From NCBI RefSeq assembly GCF_030409055.1, contig NZ_CP116619.1, forward strand, positions 3,015,628-3,079,627: 64,000 nt of DNA, in the 5' to 3' direction. The position numbers and the translations under genes were made by a program. The notes under the pieces are model-generated. The model saw only the letters and a list, made by a program, of their open reading frames with translations, searched no databases and had not been told where the DNA came from. Numbering within the stretch: the stretch's first letter is position 1; every line of letters begins with the position of its first letter. This stretch comes from Trichocoleus desertorum NBK24. Lineage in GTDB: Bacteria; Cyanobacteriota; Cyanobacteriia; FACHB-46. This document shows, piece by piece, positions 1 through 64,000 of this stretch.

Positions 1-118
1 CTGAACTCAATTGCTGAATAGCGGGATGTTGAATAGAGGGAAGTGTCTGGAGTGCTGCCATCCACGGTATTCTGATCAAGACTTCCCTTTTGCTTGCCCC
101 ATTGGTCCCTTGTGAACT

Positions 119-1168
119 GTGAACGCGCCCCTCACGTCCCCCACCGAAACCCAATCCCGCAAAGCAGATCACATCCGTATCTGTTTGGATGAAAATGTGC
201 AATGCCATCAGGCAACAAATGGACTAGAGCGCTATCGCTTTACCCATTGCTGTTTGCCAGAGATTGACCGCAGCGAGATTAACCTCACGACTCAATTTCT
301 GGGTAAACCACTGGCGGCTCCCTTGCTGATTTCCTCCATGACAGGCGGCACAGAGCTAGCCAAAACGATTAATTATCGCTTAGCCACCGTCGCGCAGCAC
401 TACAAAATCGCGATGGGGGTTGGTTCCCAGCGGGTTGCGGTGGAGAACCCAGAAGTTGCGCCGACTTTTAATGTGCGATCGCTCGCCCCCGATATTTTGC
501 TATTCGCGAACCTGGGCGCGGTGCAACTGAACTACAGCTACGGTCTCGACCAATGTTTGCGGGTGATTGATTGGCTAGAAGCCGATGCTCTGATTCTGCA
601 CCTGAATCCGCTGCAAGAGTGTGTGCAGACCAAAGGCGACACTAACTTCCGAGGCTTACTTGCTAAAATTGCCACGCTTTGCCAGAAATTGCCCGTCCCC
701 GTGATCGCCAAAGAAGTGGGCAATGGCATCTCGGCCACAATGGCGCAAAAGCTGATTGAGGCTGGAGTGCAAGCCATCGATGTGGCAGGTGCAGGCGGGA
801 CTTCCTGGGCCAAAGTGGAGAGTGAACGGGCTACAGATGCCAAACAACGACGTTTAGGGGCGACTTTTGCCGAGTGGGGTTTGCCCACCGCAGAATGCAT
901 CACCACCATCCGGGCGATCGCCCCTACCATTCCTCTGATCGCTTCCGGTGGTTTGCGCGATGGCTTAGAAGTGGCTAAAGCGATCGCCTTAGGTGCAGAT
1001 TTGGCAGGTTTGGCCCAACCTTTTTTGCAGGCGGCTTGTGAGTCAGAAACAGCTTTGGCGGAACTGGCCGAGGTGCTGATTGCCGAGATCGAAACGGTGC
1101 TTTTCTGTACAGGCAACCCCACTATCGAAGCGCTCAGGCGATCGCAAGCTTTGGAATTAAAGGCGTAA
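119..1168 (+). CDS. fni: Type 2 isopentenyl-diphosphate delta-isomerase
   Basis: FMN- and NAD(P)H-dependent enzyme that interconverts isopentenyl and dimethylallyl diphosphate at the end of the MEP pathway, feeding carotenoid, chlorophyll phytyl and quinone synthesis in the cytoplasm. The 349-residue product has the TIM-barrel family pattern: [14 protein letters not shown] near residue 73 (substrate/FMN site), [12 protein letters not shown] near 98, [17 protein letters not shown] near 160, [13 protein letters not shown] near 223 and a C-terminal [20 protein letters not shown] phosphate-binding loop near 274. Length matches the family (about 340-350). The start is GTG at 119; no strong ribosome binding site is visible, so it could lie slightly further in. 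It stands alone, with sppA 169 bp downstream on the same strand. Recognition is by motif and confident. Confidence 0.95.
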
Positions 1169-1337
1169 CTCACCTTTCAACCTGAGTTTGGGCATGCTGA
1201 AAGAGCGGCGGCTTCCTGAGAGAGCAATTAGCATAGAGGAATGTTTTAGGCACCTAGCTAAAGCTTGACTGAGTTGATTTCTTCTTAAAGAATGATGCTT
1301 GCCGAGGCGCTATTCACTTTTGCCAGGAATTCTCTCA

Positions 1338-3146
1338 ATGCGTGACTTTCTCAAATACACCTTCGCTAGTTTGGCAGGACTCATCCTCTTTTGCAGCTTG
1401 GGAGTAGGGGGACTCATTTTTCTGTTCATTGCTGCTGCGTCGGTTGACTCTGGCCCTCAGGTGAGAAACAAGTCCGTTCTGACATTTGATTTATCTCTTA
1501 ACATTACAGATTCCAAGCCCGCCACGAGTACCAGTCAGGCGATTAGTGAAGCGCTCTCGAATGACAGTACTGAGTCCATTTCCTTACAGACCGTCCTGCA
1601 AACGATTGATCGAGCCGCTAAAGATGATCGCGTCATCGCGCTTTATTTGTATAGCAATGGCAATTCCAGCAGTAGTTCCGGTTTAGCGACTTTAAAAGAA
1701 GTACGGGAAGCACTAGAGCGGTTTCGGGCTAAGGGCAAAAAGATCATTGCCTATGACACAGAGTGGAGTGAGCGAGAGTACTATCTAAGCTCGATCGCGA
1801 ATACCATAGCGCTCAACCCGTTCGGCTCGATGGAACTAAATGGTTTTAGTTCTCAGCCCACTTTTTACACCGGAGCCTTGCAAAAATATGGCATTGGTGT
1901 TCAGGTCACGAGAGTTGGCAAATACAAGTCGGCGGTAGAACCCTTTCTCCTCACTAAACAAAGCCCTGCTAGCCGTGAACAAACAGCCAAACTACTAGGA
2001 GACTTGTGGAGCGAGTTTTCTGCCACCGTCAGCAAGGATCGCAAACTCAAGCCTCAGCAAATCCAAGCGATCGCGGATAGCCAAGGCATTTTGCTCGCCG
2101 AGGAAGCCTTACAGCGACGCTTAGTCGATAAAGTTGCTTACTTCGACGAAGTAGTAGCTGACCTGAAGCAAATGACAGACAGCGACGAAGACGATCGCTC
2201 CTTTCGCCAGATTAGCTTGCCGACCTATGCCAGAACCGTCGAGGACACCAAGAAAGCTTCTAGCAACCAAGTGGCAGTGGTTTATGCCGAAGGCGACATT
2301 GTAGAAGGCATTGGTGGCCCTAGCTCAGTCGGAGGCGATCGCTTAGCCAGACAACTGCGAGAACTGCGGCTCAATGATGATGTCAAAGCAGTAGTGCTGC
2401 GGGTCAATAGCCCCGGTGGGAGTGTCACCGCTTCCGAAGTAATTCAGCGAGAAGTAGTGCTGATCAAGAAAGCCAAACCCATCGTGGTTTCGATGGGAGA
2501 TGTTGCAGCGTCGGGTGGTTACTGGATCTCTACCTATGCCGATCAAATCTTCGCTGAACCCAACACCATCACTGGCTCGATTGGGGTGTTTGGTCTGCTG
2601 CCTAACGTGCAAAAATTAGCGAACACTCAAGGCATTACTTGGGATGTCGTCAAGACTGCCCGCTTTGCCGATAGTGAAGGCATTACGCGCCCTAGAACCC
2701 CTCAAGAATTAGCCGTACATCAGCGCGTCGTCGATCGAATCTATGATCGCTTTATCACCAAAGTTGCCGAATCTCGCAAACTGCCCAAACAAAAAGTAGC
2801 AACCCTAGCCCAAGGACGAGTGTGGTCAGGCACATCCGCCAAACAACTCGGCTTAGTCGATGCGATCGGGGGTCTCAATGCTGCTGTCGAAGATGCCGCC
2901 AAGCGAGCCAAATTGGGCGATGACTGGAAACTAGAGGAATATCCTAAAACCCGTACCTTCGAAGAACGAATTCTCAAGAAACTGGTAGGTGATCCAGCAG
3001 CCCAAGCTGGCGAAAAAGCGATTGAAAAAACCGATCCCTTCACCGCCGAATTTCTCAAGATGCAACAAGACCTGTCCACCTTAAAAGCCTTCAACGACCC
3101 CCTCGGCGTTTATGTCCGTCTACCCATCAACTTCCGCATCGAATAA
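1338..3146 (+). CDS. sppA: Signal peptide peptidase SppA, 67 kDa type
   Basis: Membrane-bound serine protease that degrades cleaved signal peptides; cyanobacterial SppA has also been linked to light acclimation. I start it at ATG 1338, preceded by AGGA, giving 602 aa; the frame is open back to a TTG at 1299. An N-terminal membrane helix (about residues 8-35) is followed by two tandem S49 domains, as in the long E. coli-type enzyme. The N-terminal domain has the general-base lysine region (GIGVQVTRVGKYKSAVEPF). The C-terminal domain has the nucleophile loop GDVAASGGYWIS with the catalytic serine before GGYW, after NSPGGSVTASEVIQRE. It is monocistronic on the plus strand and converges with the LapA-like gene, whose stop lies 15 bp away. 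Confidence 0.95.
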   Translation: MRDFLKYTFASLAGLILFCSLGVGGLIFLFIAAASVDSGPQVRNKSVLTFDLSLNITDSKPATSTSQAISEALSNDSTESISLQTVLQTIDRAAKDDRVIALYLYSNGNSSSSSGLATLKEVREALERFRAKGKKIIAYDTEWSEREYYLSSIANTIALNPFGSMELNGFSSQPTFYTGALQKYGIGVQVTRVGKYKSAVEPFLLTKQSPASREQTAKLLGDLWSEFSATVSKDRKLKPQQIQAIADSQGILLAEEALQRRLVDKVAYFDEVVADLKQMTDSDEDDRSFRQISLPTYARTVEDTKKASSNQVAVVYAEGDIVEGIGGPSSVGGDRLARQLRELRLNDDVKAVVLRVNSPGGSVTASEVIQREVVLIKKAKPIVVSMGDVAASGGYWISTYADQIFAEPNTITGSIGVFGLLPNVQKLANTQGITWDVVKTARFADSEGITRPRTPQELAVHQRVVDRIYDRFITKVAESRKLPKQKVATLAQGRVWSGTSAKQLGLVDAIGGLNAAVEDAAKRAKLGDDWKLEEYPKTRTFEERILKKLVGDPAAQAGEKAIEKTDPFTAEFLKMQQDLSTLKAFNDPLGVYVRLPINFRIE

Positions 3147-3160
3147 ACCTCAGCCAAAAA

Positions 3161-3445
3161 TTACCAATCTTCCGACCAGCTATCATCGCTTTGAGCGTTG
3201 CCGCCCCCATCCCTTGGAGCCGCAGAAGCACCCTGCATAGAGTTGCTCAAACCCCAGAGTAGCTGCACCAAAGCCATGCCAACCACACCCAGACCCACAC
3301 TAAAAGCCAGCACAATCCCAAACGGAATCTCCACTGACTTAAACAGCAGAAACTCAAAAGAAACAGGCGCAAAATTCTGCACCGAAATAATGGCGATCGC
3401 CATCACCCAGGCAGTGAGGATTAGTGAGGTGAGGAGAGGAACCAT
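3161..3445 (-). CDS. LapA-domain (DUF1049) small membrane protein
   Basis: Small inner-membrane protein of about 94 aa starting at ATG 3445. The frame is open further upstream to 3622, but that extension translates repeat-rich spacer DNA and is unlikely to be coding. Two hydrophobic helices (about residues 3-20 and 40-65) flank the segment ISVQNFAPVSFEFLLFKSVE, the signature of LapA/DUF1049 proteins, followed by a short polar, Asp/Ser-rich tail. In E. coli LapA works with LapB in lipopolysaccharide assembly control. Most cyanobacterial homologues lack that context, so the role here is unknown. It is downstream of the phosphohexomutase on the same strand, separated by about 190 bp holding a purine-rich tract and a 62-bp repeat. 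Confidence 0.75.
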   Translation of the reverse strand: MVPLLTSLILTAWVMAIAIISVQNFAPVSFEFLLFKSVEIPFGIVLAFSVGLGVVGMALVQLLWGLSNSMQGASAAPRDGGGNAQSDDSWSEDW

Positions 3446-3446
3446 T

Positions 3447-3515
3447 GTTAGAGGAGAGGGGTGAGGAGTGAGGGGAAGGATGAGGGAGGAAGAAGTGAAG
3501 AGCGAGAAATTAGAA
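3447..3515. repeat. Purine-rich low-complexity spacer tract
   Basis: About 70 bp of nearly pure GA-rich sequence made of irregular GAGGAGTGAGGGGAAGG-like words, immediately upstream of the LapA-like start codon. Similar tracts occur at 38330-38420 and 47683-47745 in this window. Such tracts are common intergenic filler in filamentous cyanobacteria. No function is shown. Confidence 0.6.
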
Positions 3516-3561
3516 GACCGAGGTGGTTTACTCAAGGCAGCCAAGGCAGCAAAGTTACCTC

Positions 3562-3623
3562 TGGAGGGGGTCTGGGGGACGCAGCCGTCCCTCAGCGGGG
3601 GTTTGGGGGCGAGTGCCCCCAAG
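3562..3623. repeat. 62-bp dispersed double-hairpin repeat, copy 1
   Basis: A GC-rich block that recurs at 47789-47850 with the same length and about 56 of 62 identical positions by hand comparison. It contains two small inverted repeats: GGGAC...GTCCC, and an 8-bp stem TTGGGGGC/GCCCCCAA with a 4-base loop. The second stem differs between copies by a compensatory pair (see findings). It sits between the phosphohexomutase stop and the LapA-like start. Confidence 0.8.
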
Positions 3624-3631
3624 CATTTAAC

Positions 3632-5071
3632 CTAAACACCCACAGGTTGAATCTGATGAATCACCCGATCCATATGCTGAGCAATTTGGGTTTCCTTCTC
3701 AGGAGAATTTGTCTCCATATAAACCCGCATCAACGGCTCAGTTCCAGAGGGACGTAGCAACACCCAGCTACCATCTTCTAGGTAAAGCTTAATGCCATCC
3801 TTGCGACCTACTTCCTTCACCTTAATCCCTGCCACTTCCGACGGTGGATTCTTAGTAAAAGATTCCAATACCGCTTCCTTGTGCGGGTTTTCTAAGTGCA
3901 AGTCGAGACGCTTGTTGTAAAGGGGACCACCTGCCTCGGCGATTACCTCAGTTACCAACTGGCTCAAAGGCTTACCTGCATAAGCGATCGCCTCCGCCAC
4001 CAGCATGTCTGCCAAAACCCCATCTTTTTCAGGGATGTGGTCGATGATGCTAAGACCACCCGACTCCTCACCCCCGATCAAGACAGTGGTTTCCCGCATC
4101 TTCTGACCGACATATTTAAAGCCGACCGCCGTTTCGTGAATTTCCAAGCCATATTTAGCGGCAAAGTTATCCAGCAAATGAGTGGTGGCTACAGTCCGCA
4201 CAATTGCCCCACTTTTGCCCTTGTTCTGCACTAAATGGCGAGCCAGCAATAGCAGCACCGTGTTGGGCGTCAAGACATTGCCTTGCTCATCCACAATGCC
4301 AAAGCGATCGCTATCTCCATCCGTCGCTAAGCCCAGATCCGCGTGATCGCGCTTTACGGCTGCCACCAATTCTTCTAGCTGCTCACCCTTTGGCTCAGGC
4401 ATGCCCCCACCAAACAGCACATCTCTGTAAGTGTGGAACGCTTCTATTTCGCAGCCACAGTGCATCAGCACTTCATCTAAGTAACCCCGTGACGTGGAGT
4501 AGAGCGCGTCATACTTAACTTTGAGCTTAGCGCTGCGAATCCGCTCGACATCTAAAAGCGTGTAGATGAACTGTAAATACTCTGGCTTCGGGTCAAAGGT
4601 AGAAATGCGATCGCCGTTTTTAGTCGATGCAGGGGCATCACTCGCGCCTTCAATATTGGCGACAATCGTATCTGTAATTTCGGTCGTTGCAGGACCCGCA
4701 TAGTCAGGAATGTACTTAATCCCGCAGTAGGGAGCAGGATTGTGACTCGCCGTGAACATGAGCGCTCCGGCTGAGTTTAGGTGACGAGCATTATAGGCAA
4801 TGACAGGCGTTGGGCAGTCCCGGTCCACAACTTTGACAGTCCAACCTAACTCTGCCAACACTTCAGCAGCCGTTTGCGCAAACTGATCTGCTAGGAAGCG
4901 AGTGTCATAGCCAATTAAAACGGGTCGATCTTGAGAATAAGCGGTTTTGAGATAGCTGGCGATCGCGCGTGTTACCCGCCGCACATTAGCAAAGGTAAAG
5001 TCGTCAGCAATGATCCCTCGCCATCCATCCGTACCAAACTTAATCGCTTTCGAATTGCTGCCTGCACTCAT
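3632..5071 (-). CDS. Phosphoglucomutase/phosphomannomutase family protein
   Basis: Alpha-D-phosphohexomutase that moves phosphate between C1 and C6 of glucose or mannose, linking glycogen or nucleotide-sugar synthesis to hexose phosphates. The product is 479 aa from ATG 5071; the frame extends to a TTG at 5134 but the ATG precedes the conserved N-terminus. Visible signatures are KFGTDGWRGIIADDF at the N-terminus, the phosphoserine loop FTASHNPAPYCGIKY, the metal loop ATDGDSDRFGIVDE, the sugar-specificity loop GGEESGGLSI and the phosphate-binding RPSGTEPLMRVY near the C-terminus. All catalytic loops are intact. Motifs do not separate glucose from mannose preference. The LapA-like gene lies downstream on the same strand. 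Confidence 0.92.
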   Translation of the reverse strand: MSAGSNSKAIKFGTDGWRGIIADDFTFANVRRVTRAIASYLKTAYSQDRPVLIGYDTRFLADQFAQTAAEVLAELGWTVKVVDRDCPTPVIAYNARHLNSAGALMFTASHNPAPYCGIKYIPDYAGPATTEITDTIVANIEGASDAPASTKNGDRISTFDPKPEYLQFIYTLLDVERIRSAKLKVKYDALYSTSRGYLDEVLMHCGCEIEAFHTYRDVLFGGGMPEPKGEQLEELVAAVKRDHADLGLATDGDSDRFGIVDEQGNVLTPNTVLLLLARHLVQNKGKSGAIVRTVATTHLLDNFAAKYGLEIHETAVGFKYVGQKMRETTVLIGGEESGGLSIIDHIPEKDGVLADMLVAEAIAYAGKPLSQLVTEVIAEAGGPLYNKRLDLHLENPHKEAVLESFTKNPPSEVAGIKVKEVGRKDGIKLYLEDGSWVLLRPSGTEPLMRVYMETNSPEKETQIAQHMDRVIHQIQPVGV

Positions 5072-5524
5072 AGTTGCCACTTTGCTTAATTCACCCTCAA
5101 TAGTACAAGAACCTTTCGGTTCAGGGTGTAGCAATCTGCGCTAGCATTACCTGCTCCTATTGACAGACATAACTTGCGCTTGGGCGATTTTATGTAAGTA
5201 GAGTGAGGTGCTGTTGCTATAATTTATACCTTAAGGAAGGTGACTTTTTCTCATAAATAGTGCTTGTAAGGGCTGATTTCTGACTGTAGAGTGAATTGAG
5301 ACCCCAGTTAACCTTAACTAAATTGAAGATTCTCAACAGCCTGTTTTACTTTTCAGCAAAAATACAGGATACTTGATGTCCAATAGAGTATTTCTCAGAA
5401 AGATCGTAAATATCTGCGTACTTCCTCCCGGAACCGCTAGTGCTGGATTACGCAGCCACCCATTTAGATAATCAAGTTTTGATTTCTAGCTTCAAAAACC
5501 CTGTTGATAATTGTGGATTTGGTA
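5072..5524. other. Intergenic region between divergent genes
   Basis: About 450 bp separating the phosphohexomutase (minus) from the unknown gene at 5525 (plus). A TATAAT hexamer lies at 5218-5223 but I see no good -35 partner at normal spacing. No open frame, tRNA-like fold or strong hairpin was recognised. Confidence 0.5.
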
Positions 5525-6607
5525 ATGACTCATTCCCTGGCATCTACTGCGGCTAAAGAGCAACCGTCTATGGCATTGCCGTCTCAGCTGCAACGGATTG
5601 CAGCACCAAGTCCAGGTTCCAGGGGAGCCGTGCCAGAATCCAAAGTTCATTCCTTAGCAGCCATTTGGGCCAGGAAATACGTCGTTGCCGTCAGTTCTAA
5701 AGAAACGACAGAGCAACTGAAAACGAGTGACAACCTGGCGGCGATCAATTCCAAAGAGGGGCGAACTCTCACTGCCAGCAAACTATTGAAGCAGTTGACT
5801 TTAGCCAGTGCTCAGGCTTGGTCCACCACAGAAACGTTGCTCTCCGAAGAAATGGAGCGCCACGATATTGACCCCAGCTTGATCGACCCCTGGCAAATCG
5901 CGGCAGATGCTCACAACTTGTTCAAAAAGTCATTAGATGCTTACGCTGAGCGCATCACTCCCCGGCGGTTATCAGTGGTAGTGGGAAATGACTTTGGCCG
6001 AGTGCGTCGCAAATATACAGCTCAAGATCCACGCGCCATCGGTTTTGTCAGCATGCAGTTTCACTACACTGGCAAAATGTTGCTAGAAAAGCTGCCGCCA
6101 ACAGAGCGATCGCTGCTAGAGCCTTACTTCAAGGTCATGGATGACCACATGTACATGCCCCTGCGGGACGCTTACAAAGCAGCGGCAGAGCATGACCTCG
6201 ACTCCCCCGTCTTGGCAGCAGTGCAGGCTCTATTGCCTGTGAGCACCAAAATTGCTCATGCGGTTTGCAACCAAGTTGGGCGATCGAATCCGGGTTATGA
6301 AAGCTATAGCGGTTTGCTCAACTCAGCATCCGTTCGAGTTTCTAGCATCCGCGATGTAGAAATGTTCCAGGTATACCTCTGCCTGTGCATTTTGGAAGAC
6401 AGCATTCGCTCAGTGCAGCAAGAACTCTTCCCGCTTTGTGTCATGCTCTACCCCCGCTTGAACGTGAGCTGGAAGCTGGTGCAAGACATGCTGCAAACGT
6501 TGGGCTGGGAAATGCACGATCGCCTAGCCCCAGACCAACTAGCCCTCTTCCTACCTTATCTACGCACCTTAACTGAGATGTTCTCGGTTGAAGTATTTCA
6601 GAACTAA
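5525..6607 (+). CDS. Conserved hypothetical protein, alpha-helical
   Basis: Unrecognised soluble protein of about 360 aa. I prefer ATG 5525; the frame opens at TTG 5504. The first 60 or so residues are Ser/Ala/Pro/Gln-rich and probably disordered. The remainder is predicted mainly helical, with a conserved-looking core (VVVGNDFGRVRRKY, then FHYTGKMLLEKL, then KVMDDHMYMPLRDAYKAA) and a Cys/Leu-rich helix (MFQVYLCLCILEDSI) towards the C-terminus. There is no signal peptide, no obvious membrane helix and no catalytic signature I know. It converges with the lipoprotein gene: its TAA stop overlaps the other gene's TAG on the opposite strand. I do not assign a function. Confidence 0.75.
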   Translation: MTHSLASTAAKEQPSMALPSQLQRIAAPSPGSRGAVPESKVHSLAAIWARKYVVAVSSKETTEQLKTSDNLAAINSKEGRTLTASKLLKQLTLASAQAWSTTETLLSEEMERHDIDPSLIDPWQIAADAHNLFKKSLDAYAERITPRRLSVVVGNDFGRVRRKYTAQDPRAIGFVSMQFHYTGKMLLEKLPPTERSLLEPYFKVMDDHMYMPLRDAYKAAAEHDLDSPVLAAVQALLPVSTKIAHAVCNQVGRSNPGYESYSGLLNSASVRVSSIRDVEMFQVYLCLCILEDSIRSVQQELFPLCVMLYPRLNVSWKLVQDMLQTLGWEMHDRLAPDQLALFLPYLRTLTEMFSVEVFQN

Positions 6608-7317
6608 GGTTCTAAACAATTCTGAGCTGAGCAAAGAACTTCTACCGTCTTAATCGCGGCATCTGGTGCAAACTCTTGAGTCTCGTTGTATTCCTGAGCG
6701 GGTGAAGAGTAGATGCCTGCAAACCCAGCTTTATCTTGGGTCTGAGGGCGGAAATGAATCCTGTCAGCGGGTTGTTGGGCGAACTTTACGTACTCTCTCG
6801 ATTCGTTGGCCATATGGTAAGACAGCGCTGCCTGACCATAAATGGTTTCAGCCTGTTTGAGTGGCATGCCAGGGCCAACGCCCTCAGCCGTTTGAAACTG
6901 AGGATTATCTGTGACTAAAATCTCAAACTTATCTGTATCCGCTAGTTGGGTATTTGCTGGATAAAGGATGTAAAACAGGGCTTTTCCCCCTTGCTGCACC
7001 GCGATCGCATCAAGGTCAACCATGTAGGGTGACTCAACTTTGAACGACGTTTCTGGCCCCAATGCTTGCTTTACTCCTCCTAGCGTCATGCCAAATTGAG
7101 CCGCCCCAATGCCTTTTGCAGAAATCGTTTGGGCTGAGGTAGGCGGCTGAGTCGGGGTAGGGCGATCGCTGGGGCTAGATGTAGCTGTAGCACTGGGACT
7201 AGCAGCAACACTTGCCGAGGGACTAGATGATGTTTGTGGAGGGACTGAATTGCAACCTAGCAGGGGCAACAAAATACCAAGCCAGAGAACGTAAAGCTTC
7301 GCCGGAAAATGTTTCAC
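6604..7317 (-). CDS. Putative lipoprotein with Ser/Pro/Thr-rich linker
   Basis: A 237-residue exported protein. The N-terminus (MKHFPAKLYVLWLGILLPLLGC) is a type II signal peptide ending in the lipobox LLGC, so Cys22 should be lipidated. Residues 25-65 are a low-complexity Ser/Ala/Pro/Thr linker. The globular part (about 68-237) begins GIGAAQFGMTLGGVKQALG and contains GVGPGMPLKQAETIYG; these two resemble repeated short modules found in bacterial lipoproteins of unknown role. Two C-terminal cysteines (VLCSAQNCLEP) could form a disulfide in the periplasm. It lies 7 bp downstream of the coiled-coil gene at 7325 on the same strand, so the two probably share a transcript. Function unknown. Confidence 0.75.
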   Translation of the reverse strand: MKHFPAKLYVLWLGILLPLLGCNSVPPQTSSSPSASVAASPSATATSSPSDRPTPTQPPTSAQTISAKGIGAAQFGMTLGGVKQALGPETSFKVESPYMVDLDAIAVQQGGKALFYILYPANTQLADTDKFEILVTDNPQFQTAEGVGPGMPLKQAETIYGQAALSYHMANESREYVKFAQQPADRIHFRPQTQDKAGFAGIYSSPAQEYNETQEFAPDAAIKTVEVLCSAQNCLEP

Positions 7318-7324
7318 AGGGCAA

Positions 7325-7717
7325 TTAATATTCTAAGAACAGCATGTCGAAAGTTTCTGGCTGACCGGAGGCAGTCGGGGAGAGAGGTCGGGCCTCTGGA
7401 ACTATCCCTGACCGCATTTGCTGCAAAGTTGTTTCTAACGCCGCAATTTGTTGATCCAGTTGGGTCATTCGCTGATTGATTTGCTGACTGCGTTGCTCAA
7501 TTTTTTGCTGTTCCTCTTGCAGCCGTTTTCGCTCTACTACCAGCTTATAGACATCCAGATAGACCGTCGCTTCAGTTTGCTGACGGGGCATTGTGCTGAT
7601 CTTTGGGGTAATACTGGGGCGGATGGGTCTTGGCGGCATCTTCAAATTCCCTAAATTCCCTGGCTTTTTGCTGCTAGTGTTCCCAAAACTTGGGGTTGTC
7701 TTGGTACTCCAGCCCAT
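7325..7717 (-). CDS. Small coiled-coil protein, GvpV-like
   Basis: A 130-residue protein with a basic, Pro-rich N-terminus and a long coiled coil (about residues 50-100: YKLVVERKRLQEEQQKIEQR and onwards, rich in Gln and Leu heptads) followed by a short acidic tail. The STMPRQQ...VYLDVYKL layout recalls small cyanobacterial proteins annotated as gas-vesicle protein GvpV, but no gas-vesicle genes are nearby and the resemblance is from memory. ATG 7717 opens the frame; ATG 7639, preceded by AGGGAATTTGAAG, is an alternative start. The lipoprotein gene follows after 7 bp. Confidence 0.6.
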   Translation of the reverse strand: MGWSTKTTPSFGNTSSKKPGNLGNLKMPPRPIRPSITPKISTMPRQQTEATVYLDVYKLVVERKRLQEEQQKIEQRSQQINQRMTQLDQQIAALETTLQQMRSGIVPEARPLSPTASGQPETFDMLFLEY

Positions 7718-7808
7718 GTTCTAGCCATTACCGCGCATTCCTACTGGCTTGTTGCCACAATAAAGATCGAAGCTTATGCAGTTTTGTCAGTAGTTTTTTA
7801 GAAATTCC

Positions 7809-8762
7809 ATGATGCCCCCCGCTTCTAATACCTCAGCCGTGCCCCGCTCTGATCTCACTGCCTTGACCTGGAACTGGCAGGGATTTCCGATTTCCTACCA
7901 TACCCAAGGCGATCGCGGCCCTGCCGTGGTTCTGGTACATGGCTTTGGCGCCTCCTGGGGACACTGGCGCAAGAATATTCCTGCTCTAGCCACCACCTGT
8001 CGCGTCTACGCCCTAGACTTAATTGGCTTTGGCGCTTCGGCGAAACCGAAACCTGGCCCCTTGGAGCCTGGGGAGCAAATCGAGTACACGATGGAAACCT
8101 GGGGCCAACAAGTCGCCGATTTCTGCCAAGAAGTTGTGGGTGGCCCTGCTTTCCTGGTCGGGAACTCGATTGGTTGCATTGTGGCGATGCAAGCAGCGGT
8201 GGATCGACCCACGATCGCTTTAGGAGTCGCTTTACTCAACTGTTCCTTACGTCTGCTGCACGATTGCAAGCGGTTGGAATTGCCTTGGCATCGGCGAGTG
8301 GGTGCCCCAGTGCTCCAGCGTCTACTGGGTGTGAGCTGGATTGGACAGTTCTTTTTTAGCCGCCTCGCCCAACGGAAAGTGGTGCGAAAAATTTTGTTAC
8401 AAGCGTATCGAGACCCAGCCGCAGTTTCGGATGAACTAGTGGATTTATTGATGGCTCCCACCGTAGATACAGGAGCGGCGGCAGTCTTCTTGGCCTTTAC
8501 TCGCTACTCTCAAGGGCCATTGCCAGAGGACTTACTACCCGTCTTACCGTGTCCTGCCATTATTCTCTGGGGTACCGAAGATCCTTGGGAGCCGATCGCT
8601 TTGGGTCAGGAGTTTGCCAAGTTTCCTCAGGTAGAGCAGTTTATCCCCCTCGAAGGGTTGGGACACTGCCCGCAAGATGAAGCCCCAGAGCGAGTGAATC
8701 CGATCTTGCAGGAGTGGATTTTGGCAAAAGCGACGACTCACTCAGCGGAAGCTGTTTCTTAG
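7809..8762 (+). CDS. Alpha/beta fold hydrolase
   Basis: A 317-residue cytoplasmic serine hydrolase. The fold signatures are in order: oxyanion region VLVHGFGASWGHWRKN (about 42-57), nucleophile elbow LVGNSIGC (Ser near 120), the acid in LWGTEDPWEP (about 258-267) and the catalytic His in GLGHCPQDEAPE. The set WGTEDPWEP plus GLGHCPQDE resembles cyanobacterial and chloroplast esterases that act on chlorophyll- or phytol-related esters (pheophytinase / chlorophyll dephytylase relatives). Substrate is an inference from family memory only. Its stop overlaps the stop of the convergent LCP-family gene by 4 bp. Confidence 0.85.
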   Translation: MMPPASNTSAVPRSDLTALTWNWQGFPISYHTQGDRGPAVVLVHGFGASWGHWRKNIPALATTCRVYALDLIGFGASAKPKPGPLEPGEQIEYTMETWGQQVADFCQEVVGGPAFLVGNSIGCIVAMQAAVDRPTIALGVALLNCSLRLLHDCKRLELPWHRRVGAPVLQRLLGVSWIGQFFFSRLAQRKVVRKILLQAYRDPAAVSDELVDLLMAPTVDTGAAAVFLAFTRYSQGPLPEDLLPVLPCPAIILWGTEDPWEPIALGQEFAKFPQVEQFIPLEGLGHCPQDEAPERVNPILQEWILAKATTHSAEAVS

Positions 8763-10156
8763 CGGCTGTTTTGGCGGAGCCAGTCTTTGCCGATTTGAAT
8801 GGTGACATCCGATTGTATAGCCCCTGTACTTTCAATTCGGACTTCACCCACGCCTAAGACTTGTCGTAAGGCTTCAGCGCTTTCTGCATCTCCTTGTTGC
8901 GCCACAATCCGAGTCACATTCAAAGGCTCACTCCAAGGGTTATTGACTGAAACATTGGAGTAGCCCGCTTCGGTGAGCGCATTCATCAGTCCTTCGGTAG
9001 CGGCAGACTCACGAGTGCTGTCTTGAATGGCCACGCGAAGATAAGCAGGATTTGTGGGTAGAGCGCTGCCTCCACCGAGATTAAAGTGCTGCGCCATGAT
9101 GGATTGAATGCGATCGTGGTCAGGAATCCAATAACTCGCTTCGTATTCACCCGGACCACTAAAGTCTCCCGGAACCATCAACATTTGCACATTAGAGCGG
9201 TTTGTCTGCGTAGCAAATCCGACCAAAGCCACGAGTTCCTCAACGCTCAGATTGGTGTCGAGATGCGATTGAATCACAGACAGAATTTTGGGAACACGAG
9301 CCAGGGTGGTGGGGTTGAGAGCTTGCTCCATCAAGGCCCGCATCAGCATTTGTTGGCGTTGAATGCGGCCAATATCGCCATTCTCGTCGTAGCGGAATCG
9401 CAGAAATTGCAGAGCTTGGTTGCCATTTAAGTGATGTTTGCCAGCTTTGAGATTGATGTAGAGGTGCTGGCTGTCATCTTGGTACTTCATGTCATTGGGG
9501 ATGTAGACCGTGACCCCACCCAAAGCATCGATTAGTTTTTCAATGCCTTGAACGTTGACGCGGACATAGCGATCGATGCCCACCCCATCTAGTAGCTCAC
9601 TAGTCGCTTTGGCGCTGAGGGCGGGGCCTCCGTAGTAGTTCGCTTCATTGATTTTCGTCACCCCGTAGCCTTCTACATAGGCGCGGGTGTCACGGGGAAT
9701 AGATAGTACTGCCAGCTTTTTGGTATCTGGGTCAAACCGAATCAACAGCATGGTGTCGGTTAGACCTTCAAAAGAGTTGAGGGTCGCGTGATAACCCAAG
9801 TCACGGGCGTTAGCAGGCGGGTTGGCAACATCCGTCGAGAGCACCTTTGCACCTAACAGCAGAATGCTAACGGGACGTGTGAGCTGGGGTAAGCGGAAGT
9901 TAGGATTACTGGAAATGCTTTCGCCTTGACCAAACACAGCCGCTTCTTCTGGGCTGAGCTTGCTCTGCATTAAAGGTGTGGTTGCCAGAGACACAGCCAG
10001 CAAAGCTCCAGCCGTTGCCGATAACATCGCAACCCCAGTGAGGCTAAACAATAGCCAAATTAGACGAGTATTACTGGATTTCTTAGGTTTCTTGGACACG
10101 GGTTGAGCAGAACGTTTCGGCAGCGATCGCTGGTAAGGAATCTTTTGGGTTGACAC
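8759..10156 (-). CDS. LytR-CpsA-Psr (LCP) family protein with LytR_C domain
   Basis: Membrane-anchored enzyme family that transfers undecaprenyl-linked glycopolymers onto the cell wall. The product is about 465 aa from GTG 10156, chosen because AGGA sits 5 bp upstream; another GTG at 10171 is in frame. Order: a basic cytoplasmic tail, one membrane helix (about residues 32-60), then the LCP domain with VSILLLGAK, DTMLLIRFD, LSIPRDTRAYVEG, GGVTVYIPNDMKY and LQFLRFRYDENGDIGRIQRQ, and finally a LytR_C domain (LRVAIQDSTRESAATEGLMN). The conserved Arg and Asp residues that bind the polyprenyl diphosphate are present. In cyanobacteria the acceptor is probably peptidoglycan; the polymer is unknown. 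Confidence 0.92.
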   Translation of the reverse strand: MSTQKIPYQRSLPKRSAQPVSKKPKKSSNTRLIWLLFSLTGVAMLSATAGALLAVSLATTPLMQSKLSPEEAAVFGQGESISSNPNFRLPQLTRPVSILLLGAKVLSTDVANPPANARDLGYHATLNSFEGLTDTMLLIRFDPDTKKLAVLSIPRDTRAYVEGYGVTKINEANYYGGPALSAKATSELLDGVGIDRYVRVNVQGIEKLIDALGGVTVYIPNDMKYQDDSQHLYINLKAGKHHLNGNQALQFLRFRYDENGDIGRIQRQQMLMRALMEQALNPTTLARVPKILSVIQSHLDTNLSVEELVALVGFATQTNRSNVQMLMVPGDFSGPGEYEASYWIPDHDRIQSIMAQHFNLGGGSALPTNPAYLRVAIQDSTRESAATEGLMNALTEAGYSNVSVNNPWSEPLNVTRIVAQQGDAESAEALRQVLGVGEVRIESTGAIQSDVTIQIGKDWLRQNSR

Positions 10157-10454
10157 TGGCTTCCTCAACACACACTAAGGCAAAGATAACTGAAGCTACT
10201 GGAGTTACTGGGAAACCTCTGCACCCGATTCCGTTCCCACCTGGCTGGCACCGAGATAGGTCAGCCAATCTAGAGTTGGCAGGCCAAGAGTTTCCTAGCC
10301 TCTGTCCAGTTCACAGCAGCATGTTAACAGTATTCCCTGGATTCTGCGCCAAAACTGGAAAGCCGATGCCCCCTCTTCAGATCTAGCAAAGAGAATTCCT
10401 CTTCGCGTTCAAACATAAGAGAGATTTGCAGCGTCTCTGAAGATAGATTCCTAC

Positions 10455-10814
10455 CTACGGCAGGCGATCGCTCAGATGACTGACTCCAGGTAAACGCAAG
10501 GGTTTACGCTGCCACAAACGCACCATCAACCAGATATTGACCAAAAAATAGCCAGAGGTGAGCAAGCTGCTCATCAATAGCAAAGGGAGAGTGAGAGATT
10601 CTGAAGTTTGCGCTCCAGTGCCTAATAAGATATACCCAAATAGCCATCCTAGAGCGAGGGTTACGACCAATCGGCTAAGCGCTTTTCTGGGGCGACCCCC
10701 TTCATTGCGGTACAGGGTCCAGATAGCAGGGAAGAAACCAACCACTGGGATCAGGTAGAAAAATATCTGTAATCGTTTCAGGTCTGGGTTTTCTAAGGGG
10801 TCAATGTCTCTCAT
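10455..10814 (-). CDS. Small conserved membrane protein
   Basis: A 119-residue protein starting at ATG 10814 (MRDIDPLENPDLKRLQ), which lies 2 bp after the DUF427 gene's stop; the longer open frame would overlap that gene. Three hydrophobic helices are visible: FFYLIPVVGFFPAIWTLY, a second around LALGWLFGYILLG and a third around YFLVNIWLMVRLW, with basic residues on the loops. Type of protein: unrecognised integral membrane protein, conserved-looking among cyanobacteria from memory. Tight spacing implies co-transcription and perhaps translational coupling with the DUF427 gene. Confidence 0.7.
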   Translation of the reverse strand: MRDIDPLENPDLKRLQIFFYLIPVVGFFPAIWTLYRNEGGRPRKALSRLVVTLALGWLFGYILLGTGAQTSESLTLPLLLMSSLLTSGYFLVNIWLMVRLWQRKPLRLPGVSHLSDRLP

Positions 10815-10816
10815 GC

Positions 10817-11311
10817 TTACCAACCCCAAGTCCCGGATGCACCCTTGAAAGGCCCCACAATATCGGAGGTGATCCAACCGCCGTAAAAGTTTCCTGGTTG
10901 GGGCTGGACTAGCTCACCATTGACGTAGCAGGCTTCCATCAGGTGGGGGTAAAACGCTACATAGTCCTTAATTGACTCAAAAGCAGGGGTTGGGTCTGGG
11001 TAAAACCAAGCCGCATTGGGAGCTTGGCGATCGCCTACTGCCACGGTGTAGTAGCCTGCCCGCCCTTTCCATTCGCACCACGAAGTTTGGGCCAAGGGGA
11101 TGAGATAGTCGGACTGAATATCAGCGGGGGGCAGATAATAAACAGGGGGATGGCTGGTTTCTAGAACTCGCTTGGCTTGATGGGTATCTGCAATGATGAC
11201 TCCATTGAAGACTACCTGGATATGTTTGGGTGAGTCTTCTAGACGGGGGGGACGAGGGTAGTCCCAGACTGATTCTTGTCCTGGGCCAGGGATAAGGCGC
11301 TCACGGTTCAC
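10817..11311 (-). CDS. DUF427 domain-containing protein
   Basis: A 164-residue soluble protein from GTG 11311, which has a good GAGGAG 9 bp upstream. The DUF427 signature is clear: VVFNGVIIADTHQAKRVLET, then YYLPPADI, TSWCEWKGRAGYYTV, AAWFYPDPTPAF, IKDYVAFYPHLMEACYVNGE. The domain is a compact beta fold whose biochemical role is not established. First gene of a two-gene unit with the membrane protein at 10455. Confidence 0.88.
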   Translation of the reverse strand: MNRERLIPGPGQESVWDYPRPPRLEDSPKHIQVVFNGVIIADTHQAKRVLETSHPPVYYLPPADIQSDYLIPLAQTSWCEWKGRAGYYTVAVGDRQAPNAAWFYPDPTPAFESIKDYVAFYPHLMEACYVNGELVQPQPGNFYGGWITSDIVGPFKGASGTWGW

Positions 11312-11648
11312 TAATAATCATCTCCTCAGAAAGACAACCTGCGCTAGCAAAATTTGTATGGTTTAAGCAGTGAAGTGCGATCGCGAAGCTCTAGAACGCG
11401 AAGCCCTAGAAACAGACGATCACTGGTTCTCCAGACAAACCCAGCTCATACAGGCCAAGGCAATCTTTTCTCCTAGGCTAACAACTGTGGAAAAATTCCA
11501 CTTGCTAACTCAGTTCCCAACTGAAGATGGGGAATACTGCCTACCATAGGTACTCTTCCAATTTTTCCAGTTGCATTCATGACTTCTCTGCAAGGCATCT
11601 ACTGCAAGCCCTGTCAATTCTACTTCTGCTCCTAAGAGGTTTTAACAG
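11312..11648. other. Intergenic region between divergent genes, with tandem duplication
   Basis: Separates the DUF427 gene (minus) and the hybrid kinase (plus). It holds a 15-bp imperfect tandem duplication at 11383-11412 (GCGAAGCTCTAGAAC then GCGAAGCCCTAGAAA) and a short palindrome GTGGAA-AAA-TTCCAC at 11487-11501. No open frame was recognised. Confidence 0.5.
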
Positions 11649-14600
11649 ATGCTGAGCGAACTTCTTTTCAGCGTTAACCTTTTGCTAGTAGGTTGCAACT
11701 TCGGCCTCGCCTTGCTGTTAGTCCGCAAGGTAAAACGCACGTCGCGTTTCTCTACGGATACACCCTGGTCTGCTCCACCACCGGGAATCTTGGCAACTGA
11801 ATTAGGCATGCAAACGGCTGAGCTAGAGGCACGACTTGCAGCCCAAGCCGCGATCGCCAAACGAGAGCAGTATCTAGCCGCTTTGGTTGAAGTTCAGCAG
11901 CAACTCTTGGTTTGTAGTGGGGGCTGGCATGACTACACTCAAATTCTGCAAATCTTGGGCCACGTTTCAGGAGCTAGCCGAGTTTATATATTTGAAAATC
12001 ACTACGCCAATGGTTGTGCAGACAGCACCCAACTGTTGATGAGCCAGCGAGCTGAGTGGTGTGCCGCCGGAATTCAACCAGAAATTGATAATCCAGATTT
12101 ACAAAATCTTTCCTACGCCGACTTTTTCCCTCGTTGGGCGCAGAAGTTGGCCCAAGGCGAGATTGTAGCTGGCATCGTGGCCGATTTTCCTGAATCTGAA
12201 CAAGTGATTCTGGAGCCTCAAGGGATTTTGTCAATTCTGGTTTTGCCCTTTATTGCTAATACGCGATTTTGTGGCTTTATTGGTTTTGACAACTGTGTCG
12301 AAGCGCGAGCCTGGGAAACCTCAGAGATTGATTTGTTGCGGGCCGCCGCCGCCGCGATCGCGCTTGCCCAAGAACGCCATCAAGCAGAGATGAGTTTGCA
12401 ACAGCAGTTTCAGCGAACTCTTTTGCTGAAGAAAATCACCGAAGAAATTCGCCAAAGTTTGGATGCGTCGCAGGTTTTTCAGACGGCAGTGGCCCAAATT
12501 GGTCAAGTTTTTAGGGTGAATCGTTGCGTTATTCGTACCTATTCGACCGCGCCCACTCCTTGCATTAGCTTGGTGGCCCAATATGCTGAACCGAGCTTTG
12601 ACTTAGTCAACCGGGCTGAAGTCATGGACATTTCGGCAGTGAATAATGCCTTGGTGTCAAATATCTTGATGGCAGATCGAGCGATCGCCTATACCAATGT
12701 CTATGCCGATCCACTGTTAGAACCCTATCACTTCATCTTTGATGCCTTAGACCTTAAATCTTTATTGACGGTTCGTACTTCCTACCAAGGAGAACCGAAT
12801 GGCGTGATCAGCTTGTATCAGTGCGACCAATGCCGCACCTGGACTCCTGACGAATTGGAACTCCTAGAGTCAGTGGCAGTTCAGGTAGGCATTGCCCTGG
12901 CTCAAGCCCATTTATTAGAGCAGGAACAGCATCAACGCCAAAAGCTGACTGAGCAGAACGAAGCCTTAGAACAGGCAAGGCGAACTGCTGAAAGTGCCAA
13001 CCAAACCAAGAGCGAATTCTTAGCAACCGTCAGTCACGAAATCCGCACGCCGATGAATGCGGTAATTGGCATGACCGGGCTTTTGCTCGATACGGGGCTG
13101 GGCGCTCAACAGCGAGATTTTGTAGAGACAATTCGCAATAGCGGAGAAGCGCTCTTAACCATCATCAATGACATTTTAGACTTCTCCAAAATCGAATCTG
13201 GCAAGCTAGAGCTAGAGCAACAACCCTTTCATCTTTGTACCTGCATTGAGGGGGTGCTAGATTTGCTGTCCCCGAAAGCCGCAGAAAAAGGGCTACAAGT
13301 AGCTTATGTGATGGACCCGCAGGTTCCTGCCGAAATTGTCGGTGATATCACTCGAATGCGGCAGATTCTAGTGAATTTGCTCGGCAATGCCATTAAATTC
13401 ACGCCAGCAGGAGAAGTGGTCATTTCTGTAACGGCCCGCAAGTTATCCACCACCCATCCCTCCCAAAGTTCTACGACACCAAAATATGTAATTCGGATCG
13501 CGGTAAAAGATACGGGGATTGGGATTCCGGGCGATCGCCTGCACCGTCTGTTCCATCCCTTTAGCCAAATTGATGCCTCTACCAGTCGCCAGTATGGAGG
13601 GACGGGGTTAGGACTCGCCATCAGCCAACGTTTAAGCGAGATGATGGGAGGCCGCATTTGGGTGGAAAGCGAAGTGGGGGCAGGCTCTACCTTCTATTTC
13701 TCAATTTTGGCTGAGGCATCTGCGACCACTAGAGAAAATGGCTTCCCTATGCGATCGCCCCAGTTTGTTGGGAAACGTTTGCTGATCGTAGAAAGCAACG
13801 CCACTAATCGCCAAATTTTGGTGCAGCAAGCCCAAATGTGGGGAGTCACAGCTCAAGCTGTCAGTACCAGTCAAGAGGCTCTCCATCAGCTCCAACCAGG
13901 GTGCGCTTTCGATTTAGTGATTCTTGATCCACAAATTCCTGGCAGCAATGGTCTGACGCTCGCAGCGACGATCCGCCAACAACCGCACTGCCAAGCCTTG
14001 CCTCTGATTGTATTGATCGCTGTGGGCCAGTTAGAGGAGCAGACTCAACTACAAAATATCAAGGTGGCTGCATTTCTGCCTAAACCGATTAAGCAATCGC
14101 AGTTCTACGAACTATTGATGCAGATCTGGGGCACCGATTCAGGATTAGCTTCAGCGCCACTGCGAGTTACTGCGGCTAAAGCGGAAATACCTTGGCTGGC
14201 AACCCAGCATCCGTTACGGGTTCTGTTGGCAGAAGACAATGTGGTGAATCAAAAAGTCGCCCTACATCTGCTCCAACGCATGGGATATCGAGCGGATGTG
14301 GCGGGCAATGGCTTGGAAGTACTAGCGGCCTTAGATCGTCAAACTTACGATCTGGTTTTGATGGACATGCAGATGCCCGAAATGGATGGTTTAACTGCGA
14401 CCCAAAAGATTTGCCGGGAACGCTCTGCGACTGAACGCCCTCACATTGTGGCGATGACTGCCAACGCTATGCAGGGCGATCGAGAAGTTTGTCTGCAAGT
14501 GGGTATGGATGACTATATCAGCAAGCCGATTCGCGTTGAAGAACTCATACGGGTGTTGCGGGAATGCCCGGTGAGCGTGGCGCAGAGCTGGCCTGGGGCT

Positions 14601-14966
14601 GGTGTAGCATCCTTAGAAAATGTAATTGATTTAGAGTCATTACAATCTCTGAAGCAGATGAATGCAGGTCAATCTGCCAATATGCTGCAAGAAACAATTG
14701 ATAGTTATTTGGCGGAAGCCTCTGAGTTAGTACGAGCGATCGCCCTAGCCGTCGCCAATCGAGACGCAGCCCCTCTTCACCAAGCGGCCCGGACCTTGAA
14801 ATCGATCAGTACTATCGTAGGGGCCATGTCTTTAGCTGAGCTTTGCCAAGAGCTAGAAGCCATTGGCGGTCAGGAAACACTGGAAGAAGCAGTGGTTTTG
14901 CTGCCACGCCTAGACCTGGAATATCGCCAAGTCAGAACTGCTTTGCAACAACTTAGAGACTGTTGA
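11649..14966 (+). CDS. Hybrid sensor histidine kinase / response regulator (GAF-GAF-HK-REC-REC-Hpt)
   Basis: A 1105-residue multi-step phosphorelay protein. Order: one N-terminal membrane helix (about 5-26), GAF domain (about 75-235), GAF domain (about 255-420), coiled linker, HisKA with [19 protein letters not shown] (His463), HATPase with N box [12 protein letters not shown]1 DTGIGIP and G2 [10 protein letters not shown], receiver 1 (about 713-830), receiver 2 (about 853-975) and a C-terminal Hpt-like domain (about 1000-1100). Receiver 2 is complete (LLAEDN, acceptor Asp906, Lys in SKPI). Receiver 1 keeps the acceptor Asp760 but has ES where the acidic pair belongs. The Hpt-like domain has Arg1048 where the phospho-accepting His is expected. 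AAGAGG precedes the ATG. The signal is unknown; GAF domains usually bind small molecules or bilins, and I see no clear bilin cysteine motif. Confidence 0.93.
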
Positions 14967-15657
14967 TACATTCGGCATGATCATAGGCTGGGCTATTAAC
15001 CTTGGTGCTGACGGGGTAAGCAGTCATCGTTTCTGCTGGATACGGCTGAAGCAAAGGTTGCAACGGCTCTAGCTGGCGTACGGCGGGATCGAGCCACAAG
15101 TCATAGCTGCTAGGTGGCAAAATCACTGGCATGCGATCGTGAATTGTGCTGAGTAATTCATTGGCTTGGGTCGTCAGAATCGTGCAGGAATCAATGCTTT
15201 CACCCTCTGGGCTTTGCCAATGCTCCCACAGCCCTGCGAAGGCGAACGGTTGTTGGTTTAGGAACCGAAAGTAAAAGGGTTGCTTTTTCCCCTCTAGACG
15301 CTGCCATTCGTAGAACCCATCAGCCACAATCAGGCAGCGCCTTTGCCGAAATGCAGACCTGAAGGCAGGTTTCTCCGCCACAGTTTCGGCGCGAGCATTA
15401 ATCATCTTGGCTCCCATCTTCATGTCTTTGGCCCAACTGGGAATCAAGCCCCAACGGAGCTGTCGCATTTGCCGTTCTGTCCGGTCGGGTGCCTCTTCGG
15501 AGGTCTGGTTAGAGGCTGACTCTGTGGTAGCAAGCACCGCCGTCACTGGTTGGGTCGGAGCGATATTGTATCGGGGTGGCAAGTCGGGGACTACGGATAG
15601 CTGAAAGGTAGCCGCAAGGGTTGTGGCAGATTGGCTCTGAGTAAATCGTCCACACAT
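14953..15657 (-). CDS. SOS response-associated peptidase (SRAP) family protein, YedK/HMCES type
   Basis: DNA-protein crosslinking enzyme that shields abasic sites in single-stranded DNA. The 234-residue product starts MCGRFTQS, so Cys2 becomes N-terminal after Met removal, as the mechanism needs. Other signatures are present: YNIAPTQPV (the Asn of the active site), [26 protein letters not shown] with the catalytic Glu, [13 protein letters not shown], and [19 protein letters not shown] with the active-site His. The gene converges with the hybrid kinase and overlaps its 3' end by 14 bp. Confidence 0.93.
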
Positions 15658-15823
15658 GTCTAAATTCTTCGCCTCTCAAACCTGGGATAGCTTTTTTTAG
15701 CAATTAATTCTCTTACATTGAATGTAGAGCCAGGTCGCAGGAGGCTAGCTCTGTCTAGCGAAGAATCTTAGTTTTTCATAATACTCTTGCTAAAGTTTAT
15801 TTTGTAGATTGGGCTTGACCACC

Positions 15824-17068
15824 GTGTCCAACGATAGGTTTCCACTGAAAACTCAATCTGACGCATCCGCATCTGTCCATCGGCCTACGCAAGCTCGTCG
15901 GCTTTTGAATTGGTGGCAATCGCTCAAGCCATTTCCTCGCTTCTTGGCGATCGCCCTAGCAGCACCGCTACTCGTGCTGAACGCTTGGGCGCTGTCGTTG
16001 ATGTTCGCGTATTTCCATTCGCTAATTGTGATTTTGGTCGGCGCGTCTTTGATCGCGTTCCTCCTCAACTACCCAGTCGGTTGGCTAGAGCGGCATGGTG
16101 CACAACGGCAACAAGCAGCAATTTTGGTCTTTCTGTTAGCGCTGTCGGTCTTGCTAGCTTTAGGTGTGACCCTAGTGCCTTTGGTGTTCAGCCAAGCCCA
16201 ACAATTGGTCAGCCGCTTACCGGAATGGATTGATTCAGGGCGACGGCAACTGCTGATGTTGAATGAGCGGGCGGAAACGTTGAACCTGCCTGTGAATTTC
16301 GATGCGTTGGTGGTGCAAATCAACGATCGCTTGAAGGGACAATTGCAGGCGATCGCAGGACAAGCGCTCAACTTGGCTGTGATTACCGTGACGAGTTTGC
16401 TGGATGGCTTGCTGACCATTGTGTTGTCGTTTTACTTGCTGCAACACAGCGATCGCCTCTGGTTTAGCTTAGTGGAGTGGCTACCCACCCCTGCTCGTCA
16501 GCCTTTTACCCAAACGCTGCGCCTCAGTTTTCAAAACTTCTTCATCGGGCAGTTAATTCTTGCCACCTGCATGGCTTCGGCCCTCATTCCTACGTTTTTG
16601 TGGCTCAAGGTGCCGTTTGGCTTGTTGTTCGGCCTCACCATTGGTTTCATGGCTTTGGTGCCTTTTGGTGGCACTGTAGGGATTGCTTTAGTGACGCTGT
16701 TGGTGACTTTGCAAAACGTGTGGTTGGGGCTGCGAGTTTTGCTAGCCTCGGTGATTGTGCAACAAATTTTGGAAAACTTGATTGCGCCTAGAATTTTAAG
16801 CAGTGTGACGGGGCTAAATCCAGTCTGGGTACTAATTTCGATTTTGGCTGGAGCTCGTGTGGGTGGGCTACTTGGTGTGATTGTGGCTGTTCCAACCGCA
16901 GTGGTGATCAAAACTGCTTTGATGGCCTTGCGATCGCCCAACTTAGCGCACGCAGTCACCCCCAACTTTGCAGCGGAAGGCTCTATCACCCCTCCTCGGA
17001 CGATCGTAGAGACAGCACCGATTCACCCGCCCGAAGACGCAACGCCCCAAGAGTTGCCCAACTCCTAG
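15824..17068 (+). CDS. AI-2E family transporter
   Basis: Polytopic inner-membrane protein of the family that includes E. coli TqsA and several ion antiporters; the true substrate in cyanobacteria is unknown. About 414 aa from GTG 15824 (TTG 15809 is also possible). After a polar N-terminus there are two adjacent helices, then a hydrophobic block (AILVFLLALSVLLALGVTLV), a soluble segment with amphipathic helices, and at least four more helices ending in the conserved PxxxxGxxxGxxL-like block (ISILAGARVGGLLGVIVAVP). The C-terminal 50 residues are Pro-rich and cytoplasmic. It converges with the serpin gene, 19 bp away. Confidence 0.88.
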   Translation: MSNDRFPLKTQSDASASVHRPTQARRLLNWWQSLKPFPRFLAIALAAPLLVLNAWALSLMFAYFHSLIVILVGASLIAFLLNYPVGWLERHGAQRQQAAILVFLLALSVLLALGVTLVPLVFSQAQQLVSRLPEWIDSGRRQLLMLNERAETLNLPVNFDALVVQINDRLKGQLQAIAGQALNLAVITVTSLLDGLLTIVLSFYLLQHSDRLWFSLVEWLPTPARQPFTQTLRLSFQNFFIGQLILATCMASALIPTFLWLKVPFGLLFGLTIGFMALVPFGGTVGIALVTLLVTLQNVWLGLRVLLASVIVQQILENLIAPRILSSVTGLNPVWVLISILAGARVGGLLGVIVAVPTAVVIKTALMALRSPNLAHAVTPNFAAEGSITPPRTIVETAPIHPPEDATPQELPNS

Positions 17069-17087
17069 GGATTGTTCAAGCTCGGAT

Positions 17088-18380
17088 CTAGGTCTGGGGA
17101 TTGGTGATTGAGCCCATAAACAGCAAGTTGCCCGTTTCGTTGTCTCGAATTGCGCCAAAGAAGGGGCGATCGGCTACGAATTTGAAGGGCGTTGGTGGAA
17201 ATTGAGCCGAGGTGACGATCATTTCTACCGAAGTTGCCGCCGCTGCCTCAGTCCCCACTTCATTGACTTCCACAAATGTTTTATGGCGGACTTGATCGAT
17301 CGCCAAGTTTCCTGCCCCCATCCCCGAAAAATCTGCGCGTCCCCCCTCAAAGGCCACACCCATGCCCAATGCCTTCAAAGCATTATTGAGATTGAGGTCG
17401 TACTCTAGCTTGAACTTGGGAACTTGAATCGAACCTGGCCGATTTTGGAACTTGTTCATCCACTGCTCCCAATTGGCTGCGGTCAAGTCTCGGTAAAAAG
17501 AAGACAAATTTGATTGAGATTTGGGCACAAACAGATACAGACTAAAGCGCCCTTCCCCGTAGGGCAAACTCACCGCTTGAAATTTGTCGGTTTCGTAGTA
17601 GTCATATTTTCCCGTCTGGGTCATCATGGGATGCTGTTTGCGCGTGCCATTCGCCAGCGTAAAGGGACGGGCTACCGTATCGGCTGCATCGAAGGCCTCG
17701 CTCCACTTGCCTTTGAAGTAGACCGCATTCAGCAGTAACAACGCCAAATTTGGTTGGACTCGATCCACAATTTGGTTAATCTTGCCACGGGTCTTCTCTT
17801 TGACCCAGCCGTTGATCTGGCTAACTGCCTGAGGTTTGGTGAAATCAAGTTCTGTGATCTGGGCTTTGTAAAACTGTTGGTTACGCTGCAAAAACTCCCG
17901 CTGGAGCCTTGCGCCTCTTCGAGTCCACAACGAGTTGGCGATCGCCACTTCCACGGCTGGATCTGCCTTTTGCAATCCTGAAATCAGAGCGGCATTGCTT
18001 TGATTCACATCTGCCAAGCTTAATCCTTGCAGTTCCAATGCTTTCGCCATCGCTTGCTGCGTTTCGCCTTTGGCTCCGTTGTAAGTCATGGCTAAGGCGA
18101 TCGCGACGCTAGAGGGGGAGATGAAAACATTCTTGCCAGCGTCAGCTTTCAGGGCTTGGGCAAATAGCTTCAACCCAAAGCGGGTGTTGGCAGTCACGAG
18201 CTTGGGGTTAATCGCGCCTGGTGACATTGCAGTTTTAGGGCTGGGGCGTGCTGGGGCTGAGGATTGGGGCCGCGCCATTGCTGTCTCTGTGGTCGCAAAC
18301 TGCCAACTCCCTAGCAAACCAAAAAGTAATAAGGTACTAGCGCTGAGCGTACCAACCCGTTGCAATGACCGTAATTTCAT
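17088..18380 (-). CDS. Secreted serpin family protease inhibitor
   Basis: Suicide-substrate inhibitor of serine (or cysteine) proteases. The 430-residue precursor has an N-terminal signal peptide (hydrophobic stretch about 12-30, AMA cleavage-like site near 35) and a Pro/Ser-rich spacer before a complete serpin core: NVFISPSSVAIALAMTYNGA, NSLWTRRG, INGWVKEKTRGKI, LLNAVYFKGKW, the HKTFVEVNEVGTEAAAATS shutter and hinge, and DRPFFGAIRDNETGNLLFMG at the C-terminus. The small-residue hinge GTEAAAAT fits an inhibitory serpin. Counting Gly as P15 puts P1-P1' at Thr-Ser, suggesting a target that cleaves after small residues; the count may be off by one or two. It lies 116 bp downstream of a subtilisin-like protease gene on the same strand. 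Confidence 0.93.
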   Translation of the reverse strand: MKLRSLQRVGTLSASTLLLFGLLGSWQFATTETAMARPQSSAPARPSPKTAMSPGAINPKLVTANTRFGLKLFAQALKADAGKNVFISPSSVAIALAMTYNGAKGETQQAMAKALELQGLSLADVNQSNAALISGLQKADPAVEVAIANSLWTRRGARLQREFLQRNQQFYKAQITELDFTKPQAVSQINGWVKEKTRGKINQIVDRVQPNLALLLLNAVYFKGKWSEAFDAADTVARPFTLANGTRKQHPMMTQTGKYDYYETDKFQAVSLPYGEGRFSLYLFVPKSQSNLSSFYRDLTAANWEQWMNKFQNRPGSIQVPKFKLEYDLNLNNALKALGMGVAFEGGRADFSGMGAGNLAIDQVRHKTFVEVNEVGTEAAAATSVEMIVTSAQFPPTPFKFVADRPFFGAIRDNETGNLLFMGSITNPQT

Positions 18381-18474
18381 GGGGCAGTAGGGTTTAGGGA
18401 TGAGAAACTTTCCTCTCCTAGATTAGTCAGGTCAGGATTAAAGCAGAGGGTAGTTACCTTTTTCGCAACATCTA

Positions 18475-18494
18475 TTACATGGAGTTACATGGAG
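18475..18494. repeat. 10-bp perfect tandem duplication
   Basis: TTACATGGAG occurs twice back to back, directly after the subtilase stop codon and before the serpin gene (both on the minus strand). Confidence 0.9.
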
Positions 18495-18496
18495 TC

Positions 18497-20119
18497 TTAA
18501 CGCGCTGGAACCGTCCACCAGGCTAGAGCATAGGGTTGAGTCGCTTGATTGACCTGTTGGCGATACAGAACCCGAATTTTATATCGACCCGTGGTGGGAA
18601 CTGGGTGAAAAATGTGCTCAACACTATCAACTTCACTGACCGAAGCCCAAATGCTGTCGGCTGGATCATCATCCTCAGCCCGCATCAAATAGAGATCTAG
18701 ATTATTCAAGCCGCGATCGCGAAAGCTCTCGTTGATGTCATACTCACCATTGCGGTTTTGATCCTGCAACTCTACGAAGCGATTCCAGGCTAAGGTCACA
18801 GATACAAAGCTACCTTGCTGTAAGGGCTGCGCTAGCACATAGTCCTGAAAGGAACCCTTGGGCGAGTCGGTCGCTACGCTTCGGTAATCCCAGCCGATGG
18901 GCGGTACTGGTGCTGTCGGGTTCCATTGCCCTGGTTGAAATTGTTGGTAAGCCCGGAATGTATTGAGTTGTCCTGTTCCCATCTGACGGTTGAGAGGAAT
19001 GGTGCGATCGCGGTAGGCATCCGATGTAAACCAGTCTTGCTGGTTTCGGTCAAAAATTGTGCGGCTCATACCCAGAGACCAACCATCCCCTCGGTCTTGA
19101 ACTTTATCTGCCGAGTTGAGCAAAACCGCTTTCATGACTTCATGCCGCCGAGCGTCCAATCCCCACGGATTGCTGCTGCGTCGCATGGCGTTATCCCCAA
19201 ACTCTTGTAGTAAGGCCACACTGGCTGTGGCATGGGGAGCTGCAAAACTCGTACCCGTCACTCTGGTGGTTTTGCCATCTGGGTTGAGCGCCACGATATT
19301 ACTGCCAGGTGCCGCTAAGCTAATCGCGCGACGAGGCCCAACATTGCTCTCTAGGCCCAGCGATCGCCCCTCCGCTCCAGAAATTAGCTCGTCCCCTAAG
19401 TTGGCCGCATCTATCTGAGCAAAAGGCCCACTACTGGTTACACGGCGGGTAAAAGCCACATTGATCCCATTAAAGTTATCGGTGGGAATGGAAATGCCTC
19501 CTTTTCCCTGGTTGCCTGCTACCACATACAAAACATCATGAACCCGAGTAGACCAGTCTAGACAGAGAGTTAGAAGTGCATTCCCATCGAGTCGGGCTCT
19601 AGGTCTAGGATCCTGCCGAAGCGACTCACCAAAGCTGAAATTAATCGCTCGGATATCTCCCCCATTTTGCTGCGCAATGTGCTGAGCTGACAAACACTCT
19701 TCCGCCTGACCATTGCGATTCAGTAAACCAACAGCAGACGAATACAGTCGCGCTTGGGGGGCTATGCCTCGCATCGCGGGATCGGCACTGACCATAATGC
19801 TCGCCACGTTTTGGGCATGGCTATCAACGTGGGCATTGCCTTTAGCAGGACCATCGCGGAAGAATACTCGCAAGAGCGCGATCGCCCAGCTTTGAGAAAC
19901 TGCCTTGTCCACCCCAAATTTGCCTGGACGACCAATTTCTACCTGTCCGATTGCAATCTTGTTGCCAGTGAGGTTGTAGGGGGGAGCTTGGAGCCGATAA
20001 GCATCAATGCCTAACTCGCCCAGTGAGGGAGCAGTGCCTTGGAAGGAAGCAGGCAGAACGGTAATACTGAGTCCCCCCCATAGCCCTGCTAAGCTGTTCA
20101 ACATCCAGGGCTGAGCCAC
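18497..20119 (-). CDS. Subtilisin-like (S8 family) serine peptidase
   Basis: A 540-residue secreted-type protease. The N-terminus has a moderately hydrophobic stretch that may act as a signal peptide. The catalytic Ser291 is in VTGTSFAAPHATASVALLQE, the oxyanion Asn203 in YVVAGNQGKGG and the His101 in DSHAQNVASIM. The strand that normally ends in the catalytic Asp reads KIAIGQVEIGRPG, so Glu61 occupies that position. After the catalytic domain (to about 350) comes a beta-rich region of about 170 residues (FVSVTLAWNRFVELQDQNRNGEYDINE..., ending RYKIRVLYRQQVNQATQPYA), resembling a P-domain-like extension with a possible calcium loop. The serpin gene follows on the same strand. Activity is likely given Ser, His and Asn, but the triad is unusual. 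Confidence 0.88.
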   Translation of the reverse strand: MAQPWMLNSLAGLWGGLSITVLPASFQGTAPSLGELGIDAYRLQAPPYNLTGNKIAIGQVEIGRPGKFGVDKAVSQSWAIALLRVFFRDGPAKGNAHVDSHAQNVASIMVSADPAMRGIAPQARLYSSAVGLLNRNGQAEECLSAQHIAQQNGGDIRAINFSFGESLRQDPRPRARLDGNALLTLCLDWSTRVHDVLYVVAGNQGKGGISIPTDNFNGINVAFTRRVTSSGPFAQIDAANLGDELISGAEGRSLGLESNVGPRRAISLAAPGSNIVALNPDGKTTRVTGTSFAAPHATASVALLQEFGDNAMRRSSNPWGLDARRHEVMKAVLLNSADKVQDRGDGWSLGMSRTIFDRNQQDWFTSDAYRDRTIPLNRQMGTGQLNTFRAYQQFQPGQWNPTAPVPPIGWDYRSVATDSPKGSFQDYVLAQPLQQGSFVSVTLAWNRFVELQDQNRNGEYDINESFRDRGLNNLDLYLMRAEDDDPADSIWASVSEVDSVEHIFHPVPTTGRYKIRVLYRQQVNQATQPYALAWWTVPAR

Positions 20120-20251
20120 GATCTCTCCTCCACGAAATCTTTACAAACTAAGGGGGATTTAGAAATCAAACGACAACCTTCTGATTACATATTTTTTTAA
20201 ACATTTTGTTAAACTGGATACGACAGAGGACACGGGAGAAATTCGTTCACC

Positions 20252-20953
20252 ATGACGCAGCTGCAATCCGAGAAACAGATAGTTATCGCTCCATCCATCC
20301 TATCAGCCGACTTTAGCCGTTTGGGAGACGAAATTCGCGCCGTAGATGCCGCAGGAGCAGACTGGATTCACGTAGATGTTATGGACGGTCGCTTTGTTCC
20401 TAACATTACGATTGGCCCGCTGATTGTAGAAGCGATTCGCCCCGTGACTCAAAAGCCTCTGGATGTCCACCTGATGATTGTGGAACCAGAAAAATATGTC
20501 GAAGGTTTTGCTAAAGCTGGAGCCGATATCATCTCTGTGCATTGCGAGCACAATGCTTCTCCTCACCTGCATCGTACCCTCTGTCAAATTAGAGAACTCG
20601 GAAAGAAAGCGGGTGTCGTACTCAATCCCTCTACCCCATTAGAGTTGATCGACTACGTCCTGGAAGTTTGCGACCTCATTTTGATTATGAGTGTCAACCC
20701 TGGTTTTGGTGGCCAAAGCTTCATTCCTGCGGTGCTCCCCAAGATTCGCAAGCTGCGTCAAATCTGTGATGAGCGGGGTCTCGACCCTTGGATTGAAGTA
20801 GATGGTGGCCTCAAAGCGAACAACACTTGGCAAGTCCTAGAAGCGGGTGCTAACGCGATCGTGGCTGGTTCTGCGGTTTTCAACGCACCCGATTATTCAA
20901 CAGCGATCGAAGGGATTCGCAACAGCAAGCGTCCTGAGTTAGCAACTGTCTAA
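20252..20953 (+). CDS. rpe: Ribulose-phosphate 3-epimerase
   Basis: Interconverts ribulose-5-phosphate and xylulose-5-phosphate in the Calvin cycle and pentose phosphate pathway. The 233-residue TIM barrel has [15 protein letters not shown] at the N-terminus, the metal His and Asp in [26 protein letters not shown] with the second metal His, [12 protein letters not shown], and the C-terminal phosphate loop [10 protein letters not shown]...[12 protein letters not shown]. All family residues look intact. GGGAG precedes the ATG at 20252. It is transcribed alone and followed by a hairpin terminator. Confidence 0.97.
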
Positions 20954-20992
20954 TCTCACAGCTACCTAAAAATTTTGTTTAGATAATCAATG

Positions 20993-21025
20993 GCAAGCTA
21001 CTAATTTCTAGTGGCTTGCTTTTTT
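20993..21025 (+). terminator. Intrinsic terminator of rpe
   Basis: GCAAGCTACT pairs with AGTGGCTTGC (one G-T pair) across a 7-base loop, followed directly by a run of six or more T. It begins 39 bp after the rpe stop codon. Confidence 0.8.
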
Positions 21026-21048
21026 ATGGGCACTATCAAACAATTAAA

Positions 21049-21084
21049 AACCCAAAGGTAGTTAATTGTAGGTACCTTTGGGTT
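21049..21084 (-). terminator. Terminator for the minus-strand gene at 21196
   Basis: A perfect 12-bp inverted repeat AACCCAAAGGTA/TACCTTTGGGTT with a 12-base loop. Read on the minus strand the hairpin is followed by TTTTTAATTG, the normal order for a terminator of the gene ending at 21196. Confidence 0.75.
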
Positions 21085-21195
21085 GAAAAATTTATCCAGT
21101 TTGAACTGTCTAATGAATGAGCCTAATTCAAGTGAAGGTGTTTTTTAAGTTAACCTTGGCTTGAATTACGCTGATTGCGAAAGCCAACTACTAGA

Positions 21196-21714
21196 CTATT
21201 TGTTGCGGTTAGATAGCCATTTGGCGGCAACCAATCCAAACGCAGCACCCACCATAGGATTGCTAAAGAACTTAACGATGCCTGGTTGCTCAGCCAACAC
21301 GTCGCGGAAGAGATCAGGATGATTGTGATAAGCAAAGCTTGCTAGCTTGGTCACATCATCCGCATTCATGCGGCTAGCGTGATGAGTAGACAGACCCAAC
21401 TGCTGTTCCAAAGCGCGATCGCTCAACCCACGTTCTTTGAAGTGCTTGAAGAACTCACGAGCTACATCATCCCTTTCATTTGGCTTGATTTGGGCGATCG
21501 CTTTCTGTAACTCAGGCTCCATTTGAGCAGAGGAAATCTTCTCTGGATGGAAGGAACGACCAAATAAGTGACGACGCTCATCTTTAGAAGAACGTTGAGC
21601 AAAATCGTCAAAACTTTGATAGTTCTCCAAAGAGGAGTTGTCGTCGAGTTGCTCGGTACTGCCATGAGCCAAATCGTTCATGATTTGACGCTTATATTCT
21701 TCGCTGCTAGTCAC
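21196..21714 (-). CDS. Conserved hypothetical protein, possibly stress-related
   Basis: An unrecognised 172-residue protein from GTG 21714, with AGGAG 9 bp upstream. The first half is polar and acidic. The middle (IAQIKPNERDDVAREFFKHF, then KERGLSDRALEQQLGLSTHH and onward) looks like a helical bundle with a possible helix-turn-helix-like section. The C-terminus ends in a hydrophobic stretch (NPMVGAAFGLVAAKWL) that could be a membrane anchor. It heads a run of three minus-strand genes (with a lipoprotein and CsbD) of the kind often induced by osmotic or oxidative stress; that role is inference from the CsbD neighbour. Confidence 0.75.
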   Translation of the reverse strand: MTSSEEYKRQIMNDLAHGSTEQLDDNSSLENYQSFDDFAQRSSKDERRHLFGRSFHPEKISSAQMEPELQKAIAQIKPNERDDVAREFFKHFKERGLSDRALEQQLGLSTHHASRMNADDVTKLASFAYHNHPDLFRDVLAEQPGIVKFFSNPMVGAAFGLVAAKWLSNRNK

Positions 21715-21754
21715 AGTATTAATCTCCTATTTGTCACCAGAGTCTTTAAAGATG

Positions 21755-21780
21755 TCTGAAGTTGTAATCTGAAGTTGTAA
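21755..21780. repeat. 13-bp perfect tandem duplication
   Basis: TCTGAAGTTGTAA occurs twice in direct succession, about 40 bp upstream of the GTG start at 21714. Confidence 0.9.
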
Positions 21781-21830
21781 AAAGCGATTTGATTCCCACT
21801 CCTTGAAGAAGTGGTAGCTCATTCTGTAGT

Positions 21831-22268
21831 CTACTGGTACTCAACTTGCTTAGAGCCAGAATCGTAGCGAGCGGTCAAAATTAATTGTTTGTCTGGGGCA
21901 TACATCAAGACCGTTAAATCACGATTGGGTGCGCTCTGCCGGAATCCTTGTACCAAAGACTTGGCTAAGGGCCGCACTTCGTTAGGCTTGACTTGAGGGG
22001 AAATGACTACCCCTAGTTTGTTGTTGTCCCGTACATAGGCGTCTTGAATTAGGCCACGAGCTGTCTGTACAACCCAGTTACCATAATTGCCGCCTGCGGC
22101 TGTATTACCCCGTTCCAGTTGGCTATAGCCTGCTCGATTCTCAATTTGAGTTGGCTGGTTTACAGCTTGAGTGGTTGAGGATGGGCCACCACAAGCAGTC
22201 GTGATGGTAAGCACCAAAACCAAAGCTAAAGCCGTGAAAAATTTACGGCTGTGTTGAAGTAAATTCAC
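21831..22268 (-). CDS. Small lipoprotein of unknown function
   Basis: A 145-residue exported lipoprotein from GTG 22268, preceded by a strong GGGAGGAG. A hydrophobic signal peptide (about 10-25) ends in a lipobox-like ITTAC followed by GG, so the Cys at about 26 is the likely lipidation site. A Thr/Gln/Asn-rich linker leads to a compact alpha/beta domain (VVQTARGLIQDAYVRDNNKL, LAKSLVQGFRQSAPNRDLTV, LILTARYD). This resembles short sporulation/YhcN-like lipoproteins in layout, but I cannot assign a family firmly. Confidence 0.75.
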   Translation of the reverse strand: MNLLQHSRKFFTALALVLVLTITTACGGPSSTTQAVNQPTQIENRAGYSQLERGNTAAGGNYGNWVVQTARGLIQDAYVRDNNKLGVVISPQVKPNEVRPLAKSLVQGFRQSAPNRDLTVLMYAPDKQLILTARYDSGSKQVEYQ

Positions 22269-22294
22269 GAAAGGTCTCCTCCCAAAATAACTAA

Positions 22295-22314
22295 TGATTT
22301 GAACTGATTTGAAC
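22295..22314. repeat. 10-bp perfect tandem duplication
   Basis: TGATTTGAAC occurs twice back to back, starting 26 bp upstream of the lipoprotein start codon. Confidence 0.9.
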
Positions 22315-22495
22315 TACTGTGACTTCCTACTTCTTAGAAGCGCTTAGTAGTTTCTGAGCTTATTGTAGATATCAACTAAATTTGAGTCAGTTAAAAACAA
22401 TATTTTTTGAAACGGCTGAGACCTTTAAAGTGAATATCGCTTGTTGTAATTAGTGGCAACTAACTCAAATACAGAAGACTTAAAAAATAGACATC

Positions 22496-22517
22496 TGGGT
22501 AGCTCGAAGGCTACCCA
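22496..22517 (-). terminator. Probable terminator of csbD-like gene
   Basis: A perfect 8-bp stem TGGGTAGC/GCTACCCA with a 6-base loop lies 26 bp past the CsbD stop codon (minus strand). A T-run (TATTTTTTAAG) follows about 8 bases later. Confidence 0.6.
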
Positions 22518-22542
22518 TTGCTCAAGCTAGAACAAATGATGA

Positions 22543-22725
22543 CTAGTCAACGGCTTTCTTGATATTGTCTTTGATATCTTCTTTGGCGTGCTGTGCTTGA
22601 GACTCAACTTGCTTAGCTTGTCCCTGGGCTTGATCCTTAGGATCTCCAGTTACATTACCCCAAGCTTCTTGAGCTTTTCCTTCGATGTTTTTGCCAGCAG
22701 CTTTAGCTCTATCTTCTGCACTCAT
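22543..22725 (-). CDS. CsbD family stress protein
   Basis: A 60-residue, highly charged, helical protein from ATG 22725 with CGGAG 8 bp upstream. It has the CsbD signature: KAAGKNIEGKAQEAWGNVTG with the Gly-Asn-x-Thr-Gly turn, then a Gln/Lys/Ala-rich second helix ending in DNIKKAVD. Length is typical. CsbD proteins are general stress proteins of unknown mechanism, sigma-B controlled in Bacillus. Here the gene is probably an independent short transcript with its own terminator. Confidence 0.9.
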   Translation of the reverse strand: MSAEDRAKAAGKNIEGKAQEAWGNVTGDPKDQAQGQAKQVESQAQHAKEDIKDNIKKAVD

Positions 22726-22996
22726 TTTATGCGCTCCGTAATTCCAAAATTTCAGATTAAATTCTCAGGTTAATCAAGGTTTCCCTCTCACCTGATAAGT
22801 TCAAATGTAGCGACTACTACGGTTAAAACCATCTGTCAGAAGGTGCATTGCTGCTAAGGTGGGCTGCCTCTTTCGATTTAATCTCCAAGGGTTACTATCG
22901 CTAAACATTACTTTATGTAAGTGAGTAATCTAGATGATTGAATTTCAATAAATACAAGTAGAAAATGTAAAATTTATTACTAGGTTATACATCAAA

Positions 22997-23281
22997 TCAA
23001 AAGTCGAGTGAGTTTAGGTTAGGCATCGTTTTTAGTTGTTTGCGAAATAAAACATTGACTCGTCGGTGTTGTCTGGTTTCTTCTACGACAAATGGGTTGA
23101 GTCGGAGTAGTAACCCGTTTTGCGATCGCATGGCGTATAAGTTATACAGCCTTTGGAAGCGTGATCTGGCTTTGTAATTTCTAGGATGGCGATCGCGCTC
23201 CTCGACGTGCTGTAGATGACCAAATGTACTACTTAAAATCGTTACACTATAGGAGTGTCTAGTCGGTTTCCACTCAGACAA
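22997..23281 (-). CDS. Uncertain basic ORF upstream of uvrB
   Basis: A 94-residue open frame, rich in Arg, His and Asn, with no recognisable domain. It fills most of the spacer between csbD and uvrB in divergent orientation to uvrB and contains two HIP1-like sites. It may be a real small gene, a decayed gene or chance; neither its codon pattern nor a ribosome binding site settles this. The rest of the 22726-23365 spacer is AT-rich with no clear feature. Confidence 0.3.
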   Translation of the reverse strand: MSEWKPTRHSYSVTILSSTFGHLQHVEERDRHPRNYKARSRFQRLYNLYAMRSQNGLLLRLNPFVVEETRQHRRVNVLFRKQLKTMPNLNSLDF

Positions 23282-23365
23282 AACGGTTAGTCGCGTTACT
23301 TGTTTGAGTAGCTGGACACCCAGGTTGAAGATTTAGTCGCTTTGGGCTGTTATTGAGTTGAGATT

Positions 23366-25363
23366 ATGGCGCAATTCCAAATTCACGCTCCCTTTCAACC
23401 CACCGGGGATCAACCTAAGGCCATTCAACAACTTACCCAGAGCCTCCAGTCGGGTGAGCGGTTTCAAACGTTGCTAGGGGCCACAGGTACGGGCAAAACC
23501 TTTACAGTTGCCTCTGTGATTGAGAAGGTGGGCAAACCGACCCTGGTTTTGGCTCATAACAAAACCTTGGCTGCTCAGCTTTGCAATGAGTTGCGAGAGT
23601 TCTTCCCCAACAACGCGGTCGAATATTTCATCAGTTATTACGACTACTATCAACCGGAAGCTTATATTCCGGTGACCGATACTTATATTGAAAAGACAGC
23701 TTCGATCAACGAAGAAATTGATATGCTGCGGCACTCAGCCACGCGATCGCTGTTTGAGCGGCGCGATGTGATTGTGGTCGCTTCTATTAGCTGTATTTAC
23801 GGCTTAGGCATTCCCTCCGAATATCTGAATGCAGCGGTGCCCCTGCGCGTGGGGATGGAAGCCAATCAGCGACAAATTCTGCGAGATTTAGCGTCTGTGC
23901 AGTATTCTCGCAACGACCTGGAAATGGGACGCGGTCGTTTCCGAGTCAAAGGGGACGTGCTGGAAATTGGCCCTGCTTACGAAGACCGTATTATTCGGGT
24001 GGAGTTCTTTGGCGACGAGATCGACGCGATTCGCTACATCGATCCCGTGACTGGCACAACGCTGCAAAGCATGGAAGGGGTGAATATCTACCCAGCTCGC
24101 CACTTTGTCACCCCCGAAGACCGTCTAGAGGAAGCCTGCAACGCGATTGAACAAGAGTTGCGCGATCGCCTGGAAATTTTAGAGCAAAACAACAAGCTGC
24201 TAGAAGCCCAACGCCTAGAGCAACGCACTCGCTATGACCTGGAATTGCTACGGGAGGTGGGCTACTGCAACGGCGTGGAAAACTACTCGCGCCATCTAGC
24301 CGGACGACAAGCGGGAGATCCACCCGAGTGCTTGATCGACTACTTCCCCGAAGATTGGCTTCTAGTCGTCGATGAATCCCACGTCACGGTGCCTCAGATT
24401 CGGGGCATGTATAACGGCGACCAGTCTCGCAAACAGGTGTTGATTGAGCATGGATTTCGTCTACCCAGTGCGGCTGACAACCGCCCCCTCAAGTCTGAGG
24501 AGTTTTGGGGCAAGGCAAAACAGTGCATTTTTGTCTCTGCTACGCCTGGAGACTGGGAACTAGGAATTTCTGCAGATCGAGTGGTAGAGCAGGTAATTCG
24601 ACCGACAGCGGTGCTCGATCCCGAAATTTTCGTCCGTCCTACCACGGGCCAGATTGATGATTTGTTTGGCGAAATTCAGGAACGGGTGCAGCTTCAGGAA
24701 CGGGTGTTGATTACGACACTGACGAAGCGCATGGCTGAAGACTTAACGGAGTACTTACAAGAGCGCCAAGTTCGGGTTCGTTACCTACACTCAGAAATTC
24801 ACTCGATCGAACGGATTGAGATTCTGCAAGAGTTACGCGAAGGCACCTTTGATGTATTGATTGGGGTTAATTTGCTGCGCGAAGGGTTAGATCTGCCAGA
24901 AGTTTCGCTGGTGGCAATTTTAGATGCAGATAAAGAAGGTTTCTTACGGGCGGCGCGATCGCTGATTCAAACCATTGGTCGAGCAGCGCGTCATATCCGA
25001 GGCCAAGCCATTCTCTATGCAGATAATCTGACTGATAGCATGGCCAAGGCTATCAGCGAAACCGAGCGGCGGCGGGCTGTACAAATGGAGTACAACACCA
25101 AGCACGGCTTGACCCCACAGCCAATTATCAAAAAATCTAGCAATGCCATTTTGTCATTTTTGGAAGTGTCCCGCCGTTTAAATGCTCAAGAACTAGAGCA
25201 AGTGTATGAGCAAGCGAGTGATTTGCCGCTAGAGAACATTCCGCAGCTCATTAGTCAGCTAGAAGCTCAGATGAAGGAAGCAGCAAAAAAATTAGAGTTT
25301 GAAGAAGCGGCTAAGTATCGCGATCGCATCAAGCACCTGCGGGACAAGCTCTTAGGGCGTTAA
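23366..25363 (+). CDS. uvrB: Excinuclease ABC subunit UvrB
   Basis: Damage-verifying helicase-like subunit of nucleotide excision repair; receives DNA from UvrA and recruits UvrC. The 665-residue product is full length. Walker A is [14 protein letters not shown] (about residue 38), the beta-hairpin that probes DNA is [21 protein letters not shown], the Walker B region is [13 protein letters not shown], helicase motif V/VI segments are [13 protein letters not shown] and QTIGRAARH, and the C-terminal UVR motif that contacts UvrC is [20 protein letters not shown]. It is a lone gene here. UvrB is normally induced by damage, but I do not see a LexA site I would trust. Confidence 0.98.
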
Positions 25364-25514
25364 GCGACTCCGTGAAATTCCCCAAACTTTGCTGCTATTT
25401 CATGAAGCTCTGATGATTCATGTAAATGTTTTTAATGAATCACTCTTAAGCTAGATGCGATAGACTGGCTTGAAAAAGTGACAATGTTGGAGCTTGACTG
25501 TTTTATAAAGATTT

Positions 25515-25715
25515 ATGGCTTCTGCTACGAAAAAAGGCGAAAGCATTAAGCAGTTAATGAACCAGCTATTGATAAAAATGTCACTGGGGAGTTTAGTAGT
25601 GAAGCAAAATCACCGATTGCAGGCATATCGCTACGCTAATCGGGGCAGCATTTATCTATTTGCACCCATGTTGGACTTTAATATAATGGCCGAAGTCGGA
25701 GAGACTCCGCCATAA
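25515..25715 (+). CDS. Small hypothetical protein
   Basis: A 66-residue frame starting at ATG 25515, basic in its first half (KKGESIKQLMNQLLIKMSLG) and ending GETPP. No domain is recognised and the upstream AAAGAT is a weak ribosome binding site. The amphipathic helix and the neat N-terminus make a real small protein plausible, but support is modest. Confidence 0.4.
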   Translation: MASATKKGESIKQLMNQLLIKMSLGSLVVKQNHRLQAYRYANRGSIYLFAPMLDFNIMAEVGETPP

Positions 25716-26104
25716 AGTATAGCGATCGCTCAGCAACACCGATTGTTGGCCAAGTTGGTGGCTTCATAACACCAACTATAACTATTTACTAAAACTTAAT
25801 CGTTAGGCGAAATTCCTATTAGCACTGATGGAATTTTGCGCAGATTAATAACGGCCCGATTAAGCTGTTGACTAAAGTTGCCAAATCTTTAAACGACAAG
25901 CTTAACTCATAAAAGCTATTAAGAATATTGCGCTCAATCCTAGCCTAGAGTGCGGTACACATCGAGAACAAGGCAAGCTGCAACGGTGAGGTTTACTCTA
26001 GTTGCTCTATTGCAACAGTTAAGTGCTTCAAGGCCCTTTTGCCAGTGTTACGCAAGGCCACTTGATTCAGAAAGATACCTTACTCACTTCAACTCTGGAC
26101 TCAG
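25716..26104. other. Spacer with stem-loops before the glycosyltransferase pair
   Basis: About 390 bp without a convincing gene. It has an 8-bp stem AGTTGGTG/CACCAACT (25753-25777) and a second stem AAATTCC/GGAATTT (25810-25836) extended by GC pairs; neither has a T-run directly after it. It probably contains the promoter and leader of the HpsE-like genes. Confidence 0.45.
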
Positions 26105-27145
26105 ATGCCCTACTCTCCAATGTCCTCCTCTCAGACATTCCACGGTAGCAGCCCTATTCTTACCTCTAAGCCCCTCTCGCCCGAATTCACAGTTGCCATC
26201 CCCACATACAACGGTGAGCACCGCCTACCTGAGTTGTTGGAGCGTTTGCGATCGCAGGTGAATACAGAGCATTTCCGCTGGGAAATTCTTCTGGTTGACA
26301 ATAACAGTACAGACCAGACTGCTGAGGTTATTCGCACCTTCCAAGCAGATTGGCCTGATCAGTATCCCATCCGGTACGTGTTCGAAGGTCGCCAAGGATC
26401 TGCTTATGCAAGGCAACGAGCAGTGCAAGAAGCAGAAAGCGAGCTGATTGGTTTTTTGGATGATGACAATCTTCCAGCCCAGGATTGGGTGGCAGCAGCC
26501 TATGCCTTTGCTCAAACTCACCCTAAGGCAGGAGCTTACGCGAGTCAAATTCACGGTGACTTCGAAGTCGAGCCTCCTCAAAACTTCCGAAGGATTGCTG
26601 GTTTTTTAGCGATTACTGAACGCGGTCCCCAGCCCTTACTGTACGATCCTGGCAAAAAGCTGTTGCCGCCCTCAGCAGGCTTGGTGGTGCGAAGAAGTGT
26701 TTGGAGCCGCTACGCGCCTCAGAATTTCACCTTAAAAGGGAGAGTCGGTGAGTCCCAGGGGCAAGCGATCGCTGTCAGCGAACCGGGTGAAGATCTAGAA
26801 CTCCTCTTGCATATTCAGAATGCAGGCTGGGAAATTTGGTACAACCCAGACATGGAAATGCACCACAAAATTCCCCACTGGCGGTTTGAGCGAGATTATC
26901 TGCTAGCAATGTTTCGAGGAATTGGTCTGAGCCGCTACTACACGCGCATGCTGAGTGTCAGACCCTGGCAGCGTCCACTTGCAACGGTAGCCTATATCCT
27001 GAACGATATACGCAAAATCCTTCGGCACTGGCTGAGGTATAGAGCAGTTATCCCTCAAGATCTGGTAGCTACTTGCGAAATGGAGTTATTCCGCCACAGT
27101 TTGGTGAGTCCTTTTTACCACTGGAAGAAAACCCTGAGAAACTAA
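26105..27145 (+). CDS. hpsE: HpsE-like family 2 glycosyltransferase
   Basis: Glycosyltransferase resembling HpsE of filamentous cyanobacteria, one of the hps-locus enzymes needed for hormogonium polysaccharide, the slime used in gliding. The 346-residue protein has a GT-A fold: VAIPTYNGEHRLPELLERL at the N-terminus, ILLVDNNSTDQTAEVI, the nucleotide-sugar DxD-type motif as FLDDDNLPA (about residue 121), then the acceptor region GEDLELLLHIQNAGWEIWY and MEMHHKIPHWRFERDYL. No membrane helix is evident. ATG 26105 or 26120 could be the start. The paralogue at 27170 begins 24 bp after its stop, so they form an operon produced by tandem duplication. The symbol rests on remembered similarity, not a search. 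Confidence 0.82.
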   Translation: MPYSPMSSSQTFHGSSPILTSKPLSPEFTVAIPTYNGEHRLPELLERLRSQVNTEHFRWEILLVDNNSTDQTAEVIRTFQADWPDQYPIRYVFEGRQGSAYARQRAVQEAESELIGFLDDDNLPAQDWVAAAYAFAQTHPKAGAYASQIHGDFEVEPPQNFRRIAGFLAITERGPQPLLYDPGKKLLPPSAGLVVRRSVWSRYAPQNFTLKGRVGESQGQAIAVSEPGEDLELLLHIQNAGWEIWYNPDMEMHHKIPHWRFERDYLLAMFRGIGLSRYYTRMLSVRPWQRPLATVAYILNDIRKILRHWLRYRAVIPQDLVATCEMELFRHSLVSPFYHWKKTLRN

Positions 27146-27169
27146 GAGGGCGTAAGTTCTAATTTCCCT

Positions 27170-28153
27170 ATGCATGTAACGATCGCAATTCCGACCTACA
27201 ACGGTGCCGATCGCCTGCCGCTGATTCTAGAGCGCTTGCGATCGCAAACTGCCGCTGAATCGATTCAGTGGGAGATCCTCATTGTTGACAATAACAGCAC
27301 CGATGACACCGCCGCTGTGGTACAAAAGCATCAAGAAAATTGGCCTTACCCCTATCCTCTCAAATATTGCTTTGAACCTGAACAGGGTGCCGCTTTTGCA
27401 CGACAGCGGGCCATTCGGGAAGCAGAGGGTGAGCTGGTTGGCTTTTTGGATGATGACAATCTACCAACCGCCGAGTGGCTTGCAGCTGCCTATGAGTTTG
27501 CTCAAACTCATCCCCAGGCAGGAGCTTACGGCGGGCAGATCTATGGCGATTATGAGGTAGAGCCCCCCGCTAATTTCGAGAAAATTCAGGCGTTTCTTGC
27601 CATTCGGCAACGAGGTTCAGAGCCAAATCTGTACGAACCAGAGCGCATCAGTTTGCCCCCAGCGGCTTCCCTCGTAGTAAGGCGACAAGCTTGGCTTGAG
27701 CATGTCCCTTTACGCCCTGCTTTGAGCGGTAAGGTTCGAGGCTGCATGGTTCAAGGGGATGATTATGAACCCCTGCTGTATCTCCACAAAGCGGGTTGGG
27801 AAATTTGGTACAACCCTGCCATGCAAACCTACCACCAAATTCCGCATTGGCGGCTAGAAAAGCCCTATTTAACTGAGCTAGCCAGAGGGTGTGGACTTGC
27901 GACCTGTGAGCTACGCCTGATCTTCACTGCTGATGAGCAGAAGCCTTGGATCATGACTAGAACCTTTCTAGGAAATTCCCGCAGGGCTGTCTTGCATTTA
28001 CTCAAGTATCGCCAGCGTGTCAAAACAGATTTAATTGCTGCCTGTGAGCTGGAGTTTTTTATAGGTAGCTTACTCAGCCCCTTTTACTACCTCCGAAAAA
28101 AGGCTGCACCCGTACAGTCAACAAACCCACTTCCTAGCTCTAAGGTGGCGTAG
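27170..28153 (+). CDS. HpsE-like family 2 glycosyltransferase, tandem paralogue
   Basis: A 327-residue paralogue of the preceding gene. It keeps all landmarks in the same order: VTIAIPTYNGADRLPLILERL, ILIVDNNSTDDTAAVV, EAEGELVGFLDDDNLPTAEW, GGQIYGDYEVEPPANF, LHKAGWEIWYNPAMQTYHQI and PHWRLEKPYL. It is shorter at the N-terminus and differs most in the middle: the GEDLELL acceptor segment of the first copy is replaced by QGDDYEPLLY. The divergence in the acceptor side with conservation of the donor side suggests the two enzymes add the same or similar sugars to different acceptors; that is inference. Confidence 0.82.
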   Translation: MHVTIAIPTYNGADRLPLILERLRSQTAAESIQWEILIVDNNSTDDTAAVVQKHQENWPYPYPLKYCFEPEQGAAFARQRAIREAEGELVGFLDDDNLPTAEWLAAAYEFAQTHPQAGAYGGQIYGDYEVEPPANFEKIQAFLAIRQRGSEPNLYEPERISLPPAASLVVRRQAWLEHVPLRPALSGKVRGCMVQGDDYEPLLYLHKAGWEIWYNPAMQTYHQIPHWRLEKPYLTELARGCGLATCELRLIFTADEQKPWIMTRTFLGNSRRAVLHLLKYRQRVKTDLIAACELEFFIGSLLSPFYYLRKKAAPVQSTNPLPSSKVA

Positions 28154-28215
28154 TGCCCTTGTCTCTTGGATAGAGTCGCGGAAAGTGAAAATTTTTGTAT
28201 GGCTAGGCTAACCAG

Positions 28216-29133
28216 TCATAGTCGGTATTGCCGATACACATCACTCGCGGCACGATGCAGCAATGAGTGCCGATACACTAAAGCGTCGAGATCATCAGCA
28301 TAGCCACCTCCAATGACGCAAGCCACTGGATAACCTGCCGCCACACAGGTACTCAAGACTTGCATTTCTCGCCGAAATAAGCCTGTATCGGTGAGCGCCA
28401 GTTTGCCTAAGCGATCGCCCAAATGCGGATCAACACCCGCATCATAGAGGACTAAATCTGGATGAACTTCACTCAGTAAATCGGGTAAATAGGCAGCTAA
28501 AGTTTGCAGATAGGCATCGTCTTCCATCCCGACAGGCAAAGGCACATCCAAATCACTGGTCTGCTTGGTGCCTGGAAAGTTAACTTCGCAGTGCATCGAG
28601 AACGTGAAGACGCTCGGATCATTCTGAAAGATTAAGGCTGTACCATCGCCTTGATGCACATCTAAATCAACGATCAAAACTTTCTCAACCAAACCCAGCT
28701 TTTGCAAAGCCCGAGCCGCGATCGCCAAATCATTAAAGATGCAGAATCCAGAACCATAACTGGGAAATGCGTGGTGAGTTCCTCCTGCCGTATTGCAAGC
28801 AAGTCCCTGTTGTAGAGCTAACTGTGCCGTGAGAATCGTGCCTCCAACTGCAGTACAGGTGCGATCGACTAAAGCTGGACTCCAAGGCAAGCCAATTCGC
28901 CGTTGGGCCTTAGGGTCTAGGGTGCCATCACAATACGCTTGAACATAATTTGGAGTATGGACGAGTTCAAGGATTGTTTGGGTAGGCCGCTCTGGGGTAA
29001 AAAATTGTTCTAGATGCGCTACCCCATCAGCCAGCAGCCTGTCGTACAGCAACTTAAACTTTGCCATCGGAAAGCGGTGACCTGCGGGCAAAGGCGCAAC
29101 ATAAACAGAGTTGTAAACCAGAGGTAAGTCCAT
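28216..29133 (-). CDS. Histone deacetylase family protein (AcuC/AphA-like)
   Basis: Zinc-dependent deacetylase of the arginase/HDAC fold; bacterial members act on acetylpolyamines, acetyl-CoA synthetase or other small acetylated substrates. The 305-residue protein has the catalytic pair His120-His121 in TAGGTHHAF, zinc ligands Asp158 and His160 in VDLDVHQGDGTALIF and Asp235 in YDAGVDPHLGD, and the Gly-rich catalytic Tyr loop in VIGGGYADD. All key residues are intact. It is divergent from the gene at 29215. Substrate unknown. Confidence 0.9.
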   Translation of the reverse strand: MDLPLVYNSVYVAPLPAGHRFPMAKFKLLYDRLLADGVAHLEQFFTPERPTQTILELVHTPNYVQAYCDGTLDPKAQRRIGLPWSPALVDRTCTAVGGTILTAQLALQQGLACNTAGGTHHAFPSYGSGFCIFNDLAIAARALQKLGLVEKVLIVDLDVHQGDGTALIFQNDPSVFTFSMHCEVNFPGTKQTSDLDVPLPVGMEDDAYLQTLAAYLPDLLSEVHPDLVLYDAGVDPHLGDRLGKLALTDTGLFRREMQVLSTCVAAGYPVACVIGGGYADDLDALVYRHSLLHRAASDVYRQYRL

Positions 29134-29214
29134 CGACTTTCTTACACTGGAAACAGACTAGTGAACAGCGATTTCTCTAGAAATTGCTTCACCCCTTGCA
29201 GCGAGGAGCCGATC

Positions 29215-29730
29215 ATGGAACTAAGAAGCGTTTGGCAATATGGCAGCAATAGCCCTGAAAACAGTAATCACTTTGCCACGATTAGCCAATGGTGGCAAAA
29301 CCTTAATGGCAAAGAGATTCTTTGGCAACAACGGTTGATGCCTACAACTGCGGAGGCAATGGATCTCAACTGGGAACCGCAGCGCTTTGACGAAAAATTT
29401 TTGGTCGTGAATCCTGCCATTCGTGGCATCACTCTCTATTGGCAAAAACCGGATTCATCTCAAGAGCGTAGTACCACAGTCCATAAACTGGAATTAGACC
29501 AATTGCATCAGCAGCTCTACATTTTCCCGCAGTCGCAAAAAGAAGTGGTGATTCGAGTCGAGTTGCCGCAAGTTGCTTTTCAGACAGTGACTATGAAAAA
29601 TCCCCAATGGCAAGTAGCCCCCAGCGGAGATGACTACTTAATAACACTGCGAGACGATCGCCAAAAAGTGGTAGTACAAGTCACCCTTGACTCAACTCAG
29701 ATGAGTCAGCTCAAGCAACAACTGCCTTAG
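29215..29730 (+). CDS. Conserved hypothetical protein
   Basis: An unrecognised soluble protein of about 171 aa from ATG 29215, chosen because GCGAGGAG lies just upstream; the frame opens at GTG 29161. It starts MELRSVWQYGSNSPENSN and looks beta-rich (alternating pattern in KFLVVNPAIRGITLYWQK and EVVIRVELPQVAFQTVTM). No signal peptide or membrane helix. It is followed by a strong terminator, so it is a single-gene transcript. Function unknown. Confidence 0.7.
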   Translation: MELRSVWQYGSNSPENSNHFATISQWWQNLNGKEILWQQRLMPTTAEAMDLNWEPQRFDEKFLVVNPAIRGITLYWQKPDSSQERSTTVHKLELDQLHQQLYIFPQSQKEVVIRVELPQVAFQTVTMKNPQWQVAPSGDDYLITLRDDRQKVVVQVTLDSTQMSQLKQQLP

Positions 29731-29752
29731 TCATTGCCTAAATACAACACAA

Positions 29753-29801
29753 CTACCGAAGCAAAAACTAGGACTTCCCAGCTTTAGCTTCGGTAGCTTT
29801 T
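29753..29801 (+). terminator. Intrinsic terminator after the gene at 29215
   Basis: CTACCGAAGC pairs perfectly with GCTTCGGTAG over a 24-base loop and is followed by CTTTTTAG. Confidence 0.75.
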
Positions 29802-29886
29802 TAGTTGTGACGGGTGATTCGTAAATCTCACCTGTCCTTAATCCTGAACACGATGGCTGTGAGATAGATGGCTGCCGCACGCGGCT

Positions 29887-30360
29887 TTAGTTAGTGGCTT
29901 GAGCCGCCAAAAGTTGCTTTAACTTTTCTAGCTCTTGAGCCCAGCGTGGATCAGGTTGGACAGCATCACTATCGGTTGAGGTGGTAGCCGCCACTCTCCG
30001 AGATTTATTGTTGCTGCCGCTATTACCCTTGCTGCGACGGCTAGCGGTGGGGGGAGCGCTAGGGCTAACATCGCTACTGCTTTCTTCACCCTGTTCTTCG
30101 CCCTTACCTTTGGCACGAGGCAGTGCTTTCTCAATTTTTAGAGCACAGTCCTTGAGCATGAAGCCGTTGTATTTTTCAATAATTTCATCGGCTTGCTCAT
30201 CGGTTTTGACAGTCACAAAACCAAAACCACGACATTTGCCTGTTTTGCGGTCAGTGATAACCTTGGTAGAAACAGAATCACCCGCTTCAGCAAATACTGC
30301 TGCTAGCTCTTGACGCTCCACTTCTTTTGGTAAGTTGCCCACATATAGACGAATAGACAT
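29887..30360 (-). CDS. RRM-type RNA-binding protein (Rbp3-like)
   Basis: Cyanobacterial single-RRM protein of 157 aa. RNP2 is LYVGNLP at the N-terminus and RNP1 is KCRGFGFVTV (about residues 42-51). Where the cold-induced RbpA type has a Gly-rich tail, this one has a Ser/Lys/Arg-rich linker and ends in a conserved-looking helix (DPRWAQELEKLKQLLAAQ). From memory that tail marks the Rbp3-like group, which in Synechocystis helps place photosystem mRNAs at thylakoids. A strong GGAGGT lies 7 bp before the ATG at 30360. Single-gene transcript on the minus strand. Confidence 0.9.
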   Translation of the reverse strand: MSIRLYVGNLPKEVERQELAAVFAEAGDSVSTKVITDRKTGKCRGFGFVTVKTDEQADEIIEKYNGFMLKDCALKIEKALPRAKGKGEEQGEESSSDVSPSAPPTASRRSKGNSGSNNKSRRVAATTSTDSDAVQPDPRWAQELEKLKQLLAAQATN

Positions 30361-31033
30361 GAAAGATACCTCCAGACATCGGTTCAGATAAACTTGCTTG
30401 AAAGCATTAACCTCACGCAGTTGGCGAGAGATTGCCCTGATAGACGACTCTACTAATAGCTACGCCTTATACTCCCCTCGCTAACATCGAAAACACAGCT
30501 CTCGCCTCAAAGAAGCTGTCCAGTACCCTTCATCCAATGCTTTGCACTCCCAAAAAGAGCAAGTTGAACTTCATCATGGTTGTGGGTTTTTAATAATCAC
30601 TGGAGGCCTATGTTCGAGTATTTTCTGTTTAAACTGCTTTCCAGGATTTCTATGCCATTCATTAAGGTATCACGGCCTTAGATACGCAGCTAGGTAAAAT
30701 CGTAAGTTTCAGACTTGAGCCAGATCTTTGTCGGTAGAGCGGCGAAGCAAGCTTTGAATATACCAATAGATTGACGCAACACGAACGTATGTTTCTAGAC
30801 TGTTGCAATAAAAACCAGCCGATGGCTACGGCTGGTCGAGCTTGCTGTGTTGGGAGGAAGAAAACCTGACACCAAGACGGTTTTACTGTAAAAACTGCCA
30901 TTGTTAAGGGCTGAGCCACGTCTTCGGTAAATCAAATCTCTCTGTAAAGAAATGTAACATAATTTTCGAAATTACTACAACTTTTCTTTACATGGGTTCA
31001 GATGACAGCAAAAAAATCAATAAGTAAATGTTA
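30361..31033. other. Long spacer upstream of the RRM gene
   Basis: About 670 bp. A minus-strand open frame at 30662-30919 is Cys- and Val-rich with no domain and overlaps the hairpin at 30814, so I do not call it. An inverted repeat TGTAAAGAAA/TTTCTTTACA (30943-30952 and 30983-30992, 30-base AT-rich loop) lies just past the M48 gene's stop. The rest probably holds the RRM gene promoter and leader. Confidence 0.5.
30814..30836 (-). terminator. Minus-strand hairpin with T-run
   Basis: A perfect 8-bp stem ACCAGCCG/CGGCTGGT with a 7-base loop. On the minus strand TTTTATTG follows at once. It lies about 200 bp beyond the M48 gene stop, so it either ends that transcript or a small RNA in between. 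Confidence 0.65.
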
Positions 31034-33490
31034 CTAGTATCCACCAATAAATAACAGGATATAAGTACCGACACAGGCGGCTATCCCAGCCAGCAGAGTA
31101 GACCAAAGTGGATGGTTACTAGAACTAGTTTTACCCCCAAGGGTTCGTAGGGTTTCTAGATCAATCCAAGGGGTAGCGCCACGATGGAACCAACCTTTAG
31201 CAGTTACGGCTTGATGAACCAAGTCACGAGGCTGTGGCGATCGCGCCCAAAACGCCCAAAATGCCCCCAGCGGCCCTAGGACTGAAGTGTGATGAAGCGG
31301 TACTAACCCCGTGTCGGTTTGCAGAATCAAGCTTTGGCTGAGCCAATTAGCTAGTCCTGTCCGCCCCACTAGGTTGCCTTGGAGTTGCACAGGTTTGCTG
31401 TCAATAGGAATCAGGGCAGAGTTAGTGACCAGTGTTGGGAGTGGAGATGTGGCTCGGAGAGTAACGGGAGTAATGTCTGGAAAGAACGGATTGATGCGAA
31501 CAAAAATCCCTAAGCTTAATCCCAACGGTACACAACCAATGAGAACAGCCCAATCCCCTACCAACCAAAATAGATTCCAAAAGCCCAAGAACTCACCGAT
31601 CGCAGCAATTAACCAAATCCCCAGTCCGATCGCGACTCCGAGTACAAGGCCCCAGAACGGAGCACCTTGGAGGGCTAGGCGTTGTCCATAGCGAGCTAGC
31701 CATTGCCGCCCCGTTAGTTTAGGAGTGGAGACTTGACTGGAATTGGCAAAGTTTAGCTCAGAGTCCAGTCGCCAGTGACGAGCGTAAGAACTGAGGAGTT
31801 GCAGGCGATCGCCTAATAAAGGATGGGATTGGTTGAAATTGAGCCAATGGCGGTAGGGGTTGCTGCGGTCCCACTCTAGAAGCGCCTCAAAGGAAACAGC
31901 GGGGTAGAAGCTACCGACTGTCAGCGCAGTTTTGTAATCGAGAGGTGCTAGGAAGTTGAAGCCTTCGAGAACATAACTGGTCTGTTGTTGCTGTTGCACA
32001 TCTTGCGCCACCCCGATCGCGGTTTTGAGTAAAGCTCTGGTAAGGCCGTTGGGGTTGCCTGTAAACTCAGCGGCTAAGCGATCGCTGTAGTAGAGACGCT
32101 GACGGGACAGCCACAATAGCGGCCAGCGGAGTAGCCAATAGACGCCATAGTTGAGGCTGGAAAAGGCAGCAATGATGTAGACCAGTACCGTGAAGAGGTA
32201 AAACAAGGCTTTGTTCTGACGCTGCGCTTGCTTTCTCCGAGCTTCCAAGCGATCGCCCCAGGTAGCTACTTGCCAGTACAAGGTGTAGGGAATTTGCAGG
32301 AGCATCACTGCCCAGGACATCACAGCAAAATCCCAATGGGCAATGTGAGCAATTTCGCCAGCATAGAGGGCCGCAATTTCGTCGTCTGCCAGTTGTTCTA
32401 GCAGCCCTTGACTGACAACAATGCGGGCAAATCGGGGCAAGGAGCCATAGGTGAGAGCGATCGGTGCGGCAGTGGGCAAAAGTCGCAAAGCAGGAGTTGC
32501 AATCTTCTTTTGTCGAGGTAGGCGATTCAGGACTTTGGTGGCTTCTGGGCTATACGTAGCTAGGGTAGCGGTCGAGAGGGGCTGCAAGCCATATAAAAAC
32601 TTGAGTAGCGCGTCCATTAGCCAAGGTAGCAAGGCTAGCATCAGCCCCACTCCGAGGATGAAAATGACAGTTGGATTGCGGTAGAGCAGTTGAATTGGCT
32701 GGACAAACGGTAGCTTAACCAATAGCCAATTGGTAGCTCGCATAGAGAACCGTAGGACAAACAAGGCGAAGGCGAAAAAGGCGATCGCGCTACCTGCTTG
32801 CAAGAGCCAAAAACGGGTGAGTTTTAGTTTACTGAGGGGTTGCCACTTTTGCGCCCGACCTGCTTGTTTCCACTCATGAGGCTCTGTTGATGTTTCTGCT
32901 GCCGCCGTTAAAGCTGGATTAGTACTTTCTAACAGCTCGACTTCCTGAGCCACTTCTGCCGTTGGTGGAGAGGTAGGAGCGGCACTAGGCTGAGGCGATC
33001 GCCCTTGTCCTACCGAGGCAGGCCGCGATCGCAACTTACCAGTTCGAGCCGTTTTGCGAGGGGAGGTGGCATCCAGGGGGACAAAGCCAGCATCACTCGC
33101 ATTCAGGATGGAGGGTGCAGCTTGGTCTGGTGTTGAGCTAGATGGCTCCCCAGCAGACAAAAACTGTGGATAACGTTGAACAAAAGTCGCTAATGTTTTC
33201 TCTGCCCAGGCTTTAGCTTGAGCATTAGGTGTTTGAGTCAAGGACTGGCAGAGGGCGATCGCTTGCTCAGTCAACCCTTGACGCTCATAAGCCGTCACCA
33301 ACCCAATCTGCGCTTGCAAACTCGTTGGGGTAGTAGGCTGAGGGATTGTGACTTGATCAGGAGAAAAATTAGCACAAGGTTCTAGCAGGGAAATGGCGGT
33401 GGAGTAATCTCCCTGCTTTAAGGCGGTTAAGCCTGCTTTGAGCGTGTTAGTAGAGGGTTGGTAAGATGCGGAGGAGTCGGAACTAGACAT
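31034..33490 (-). CDS. M48-like membrane metallopeptidase homologue, zinc site degenerate
   Basis: An 818-residue membrane protein. Residues 10-120 form TPR-like helices (TLKAGLTALKQGDYSTAISL); a Ser/Pro-rich linker (about 120-215) precedes two membrane helices (about 230-300) and an M48-type domain (about 320-600) with two further helices, then two C-terminal helices and a tail. The zinc motif region reads ALYAGEIAHIAHWDF: Gly378 stands where the first His of HExxH should be, leaving Glu379 and His382. The distal site, normally ExxxD-like before the SRQR block, reads SRQRLYYSDRLAAEFTG, where I see no Glu at the expected place. It therefore looks like a pseudo-peptidase, perhaps a scaffold. 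prfC lies upstream on the same strand, 37 bp away. Confidence 0.75.
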   Translation of the reverse strand: MSSSDSSASYQPSTNTLKAGLTALKQGDYSTAISLLEPCANFSPDQVTIPQPTTPTSLQAQIGLVTAYERQGLTEQAIALCQSLTQTPNAQAKAWAEKTLATFVQRYPQFLSAGEPSSSTPDQAAPSILNASDAGFVPLDATSPRKTARTGKLRSRPASVGQGRSPQPSAAPTSPPTAEVAQEVELLESTNPALTAAAETSTEPHEWKQAGRAQKWQPLSKLKLTRFWLLQAGSAIAFFAFALFVLRFSMRATNWLLVKLPFVQPIQLLYRNPTVIFILGVGLMLALLPWLMDALLKFLYGLQPLSTATLATYSPEATKVLNRLPRQKKIATPALRLLPTAAPIALTYGSLPRFARIVVSQGLLEQLADDEIAALYAGEIAHIAHWDFAVMSWAVMLLQIPYTLYWQVATWGDRLEARRKQAQRQNKALFYLFTVLVYIIAAFSSLNYGVYWLLRWPLLWLSRQRLYYSDRLAAEFTGNPNGLTRALLKTAIGVAQDVQQQQQTSYVLEGFNFLAPLDYKTALTVGSFYPAVSFEALLEWDRSNPYRHWLNFNQSHPLLGDRLQLLSSYARHWRLDSELNFANSSQVSTPKLTGRQWLARYGQRLALQGAPFWGLVLGVAIGLGIWLIAAIGEFLGFWNLFWLVGDWAVLIGCVPLGLSLGIFVRINPFFPDITPVTLRATSPLPTLVTNSALIPIDSKPVQLQGNLVGRTGLANWLSQSLILQTDTGLVPLHHTSVLGPLGAFWAFWARSPQPRDLVHQAVTAKGWFHRGATPWIDLETLRTLGGKTSSSNHPLWSTLLAGIAACVGTYILLFIGGY

Positions 33491-33526
33491 ACAGATACTG
33501 CTGCCATAATCCGCTCCAACATAGCA

Positions 33527-35191
33527 TCAAGTGGAGATGGGTTCTTGCCCAGAAACTACGGGAGCGATCGTGCTCAATTTTAACTCCGGGTGCTCGCCTT
33601 CGACTTGCTGGCAGTTCCACTCGTTACGGAAGAGCAGCACAGGACGGCCCCAAGAATCTTTCACCGTGACGGTATTAAACAAGCGACCCACTTTTTGCAA
33701 AGCGTCCCAGCCACCTGTCACCCAACGAGCCACGCTGTAAGGTAGCAGTTCTATCTGGGTTTCCACGTTGTATTCGTTTTGCAACCGGAACTGTACTACT
33801 TCAAATTGCAGTTGCCCAACGGCTGCCAAGATCGGGTCACGCTTGGCTTCATCTGCCGAGAACATGATCTGCACCGCTCCTTCTTCCCGCAGCTCCGACA
33901 CACCTTTGTGGAACTGCTTAAATTTGGAGGGGTTGGGGTTCTTGAGGTAAGCAAAGAGTTCGGGTGAGAAACAAGGAATCCCTTCGTACTCTAGCTTTTG
34001 ACCCAGATAAATGGTGTCCCCGATCGCGAACGCTCCAGGGTTGTTAAGACCGATTACATCGCCGGGGTAAGCGGCATCGATCGATTCGCGTTCTTGAGCA
34101 AACAGCTTTTGGGGACGAGACAAGCGCACGGTTTTACCCGAACGAGCATGGTTCACGGTCATATCTTTTTCAAACTTGCCAGAGCACACCCGCACAAAAG
34201 CGATGCGATCGCGGTGTCTGGGGTCCATGTTGGCTTGCAGCTTGAAGACAAAACCTGAAAACTCTGGATAGGTAGGCTCCACCTCACCCACCGTACTGTG
34301 ATGAGGCCCAGGCTTGAGGGCATAGTCCAAGAAAGCATTCAAGAACGGCTCCACCCCAAAGTTGGTCATGGCGCTGCCAAAGAACACGGGCGTCATTTTG
34401 CCTTGGTGTACCAGCTCTAGATCTAGCTCTGGCCCTACCCCCTCAATCACTTCTAGATCTTCTTTGAGCTGGTAGTAGAGTTCTTGTTCTAGTAGCTCCT
34501 CAATTCGGGGGTCGCCCAAATCTACAGTTGTTACACTTGCCTCTCGGCTACCGTGAGCACTGCGCTCGAATAGGTGAATTTTTTGCTCCCGTCGATCAAA
34601 CACGCCTCTAAAGCGATCGCCCATGCCAATCGGCCAGTTGACCGCATAGGTTTGCAAGCCTAGTTCTTGCTCAATTTCATCCAGCAGTTCCAGCGGTTCA
34701 CGTCCAGGGCGATCGAGCTTGTTGATAAAGGTAAAAATAGGCAGCGCTCGCAGCTTACAAACTTCAAACAGCTTACGAGTCTGCGGTTCCAAACCTTTGG
34801 CTGCATCGACTAACATCACGGCATTGTCAGCGGCGGCTAAGGTGCGATAGGTGTCTTCACTAAAGTCTTGGTGTCCCGGCGTGTCCAGCAGGTTGATGTG
34901 ACAGTCTTTGTAAGCAAACTGCAACACGGTCGAGGTGATCGAAATTCCCCGCTGTTGCTCCATTTCCATCCAGTCTGAGGTGGCCTTGCGCTGGGCACGT
35001 CGGGCCTTGACCGCTCCCGCCTCGTGAATCGCACCTCCATACAGCAATAGCTTCTCGGTTAGAGTGGTTTTGCCCGCGTCTGGGTGAGAGATAATCGCAA
35101 AATTGCGACGACGTTCAATCTCTGTCTCCAACTCAACTTGAAGCGATTTGTCTTGAGCCGATTGGTCAAGGGCAAGGGAATCAGTGGACAT
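33527..35191 (-). CDS. prfC: Peptide chain release factor 3
   Basis: Translational GTPase that removes RF1/RF2 from the ribosome after termination. The product is 554 aa from ATG 35191 (the frame extends upstream to 35224). G domain motifs: [15 protein letters not shown] (P-loop), [12 protein letters not shown] (switch I), [18 protein letters not shown] (switch II), [20 protein letters not shown] (NKxD). Domains II and III follow with [13 protein letters not shown] and [13 protein letters not shown]. Length and motifs are typical of RF3. The M48-like gene follows on the same strand. Confidence 0.96.
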
Positions 35192-35469
35192 GCCGAAACC
35201 TGACTGGGTAAATCTGTAAAGCAACTCATCAACGCTAAATTGCTAAATTCAACGTTGCCTTTAAACTTGATGATAGCGACAAAAGCTACGCCTGCGGAAA
35301 CCCATTCCTGCTTGAGGATGAGGAGATACCCACCAAAAGCGGCCGGATTTCCCTATCTATGGCATACTTTCAGGCAAAGATTGGCTAGGTATGATTAAAG
35401 CAATTGCCCCCATTGCGATCGCAAAAACGCAATCGCAAAAACCTTAACTCCGTGAGGGAGAAACTTAGG

Positions 35470-35805
35470 ATGTACGACACGGATAAGCGGAAATTATTAT
35501 CGGCAGTAGCGCATGCTTCGATCTTTTTTAGCGCTGCTTTGGTATCGATTGGTGTGCCGATCGCGATTTTGTTTGCTTCTGATGACCCCGTGGTGAAGGA
35601 AAACGCCAAGGAAGCCATTAACTTTCACATTAATATTTGGCTGTGGGGAGTAATTATCGGCGTTCTCTCCTGGATTTTGATCGGCTTGCTCTTAGTGCCT
35701 TTCTACTTCCTGGCTCATTGGGGATTGGCGATTTGGGCGATCACGACTTCGCTGAGCAATACTGACCACGCATTCCGCTATCCCTTCATCTTCCGATTGG
35801 TCTAG
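35470..35805 (+). CDS. DUF4870 (Tic20-like) membrane protein
   Basis: A 111-residue membrane protein from ATG 35470, preceded by a purine-rich GTGAGGGAG; the open frame begins at 35404 but that part is HIP1-rich spacer. The DUF4870 pattern is clear: DKRKLLSAVAHASIFFSAAL, then IGVPIAILFASDDPVVKENAKEAINFHINIW, then three helices. Members resemble the chloroplast import component Tic20, though bacterial function is unknown. Single gene. Confidence 0.85.
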   Translation: MYDTDKRKLLSAVAHASIFFSAALVSIGVPIAILFASDDPVVKENAKEAINFHINIWLWGVIIGVLSWILIGLLLVPFYFLAHWGLAIWAITTSLSNTDHAFRYPFIFRLV

Positions 35806-35942
35806 GGTACTGTGGCAACCCTTGAGGATTTGGCAGAGTTGTTCTCTCAAACCCCTTGGTTGAAATAAATCGTTCCTGAAATTTCCTGACTCCATCCACT
35901 TTTCTCTGTCAAAGGTAAGGGAAGGTGTGATGGAGTTATTTT

Positions 35943-37121
35943 ATGGGCGATCTTTGTCTGTTGGTTGCTGATGTCTTAGTGAAGAGCCAGTTAGCCAAAA
36001 CCGCAGCACCAGAAATACCTCAGCTTGGCTACCTATTTGGAGCAGACGATTTAGCCAAAGCTCAAACGGTTGCTTTAGCTTCACCCCAAGTCACCACCGG
36101 AGTTGAATTTGGTGCCCCGGAATTTAGCCAACCCGGATGTCAGCCTCAACTTGCAACTCAGATAGGGGCGGCTCAGGTGGGAGCGGCTCAGATGGGAGCG
36201 ATCGCACCTAGCCAACAATTTGCGACCGAAATTCGCGCTCAAGAAGACAACCTGATCGACTCTCTTCTGAATGACCAGCAGGACAGTAGGCAGGTGGCTA
36301 AAGTTAGTCCCGCTTTGATTCCTAACTTCACCGATATACCGCAGGCTCAAGCTTTGGCTCCGCAATCGGGGAACCAACTTTATCGCCAAAGACTAGAAGC
36401 GCTAAGAGCAGGCACCCTTTACACTCGCCTTGCCAGTGATAGCTTTTACTCAGCTTGGTCTCAAGCACAGGCCAAACCCAGCTACACCCAGTGGAAGCAA
36501 CTGCTAGCGCTAGAAGCCAGAGCTGTCGCACGAGGCCAAGGAGACAATCGCCTTTCGGTCGTTGTGGGAGACTCACTTAGCCTTTGGTTTCCTTCGCAAC
36601 GTTTGCCAGAAGGTCAACTGTGGCTGAATCAGGGGATTTCGGGTGACACCACAGGCGGTATTCTTCAAAGACTTTCGGCGTTTGCTCAAACTCGCCCTGA
36701 CACCATTTATGTGATGGCTGGCATTAATGATCTGCGTCGAGGCCATAGCGACCAACTTGTTCTGAATAACTTACGCCAAATTATGCGACAGCTCCATCAG
36801 AAGCATCCTGGAGCTGAGGTTGTGGTGCAGTCCATTTTGCCGACTCGCTATGCTGCAATTCCCAGCAGTCGAATTCGTAGCTTGAATCAGCGCATTGCCG
36901 CGATCGCCCAACAAGAAAAAGTAAGTTTTCTAGATCTGTACCCCTATTTCACTGACACCCAAGATCACCTGAATCGAGCCTTGACCACTGATGGGTTGCA
37001 CTTAAATCCACGCGGTTATCAAGTTTGGCAAGTAGCGCTCCAGCAAACCGAATCTCAGCTCAAAATTGCTCGCTACCAACGCTTAACGGCTACGGCTGTC
37101 TCCGGGACTGCGGTGAGGTAA
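35943..37121 (+). CDS. SGNH/GDSL-family hydrolase
   Basis: A 392-residue protein with an SGNH esterase domain in its C-terminal half. Block I is VVVGDSLSLWFPS (catalytic Ser), block II has QGISGDTTGG (Gly), block III MAGINDLRRG (Asn), and block V TTDGLHLNPRGYQVW (Asp and His). The first 170 residues are Ala/Gln-rich, contain a short repeat (AQVGAAQMGA) and have no clear signal peptide. GGAG lies before the ATG at 35943. Likely an acyl-ester or carbohydrate-ester hydrolase; the substrate cannot be read from sequence. Converges with the zinc-ribbon gene 5 bp away. Confidence 0.88.
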   Translation: MGDLCLLVADVLVKSQLAKTAAPEIPQLGYLFGADDLAKAQTVALASPQVTTGVEFGAPEFSQPGCQPQLATQIGAAQVGAAQMGAIAPSQQFATEIRAQEDNLIDSLLNDQQDSRQVAKVSPALIPNFTDIPQAQALAPQSGNQLYRQRLEALRAGTLYTRLASDSFYSAWSQAQAKPSYTQWKQLLALEARAVARGQGDNRLSVVVGDSLSLWFPSQRLPEGQLWLNQGISGDTTGGILQRLSAFAQTRPDTIYVMAGINDLRRGHSDQLVLNNLRQIMRQLHQKHPGAEVVVQSILPTRYAAIPSSRIRSLNQRIAAIAQQEKVSFLDLYPYFTDTQDHLNRALTTDGLHLNPRGYQVWQVALQQTESQLKIARYQRLTATAVSGTAVR

Positions 37122-37126
37122 TGTCT

Positions 37127-37453
37127 TCAAGAGCGATTACCCTGACGAAAACCCAAATCCCATTCGATATCGCAAGCACCACAGTAATAGTGAATCTCAG
37201 ACTTTGGTGCCAAGGCTCTAGGAAGTTTGCGCTTACAGATCGGACAGCGGTAGTAAATTGTAGGAGCTAGAATGACAGCCGCGATCGCCAAGCCGACAAG
37301 AACAGCTACATTCAGCACGGTTGGGTAAGCAGGGGATTTGTCTCCGCCACCAATTGCCCAGACTACAGTTCCCCCTATGACTAGGGCAAATAGAAATATG
37401 GCGATGTAAGTTCTGACCAGAAAACTTCGATCAAGTTGAATTTTGCGGCTCAT
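37127..37453 (-). CDS. Small membrane protein with C-terminal zinc ribbon
   Basis: A 108-residue protein with two membrane helices (about 12-33 and 46-66) and a C-terminal zinc-ribbon-like pair of knuckles: CPICKRKLP and CGACDIEW. This suggests a cytoplasmic metal-binding tail. Family not recognised. It is divergent from the rhodanese gene, with start codons 46 bp apart. Confidence 0.7.
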   Translation of the reverse strand: MSRKIQLDRSFLVRTYIAIFLFALVIGGTVVWAIGGGDKSPAYPTVLNVAVLVGLAIAAVILAPTIYYRCPICKRKLPRALAPKSEIHYYCGACDIEWDLGFRQGNRS

Positions 37454-37499
37454 ACAGGGTAAGACTACAGGGGCAACTACTTCTCATCTGTTTAGTCCT

Positions 37500-38354
37500 A
37501 TGGCGTCCCATCCTGTTATATCCGCTGCGTGGCTTCACGACCATCTCAACGATCCGCAAGTCGTGGTTGTAGATTGTCGCTTTGCGCTGATGCAACCTGA
37601 GCTGGGACAGCAACAGTACCAAACTAGCCACATTCCCGGCGCTTACTATCTAGATCTCAATCGCGACTTGTCGAGTCCGGTGAAACAACACGGTGGACGG
37701 CACCCACTCCCAGATCCAGAAGAGTTTGCTGCCAAGTTACGAGCGATTGGGGTTAATTCCGATCTAAATGGGCCAACTTTGGTCGTGGCTTACGATGACT
37801 CCCGCTTAGCTTTTGCCTCTCGCCTTTGGTGGCTACTGCGCTACTTCGGGCACAGCCATGTCGCAGTTTTGGATGGCGGTTTTACAGCGTGGCAAGCGGC
37901 AGACTATCCTGTCACCGCCGAGGTGCCAACACCTCAAGCAGGCAACTTTGCCCCACAGCCGCAGCCTGAGCAAGTTGTTGATATTAATGTTGTCAAAGCT
38001 CGTAAAGATGTTCCAAATGTGATTTTGGTGGATTCGCGCGAAGGCGATCGCTACCGAGGGGAACGTGAACCGATTGACCCAGTGGCGGGCCATATTCCCG
38101 GTGCAGTAAATTACCCCTGGCAAGAAGTCACCAACGAACAAGGCTATTTGCGACCTGTAGCCGAGCAGCGCGATCGCTGGACTGAAGTAGCTTCAGCCGA
38201 AGAAATTTTGGTTTACTGCGGCTCTGGTGTGACAGCCTGCGTCAATTTACTGTCGCTAGAACTCGCAGGCATTGATCAAGGCAAACTCTACGCTGGCAGT
38301 TGGAGTGACTGGTGTTCTTATTTAGAAGAAGGAAGGCTGAGGGATGAAGGATGA
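37500..38354 (+). CDS. Sulfurtransferase, two-domain rhodanese
   Basis: A thiosulfate/3-mercaptopyruvate sulfurtransferase-type enzyme of about 284 aa from ATG 37500 (the frame opens at 37443). Two rhodanese domains: an inactive N-terminal one beginning ISAAWLHDHLNDPQVVVVDCR with DLNRDLSSP, and a catalytic C-terminal one with VDSREGDRYRGE, HIPGAVNYPW and the active-site loop VYCGSGVTACVN (persulfide Cys before GSGVTA). The GSGVT loop is the form common in cyanobacteria and plants. Single gene; substrate preference between thiosulfate and mercaptopyruvate is not decided. Confidence 0.9.
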   Translation: MASHPVISAAWLHDHLNDPQVVVVDCRFALMQPELGQQQYQTSHIPGAYYLDLNRDLSSPVKQHGGRHPLPDPEEFAAKLRAIGVNSDLNGPTLVVAYDDSRLAFASRLWWLLRYFGHSHVAVLDGGFTAWQAADYPVTAEVPTPQAGNFAPQPQPEQVVDINVVKARKDVPNVILVDSREGDRYRGEREPIDPVAGHIPGAVNYPWQEVTNEQGYLRPVAEQRDRWTEVASAEEILVYCGSGVTACVNLLSLELAGIDQGKLYAGSWSDWCSYLEEGRLRDEG

Positions 38355-38420
38355 AACAGGAAGGATGTACACCTTTGGCGTTCCTAGAGGGCAGCAGAAA
38401 GGATGAGGGATGAAAGTGTT
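38330..38420. repeat. Purine-rich spacer tract, second instance
   Basis: GA-rich words such as GAAGGATGAAACAGGAAGGATG between the rhodanese stop and the beta-barrel gene. The opposite strand translates to a spurious His-Pro-Ser-Phe repeat. Similar in style to the tracts near 3447 and 47683. Confidence 0.55.
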
Positions 38421-38434
38421 TCTGTGGAGTGGAG

Positions 38435-39877
38435 TTAGAACAAAGGTAAATTGACAGATAAGCTGACACCCACAATAGAGCTATCAAAATTTATATTGCG
38501 GTTAGAAGAGTTGCCAAAGCCGAAGCCTCCGAATAGCGTAATGCGGCTGTTGCGCGACAAGTCATAACTTAGACGTGCCAGCAGTTGGTGATAGTTATCT
38601 TCCCGTCCCTGTTCCGTAAAGCTCGATAGGACGTACTGATAGTCCAACCCTGTCTGCACTTTAACCGTCGGGTTGTAATTCAGAGATGCCCCTAATGTAT
38701 TGATGACTCGGCTGCGATCGCTGGGGTCGGCAAAGCTATAGCGTAGTTGGTAGAAGCTATCGAGTGTTACGGCGCGGCCAAGCGAGTCCCGACGGCCCAA
38801 GCCTAGACGAATCGAGTTGTCATTTAAGAAGCGATCGCCTCCCCCTGCCGTAAATAGCTGTTGATTACTCAAGCCCACTTCCCCATACATTTTGGGAGTG
38901 AGCTGTTGGTAAATAGAAGCTCCAATTCGTAACTCGTTATAGTCAAAGTCATCCTGGGTGGCATATTTAATCAAATTGCCATTGATAGAGCCAATGAAGT
39001 AAGTTTTCGGCCCAATGGCTGGGGCTGCCCACAAGCTGAGCCCAGTCCGTATCAAGCTGTCGTTGATCGGGTCAACCCCCGAAAAAATATTGTCGCTCTG
39101 GAAAAAATCAACTCGACCTTGCAAGTAGACCGTTGGCTGAGAGCGACTAGCCTGTACAGGTTGCTGCCGTATCCGGAGCGTGCCCAGTTCTGGATCAAGC
39201 TGTTCTTCTCGACTTTCTAAGGATTCTTGTAAACGTAAATTGCCTAGTTCTGGGTCGGTAGCTTGCTGGCTTGTCTCAAAGGTGGGCGGACTCGATTCAC
39301 TGGCAGAGGGTTCTGAGGGGACTGCTGAGTCTGCTGGTGGTTGGCTGGTAGGTTTTTGTAGGCGTAAGTTGCCAAGCTCTGGATCGACCAGAATTCTCTC
39401 CAGACTACGCTCTTGCTCTAATTGCAACTCCACCTCAGACGGCGGCTCGTCTAGCTCAGTTAGTTGAGAGAGCTGGATCGCATTCGAGGGAGCAACCCAA
39501 GATTGATTAACGGTAGCCTGACTGACTAACGCCTGATGATCGAGATCTGGGGTGGAACTCAGCTCTGACCACAAAATCTCAGTTTCAACCGTCGGTCTGC
39601 TCAAGCTTACATCCAAGGATACAGAAGCCTGAGCAGAGCCTAAGTTAGTATCGGTCTGTGTTAACTGCGGATGCTGCAAAACAACTGGATTGACTGTTGG
39701 TTTCAACGAGGGTTCCGGAATTTCGGCTGTAGCTGCGGTAGCACAAGTTGCACTGCCAGAAATGCCAATCCATAGGCTCAGAACTTGCCAGAGCTTGAAG
39801 CGTTTTTGATTGAACAAGAGTTGATGAACTCGCACATTAGATACCGTATATTTACTGGGAAGCCAATCAGAACCCAT
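38435..39877 (-). CDS. Outer-membrane beta-barrel protein with DPELG repeats
   Basis: A 480-residue envelope protein. A signal peptide is visible (hydrophobic part about 28-42, SATCATAATA cleavage region). A low-complexity region (about 60-230) contains three copies of a short motif: VDPELGNLRLQ, TDPELGNLRLQ and LDPELGTLRIR, spaced by 50 and 20 or so residues. The C-terminal 240 residues have alternating aromatic strands (TVYLQGRVDFFQSDN, KMYGEVGLSNQQLF, SRITLFGGFGFG) and end in Phe, as outer-membrane barrels do. ATG 39877 or an internal GTG could be the start. Divergent from the FecR gene, with a shared regulatory spacer. Confidence 0.8.
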   Translation of the reverse strand: MGSDWLPSKYTVSNVRVHQLLFNQKRFKLWQVLSLWIGISGSATCATAATAEIPEPSLKPTVNPVVLQHPQLTQTDTNLGSAQASVSLDVSLSRPTVETEILWSELSSTPDLDHQALVSQATVNQSWVAPSNAIQLSQLTELDEPPSEVELQLEQERSLERILVDPELGNLRLQKPTSQPPADSAVPSEPSASESSPPTFETSQQATDPELGNLRLQESLESREEQLDPELGTLRIRQQPVQASRSQPTVYLQGRVDFFQSDNIFSGVDPINDSLIRTGLSLWAAPAIGPKTYFIGSINGNLIKYATQDDFDYNELRIGASIYQQLTPKMYGEVGLSNQQLFTAGGGDRFLNDNSIRLGLGRRDSLGRAVTLDSFYQLRYSFADPSDRSRVINTLGASLNYNPTVKVQTGLDYQYVLSSFTEQGREDNYHQLLARLSYDLSRNSRITLFGGFGFGNSSNRNINFDSSIVGVSLSVNLPLF

Positions 39878-40212
39878 CGTAGAAGCAATTCTCCATTTGT
39901 TGCTATGGTGGTATGAGAGATTGAAGTCAGGGTCTTCAGCTCAAAATCTTTTAATTTTTTTGTTTCAGGGAACTACTACAGCCCATTGCCCGTCGCCTGA
40001 ATGGATCAGTTAATTCATCCTTAAATTTTAAGAATGAGTTAGAAGAGTAGACGCAATCCGGTTGATTTGTTCATCCTGGTTAGTAAAGAACAGACGAAGA
40101 TTTTCGTCAATAGATTCAAACCTAGAAGCATACGTATATTTACTTCCGGGAATATACGGAAACCAGAAAATTTACATATGAAATTTTGATGTTGCACCGC
40201 CAGGAACTGCTT
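39878..40212. promoter_or_regulatory. Divergent promoter region of barrel and FecR genes
   Basis: This 335-bp spacer drives the barrel gene (minus) and FecR gene (plus). CGTATATTTACT occurs at 39845-39856 (near the barrel start) and again at 40133-40144, and CGTATATT/AATATACG at 40133-40158 forms a perfect 8-bp inverted repeat about 55 bp before the FecR start. These are candidate operator or leader elements; direct evidence is lacking. Confidence 0.45.
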
Positions 40213-42177
40213 ATGTCTCGAAAATTAGCTCTGTTCCTTGCTCTGATGCTGTCGGGTGTGAGTATTGGGAGCTTGGCACAACCTGCTAACGCTCAAACTC
40301 CTCTAACCCGTGCTGTCATTCAGGCACTTCGTAATCGTGTGCGCTTAATGCAAAAAAACCGACCCGTCCGGTCGGCCCAGGTTTCTGACGCGATCGCGCC
40401 TGGTGATGCATTATCAACAGCTCGTGCTTCTCTCGCAGAGTTGCGCTTTAATGATGGTTCTTTAGCTCGTGTCGGTGAGCAAGCCGTTTTTCGTTTCGTA
40501 CCCAACGCACGGACATTCCAGCTCTCCAACGGTACGATGCTGCTTCTGATTCCACCGGGGCGTGGCCCCACAGGGGTTCGAACTCCTAACGCGGCTGCGG
40601 GAATTAAGGGGTCAGCCTTGTTTGTGAGGTATATTCCTGAGACCGATACCACTCTAGTGGGGGCACTGACTAATAACCCACAGGGACCGATGGTGATCTA
40701 CAACCGGGACGGTTCCCAAAGTCAGGGCTTACGAGCTGGACAGCTAGCAGTTGTGGTCAAGAACCGGATTGAAAATATCTATGACTTTGACCTCAACACC
40801 TTTTATGAAACCAGTGATCTGGTTAAAGGGCTGAACCTAACCCAAAAAGATTCTACGACTCCCTCTGATGAGGCGATCGCGGCAGTTCGAGCTGAGACAG
40901 TGGAAGCTTTGCAGGATCAGTCTCCTTTTAAGGAAGCAAATGTAGTAGAGAACCCAGCGTTTGTTCGCTTACCCTCTGACTCAGCCGACTTCCCCGTTAA
41001 CAACCTCGACAGAGTTTTCAATCCGTTAGATGTGCGTCGAGTCGTAGAAGCCGGGGAAGTGCAGTCTGAACAAACCCCAGCATCTTCACAGGAAAACGAG
41101 AGTTCTGCTGGAGGGATGCCTGTTACTGGGGTTACACCACCTGCTACCCAACCAGCCTCTGGGCCAGCCACCGCTGCTCAAGGTCAACCCCCCAGTCAAG
41201 CCCCCAGCGGGCCAACTGTTAGTCCACTTTCTCCGCCCGCTCCAGCAGCTTCTACACCCACTGCACCAGTAGTTCCAGCACCAACGTCTAACCCTTCTCA
41301 GCCAACAGTACCTGCAACTCCTGTAGTGCCTCCGGCGGCTCAAGAGCCAGGAAGACCTCCTGTTCCTGCTCCTCAGGTTCCTGTTGTCCCCGTTGTCACG
41401 CAACCAACAGTACCTGCAACTCCTGTAGTGCCTCCAGCAGCTCAAGAGCCAGGAAGACCTCCTGTTCCTGCTCCTCAGGTTCCTGTTGTCCCCGTTATCA
41501 CGCAACCAACAGTACCTGCAACTCCTGTAGTGCCTCCGGCAGCTCAAGAGCCAGGAAGACCTCCTGCTCCTGCTCCTCAGGTTCCTGTTGTCCCCGTTAT
41601 CACGCAACCAACAGTACCTGCAACTCCTGTAGTGCCCCCGGCAGCTCAAGAGCCAGGAAGACCTCCTGCTCCTGCTCCTGCTCCTCAACCACCAACCCAG
41701 AATCCGGGTCCACCTATAATGATTGAGCCTTTGCCAGGTGGCTCAGTTGTGCCCATTGATTTATCTTTACCACCGATTCCCCCAACCACTCCTGGCCCCA
41801 GCAATCCACCTGGGCCTCCAGTCTCTCCAACCCCTCCAGTGGATGTGCCTCCAACCCCAGTGGATGTGCCTCCAACCCCTCCAGTGGATGTGCCTCCAAC
41901 CCCTCCAGTGGATGTGCCTCCAACCCCTCCAGTGGATGTGCCTCCAACCCCAGTGGATGTGCCTCCAACCCCTCCAGTGGATGCGCCTCCAACCCCTCCA
42001 GTGGATGCGCCTTCAGTTACCGATCAACCACCTAATGGTGGCCCAGCAACCGGAGGTGGGTTCCCTGGTGGTGGCGCAACCGGAGGTAACTTCCCTGGTG
42101 GTGGTGCAACTGGCGGTAACTTCCCTGGTAGAGCCAATGGTGGGAATTTTCCGGGTCGAGCCCCATTAAACAGGTAA
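40213..42177 (+). CDS. FecR-domain periplasmic protein with long Pro-rich repeats
   Basis: A 654-residue secreted protein from ATG 40213, preceded by AGGAA. The signal peptide (about 1-27) ends near QPANAQT. The FecR domain (about 55-175) shows IAPGDALSTARASLAELRFNDGSLARVGE, the typical FecR beta pattern, then NGTMLLLIPPG and TPNAAAGIKGSALFV. After about 290 the protein is Pro-rich: nearly four 34-residue units starting QPTVPATPVV, then eight VDVPPTP units, then a Gly-rich tail (ATGGNFPGG repeats). Such a rod could span the periplasm or wall. In cyanobacteria FecR proteins are often encoded beside CHASE2 sensors; here the CHASE2 kinase gene converges 20 bp downstream. Confidence 0.88.
   Translation: MSRKLALFLALMLSGVSIGSLAQPANAQTPLTRAVIQALRNRVRLMQKNRPVRSAQVSDAIAPGDALSTARASLAELRFNDGSLARVGEQAVFRFVPNARTFQLSNGTMLLLIPPGRGPTGVRTPNAAAGIKGSALFVRYIPETDTTLVGALTNNPQGPMVIYNRDGSQSQGLRAGQLAVVVKNRIENIYDFDLNTFYETSDLVKGLNLTQKDSTTPSDEAIAAVRAETVEALQDQSPFKEANVVENPAFVRLPSDSADFPVNNLDRVFNPLDVRRVVEAGEVQSEQTPASSQENESSAGGMPVTGVTPPATQPASGPATAAQGQPPSQAPSGPTVSPLSPPAPAASTPTAPVVPAPTSNPSQPTVPATPVVPPAAQEPGRPPVPAPQVPVVPVVTQPTVPATPVVPPAAQEPGRPPVPAPQVPVVPVITQPTVPATPVVPPAAQEPGRPPAPAPQVPVVPVITQPTVPATPVVPPAAQEPGRPPAPAPAPQPPTQNPGPPIMIEPLPGGSVVPIDLSLPPIPPTTPGPSNPPGPPVSPTPPVDVPPTPVDVPPTPPVDVPPTPPVDVPPTPPVDVPPTPVDVPPTPPVDAPPTPPVDAPSVTDQPPNGGPATGGGFPGGGATGGNFPGGGATGGNFPGRANGGNFPGRAPLNR
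41299..41690 (+). repeat. 102-bp coding tandem repeat, about 3.8 copies
   Basis: Units begin at 41299, 41401, 41503 and 41605 with CARCCAACAGTACCTGCAAC. Each encodes 34 residues of Pro/Val-rich sequence (TVPATPVVPPAAQEPGRPP and onward). Copies differ by few bases, so the array is recent or homogenised. Confidence 0.95.
41834..42010 (+). repeat. VDVPPTP minisatellite in FecR gene
   Basis: Eight units encoding VDVPPTP or VDAPPTP, 21 bp each with or without an added proline codon pair (24-27 bp steps), directly after the 102-bp array. Confidence 0.85.
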
Positions 42178-42197
42178 ATTAGCGTTTGTCTATTGTC

Positions 42198-44627
42198 TTA
42201 GGTATCCACGGGGTTGTTTAGCTCCGTGGATTCTGTTTCTGCCTCCACCGTGTTGGGCCAAGCAACCGTAGAAAATGCTGCATCTGTAGGTGCTAACGTA
42301 TCGCTAGAAAGAACGATATCAGCGGCTAAGTGAGAAAGCTCAGCTCCACTTAATGAAGCGCCACCAGTCGAGCTATGAGTGGTAAGTTTTTGAAGTGCTT
42401 CTAAGACTTCTTTTACAGACTGATAGCGCTGTTTGAAGTGATATCGCACTAGGTTACTCAAGATAGTTGCCAGTTCGTGGCTAACTTCAGTTCTATGCCG
42501 CCATAGCACCTCTCCAGTCTCCTGGTTTTCCTTCAGTTGGCTAGGCGGAATTCCTGTTAGGGCTTGAATCGCTGTGATTCCTAGGGCATACAAATCACTA
42601 TTGCAGCGTGGGTTGCCAGCATACTGCTCATTAGGCATATACCCTTGTGTGCCAATGCCGACTGTGAGACTGGTTTGTTTATCATCTTCAGCAAGCTGGG
42701 GAATTTCTTTCACAGCTCCAAAGTCGATCAGAACTAACTTGCCGTCTGATTGCCGCCGAATGATGTTGCTAGGCTTGATGTCTCTATGAATCACTCCTTC
42801 ACTATGGACAAAATCGAGAACATGCAACAAATCTTTGAGTAGCTCAATGACTTGGTTTTCTGGTAGTTGCCGACCCAGAGTGAGTTCATGGCTTAAAGGA
42901 CGACCTGGAATAAATTCTTGAACTAGGTAAAATTCTTCGTTATCCTCAAAGTAGGCGAGGAGTTGCGGAATTTGGTCGTGCTTGCCGAGGCGTTCTAGGG
43001 TTTCTGCTTCTCGTTGAAATAGTTTCCTGGCGAGTTGTAGAAGGTTAAGGTTATTACTCACAGTTTTCAGCCGCTTCACCACACACTGAGGGTTGCCGGG
43101 ACGTTGAGTATCTTGAGCAATGTAAGTTTCGCCAAAGCCACCAGACCCTAACACTCTTACAACCACATAACGACCACCCAGCTTGGTGCCTATAATGGCT
43201 CGTTCTCGCTCTTGCAGGATATCTTGCAAATCCTCTTGGTGACTTTGGCTGATAATTTCTTGGACGAGGGGGGATGCGGCATAGCTTCTGAGGGCACGCC
43301 GTAGCCGTAGCTTCTTGAAGTGCTCAATGGTAGAGCGAGAAAATGCGTGGGACAGTCCACTTAAAGCGATCGCGCTGACGGGTAATGCAGTTGGTAAAAT
43401 CAGCCCACCAGAAGAAAAGATGAGATAACTAGCGCCTCCCCAAGCCAAGGGAGTGCTAATGATCAGCAGCCAGCGCAGCCAAGGTCGCTTAGGGGAGCTT
43501 AATAGCAGACCCGCACCCATGACACCTACTAAGCACAAGATCCCTTGTAAAGAGCGATCGGGGATAGCCTCTGCGATCGCCCGATCTTCCATTAAAGTCG
43601 CGATCGCATTCGCATGAATTTCTACCCCTGGCATGGCTTGAGAGTGGAGCCAGTTAGCAGAAAAGGGCGTTGGCAAAAAATCTTGCAAGATGGTTGCCGT
43701 TGAGCCAATCAGCACGATCTTATTCTTGAACGAAAAATCTTGGTCTGATTTCAGGTAGTTATTCCAGTAGGTTGGATCAAGCACATGCCAAAAGGGAATC
43801 TGCTTGAAGGTGCCTGCGGGACCATAGAAGAAAATATGGTCCCCCTGGGAACCACCAAATTTGACTTGGGCTGCCTTGAGCGTCGCCTCAGCGAAATCTG
43901 GAATATTTTGCGGTAGTCCGCTACCAAAATCGGGTTCTTGCGATAAGAGTTGTGAGAACTGGTGGCCTAAACGATGCACCTTGTTATTGGGTTCTATTAA
44001 GAAATTAATGGAACCGACCGAGAGAGGATTGGTGCGGAAAGGCGGATAGAGAGGACTCAACTGGGCAGTAATGCCTTGATCATTAACGATGTCCTCATAC
44101 TTGACCGCTAGAGTAACGCGACCTGGATAGCGTTGTAAGCTCTGGCGCAGTTGCTCATCGTCTGCGGCACCATAACTGCTCGGTGTGGAAAATTCAATAT
44201 CCAAAGCGACGGAGCGGGCTCCAGCAGCCATGAGTTTGTCAATGACTTCAGCATAGGCGGAGCGCTTCCAGGGCCAAGTCTGTAGGGCTTCGAGAGACTT
44301 ATACTTCTCTGGGTCGGCTCGGTAGAACTGACCTTGAGACATCGACTCATCATCGATCGCCAGAATTACAATGTCACTCGGTGCCGCAACAGGGCCACGC
44401 AGCTCAAAAAAGAGTGTCTGTGCTTGCCGCTCCATGATTTGACCCAGTGGAATATTCGTGGCAGTTGCGATCGCTGCTGCTGCTGCCCAAACTCCAGTCA
44501 GAATATGCCCCAAGTTGGGGAGATTCAAAAAGCGCTTTGCAGGCTTTGTTAGCTTTTCAGTGACGAGGGGCCGAACTGTAGTAGCGATATTTTTCTGGAA
44601 GGACAGCAGAGTTTGATCTTTTGGCAT
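42198..44627 (-). CDS. CHASE2-domain serine/threonine protein kinase
   Basis: A membrane sensor kinase of about 809 aa (ATG 44627 preferred; a GTG at 44657 extends it by 10). After one N-terminal helix comes a periplasmic CHASE2 domain (about 85-380: DIVILAIDDESMSQ, GARSVALDIEF, KIVLIGSTATILQD, PGVEIHANAIATL). Three membrane helices (about 390-460) follow, then a cytoplasmic kinase (about 500-760) with GSGGFGETY, the VVKRL lysine, HRDIKPSN (Asp626 counted from GTG 44657), LIDFGAVKE and the GTQGYMPNEQY activation segment. The C-terminal 60 residues are low complexity. All kinase residues are intact. It converges with the FecR gene. Confidence 0.93.
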   Translation of the reverse strand: MPKDQTLLSFQKNIATTVRPLVTEKLTKPAKRFLNLPNLGHILTGVWAAAAAIATATNIPLGQIMERQAQTLFFELRGPVAAPSDIVILAIDDESMSQGQFYRADPEKYKSLEALQTWPWKRSAYAEVIDKLMAAGARSVALDIEFSTPSSYGAADDEQLRQSLQRYPGRVTLAVKYEDIVNDQGITAQLSPLYPPFRTNPLSVGSINFLIEPNNKVHRLGHQFSQLLSQEPDFGSGLPQNIPDFAEATLKAAQVKFGGSQGDHIFFYGPAGTFKQIPFWHVLDPTYWNNYLKSDQDFSFKNKIVLIGSTATILQDFLPTPFSANWLHSQAMPGVEIHANAIATLMEDRAIAEAIPDRSLQGILCLVGVMGAGLLLSSPKRPWLRWLLIISTPLAWGGASYLIFSSGGLILPTALPVSAIALSGLSHAFSRSTIEHFKKLRLRRALRSYAASPLVQEIISQSHQEDLQDILQERERAIIGTKLGGRYVVVRVLGSGGFGETYIAQDTQRPGNPQCVVKRLKTVSNNLNLLQLARKLFQREAETLERLGKHDQIPQLLAYFEDNEEFYLVQEFIPGRPLSHELTLGRQLPENQVIELLKDLLHVLDFVHSEGVIHRDIKPSNIIRRQSDGKLVLIDFGAVKEIPQLAEDDKQTSLTVGIGTQGYMPNEQYAGNPRCNSDLYALGITAIQALTGIPPSQLKENQETGEVLWRHRTEVSHELATILSNLVRYHFKQRYQSVKEVLEALQKLTTHSSTGGASLSGAELSHLAADIVLSSDTLAPTDAAFSTVAWPNTVEAETESTELNNPVDT

Positions 44628-44657
44628 GGCTTGTCTCAGTGATTTAGCTGGTGTCAC

Positions 44658-45460
44658 CCAGAGACTGATGGCATTGTCACTCGTCTAAAAGGCAGTGCTT
44701 GGAGTTCTTTTCAAAGGGACTAACAATACTCACGATACTTAGAATCACAATCTTAGAAAAAGTATCTAGAAGCCCTGAGATCTGCTGCACCTTGACGACG
44801 TACTTTTCTAACCAACTTAGCAAACCCTGATTAATAGTACAGGCTATCTTTATGTAATACTGTGCCTATAGAGTCGTGGTTCTCTTGCTTGTTTTACACG
44901 TATTCGACGAAATATTCGACGAAAGCGTAGAATTCTAGTAAAAACAGGTAACGCTAGCGGAACGGGCTATAGAGCTAGAATTAGGAACATATCTAAAGCA
45001 CATATCTAACGCTAAGACTGTGAGAGAGTTTCTAATGCTTTCCATAGAAACCTTATAGAGAGCAAGTCTTTATAATGATTGCCGCCTGGTAGCCTTGGTT
45101 CCCTAAGGAAGCTAGGGTTTTATATAAACCAGCCTCTATGTAGATGAACTCCTAACAACCTATAGAGTTATAGTCTGTACACTTACATTAAATAACCTAC
45201 AAGTCGAAATTATGCACCCTCATAAACATACTTTAGAATGGCTAAACTTTATCTCGTTTGGTAGAGGTAGAGCCAATAGGAAATAGCCACTAATAGAGAA
45301 CTGACTAGATATAAATTACGTAGGCAGCTAGCCTCTATCCACAAGCAAACGCTCTAATGTGGGCTCACTACCATTGCCTAGTAGTCAACCTATATAGACA
45401 AGTAGACATAGCCCATAATTTCCAAATTAATTCTCTAATTTTTATTAGGTCTAAGCTTCT
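44658..45460. other. Stop-rich CTA/TAG-dense spacer
   Basis: About 800 bp without any meaningful open frame on either strand. Counting by eye in 44761-45420 gives roughly 58 CTA or TAG trinucleotides where about 21 are expected by chance. It also has a 12-bp tandem duplication (44901-44924) and ACATATCTAA twice, 3 bp apart, near 44988. It lies between the divergent CHASE2 kinase and NYN genes. Confidence 0.7.
44901..44924. repeat. 12-bp perfect tandem duplication
   Basis: TATTCGACGAAA occurs twice back to back in the spacer between the CHASE2 kinase and NYN genes. Confidence 0.9.
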
Positions 45461-45985
45461 ATGCCTTGCTCAATGAACCGTCTATCTATTTTTGTGGACG
45501 GGAACAATATGTTCTATGCTCAACAAAAAAATGGTTGGTTTTTTGACCCAAGACGGGTTTTGGAGCATTTTACAAATGATCCAGATATCGTATTGGTAAA
45601 TGCTTTTTGGTATACCGGAATCAAAGATCCTCAAGACCAACGCGGCTTTCGCGATGCTCTGATTAGTTTAGGTTATACCGTCCGTACCAAAATTCTGAAA
45701 GAGTATTACGACGATAATTCGGGTCGTTACTCGCAAAAAGCCAATCTAGATATAGAGATTGTGATTGATATGTTCAATACCGTTGAGCAGTACGATCGCG
45801 TCGTGTTGTTTAGTGGAGATGGAGACTTCGAGCGAGCGATCGAACTACTCCGCTCTAAGAGCACTCACATCACAGTGGTCTCTACAGAAGGCATGATTGC
45901 CCGCGAACTCCGAAACGCCACCGATCGCTATATTGACCTCAACGATATTCGGCCCAAAATTGAAAAATTCGATTCTCAGTTCTAA
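45461..45985 (+). CDS. NYN-domain protein, LabA/DUF88 family
   Basis: A 174-residue PIN-like NYN nuclease-fold protein, start ATG 45461 or 45473. Signatures: IFVDGNNMFYAQ (first Asp), DALISLGYTVRTK, KANLDIEIVIDMFNTVEQYD (second and third acidic sites) and VLFSGDGDFERAIELLRS (SGDGDF). These acidic residues bind metal in NYN nucleases. The single-domain form with this C-terminal end resembles LabA of Synechococcus, which modulates output of the circadian clock. Family assignment is secure, a clock role is inference. leuA follows 80 bp downstream on the same strand. Confidence 0.88.
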   Translation: MPCSMNRLSIFVDGNNMFYAQQKNGWFFDPRRVLEHFTNDPDIVLVNAFWYTGIKDPQDQRGFRDALISLGYTVRTKILKEYYDDNSGRYSQKANLDIEIVIDMFNTVEQYDRVVLFSGDGDFERAIELLRSKSTHITVVSTEGMIARELRNATDRYIDLNDIRPKIEKFDSQF

Positions 45986-46066
45986 AAGTTGTACCTTAAA
46001 CGTCAACTAGGCTCCTTAGAATAAGAACAGTCTTGTCCACTTGCACTCAAGTTGGCTAAATCTGCT

Positions 46067-47683
46067 ATGAAAATTCAACCCCAACCAGACCGGATTATCA
46101 TTTTCGATACGACCTTGCGTGATGGTGAGCAGTCGCCCGGTGCCACGCTGAACGTGGATGAGAAGCTGACCATCGCCCGACAACTGGCTCGTCTGGGAGT
46201 TGATGTCATCGAAGCAGGATTTCCCTTTGCCAGCCCTGGAGACTTTGAAGCGGTTCAAAAAATCGCCCAGACTGTAGGAACCGAACAAGGCCCAGTAATT
46301 TGTGGTTTGGCTAGAGCCACTCGTCAGGATATTCAGACCGCAGCAGAAGCCCTCAAACCAGCGGCTCATGGTCGGATTCACACTTTTATTGCCACCTCAG
46401 ATATTCACCTCAAGCACAAACTAAAGAAGTCTCGCTCTGAAGTGCTGGCGATCGCCGAAGAAATGGTCGCCTACGCCAAATCCTTGATCGATGATGTGGA
46501 GTTCTCGCCGGAGGATGCAGGTCGCTCTGATCCAGAGTTTCTCTACCAAGTGCTAGAGCGGGCGATCGCGGCAGGTGCCACCACCATCAATATTCCAGAC
46601 ACCGTGGGTTACACCGTGCCCAGCGAATTTGGCGCTTTGATTCGTGGCATCAAAGAAAACGTCCCCAACATTGACCAAGCCATTATTTCGGTGCATGGCC
46701 ACAATGACCTTGGCTTAGCCGTCGCTAACTTCCTCGAAGCCGTGAAACACGGAGCCCGCCAGCTAGAATGCACCATTAACGGGATTGGCGAGCGAGCTGG
46801 TAATGCCGCCCTAGAAGAATTGGTGATGGCGTTGCATGTGCGGCGGCAGTACTTTAACCCCTTCCTCGGTCGTCCTGCTGACTCAGAAGCATCCCTAACC
46901 AATATCGACACCCGCCAGATCTACAAAACTTCCCGCTTGGTTTCTAACTTGACGGGCATGTTGGTGCAGCCCAACAAAGCGATCGTCGGTGCCAACGCCT
47001 TCGCCCATGAGTCTGGTATCCATCAAGATGGGGTGCTGAAGAACAAGCTCACCTACGAAATTATGGATGCCCAGTCCATTGGACTAACCGACAACCAAAT
47101 TGTTTTAGGCAAGCACTCAGGCCGCAACGCCTTCCGCACCCGCTTAAAAGAACTGGGCTTTGAGCTGTCAGACCAAGAACTAAATAAAGCCTTTATTCGC
47201 TTCAAAGAATTGGCAGATAAAAAGAAAGAAATCTCGGATTGGGATTTGGAAGCCATCGTCAACGACGAAATTCAACAGGCTCCTGAACTATTCCGACTAG
47301 AACTAGTGCAGGTTTCTTGTGGCGATCGCGCCCGCCCTACCGCTACCGTTAGCCTCCGCACCCCCGAAGGCGAAGAACTCACCGATGCCGCGATCGGCAC
47401 TGGCCCCGTTGACGCCGTATACCGAGCCATCAACCGCGTCGTCAACGTACCCAACGAACTGATTGAATTCTCCGTCCAATCCGTCACCGCTGGAATTGAT
47501 GCGATCGGTGAAGTCACGATTCGATTGCGTCACGGCGATCGCGTTTTCTCCGGTCGAGCCGCCAACACCGACATCATCGTGGCCTCCGCCCAAGCCTACG
47601 TCAACGCCCTCAACCGCCTCTACGCCGCCATTAGTGCCCCCACCAATGTTCCTCATGCCGAGAGAATAGGGGCAGAAGTGTAG
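46067..47683 (+). CDS. leuA: 2-Isopropylmalate synthase
   Basis: First committed enzyme of leucine biosynthesis: condenses acetyl-CoA with 2-oxoisovalerate. About 538 aa from ATG 46067 (a TTG at 46052 is in frame). TIM-barrel signatures are [15 protein letters not shown] at the N-terminus, [33 protein letters not shown], the metal-binding [14 protein letters not shown] and the [13 protein letters not shown] loop. [18 protein letters not shown] begins the linker to the C-terminal LeuA regulatory domain (about 400-530), which binds leucine for feedback inhibition. Length fits the bacterial long form. Single gene between NYN and the methyltransferase. Confidence 0.97.
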
Positions 47684-47788
47684 GAAGGAGGAAGGGGTTA
47701 GGTAAGAGGGGTTAGGAGTCAGGAGTCAAGAGTTAAGAGCCGATCGCTCACAGCCTTAAGCCTCGAAACACCCACACTTAAACTCGTT

Positions 47789-47850
47789 TGGAGGGGGTCT
47801 GGGGGACGCAACCGTCCCTCAGCGGGAGTTTGAGGGCAGGTGCCCTCAAG
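47789..47850. repeat. 62-bp dispersed double-hairpin repeat, copy 2
   Basis: Second copy of the block at 3562-3623, in the same orientation relative to the window. The second stem here is TTGAGGGC/GCCCTCAA: both arms changed relative to copy 1 while pairing is kept. A purine-rich tract with GGAGTCA repeats precedes it (47683-47745). Confidence 0.8.
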
Positions 47851-47961
47851 GCTCGGCGGCTCGGTGCCCAAATCCCTCAACCTAACAGCCAACCCCCAAT
47901 AAGATTGCCGCAACAATCTCCAACTTGGCATAATGCTGAGATTCCCCTCAGTACAACTGCA

Positions 47962-48762
47962 ATGCAAGACGATCTCCTCAAGCGCGAACGCGAATTCCAT
48001 GATCTCTGGGCTGCTGCCATTGATATCGAAGGCATTCACGTGCGGGATTACTTTGAAGCCTGCACCGCTCCAGAGAACCGTTTCATCCTTAAGCACTTAG
48101 GAGATGTCAAAGGCAAATACTTGCTAGATCTCGGCTGTGGCGCGGGAGAAAATAGCGTTTACTTTGCCACTAAAGGGGCGCGTTGTGTTGCTGCCGATTA
48201 CTCCCCAGGCATGGTGGAAGTCACGCTGAAGCTAGCCACAGCCAACCATGTCGCAGTAGAAGGTCGCACCATTAATGCAATGGAAATAGAGTTTCCTGAC
48301 AACACCTTTGATATTGTCTACGCCTCTAATTTGTTGCACCATATTCCCCAACCCAAGGCCGTGATTCGGGAAATGTATCGAGTCCTAAAGCCCGGTGGTA
48401 AAGCTTGTTTTTGGGACCCCTTAAAGCACAATCCAGTCATTAACGTCTATCGCCGCATTGCTACTAAAGTACGAACTGAAGACGAAGCTCCTCTAGATAT
48501 TAATATTGCTACCTTTGTCCAATCTATCTTTGCAAAAACAGAATATGACACCTTTTGGTTAGCCACTCTTTGGATTTTTCTGCGATTTTATTTGGTAGAA
48601 AAAGTAGATCCTAATAAAGAACGATATTGGAAAAAAATCATCTTAGAACATCAGCGTTTGCGACCAACTTATTTAAAGTTGGAGAACGTAGATCGAAGTT
48701 TGAAAAAGTTACCCCTCATGAAACGGTTTGCTTGGAATATTGCCGTAGTTGCAACTAAATAA
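47962..48762 (+). CDS. Class I SAM-dependent methyltransferase
   Basis: A 266-residue methyltransferase from ATG 47962 (MQDDLLKREREFHDLWAAA); the frame is open upstream through the repeat element, which I exclude. Motif I is LLDLGCGAGENSVYFA, motif II lies in CVAADYSPGMVEVTLKLA, post-I acidic and motif IV regions are FDIVYASNLLHHIPQP and motif V EMYRVLKPGGKACFWDP. This is the Methyltransf_11/25 type. The C-terminal 100 residues are basic, aromatic and may bind a lipid or glycan acceptor (FWLATLWIFLRFYLVEKV). The ABC permease follows 11 bp later. Substrate not identifiable. Confidence 0.88.
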   Translation: MQDDLLKREREFHDLWAAAIDIEGIHVRDYFEACTAPENRFILKHLGDVKGKYLLDLGCGAGENSVYFATKGARCVAADYSPGMVEVTLKLATANHVAVEGRTINAMEIEFPDNTFDIVYASNLLHHIPQPKAVIREMYRVLKPGGKACFWDPLKHNPVINVYRRIATKVRTEDEAPLDINIATFVQSIFAKTEYDTFWLATLWIFLRFYLVEKVDPNKERYWKKIILEHQRLRPTYLKLENVDRSLKKLPLMKRFAWNIAVVATK

Positions 48763-48773
48763 GACTAGATAAT

Positions 48774-49613
48774 ATGAATAGTTCCAAGCGGCAGTCTTTA
48801 TTGCAACGAGTTGGCATGTACAGCTTGTTAGGGGCGATCGCGCTAGTAATGCTGTTTCCGTTGATGTGGCTCGTTAGCACCTCGCTCAAGTCTCCAACCG
48901 AGAACATCTTTCAATTTCCGCCGCAATTGTGGCCCAGCCAACCAACTTGGCAAAATTTTGTTCAAGTTTGGCAAACTAATCCCTTTGGTCGCTATTTGTT
49001 TAACAGCACCTTAGTAGCTATTCTCACCGTCACTCTGAACTTGCTGTTCTGTTCGCTGGCGGCTTATCCATTAGCGCGGCTCAATTTTCGCGGTCGAGAT
49101 GCGATTTTTACGTTGGTCATCTCAACGATCATGATTCCTTTTCAAATTGTGATGATTCCGCTGTATATTTTGACCGTGCAGTTGGGACTACGAAATACCT
49201 ACTTGGGGCTCATCTTTCCTGCGATCGCCTCAGCATTCGGCATTTTCTTATTACGGCAAGCGTTCCAGAGTGTCCCTAAAGAACTGGAAGAAGCAGCTCG
49301 AATGGATGGCTGCTCCGAGCTAGGTTTGTGGTGGCACGTAATGTTGCCCTCGGTGCGTCCGGCGTTGGTAACTTTGGCAATTTTTGTGTTTATTGGATCT
49401 TGGAGCGACTTTCTCTGGCCTCTGATTGTGCTCGATCGCCCAGAATATTACACGTTGCCACTGGGGGTTGCGACGCTAGCAGGGACGTTTTCGCTAGATT
49501 GGCGATTGATTGCGGCGGGTTCTGTAATTTCGATCGCGCCAATTTTGCTTTTCTTTTTGGTGATGCAGCACTATATTGTGCCGACTGAGGCGGGGAGTGG
49601 GATGAAGGGCTGA
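48774..49613 (+). CDS. Carbohydrate ABC transporter permease (MalG/UgpE type)
   Basis: Inner-membrane component of a sugar-type ABC importer, 279 aa, six helices. The EAA loop that docks the ATPase reads EELEEAARMDGCSELGLWWHVMLPSVRPAL near residue 175-204 (key residues EAA...G). The N-terminal helix region (GAIALVMLFPLMWLVSTSLKS) and PSQPTWQNFVQVW segment match the MalG subgroup. No substrate-binding protein, second permease or ATPase gene is present nearby, so it must pair with partners encoded elsewhere. The methyltransferase is 11 bp upstream. Confidence 0.92.
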   Translation: MNSSKRQSLLQRVGMYSLLGAIALVMLFPLMWLVSTSLKSPTENIFQFPPQLWPSQPTWQNFVQVWQTNPFGRYLFNSTLVAILTVTLNLLFCSLAAYPLARLNFRGRDAIFTLVISTIMIPFQIVMIPLYILTVQLGLRNTYLGLIFPAIASAFGIFLLRQAFQSVPKELEEAARMDGCSELGLWWHVMLPSVRPALVTLAIFVFIGSWSDFLWPLIVLDRPEYYTLPLGVATLAGTFSLDWRLIAAGSVISIAPILLFFLVMQHYIVPTEAGSGMKG

Positions 49614-49638
49614 AAGTTTATTTAACTCCTCAGCCCTT
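49605..49638. terminator. Bidirectional hairpin between permease and RTX genes
   Basis: A perfect 9-bp stem AAGGGCTGA/TCAGCCCTT with a 16-base loop, including the permease stop codon. It fills the 35-bp convergent gap and may terminate both transcripts, though T-runs are poor. Confidence 0.5.
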
Positions 49639-49648
49639 GCGTTTATTT

Positions 49649-52600
49649 CTAAGCGACTGTGGTAAACGAGGCGCTAGTAATTGCACTGGCTTGAACCCAC
49701 TTCAGGTTTGCCAAAATGTCACTGGTGCCAGCAACACTGACTTGAGTCAAGAACTCTTGACCACTCGTGACCTGGGTAATCGATAATTGCCCAAAGGTTA
49801 ATCCTCCACTTAGCCCCAATAAGTCTTTACTCACCTCAAATTGTGCAATGGTATGAAATCCTGAACCTCTTAATAGGACAAACAAGTCGTTGCCACTGCC
49901 GCTGTAGATGGTGTTGTTGCCAGCGCCTGCATCGATGTAGTTACTACCCTCAGCAGCATAAATCAAGTCGTTGCCATCGCCTGTTTGTATCCAGTCGTCT
50001 CCTGCGCCAGCATAGATTAAATCGTCACCACCTCGTGCTTGAATACGATTGTTGCCATTGCCAGTTTGAATAACGTTATTGCCTTCAGCCGCGAAAATTT
50101 GGTTGTTACCATCTCCGGCGTTAATGATATCGGCCCTGGCACCTCCATAGATGATGTCATTGCCACTACCTGTGGTGATTTGGTTTTTGCCCTCGCCTGC
50201 ATAAACTTGGTTTTCACCATCACCCGCATTGATCAGATCATTACCAGGCCCAGTGTAGATAATGTCATTCCCCTGGCCTGACTTGACAGTATTGTTGCCT
50301 TCGCCAGCATCCAGGCGATTGTCACCTTCGCCGCCATCTAGCCAGTCATCACCTAGGCCACCTTCTAGGCGGTCGCTACCCTCACCACCTTCTAGGACAT
50401 CGTTGCCGAGGTCGCCTACCAGAGTATCGTTGTCGTCGCCACCCTTGAGCACATCATCACCATCGTTGCCCCAGAGGGTGTCGTTGCCAGCGCCACCATC
50501 AAGGGTGTCATCGCCTGCACGTCCTTCTAGGGTGTCGTTGCCTGCCAAGCCACTCAGGACATTCGCGCCATTGTCACCTACGAGGAAGTCATTGAAGGAT
50601 GAGCCTTCCAGGTTTTCGATTGAAATAAACTGATCGCCCATTGCATCACCCATCCATCCGGTGCGTTCAGCAAGGCTGGCAGCGACTGCCGAATTAGCGG
50701 TGATGTAGGAAGCCGTGTCGTTACCAATGCCACCATCCAGTATGTCGGAAGGCCAGCCTGTGCCACTTCCACCAACCAGGTAGTCATCGCCGATACCGCC
50801 GAAGATGCGATCGTTGTCATCTTCACCGAAGATGCGATCGTTTCCTGCACCGCCATCAATGGTGTCTTCGCCTTTGCCACCCAGAATGGTGTTGTTGCTA
50901 CTGTCACCAGTCAGGGTGTCTTTGAAGGCGGAACCGATGATGTTTTCGACTTCAAAGATTTGGTCGGTGTTGCCGAAGCCATCAGTCGCTTGGTTAAGGG
51001 TTAGATTGACAGTGACAGCCTTCGAATCGCGACGATAGCTGACGGTATCAACATCTGCTCCACCATAGAAGGTGTCATTGCCAGCATTACCGATGAACAG
51101 ATCATCGCCAGCCAAGCCTTGAAGAGTGTTGTTGAGGCTGTTGCCAATCAAGATGTCAGCAAAAGCAGAGCCGATGATATTTTCCAGGTTGCGTAGCGTA
51201 TCAGTGTCACCAAAACCATCTGCGGCGGTACTTACGGCGACTACGAAAGAAGGTTCAAGGTCAGCGAAGTAAGCGGCGTTGCTGTAACTCTTGCTTTCGT
51301 CTATGTTAGCGATCGTGCCTTGCGAAGAGTTGGCGTAGCTAACAGTATCAACTTCACTTCCTCCATCAAGCCAGTCATTTCCCCTCTCGCCTAGCAGAAG
51401 GTCATTATCAGCCCCGCCATCCAGGATGTCATCACCTGCCCCACCTCTCAACGTATCGTTGCCACTGTCACCTTGAAGATTGTCTACTCCGAAATCATCG
51501 CCTAGCCTTATCGGTTCTTGGTACACAATTCGACCTGCTTGGTCAAGAACTGGTTTACCATCTTTATCAAGAACTGGCTCAGCTATTATTCGGTAGCCGC
51601 CAATCAACTCATCATCACCCTGGCCCCCCTTGAGAGCGTCATTTCCTTCACCACCATCCAAAACGTCATGATCTTCATCACCACTTAAAAGATCGTCACC
51701 AAGCCCACCCGAAAGCTCATCATTACCTTGTCCCCCAAATAGATAATCCTGACCTTCATCACCGTACAAACGGTCTGCTTTGTCTCCACCATACAGAGTA
51801 TCGATGCCTTTTCCGCCATACAGGATGTCATCACCTTCCTCACCGTAGAGGTTATCATCACCAACTCCACCGTTCAGGAAATCATTATCAGCTCCACCCC
51901 ACAACTTGTCGTTGCCATCGTCGCCGTATAGGTAATCTTTTCCTACACTCCCATATAAATAATCATCTCCATCATCACCAATGAGAGTGTCGTTATCATC
52001 ATCCCCATATAAATAGTCACTCTGAAATCCACCATGAAGTGTGTCATCTCCCTTGCCGCCATGCAGTTCTGTTTCTACATTGGCTCCAATTGAGATAACG
52101 TCATTGCCTGTATCACCAAAGGCCAAAATTTTGCTGACATTTTTGTATGGAGAGTCTTGCTGCCCGAAAGCGGAGACTACTAGCTCTAGGGAAACATCAA
52201 ACTTCTCATTGATTTCCCCTTGATTAACATTCCGCCTGCTTCTAGCTTCGGAGCTACCCATATTGAGGCGCAATTCATGAGTAGTCGAATCGTAGGTAGC
52301 CAGATTCGGCTTAACTTGAGCAGAATCAGTTGAACCGCTATCGCCGAATTTGAAGACAGAAATTCTAGGTGATGCGTAGTCGTATGTGTCGACTAGTTCT
52401 TTAAAGTCGCCTGTAAAAACTCCCCACAACCCCTTGATTGGATTCAGCGTGATATGCTCTGCGTGTAATTTTAAGCCTGCTGTAACCTCTCCTGTAGTGT
52501 TGAACTTGCCACTAGTGAAGACGTTTGATAGCTCTGTGTAGCGTACTTGGGAAGACCTTTCTGGCAAGAAGAAATTAATGTCTCCAGTGATATCGACATT

Positions 52601-53779
52601 ACCCTCCGCATAAGCAATTTTCTTGACACCAGCAGATACACCCGCTATCAATCCTGCTCGTAGTTCAAAAATAGGTTTACTACCATCTAAATAGAATCCA
52701 TTAATTGGGTTGTTGCTAATGATGCCAAAGGAGTCATATCCAATAGTTAAACCGGGGCTGGAAAAATTAGCTTCTCCTCCGAACTTAGCAACAACAGGAA
52801 TAGGCAGAGGAATAGGAATAGGCACTTCCTGTTCGTACTTGAAGCCAGCAGTCATTCCTGGAAAAGTATATTCGATGAGTTTGACATCAGGCTTGCCGAT
52901 TAAGAGATTAAATGCAGGAGTGGATTGCGCAAGAAATGGCAAGTGGAACCGATCTCCAGTAACAGATTTAATTTTTGAGAAAAAATCCGGTACCTTATTT
53001 ACTGCTTGAGTGATTGGAGTGGTTGAGAAGGGTAAAGGATTGATTATTTCACTATTGGCTGAAAGACTAAATTCCCCTAAATCAATAAAACGACTTTCCC
53101 CTAGATTTTTGACGAGTGCTTGAGCTTGATTGACAGTATCTAAAACTTCTGAAAATTTACTAATTGCATCTATTAACTCTCTGCTGTATTCTTTTCCCTG
53201 AGTGAGACCAGTCGTACTTGCGAGACTGAGAAGATTAATCTTGATTCCAAAGTCATCTAGTCCAGGAATATTAGTGGTTAGCGCCTTTCGAATTGGCTCA
53301 AAGGGTCGTAATATATCGCTAACTGGCTTTAAAAAGGGAACAATCAGGTCGTCAAAATAAGAGCCAAGATCTAATTGAATCTTTTTGAAGCTAGTAGATA
53401 CCTGAGCAGAATTAGTTAAAGACCAATTCAAGTTGAACTCTGAATGGAGGGCTGGCAAACCTTGTCCAAAATTAGTTTTAAGTGATTTTGTAAAGTCGAA
53501 AATGGGATCGTTGCTTAGGCCGTTAATAAAGTCAGGATTGATGTAGTCCCGCTGCCCAAAAGTGTTATCTAAGCTATTGTCGAGAGTTCTAAGCGTTTCA
53601 CGAATTAATTTCTCGTCAGAAGTGGACCCTAAGCCTGAGCTTGCAGTCTGGATGGTATTGAATAATTTAGAAAAGTTATCATCATTATCTTGAGGATCAT
53701 CTCCGAAAGGAACCTTCAAGTTATTGAGTAGGGTTTCGATATTTTGAAGACTTTGAGCGATCGCCTTTGGGTCTGCCAT
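49649..53779 (-). CDS. Large RTX-type calcium-binding repeat protein
   Basis: A 1376-residue protein predicted to be exported by a type I secretion system. ATG 53779 has GGAG 9 bp upstream. Residues 1-570 are a non-repetitive region of unknown fold with an amphipathic helical beginning (AIAQSLQNIETLLNNLKV) and beta-rich middle. From about 573 to 1300 come nonapeptide RTX repeats (GGKGDDTLHGG, GGAGNDTLWGNDGDDVL and similar), each half-site binding calcium in parallel beta rolls. An insert near 730-770 (EPVLDKDGKPVLDQAGRIVY) and two longer ones with NIIGSAFxDxLxG interrupt them. The last 80 residues (FHTIAQFEVSKDLLGLSGGL) are the T1SS C-terminal signal. No lytic or protease domain is visible; a surface-layer or adhesion role is possible. 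Confidence 0.92.
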   Translation of the reverse strand: MADPKAIAQSLQNIETLLNNLKVPFGDDPQDNDDNFSKLFNTIQTASSGLGSTSDEKLIRETLRTLDNSLDNTFGQRDYINPDFINGLSNDPIFDFTKSLKTNFGQGLPALHSEFNLNWSLTNSAQVSTSFKKIQLDLGSYFDDLIVPFLKPVSDILRPFEPIRKALTTNIPGLDDFGIKINLLSLASTTGLTQGKEYSRELIDAISKFSEVLDTVNQAQALVKNLGESRFIDLGEFSLSANSEIINPLPFSTTPITQAVNKVPDFFSKIKSVTGDRFHLPFLAQSTPAFNLLIGKPDVKLIEYTFPGMTAGFKYEQEVPIPIPLPIPVVAKFGGEANFSSPGLTIGYDSFGIISNNPINGFYLDGSKPIFELRAGLIAGVSAGVKKIAYAEGNVDITGDINFFLPERSSQVRYTELSNVFTSGKFNTTGEVTAGLKLHAEHITLNPIKGLWGVFTGDFKELVDTYDYASPRISVFKFGDSGSTDSAQVKPNLATYDSTTHELRLNMGSSEARSRRNVNQGEINEKFDVSLELVVSAFGQQDSPYKNVSKILAFGDTGNDVISIGANVETELHGGKGDDTLHGGFQSDYLYGDDDNDTLIGDDGDDYLYGSVGKDYLYGDDGNDKLWGGADNDFLNGGVGDDNLYGEEGDDILYGGKGIDTLYGGDKADRLYGDEGQDYLFGGQGNDELSGGLGDDLLSGDEDHDVLDGGEGNDALKGGQGDDELIGGYRIIAEPVLDKDGKPVLDQAGRIVYQEPIRLGDDFGVDNLQGDSGNDTLRGGAGDDILDGGADNDLLLGERGNDWLDGGSEVDTVSYANSSQGTIANIDESKSYSNAAYFADLEPSFVVAVSTAADGFGDTDTLRNLENIIGSAFADILIGNSLNNTLQGLAGDDLFIGNAGNDTFYGGADVDTVSYRRDSKAVTVNLTLNQATDGFGNTDQIFEVENIIGSAFKDTLTGDSSNNTILGGKGEDTIDGGAGNDRIFGEDDNDRIFGGIGDDYLVGGSGTGWPSDILDGGIGNDTASYITANSAVAASLAERTGWMGDAMGDQFISIENLEGSSFNDFLVGDNGANVLSGLAGNDTLEGRAGDDTLDGGAGNDTLWGNDGDDVLKGGDDNDTLVGDLGNDVLEGGEGSDRLEGGLGDDWLDGGEGDNRLDAGEGNNTVKSGQGNDIIYTGPGNDLINAGDGENQVYAGEGKNQITTGSGNDIIYGGARADIINAGDGNNQIFAAEGNNVIQTGNGNNRIQARGGDDLIYAGAGDDWIQTGDGNDLIYAAEGSNYIDAGAGNNTIYSGSGNDLFVLLRGSGFHTIAQFEVSKDLLGLSGGLTFGQLSITQVTSGQEFLTQVSVAGTSDILANLKWVQASAITSASFTTVA

Positions 53780-54459
53780 GATTGGTTAGCTCCTTCAGAA
53801 ATTCCTTGGTGAAGATTTTGGGATAAAATTGGGCACAAAAATCTGAGCCAGCTTATTTTCAAAAGCTGCACTCTTAGGGCATGCGAAAGTAGAACTTGTT
53901 AGTTCGTTACAGTTAGATAGCTCTAGTTCCGAAATGCGAACTATATCTTTCTAGGGGTACGGCTGTTGGCGTATTGAATGAGCCGTTTTTTGCAGAAACA
54001 CCTACCTCGTTATCTCCAGATCTACCGTATTCCTACTCAACCTTTCACTCTTCTGAGTGGTTCCTAGACATTGAAGCTTCGCAAAGCTTAACTTGATGTG
54101 CTAGATATCACTTTCTGGTGCTAGAGGCTTAAGGGATTATACTTGCACAATTTTGCTATTGCTAAGCAAGTCTTACAAGTAAATTCATACAGAGTTTATG
54201 TAATAACCAGCTATGCAGTTTCGCACTTCTGAGCTAGTACCACTGTGCTCGCTTTGTGAAATTTGCTCTTTGTTAAATTTAACTCTGTGTAAGGACTTCA
54301 GCTCTCAGAATAAGTCAGATTAAAGTCAGAAATAAGTCGTAAATATACCCAAGCTCCCCCAGTCAATCCCCCAATTAATACTGAAGATAAATATACGTAG
54401 GTATTTAACCTAACTTTACTTACTTAGAAGGTGTAACAAAGAGAGTGCAAATTTCTTTG
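53780..54459. other. Spacer upstream of the RTX gene
   Basis: About 680 bp, AT-rich, no convincing gene. It contains an AATATACGTA block near 54390 that resembles the barrel/FecR spacer element, and short CTTACTTA repeats near 54415. Presumably contains the RTX promoter and the end of the PgpH transcript. Confidence 0.45.
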
Positions 54460-56952
54460 TTACTTTGCCGATAAGACCGCTTTGGGGTAGGCGATGCGTT
54501 GGTGATTGAATTGTTGCCAAACTTGGACAAAGACTTCGGCAATTTGGGTCATTTCTTCTCGGCTGAGGCCAGAATCAACTAGCTGGTTGTCTTGCCATCT
54601 GGCTCGCAAGATTTTGTTGATCATGGAGAACGCTTCTTCTGGAGTAGCGTCTTTGAGCGATCGCAGAGCGGCTTCACAGGAGTCTGCCAGCATCACAATA
54701 CCCGTTTCGCGAGATTGGGGTACGGGGCCGTCATAGCGGAAATCACCCTCATCTACCACGCGCTCCGAGCCTTGTTTCTCTTGTTGCTGGGCTTGGTGAT
54801 AGAAGTAGGCAATTAGCATTGTGCCCTGATGTTCTGGAATAAAAGCTTGAATCGCTTTCGGTAAGCGGCATTTACGAGCCATGACCAACCCTGCGCTCAC
54901 ATGCTTTTTGATTAGTTGGGCACTTTTCCAGGGGTCGTCGATCGCGTCGTGCTTATTGGGGCCGCCCATTTGGTTCTCAATGAAACCCAGAGGGTCGTGC
55001 ATTTTGCCGATGTCGTGATACAAGGTGCCAGCCCGCACGAGTTCCACGTTGCAGCTCAAGGCTCTGGCCGCAGCTTCGGCTAGGGTCGCGACAAAGAGTG
55101 TGTGCTGGAAAGTTCCCGGCGCATCGGAGGCTAAGCGCTTTAAGAGGGGGCGATTGGGGTTAGAGAGTTCTGCTAGACGGATGGGAGTGACGAGATCAAA
55201 CAAGTGTTCTAAGTAGGGACTGAGTCCTAGCGCTACGACGCTCCAAGCTACGCCTGTCAAGCCATGTAGCATCGCTCCACTAAGGACGAGATACCAGACG
55301 GGGCCAGAAGCTGCGTTCAGAATCAAGGTCAGGATCAGATAGGCAACTCCTTGAGTGAGGCCCACCATTCCGCCCAAGAGGGCTAGTTCTTCGCGCGATC
55401 GCAATCGTCCTGCAATCAACCCTCCCAATAGCCCCCCAATGGCGCTGGCTAGCCAGTGGCTCCAACTCACTTCCAATCCAAATGGCGCTATGACTGCGAG
55501 CAAGCCAACCACTGCCACGCTCAAGGCAGAGCCATAAAAGCTACCGACTAACAAGCCAATGGCCGGAAGGCTCGTGGAAGAAACGCCAAAAATTCCTAGC
55601 AGCGGGGCACTTAAGGTCAAAACTAGCAGGAGGAGATGGTCTCGATGTCGCAGTCCTGGATGAAATCGCCGCTCTACCACCCAGATCACGCCAACTGCAC
55701 CGCTCATTAGCCCGCCAAAGCCCAGCAACCCTAGCCAGTTGATTTCTCGGCGGCTGAGACCAAAGTGATCTAGTAAGACAAAATCGGCTTGAGTAATGAG
55801 TTGGCTTTCTTGAACAATAACTTCACCTTGCTGAATGGTCACCAGCACAGGTCTGACTTCTTGGGCGGCTTGTTCGGCGCGGAGTTTTGTTTGCTCAGGG
55901 TCACGGACTAAGTTGGGTTCTAGGACTTTGGGTAAAAGGTTGAGGGCGATCGCCATCGCTGATTCGGAGACAGCTTCCCGCATCTGCACCTTAATCGCAT
56001 TTCTCAGAATGCTTTTCGGCAAACCTGGTGAAATACCCTGAGCTAGAATTCGCGCTGTTGCTTGCCGAATCTGGGTTTGGGTCGCCTCCCACTCGGCGTC
56101 CGATAAGTTAAATAAAGTGGCGTCGTAAAGTATTTCCGAGTCGGAGGTTGTGGTATCTGACAACGCGGCTAGCGCCATCGGGTAGCTCCAACGAGTTTTA
56201 GAAATTACTTCCACTAAGACAGCAAAGTCCTGGGCGGATATGGCTTGGCGATAACTACGTAGTTCTGCGATCGCTTGCTGTTGAGCTGCATTAAGGGGAG
56301 GGGCATCAAACTTCAACCAAGCCTTCAGCTCCGGGTCAGTGCTACTGCCTAACGCTGAGTTAGGGGTGGCAGGTGTTTCCACGGCTCCTAAAATGGTTCG
56401 CCACTCCCATTCCTCAGCCTCGCGCAGATAAAGTTGGGTGGGTAGGGATAGGTTGTAAGTAGGGGCAACCGGAAACGTTCCAGCCATCCGCCGCAGCTCG
56501 GTTCCTCGCTTCAGTGCCTGAGCTAAAGTCTCTTGCACCCGCTGATTGACAGCTAAATCGAGCATTAATACTGGAACTGCTCCAGTACGCGCTTCTCGGC
56601 GCTTTTCTTCGGTGGTTTTGGGGTCTTCTATGCTGGCATTTTGGGGAGCCCGGATCGTTTGAGGAGCCGCAGTTCCCACATCGAGTTTGGGTTCGTTATA
56701 GAAGCGGTAACCAATGGTGCTGGTTAGAGAAAGCACAGCCACAATTACCATCGTGGGGGGTCTGTATTGGCGCAGGTTTTGCGATCGCAAGCCAACTGCC
56801 GGACTAGTTAAAGGCTGACGATTCCAACTCTGGCTCAGGGCATGACCAAAGGTTTTACGCGAGGCGTCCGCCACGTACACACGCCACCAGTGGGTTCGAT
56901 AGCGTTTACACAACCGCTCAGCCCGCCGCATCAAAAACTGAAGCGCTCTCAT
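54460..56952 (-). CDS. PgpH-type HD phosphohydrolase, probable c-di-AMP phosphodiesterase
   Basis: An 830-residue membrane enzyme with the PgpH architecture: cytoplasmic basic N-terminus, one helix (about 68-88), extracellular 7TMR-HDED domain (about 90-395), seven helices (about 405-590) and a cytoplasmic HD domain (about 605-800). HD landmarks are FQHTLFVATLAEAAA, LYHDIGKMHDPLGF (His646-Asp647), IKKHVSAGLVMARK and FIPEHQGTMLIAYFYH, together holding the metal ligands. In Listeria and cyanobacteria such proteins hydrolyse c-di-AMP, which governs potassium and osmotic balance. All HD residues appear intact. RTX gene lies 680 bp downstream. Confidence 0.92.
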   Translation of the reverse strand: MRALQFLMRRAERLCKRYRTHWWRVYVADASRKTFGHALSQSWNRQPLTSPAVGLRSQNLRQYRPPTMVIVAVLSLTSTIGYRFYNEPKLDVGTAAPQTIRAPQNASIEDPKTTEEKRREARTGAVPVLMLDLAVNQRVQETLAQALKRGTELRRMAGTFPVAPTYNLSLPTQLYLREAEEWEWRTILGAVETPATPNSALGSSTDPELKAWLKFDAPPLNAAQQQAIAELRSYRQAISAQDFAVLVEVISKTRWSYPMALAALSDTTTSDSEILYDATLFNLSDAEWEATQTQIRQATARILAQGISPGLPKSILRNAIKVQMREAVSESAMAIALNLLPKVLEPNLVRDPEQTKLRAEQAAQEVRPVLVTIQQGEVIVQESQLITQADFVLLDHFGLSRREINWLGLLGFGGLMSGAVGVIWVVERRFHPGLRHRDHLLLLVLTLSAPLLGIFGVSSTSLPAIGLLVGSFYGSALSVAVVGLLAVIAPFGLEVSWSHWLASAIGGLLGGLIAGRLRSREELALLGGMVGLTQGVAYLILTLILNAASGPVWYLVLSGAMLHGLTGVAWSVVALGLSPYLEHLFDLVTPIRLAELSNPNRPLLKRLASDAPGTFQHTLFVATLAEAAARALSCNVELVRAGTLYHDIGKMHDPLGFIENQMGGPNKHDAIDDPWKSAQLIKKHVSAGLVMARKCRLPKAIQAFIPEHQGTMLIAYFYHQAQQQEKQGSERVVDEGDFRYDGPVPQSRETGIVMLADSCEAALRSLKDATPEEAFSMINKILRARWQDNQLVDSGLSREEMTQIAEVFVQVWQQFNHQRIAYPKAVLSAK

Positions 56953-57193
56953 AGCGATTGGGTTCTACAAGCGACAGTGTGAAGAGAAATGCAGGCGAGG
57001 CGGTAAAAAATCTGTTGTGTACATGAGGTGGGTTCCATCGTTAAAGGCTGTCCAAAAAAATCGTGGCAGCACCCGCTTAGTTATTCATCCATGCTACCTG
57101 GTCAATATCAGAGGGTGAGGGAAGGACCATCACAATTGATGTAGTGACTTGATGTAGTGATTAATATTGCGGACGGTAAGACATGCATGGACA

Positions 57194-58303
57194 TTAGCGG
57201 GGGCGAATCACACGGGGAGCGGCGATCGCTGGGACGTGGTAGCGCTTAACTGGAAACTTTTGTGTATCATAGGTGCCCGACCAGGTAGCTAGCAAGGCGG
57301 AACCTAACTCCATTATCTCTGCTTCAAACTCCACCACTTGCCAAAGTGATTTCAGTGTAGAACCAGAGTCGGGGTGATCGAGGGCTAAGCGCCATTCCAC
57401 AGGAATTCCAGCTAGGCTGTTGGCTGCTCCCGATATAGCACCCGTCAAAGTTGCGACTAAGGCTGGCGCAATTTGCATCTGTAGCGAGCGTAAAACTGCG
57501 AGACGCCAGTCGTTGGGGGTGGCAAGGCAACAATAAAGAGCTGCCATGATCGCTTGTAGTTCGTGAAGTGTGGAGGTGGCCTGTAGCGCTTGTTGAGATT
57601 GGCATAGCTGCGATCGCACTCGTTCTAAGCTGGCCTGCTGCTCTAGCAAAGTTTGTACTTGAGCCAATTGCTGCATCAAGATTGCTAAGGAGTTTGCCTC
57701 GGCCACAGGGCGACCTAATCTCGTTTCTAAGCGAGTTATGGCCGCAATCATTTGGGGAATTGAGCGCTGGGGATGAAACTGGTTTTGCAGAGCTTGCGCG
57801 ATCGCCAAACTAATCATAAAGCTCGGCAGAATTGAGCTGGGTTTAGGTACACCTTCCTGGCTCAGCCGTTCTAGGTTCTGATAAAGCTTAGCTTCATCTT
57901 CATGAAAGAACAGCGCGATCGGCAGGCTAGCGATCGCCAGCTCACTTGCTCCCAAACTTTCCCCCAGGCTTGCTCTTAGCGTTCCCAGATCAGCAGTTCC
58001 CTGAGGATTGGGTTGGCGAGGCTGCCAATCTGCGAAATCCAGATCTCCTCGCCGTACTAAACTTTGAGCACCCAGCACGACTAAGCGGCCCCATCTTGGC
58101 TCAGAGACGCTGAGTTTCTCTCGAACTGGGGCAGAGGTTAACAGATGAGACCATTGCTCCGGGCAATTCAAAGGTAGTGGAGGTGCTGTGGAGTTGAGCG
58201 GGTCTGCTGGGGTGACTTGAGTGGCCCAACACACTCCTAACAGTTCTCCGATGGCTGCGCCTACCAGTACACCTTGAAATTGGCTCAAGAGTGAGTACCG
58301 CAT
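57194..58303 (-). CDS. ADP-ribosylglycohydrolase-like (DraG fold) protein, metal site absent
   Basis: A 369-residue helical protein. The N-terminal GVLVGAAIGELLGVCW matches the first DraG/ARH helix (normally GxxxGDxxG) with Glu in place of Asp, and the late segment ALVATLTGAISGAANSLAGIPVEWR matches the last one. The Asp-rich DTD/NDADT motif that binds two magnesium ions should come just before TGA but reads QMQIAPALVATLTGA, lacking acids. The middle is Gln/Leu-rich and may include a coiled coil (about 215-255). I take it as a non-catalytic relative; common in cyanobacteria from memory. psbO lies upstream on the same strand, 232 bp away. Confidence 0.6.
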   Translation of the reverse strand: MRYSLLSQFQGVLVGAAIGELLGVCWATQVTPADPLNSTAPPLPLNCPEQWSHLLTSAPVREKLSVSEPRWGRLVVLGAQSLVRRGDLDFADWQPRQPNPQGTADLGTLRASLGESLGASELAIASLPIALFFHEDEAKLYQNLERLSQEGVPKPSSILPSFMISLAIAQALQNQFHPQRSIPQMIAAITRLETRLGRPVAEANSLAILMQQLAQVQTLLEQQASLERVRSQLCQSQQALQATSTLHELQAIMAALYCCLATPNDWRLAVLRSLQMQIAPALVATLTGAISGAANSLAGIPVEWRLALDHPDSGSTLKSLWQVVEFEAEIMELGSALLATWSGTYDTQKFPVKRYHVPAIAAPRVIRPR

Positions 58304-58355
58304 GCATTTTCTCCCGATTACATAGCACCCACTTACATAGAAACTTACATAGCAA

Positions 58356-58378
58356 AAGAGGGGTGAAATACCCCTCTT
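58356..58378 (-). terminator. Probable psbO terminator
   Basis: A perfect 9-bp stem AAGAGGGGT/ACCCCTCTT with a 5-base loop, followed on the minus strand by TTTTGC. It lies about 160 bp past the psbO stop and 52 bp before the next gene's start. Confidence 0.7.
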
Positions 58379-58394
58379 ATCTCTATTAGTGTTA

Positions 58395-58424
58395 GCTCAA
58401 CAGTGCTCAACAGTGCTCAACAGT
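58395..58424. repeat. 10-bp perfect tandem triplication
   Basis: GCTCAACAGT three times in succession, flanked on both sides by partial copies (GTTAGCTCAACA), in the psbO 3' untranslated region. Confidence 0.9.
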
Positions 58425-58535
58425 GTTAGCTCAACATTTTAGCTAGCCGCTTTTGGGGTGTCTGATAGCTTGTCAAGTTACCGTCAGATAACTAGTCAAG
58501 CTAGTCGCAGTAGTGTTGCTACCGCGATCGCCACC

Positions 58536-59375
58536 TTAAGCTTGACCTGGCTCCAGACGAGCGTAGAAAATACCCCGAATTCTGACTTCTAAAGGCTCAC
58601 GAGAACCCATGTCAGTTTCCGAAGGCTGCTCACTTTCAAAGGTGCCAGCAATTTCACCAGTCGTGTTGTCAACCTTAGCGACTTGGAGAGAAATCTGACC
58701 TTGACCCACATTAAAGCTTTTCACGTTTTCGCGTGTTAGTTCAGCACTATCCGCTTGAGCTGGGAGGGCAACGGCGTTGTCATATCCTGTAGCCAGACCG
58801 CGACCTTTGGGGTCCAAGAAGTTGGAGGTCCGATAGGAGGGGACTTTGAACTTACCTTCAAAGTCGGTAGAGGTGTTGATCACACCATTCAAACCAGGTT
58901 GGGTTTGAGCCACCAAGTCTTTGATAGTAAATAGGAAAGGCACCCGCTCACCACCAGCCAGTTGCACGGTGATGGCTTGGAAGTCGAGACCATCTTCTTC
59001 CTTAAAGGTGAAGCTGCCATCTGAATTAGGCTGTAGTGCGCCATTTACAGCTTCGATAGAAGAAGTTTGACGAGTCACTAGCTTCGCAGGCTTGAAAGAA
59101 GCTTGAGAACGCTTGCTAACACTTTCTTCCTTCACAAAGAAGTCGATGGGCTGCAAGCACAAGCCGTTCAGGGTGTAAGACTTGCTAGTATCCACCGTGA
59201 TGGAACCACGAGCGGTCTCATCGAGTTGGGGACAAGTGTTTGCCAAACCAGTTCCTCTAATCTGCTCGTAAGTGAGCAAATCTCGGTTCACAGTATTACT
59301 TGGCCCACTGCTACAAGCAGTCAGCACACCCAAGCACAAGGCTAGGAGTGAAACGATTAAAGCACGATACCTCAT
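58536..59375 (-). CDS. psbO: Photosystem II manganese-stabilising polypeptide PsbO
   Basis: Extrinsic lumenal subunit that stabilises the Mn4CaO5 water-oxidising cluster. The precursor is 279 aa from ATG 59375, with GAGG 7 bp upstream. The signal peptide (MRYRALIVSLLALCLGVLTAC) is followed by the family signature LLTYEQIRGTGLANTCPQL and NGLCLQPIDFFVKEE. The two cysteines of the conserved disulfide (in NTCPQ and GLCLQ) are present. The beta-barrel continues with VPFLFTIKDLVA, GEFKVPSYR-like FEGKFKVPSYRTS, FLDPKGRGLATGYDNAVALP and the C-terminal strand LEVRIRGIFYARLEP. The signal peptide ends in a lipobox-like LTAC, discussed in findings. It is expected to be highly expressed and monocistronic. 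Confidence 0.98.
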   Translation of the reverse strand: MRYRALIVSLLALCLGVLTACSSGPSNTVNRDLLTYEQIRGTGLANTCPQLDETARGSITVDTSKSYTLNGLCLQPIDFFVKEESVSKRSQASFKPAKLVTRQTSSIEAVNGALQPNSDGSFTFKEEDGLDFQAITVQLAGGERVPFLFTIKDLVAQTQPGLNGVINTSTDFEGKFKVPSYRTSNFLDPKGRGLATGYDNAVALPAQADSAELTRENVKSFNVGQGQISLQVAKVDNTTGEIAGTFESEQPSETDMGSREPLEVRIRGIFYARLEPGQA

Positions 59376-59833
59376 AGTCAACCTCAATACCAATGTTATA
59401 AATCCCTGCCAGGGCAATCTAAAATTTGGGCTTCAGGTACTCAAGCGAGTAGGGTGATGGCCCGCAACCAACCTGAGGCAAAACGGCCACACTTTAAAAA
59501 CGCCTGCACTCTGTTTTGGGCGTGCTGCCGCAACCACCAGGGAGAATTTTGAACCACTGCCAGGTTTAGCTGGATTCTTATGATTTCCGGAATGGTCCGG
59601 CCAAGACCTAATACAGCATTTTACACGTCCTTGGATCGCCTTTTGCTATAGGTGGCAAGCAAATTACATGGGTTTGTCCTTGTGGGGATCGGAACGGGCA
59701 ATTTTGCTCGAAGCAAGCCTGACTGGTTTTTTCGCCGTAAATTCTGATTCAGATTCACTTAAAGACTCTTGTAAAGTTGGGTTAACCCAATTGCTGTTGA
59801 TTTAGCGCTTAGCCCAACAAGGATTACGTGGTG
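59376..59833. other. Divergent promoter region of psbO
   Basis: A 458-bp spacer between psbO (minus) and the small gene at 59834 (plus). A 14-bp perfect palindrome TTGGGTTAACCCAA at 59777-59790 is 44 bp before that gene. No clear -10/-35 set for psbO stood out by eye. Confidence 0.5.
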
Positions 59834-60205
59834 ATGGATGACAATAATCAGATGGTGTCCGATCGGGTGAAAAATCTAAATCTGGAGTTTCAAGCGATCG
59901 CTCAAGTAGTAAGAGCCTCGGCTCAGAGCCATGAAGGTGACTGTCTTACTCTCTTAGCCCTCTTGCGGCTACTAGAGAGCCTGCACCGAGAAATTAGTGA
60001 CAATTTTTTTCAAGCTTCATTACCCACCAACCGTCAAGCTCTCTATGCATTGCTGCGAGATATAGAAGCTGAAGGCGGCTGGCCTTACATTCATCGGATG
60101 AAGCTACAAGCGCTTTTGGTGAACTTGCCGCCAGATAGTATAGGTGAGGCATCTTCAGAAGCAGTATCTGTTGCTTTAGAACCCGAAGCTGAATCCCAGG
60201 ATTAG
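59834..60205 (+). CDS. Small conserved hypothetical protein
   Basis: About 123 residues starting at ATG 59834 (in frame with two GTG codons directly before). Predicted all-helical: a first long helix (VKNLNLEFQAIAQVVRASAQ), a Leu-rich one (LLALLRLLESLHREISDNFF), and a third (ALYALLRDIEAEGGWPYIHRM), ending in an acidic tail. No domain recognised. Single gene. Confidence 0.65.
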   Translation: MDDNNQMVSDRVKNLNLEFQAIAQVVRASAQSHEGDCLTLLALLRLLESLHREISDNFFQASLPTNRQALYALLRDIEAEGGWPYIHRMKLQALLVNLPPDSIGEASSEAVSVALEPEAESQD

Positions 60206-60583
60206 ATTGCACTGAACGGTTGAGTCGGTCAATCCTGGTTTTGGTTCTGGCAAGCTTTGAGTCGAGTAGTGAAGTGTCCGAACATTGAGTGACCCACTTA
60301 ACCCATTAGGGGAGGGTAAAAAATCTGCGATCATTTTGCCCTCCTCAGAAGAGTTGTTTATGGCTGTCAAAACTATCACAAAACTATTTGATGATTATTT
60401 GGTAATGCAAATTATTTGACAATGTGTTTGTTTAAGAGCAATTAAAAGGTTTAGAGGTTAACTTTAGATTAATTCAAGGTTATCTTTTTTGGATTTATAG
60501 CAGCAGTCCTGTCATGCAAAATAGATAATACTCAGTTGGGTGCTTGATTGAATTGAATCGCAGCTCTGTTGATGTATTGATCA
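60206..60583. other. Spacer upstream of histidine kinase pair
   Basis: About 380 bp, AT-rich. It contains CAAAACTATCACAAAACTAT (an 8-bp direct repeat) and no recognisable gene or strong hairpin. Probably the promoter region of the kinase at 60584. Confidence 0.45.
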
Positions 60584-61999
60584 ATGAATGTAATGACTGA
60601 ATCCTCCTTGAATCTAACAGCACCAACTTTGTCTTTGGAATCCACTATACAAGAGTTGCACCTTTATGACTTTCAGGTAGATTCTGATTGCCTCGGCGCA
60701 GAAGTTTCTCATGTATTTGAAGAAAACCCGTTATTACCTGGTGTTCTTTTAGTTAACAGAGATCAACTGATCGGAACGATCTCGCGTCGCAAGTTTTTAG
60801 AGCAAATGAGCCGCCTGTATGGAGTGGAACTGTTTTCCAAACGGCCTCTGAAAGTTCTATATAACTTTGCTAAAAGTGAGCCATTAATTTTGCCAGGTGA
60901 TACCTCAATTGTGGCTGCGGCTCGGCAATCACTGGGGCGATCGCCAGAATTAGTCTACGAACCCGTTGTAGTAAAACTAGGATCTTCAACCTACCACTTG
61001 CTAGATATTCATCAATTACTAGTCGCTCAAGCCAAAATTCATGAACTGACGACTCAGCTATTACGAGAGCAAACCAAAGCCCAATTAATGCAGACCGAGA
61101 AAATGGCTAGTTTGGGCCGTATGGTTGCAGGAGTCGCGCATGAAATTTTGAACCCAGTAAATTTTATTTGGGGAAATTTAGGCCATTTATCAAGATACAG
61201 TCAAGATCTAATTCAAGTCTTATTGAAATATGAGCAGGAAATAACCGAGACCTCTGCTGAGGTTAAAGCGCTCAAAGAAGAGATTGAATTTGAGTTTTTA
61301 CTCAAAGATTTTCCTCAAGTGATTGATAGCATGCGGATGGGGGCAGAGCGCCTCAAAAAGATTGTGAGTGGTTTGCGTAGCTTTTCCTATATGGATGAAG
61401 CAAAGCTTCGGCCCGCAGACATTCATGAATGTCTCGATAACACTTTGCTGATTCTGGGCAATCGTCTCAAATATGGGATTGAGATTGTGAAGGATTACGG
61501 GGATTTACCGCTAGTAAATTGTTATCCTGGGCAACTCAGCCAAGTGTTTATGAATCTGATTAGTAATGCCATTGATGCCTTAAGCGAGAAAACAGCCAAT
61601 CATGCAGCTGAGCAGAAATCAAATCGATTTTTAAGTCAACAGAAAGTTGTCCTGAACCAATGGCAACCTCAAATCAAAATCACCACAACTATTTGTACTT
61701 CTGAAGCTCCAGCATCCCCTACCGCTGACGCTTGGATCGTGATTCAAATTGCAGATAATGGTTCGGGAATTCCAGCGGGAATCCAGACAAAAATCTTTGA
61801 AACATTTTTTACCACTAAACCAATGGGTCAAGGAACTGGTTTAGGGCTGGCAATTAGCCATCAGATTGTGACTGAAAAGCATCAAGGCCAATTAAACTTG
61901 CGATCGCAACCTGGAATTGGGACTGAGTTTGAAGTTCGACTGCCGATTGTCTCTGCCCAGCCTGTGCCTGTCGCTGTGGCCCAACTTTCAGAAAGTTAG
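60584..61999 (+). CDS. Sensor histidine kinase with CBS-like input domain (first of pair)
   Basis: A 471-residue soluble kinase; ATG 60584 or 60593. Residues 20-145 resemble a CBS pair (NPLLPGVLLVNRDQLIGTIS, RRKFLEQMSRLYGVELFSKR). A coiled segment leads to an H box with [20 protein letters not shown] (His186, followed by Asn190-Pro). The ATPase domain has N box NLISNAIDAL, G1 IADNGSGIP, F box FETFFTTKP and G2 GTGLGLAIS, all canonical. This is the HPK4-like arrangement. No membrane helix. No response regulator is adjacent. The paralogue at 62285 follows after 285 bp. Confidence 0.92.
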   Translation: MNVMTESSLNLTAPTLSLESTIQELHLYDFQVDSDCLGAEVSHVFEENPLLPGVLLVNRDQLIGTISRRKFLEQMSRLYGVELFSKRPLKVLYNFAKSEPLILPGDTSIVAAARQSLGRSPELVYEPVVVKLGSSTYHLLDIHQLLVAQAKIHELTTQLLREQTKAQLMQTEKMASLGRMVAGVAHEILNPVNFIWGNLGHLSRYSQDLIQVLLKYEQEITETSAEVKALKEEIEFEFLLKDFPQVIDSMRMGAERLKKIVSGLRSFSYMDEAKLRPADIHECLDNTLLILGNRLKYGIEIVKDYGDLPLVNCYPGQLSQVFMNLISNAIDALSEKTANHAAEQKSNRFLSQQKVVLNQWQPQIKITTTICTSEAPASPTADAWIVIQIADNGSGIPAGIQTKIFETFFTTKPMGQGTGLGLAISHQIVTEKHQGQLNLRSQPGIGTEFEVRLPIVSAQPVPVAVAQLSES

Positions 62000-62284
62000 C
62001 GAGTTGAAGCCAAAATGGCACTATCAGAAATTACGGAATAAATCAAAAAACTGGCAATACAGCTCAGCCTACCTTGATAATTGTGCGGACGATTCGCAAT
62101 CCTACAACACCTATATTGGAAGACGGAAGCCGACACTGCCTCAGTCAAGTTACTCTACAGACTAATCTGACTCAGCTAGTGGTGCTTAAGAAACCTGACG
62201 AGAGCTGAAAGTTTTTGTCTAGCAGTTTCTAGTTGAGAGCTTGCTGTTTTCAATCGACCTTCTTTAGGTGTTTTAGAGAGTTGG

Positions 62285-63661
62285 GTGCCTGTGCTAAATC
62301 AATCCAGTCCTCATATTATGCCGCCATCTCTATCTGAAGGGAATGGATTGGCCTTGGGTGTAGAGTCATCGCTACAAGATTTACGGCTCTACAACTTTCA
62401 AGTTGACATTAGCTGTTCAGGCGCAGAACTGGCTCAGTTCTTCGAGAAGTATCCCCTATTACCAGGCGCTATTTTGCTGGAGCAGGGTGAGTTTGTCGGC
62501 ATGATATCTCGACAGCAATTTTTAGAGTATTTGCTGCGTCCTCAGGGATTAGAGTTATTTCTGAAACAACCCTTGAGGGTTCTCTACAGTTATGCCAGAA
62601 CTCAGTCTCTTGCTCTACCCGCAGATACCTTGATTGTGACGGCGGCCCAGCAAGCACTACGGCGATCGCGCGAGCTACTAGGTGAACCGATTGTGGTTTG
62701 TACAGAGCCAGGAACTTATCACCTGCTGAATATGCACGAATTAAATATTGCCTATTGGCAAATTCGGGGCATTGAAACTCAGGTGAGGTACGAAAGGGCT
62801 CAAGCCCAAATGATTCAAACTGAAAAGATGGCTAGTTTGGGTCGCTTAGTTGATGGCATTGCTCATGAAATTTTAGATCCAGTTAGTTTCATTTGGGGAA
62901 ATTTAACTCACGTTTCTAGCTATAGCCAGAACTTGCTAGAGTTGATTACTGCTTACGAAACTTATTTGCCAGGAGTACCTGAAGAAATTCTTGATTTGCA
63001 GGCAGATTTGGAGCTGGATTATCTCAAACAAGATCTGCCCCAAACTATTGCTAGTATCCGCTCTGGTGCAGAACGGTTATCTAAGTTGGCGACCAGCCTG
63101 CAAAACTTTTGTCATATTGATGAGGTTTACCCTAAACCTGCTGATTTGCATGAGTGCCTCGATAGCATTTTGCTATTGCTAAAAAGTCGTTTAACTGGAG
63201 AAATCAGCATTATTAGAAATTACGGTCAGTTGCCTCCAGTGTCTTGTTTTGCGGGGCAGCTCAGCCAAGTATTTATGAATGTTTTGACGAATGCAGCTGA
63301 TGCTTTAATCGATCAAGCAATTCGGCAAGAGCTAGCGATCGAATTTGGCAGTCAAGGCATTCTCGCTCCACCCCAAAAACCCCGCATTGAGATTACGACC
63401 CAAGTCTGCCCAGCCAGATCGGTGACGGCTGCCTCTGGCACTCGCTGGGTTTCAGTGCGGATTGCGGATAATGGCTTAGGTCTCTCGCCAGAGCGGTATC
63501 AGCAGATTCTAGAGTCGTTTTCGGTTGAGAGACGAGCGGCGAAAGAAACGAGTTTGTCTGTGAGCTATCAAATTGTGACTGCGAGACACGGTGGCAAGTT
63601 TGAAGTGCGATCGCAACCTGGAGTCGGGACAGAATTTGAAATTTTATTACCCTTGGTTTAG
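62285..63661 (+). CDS. Sensor histidine kinase paralogue, ATP lid degenerate
   Basis: A 458-residue paralogue of the kinase before it; GTG 62285 opens the frame but ATG 62318 is an equally plausible start. The same CBS-like input domain ([37 protein letters not shown]) and H box ([20 protein letters not shown], His194, Asp198 for Asn). The N box ([11 protein letters not shown]) and G1 (IADNGLGLS) are present. The G2 box GTGLGLAIS is replaced by [10 protein letters not shown], losing all glycines. Kinase activity is therefore doubtful. It may serve as a sensor partner or phosphatase. Overlaps the convergent rimM 3' end by 15 bp. Confidence 0.88.
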
Positions 63662-64000
63662 CGGCCTTACTTGCTCGATTAAACCCAGTGGGGGAGTGAT
63701 TTCAACTCTCCTCGCCGCCAAATCTACGACAGGTACGATCTCGTTGACAAAGGGCACTAAAACCGTGGGCTGCTTAGGATTTTTTGGCTCTGTCAGCTTC
63801 ACTTCTAGCAGATCGTTGCCAGCAGGAATCACATCGGTGACTGTGCCTAGTAGAGTTTGCGTCGCTTGATCAAATACTTCTAACCCGATCAAGTCGATGA
63901 CATGAAATTCACCTTCTTCTAGTTGCGGGCGATCGCCTTCTGGAACTAGAAGCTTACAGCCTTTGAGGGCTTCAGCATGGTCGCGATCGCTAACATCGCC
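63647..64000 (-). CDS. rimM: Ribosome maturation factor RimM (5' part beyond the window)
   Basis: The C-terminal 117 or so residues of RimM, a 30S assembly factor binding uS19. The frame is open to the window edge, so the gene starts outside. Visible: [20 protein letters not shown], then [20 protein letters not shown], the PRC-barrel part [16 protein letters not shown], and the C-terminal [20 protein letters not shown] and [10 protein letters not shown]. The YEF/FHV-to-DLIG segment is typical of the family. Confidence 0.92.

Follow-up and report, generated by a model that had tools for sequence, protein, structure and literature searches.

We analyzed a 64,000-nucleotide stretch of the Trichocoleus desertorum NBK24 genome (hereafter, the window) that carries, on its minus strand, a gene for a subtilisin-like protease (subtilase) followed, after a gap of 116 bp, by a gene for a serpin. 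The open reading frames confirmed the coordinates, shared strand and spacing that an earlier note on this DNA had assigned to the two genes. Together with a gene for ribulose-phosphate 3-epimerase (rpe) and one for an AI-2E family transporter, they form a block in the order rpe, subtilase, serpin, transporter. The features are listed in Table 1.

Table 1. Features of the subtilase–serpin region, in window coordinates.
Feature	Position	Strand	Description and evidence
AI-2E family transporter	15809..17068	+	PF01594; convergent neighbour of serpin; control, outside the proposed pair
Serpin	17088..18380	-	430 aa, signal-peptide-like N-terminus; PF00079, 403 bits; miropin nearest solved structure
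Predicted P1-P1' codons, Thr390-Ser391, reactive centre loop	17208..17213	-	Count from P15 = Gly376; 68-serpin alignment
Serpin intergenic leader	18381..18496	-	Without terminator-like or sigma-70-like site
Subtilase	18497..20119	-	540 aa, starting with GTG; catalytic domain at ~26-396, then a C-terminal beta domain; without propeptide; PF00082; model; KP-43/SubHal fold
Ser291 codon, catalytic Ser	19247..19249	-	Invariant GTSFAAP/GSSFAAP motif, 100 orthologues
Asn203 codon, oxyanion-hole Asn	19511..19513	-	Invariant in 100 orthologues
His101 codon, catalytic His	19817..19819	-	Invariant in 100 orthologues
Glu61 codon, place of catalytic Asp	19937..19939	-	Glu in 99/100 orthologues; alignment; model
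rpe (ribulose-phosphate 3-epimerase by sequence)	20252..20953	+	Divergent neighbour of subtilase; control, outside the proposed pair

The serpin matched PF00079 (MEROPS family I4) over profile positions 2-370, that is, over a full-length domain, and its predicted structure is a serpin fold, with native miropin (5ncs) as the best match at 35% identity. Its N-terminus, MKLRSLQRVGTLSASTLLLFGLLGSWQFATTETAMA followed by RP, has the layout of a Sec signal when judged by eye, in agreement with the signal peptide claimed in the earlier note. Apart from one position, the hinge, EVNEVGTEAAAATS, has the features of an inhibitory one: P17-P9 read EVGTEAAAA, which fits the ExGTEAAAA motif of inhibitory serpins (PMC8233489), with Val at P16 where Glu, Lys or Arg is usual. 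Counting from P15 reproduced the Thr-Ser that had been proposed as P1-P1', and the features of the protein support an exported, inhibitory-type serpin with a small predicted P1 residue. An inhibitory hinge and a Thr-Ser loop were found in most of the 68 serpins that we aligned. By hand count, Thr-Ser occupied P1-P1' in 18 of 25 serpins linked to the subtilase and in about two-thirds of the unlinked serpins from genomes that also carry the subtilase; no shift of P1-P1' with linkage was seen among the 68. In many Nostocales relatives (for example, L104 and L111), the serpin has the lipobox VLGC and is a predicted lipoprotein. In the window genus, Ser takes the place of the lipobox Cys and an AxA site follows (N-terminus at 18267-18380 of the window), suggesting that the serpin is probably soluble there; its anchoring seems to have changed between this genus and the VLGC-bearing relatives.

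A search of the 116-bp gap found neither a terminator-like nor a sigma-70-like site, and a search of the region for RNA families gave none. In another genome of the same genus (L176), an open reading frame is inserted between the two genes and the leader has remained beside the serpin over about 90 bp, which suggests that the serpin has a promoter region of its own. The inserted frame (L176:7590-8330, plus strand) encodes a hydrophobic protein of 246 aa without a Pfam match. In relatives, the gap between subtilase and serpin reaches up to 400-1700 bp. On whether the two genes share one transcript, the gap free of terminator-like sites and the leader that stays with the serpin point in different directions; a single-promoter operon is not supported, the serpin leader being conserved on its own.

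The subtilase matched PF00082 with 66 bits over profile positions 48-280 only; it starts only after the Asp region, owing to an altered Asp motif that reads GQVEIGRP. Its predicted model (pLDDT 89.7) clearly has the subtilisin fold, and structure comparison retrieved many subtilisins at Z ~32-34. The alkaline subtilases KP-43 and SubHal (Z 34) share its two-domain fold over residues 29-536, but at ~20% identity and with an Asp-His-Ser triad. KP-43 and SubHal also have a propeptide, as subtilases generally do. At the place of the catalytic acid, 99 of 100 orthologues have Glu and one has Asp (L143:6001-7620, minus strand, motif GAVDIGRP). In a multiple alignment, Glu61 aligned with the Asp of VAVID/VAVVD in two canonical subtilases of the window genome, and in the model it is predicted to close the first core strand, the position held in subtilisin by Asp32. 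The placement of Glu61 comes from this alignment and the model; a pairwise profile alignment with one canonical subtilase ended before the Asp region. Thus Glu replaces the Asp of the Asp-His-Ser triad that marks S8 enzymes, with His and Ser invariant, and by its sequence the protein is a variant on the S8 fold and not a classical subtilase. Sedolisins (S53) likewise combine the subtilisin fold with a Glu among their catalytic residues (PMC9549277), but they use Glu-Asp-Ser, and a sedolisin identity was ruled out by the invariant catalytic His101. The invariance of His, Asn and Ser is what would be expected of an active enzyme, and from this conservation we infer that the subtilase is probably proteolytically active.

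Residue 1 of mature subtilisin BPN' aligned with residue 26 of the subtilase. Across the family, about 55-64 residues precede the Glu, a length that fits a signal-like segment but not a propeptide. No propeptide was found, either as an inhibitor-I9 match in Pfam or as space N-terminal to the catalytic domain, and the protease would therefore lack a built-in (cis) inhibitor. A propeptide is usual for subtilases (PMC9549277); a survey names two S8 enzymes without one, of which one is ASP, whose external partner is encoded downstream (PMC9549277, PMC5638518). Two positions of the S1 pocket carry larger residues than most subtilisins have there (Pro or Ser for Gly at 210, and Glu at 165), suggesting that the subtilase may prefer a small P1 residue such as Thr. 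The signal peptides of the orthologues look normal, and the N-terminus of the window subtilase has no Lys or Arg, which makes its export less sure. The earlier note mentions neither the Glu at the catalytic Asp position nor the missing propeptide, and these oddities make the protease of greater interest than the adjacency itself.

To see how widely the gene order holds, we used a sample of 388 Cyanobacteriia genomes. The subtilase was present in 240 and a strong serpin in 142, a patchy distribution as the earlier note had stated for serpins, and 121 genomes had both. The serpin was missing from 119 of the 240 subtilase genomes, and 21 serpin genomes had no subtilase; presence of the two was correlated, with an odds ratio of 6.1 that is uncorrected for descent or genome size. 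By a hand count that gives a lower bound, at least 30 of the 121 genomes, from at least 8 families, carried the serpin directly downstream of the subtilase and in the same orientation. The note had taken rarity of the neighbourhood in relatives as evidence against a pairing, and the survey shows that such rarity does not hold. Among loci with enough flank, 23 of the 92 sampled ones and 42 of the 70 named ones showed this arrangement; the two sets partly overlap, and the named one is biased to the best matches. Because this same-strand downstream order recurs in many families, the adjacency is not due to chance. On a serpin tree built by a quick method, the label "linked" changed 9 times, compared with a mean of 20.7 for shuffled labels, and at least 4 of the 9 changes are forced by well-supported branches. 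This pattern would fit an old linkage with several losses, gain and loss being indistinguishable on the tree. Around 41 other serpin loci, an S8-like open reading frame occurred nearby in only one; that frame (L226:2-2833, minus strand) ends at the locus edge, ~2.2 kb from the unlinked serpin, and has no GTSxAP motif.

The outer genes of the block served as controls. rpe, which has no plausible role in this system, was the divergent neighbour of the subtilase at 72 of 94 and 74 of 76 loci, and thus adjoined it more often than the serpin did. The transporter gene follows the serpin in many genomes; the serpin keeps it in the absence of the subtilase in five loci, three of them in Nodularia-like genomes, and in 11 loci it follows the subtilase with no serpin between. 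The whole block from rpe to the transporter is therefore old, and its two outer genes show the same behaviour as the serpin. Beyond rpe, two proteins without a Pfam match (21196-21714 and 21831-22268, minus strand) are kept within the uvrB-rpe-subtilase block in many cyanobacteria.

Our preferred reading, held tentatively and at a little under even chances, is that an otherwise unrestrained, exported Glu-His-Ser subtilase is controlled by the small-P1 serpin exported from the next gene. The subtilase would be a probably active protease without a built-in inhibitor, and the serpin a suicide inhibitor with this neighbour as its natural target. With its narrow S1 pocket, the protease would cut the serpin after Thr390; the cleaved loop would then insert into the serpin body and trap the acyl-enzyme, so that proteolysis within the cell envelope, or immediately outside it, would be kept in check by the pair. 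Such control is plausible for a protease with no cis-inhibitor and bulkier S1-pocket residues encoded beside a small-P1 serpin, and the downstream serpin in 8 families, the correlated presence and archaeal precedents count in its favor. A bolder form, which we regard as doubtful, makes these enzymes a distinct cyanobacterial subtilase family that has no propeptide and works through a Glu-His-Ser triad, and for which a separate serpin supplies propeptide-like restraint in a self-limiting pair. Against the pairing, the serpin is a predicted lipoprotein in many relatives, so that serpin and subtilase may be placed differently from each other, and export of the window subtilase is the less certain of the two.

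Of the pairing that the earlier note had drawn from adjacency, the conserved neighbourhood, the inhibitory hinge and the small P1 stood up. The gene order itself supports pairing weakly: rpe adjoins the subtilase as well as or better than the serpin does, the serpin keeps the transporter after leaving the subtilase, a serpin is lacking in half of the genomes with the subtilase, P1-P1' is alike with or without linkage, and the leader stays with the serpin. Most of these observations also speak for an order that is inherited synteny, with the serpin as a general guard of the envelope against foreign or other own proteases and the subtilase acting independently. This account, with other targets for the serpin, is nearly as likely as serpin control of the subtilase. 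It agrees with the occurrence of each gene without the other, with the near absence of S8-like frames at other serpin loci, and with Nodularia, in which no gene is more strongly induced at 0 g/L NaCl than the serpin (PMC5853447); in Nodularia-like genomes the serpin is not beside the subtilase. It leaves unexplained the correlated presence, although descent and genome size may account for that, and the serpin's stay downstream over several families, although the position of rpe needs no explaining either.

Two further accounts are less likely than either the pairing or inherited synteny. Glu works in other serine-hydrolase triads, and one orthologue has Asp at that place; together with the invariant His, Asn and Ser, residues that an inactive enzyme could do without, this makes it unlikely that the subtilase is inactive or nearly so, binding without cutting, next to an unrelated serpin, even though the Glu is nearly universal among orthologues and S8 is defined by the Asp-His-Ser triad (PMC9549277). 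Very improbable, in our judgment, is a serpin that acts as external chaperone and temporary inhibitor. The model for this is ASP of Aeromonas sobria, a propeptide-less subtilase that needs ORF2, encoded just downstream and also its inhibitor (PMC9549277, PMC5638518), and the arrangement here is formally alike. However, ASP is kexin-like, and the downstream gene here encodes a serpin with a typical inhibitory hinge and not an ORF2-type protein; that serpin is absent from about half of the subtilase genomes, so the subtilase family can fold without one.

Adjacency of serpin and S8 genes as such has already been reported. In thaumarchaeal symbionts of sponges, predicted extracellular serpins often adjoin S08A proteases, and the authors suggested that they control the organisms' own proteases (PMC6790972); archaeal serpins have also been reported as inhibitors of endogenous subtilisin-like proteases (PMC8233489). 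The thaumarchaeal pairs are multi-copy and host-associated, whereas in these cyanobacteria, free-living and other, there is one conserved pair, with a Glu-His-Ser protease. Miropin, from Tannerella forsythia, has Thr-Ser at the counted P1-P1' of its aligned loop, as does the window serpin, and is reported to inhibit subtilisin (PMC8201313); it differs in having several cleavage sites in the loop, and the text consulted claims no link to a protease gene. For another cyanobacterial serpin, vioserpin of Gloeobacter violaceus, the same source describes a covalent complex with trypsin-like activity, and the text consulted reports no endogenous target (PMC8201313). In the open-access literature, with most subscription journals outside the scope of the search, we found no report of a cyanobacterial serpin-S8 neighbourhood or of Glu-His-Ser subtilases. 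What is new here is the propeptide-less subtilase family with Glu for Asp.

Few natural targets of bacterial serpins are known, and this conserved serpin-protease neighbourhood offers one directly testable candidate pair, which also occurs in linked form in culturable Nostoc. If borne out, a subtilisin fold with a conserved Glu-His-Ser triad would be intermediate between the Asp-His-Ser subtilases and the Glu-Asp-Ser sedolisins.

The window genome, a single contig of 5.46 Mb, encodes two serpins and four S8 proteases in all. Its second serpin (L194) lacks the N-terminal extension for export and differs in its loop. One of its canonical Asp-His-Ser subtilases (L003:892-2670, minus strand) carries a C-terminal DUF5942 domain (PF19366).
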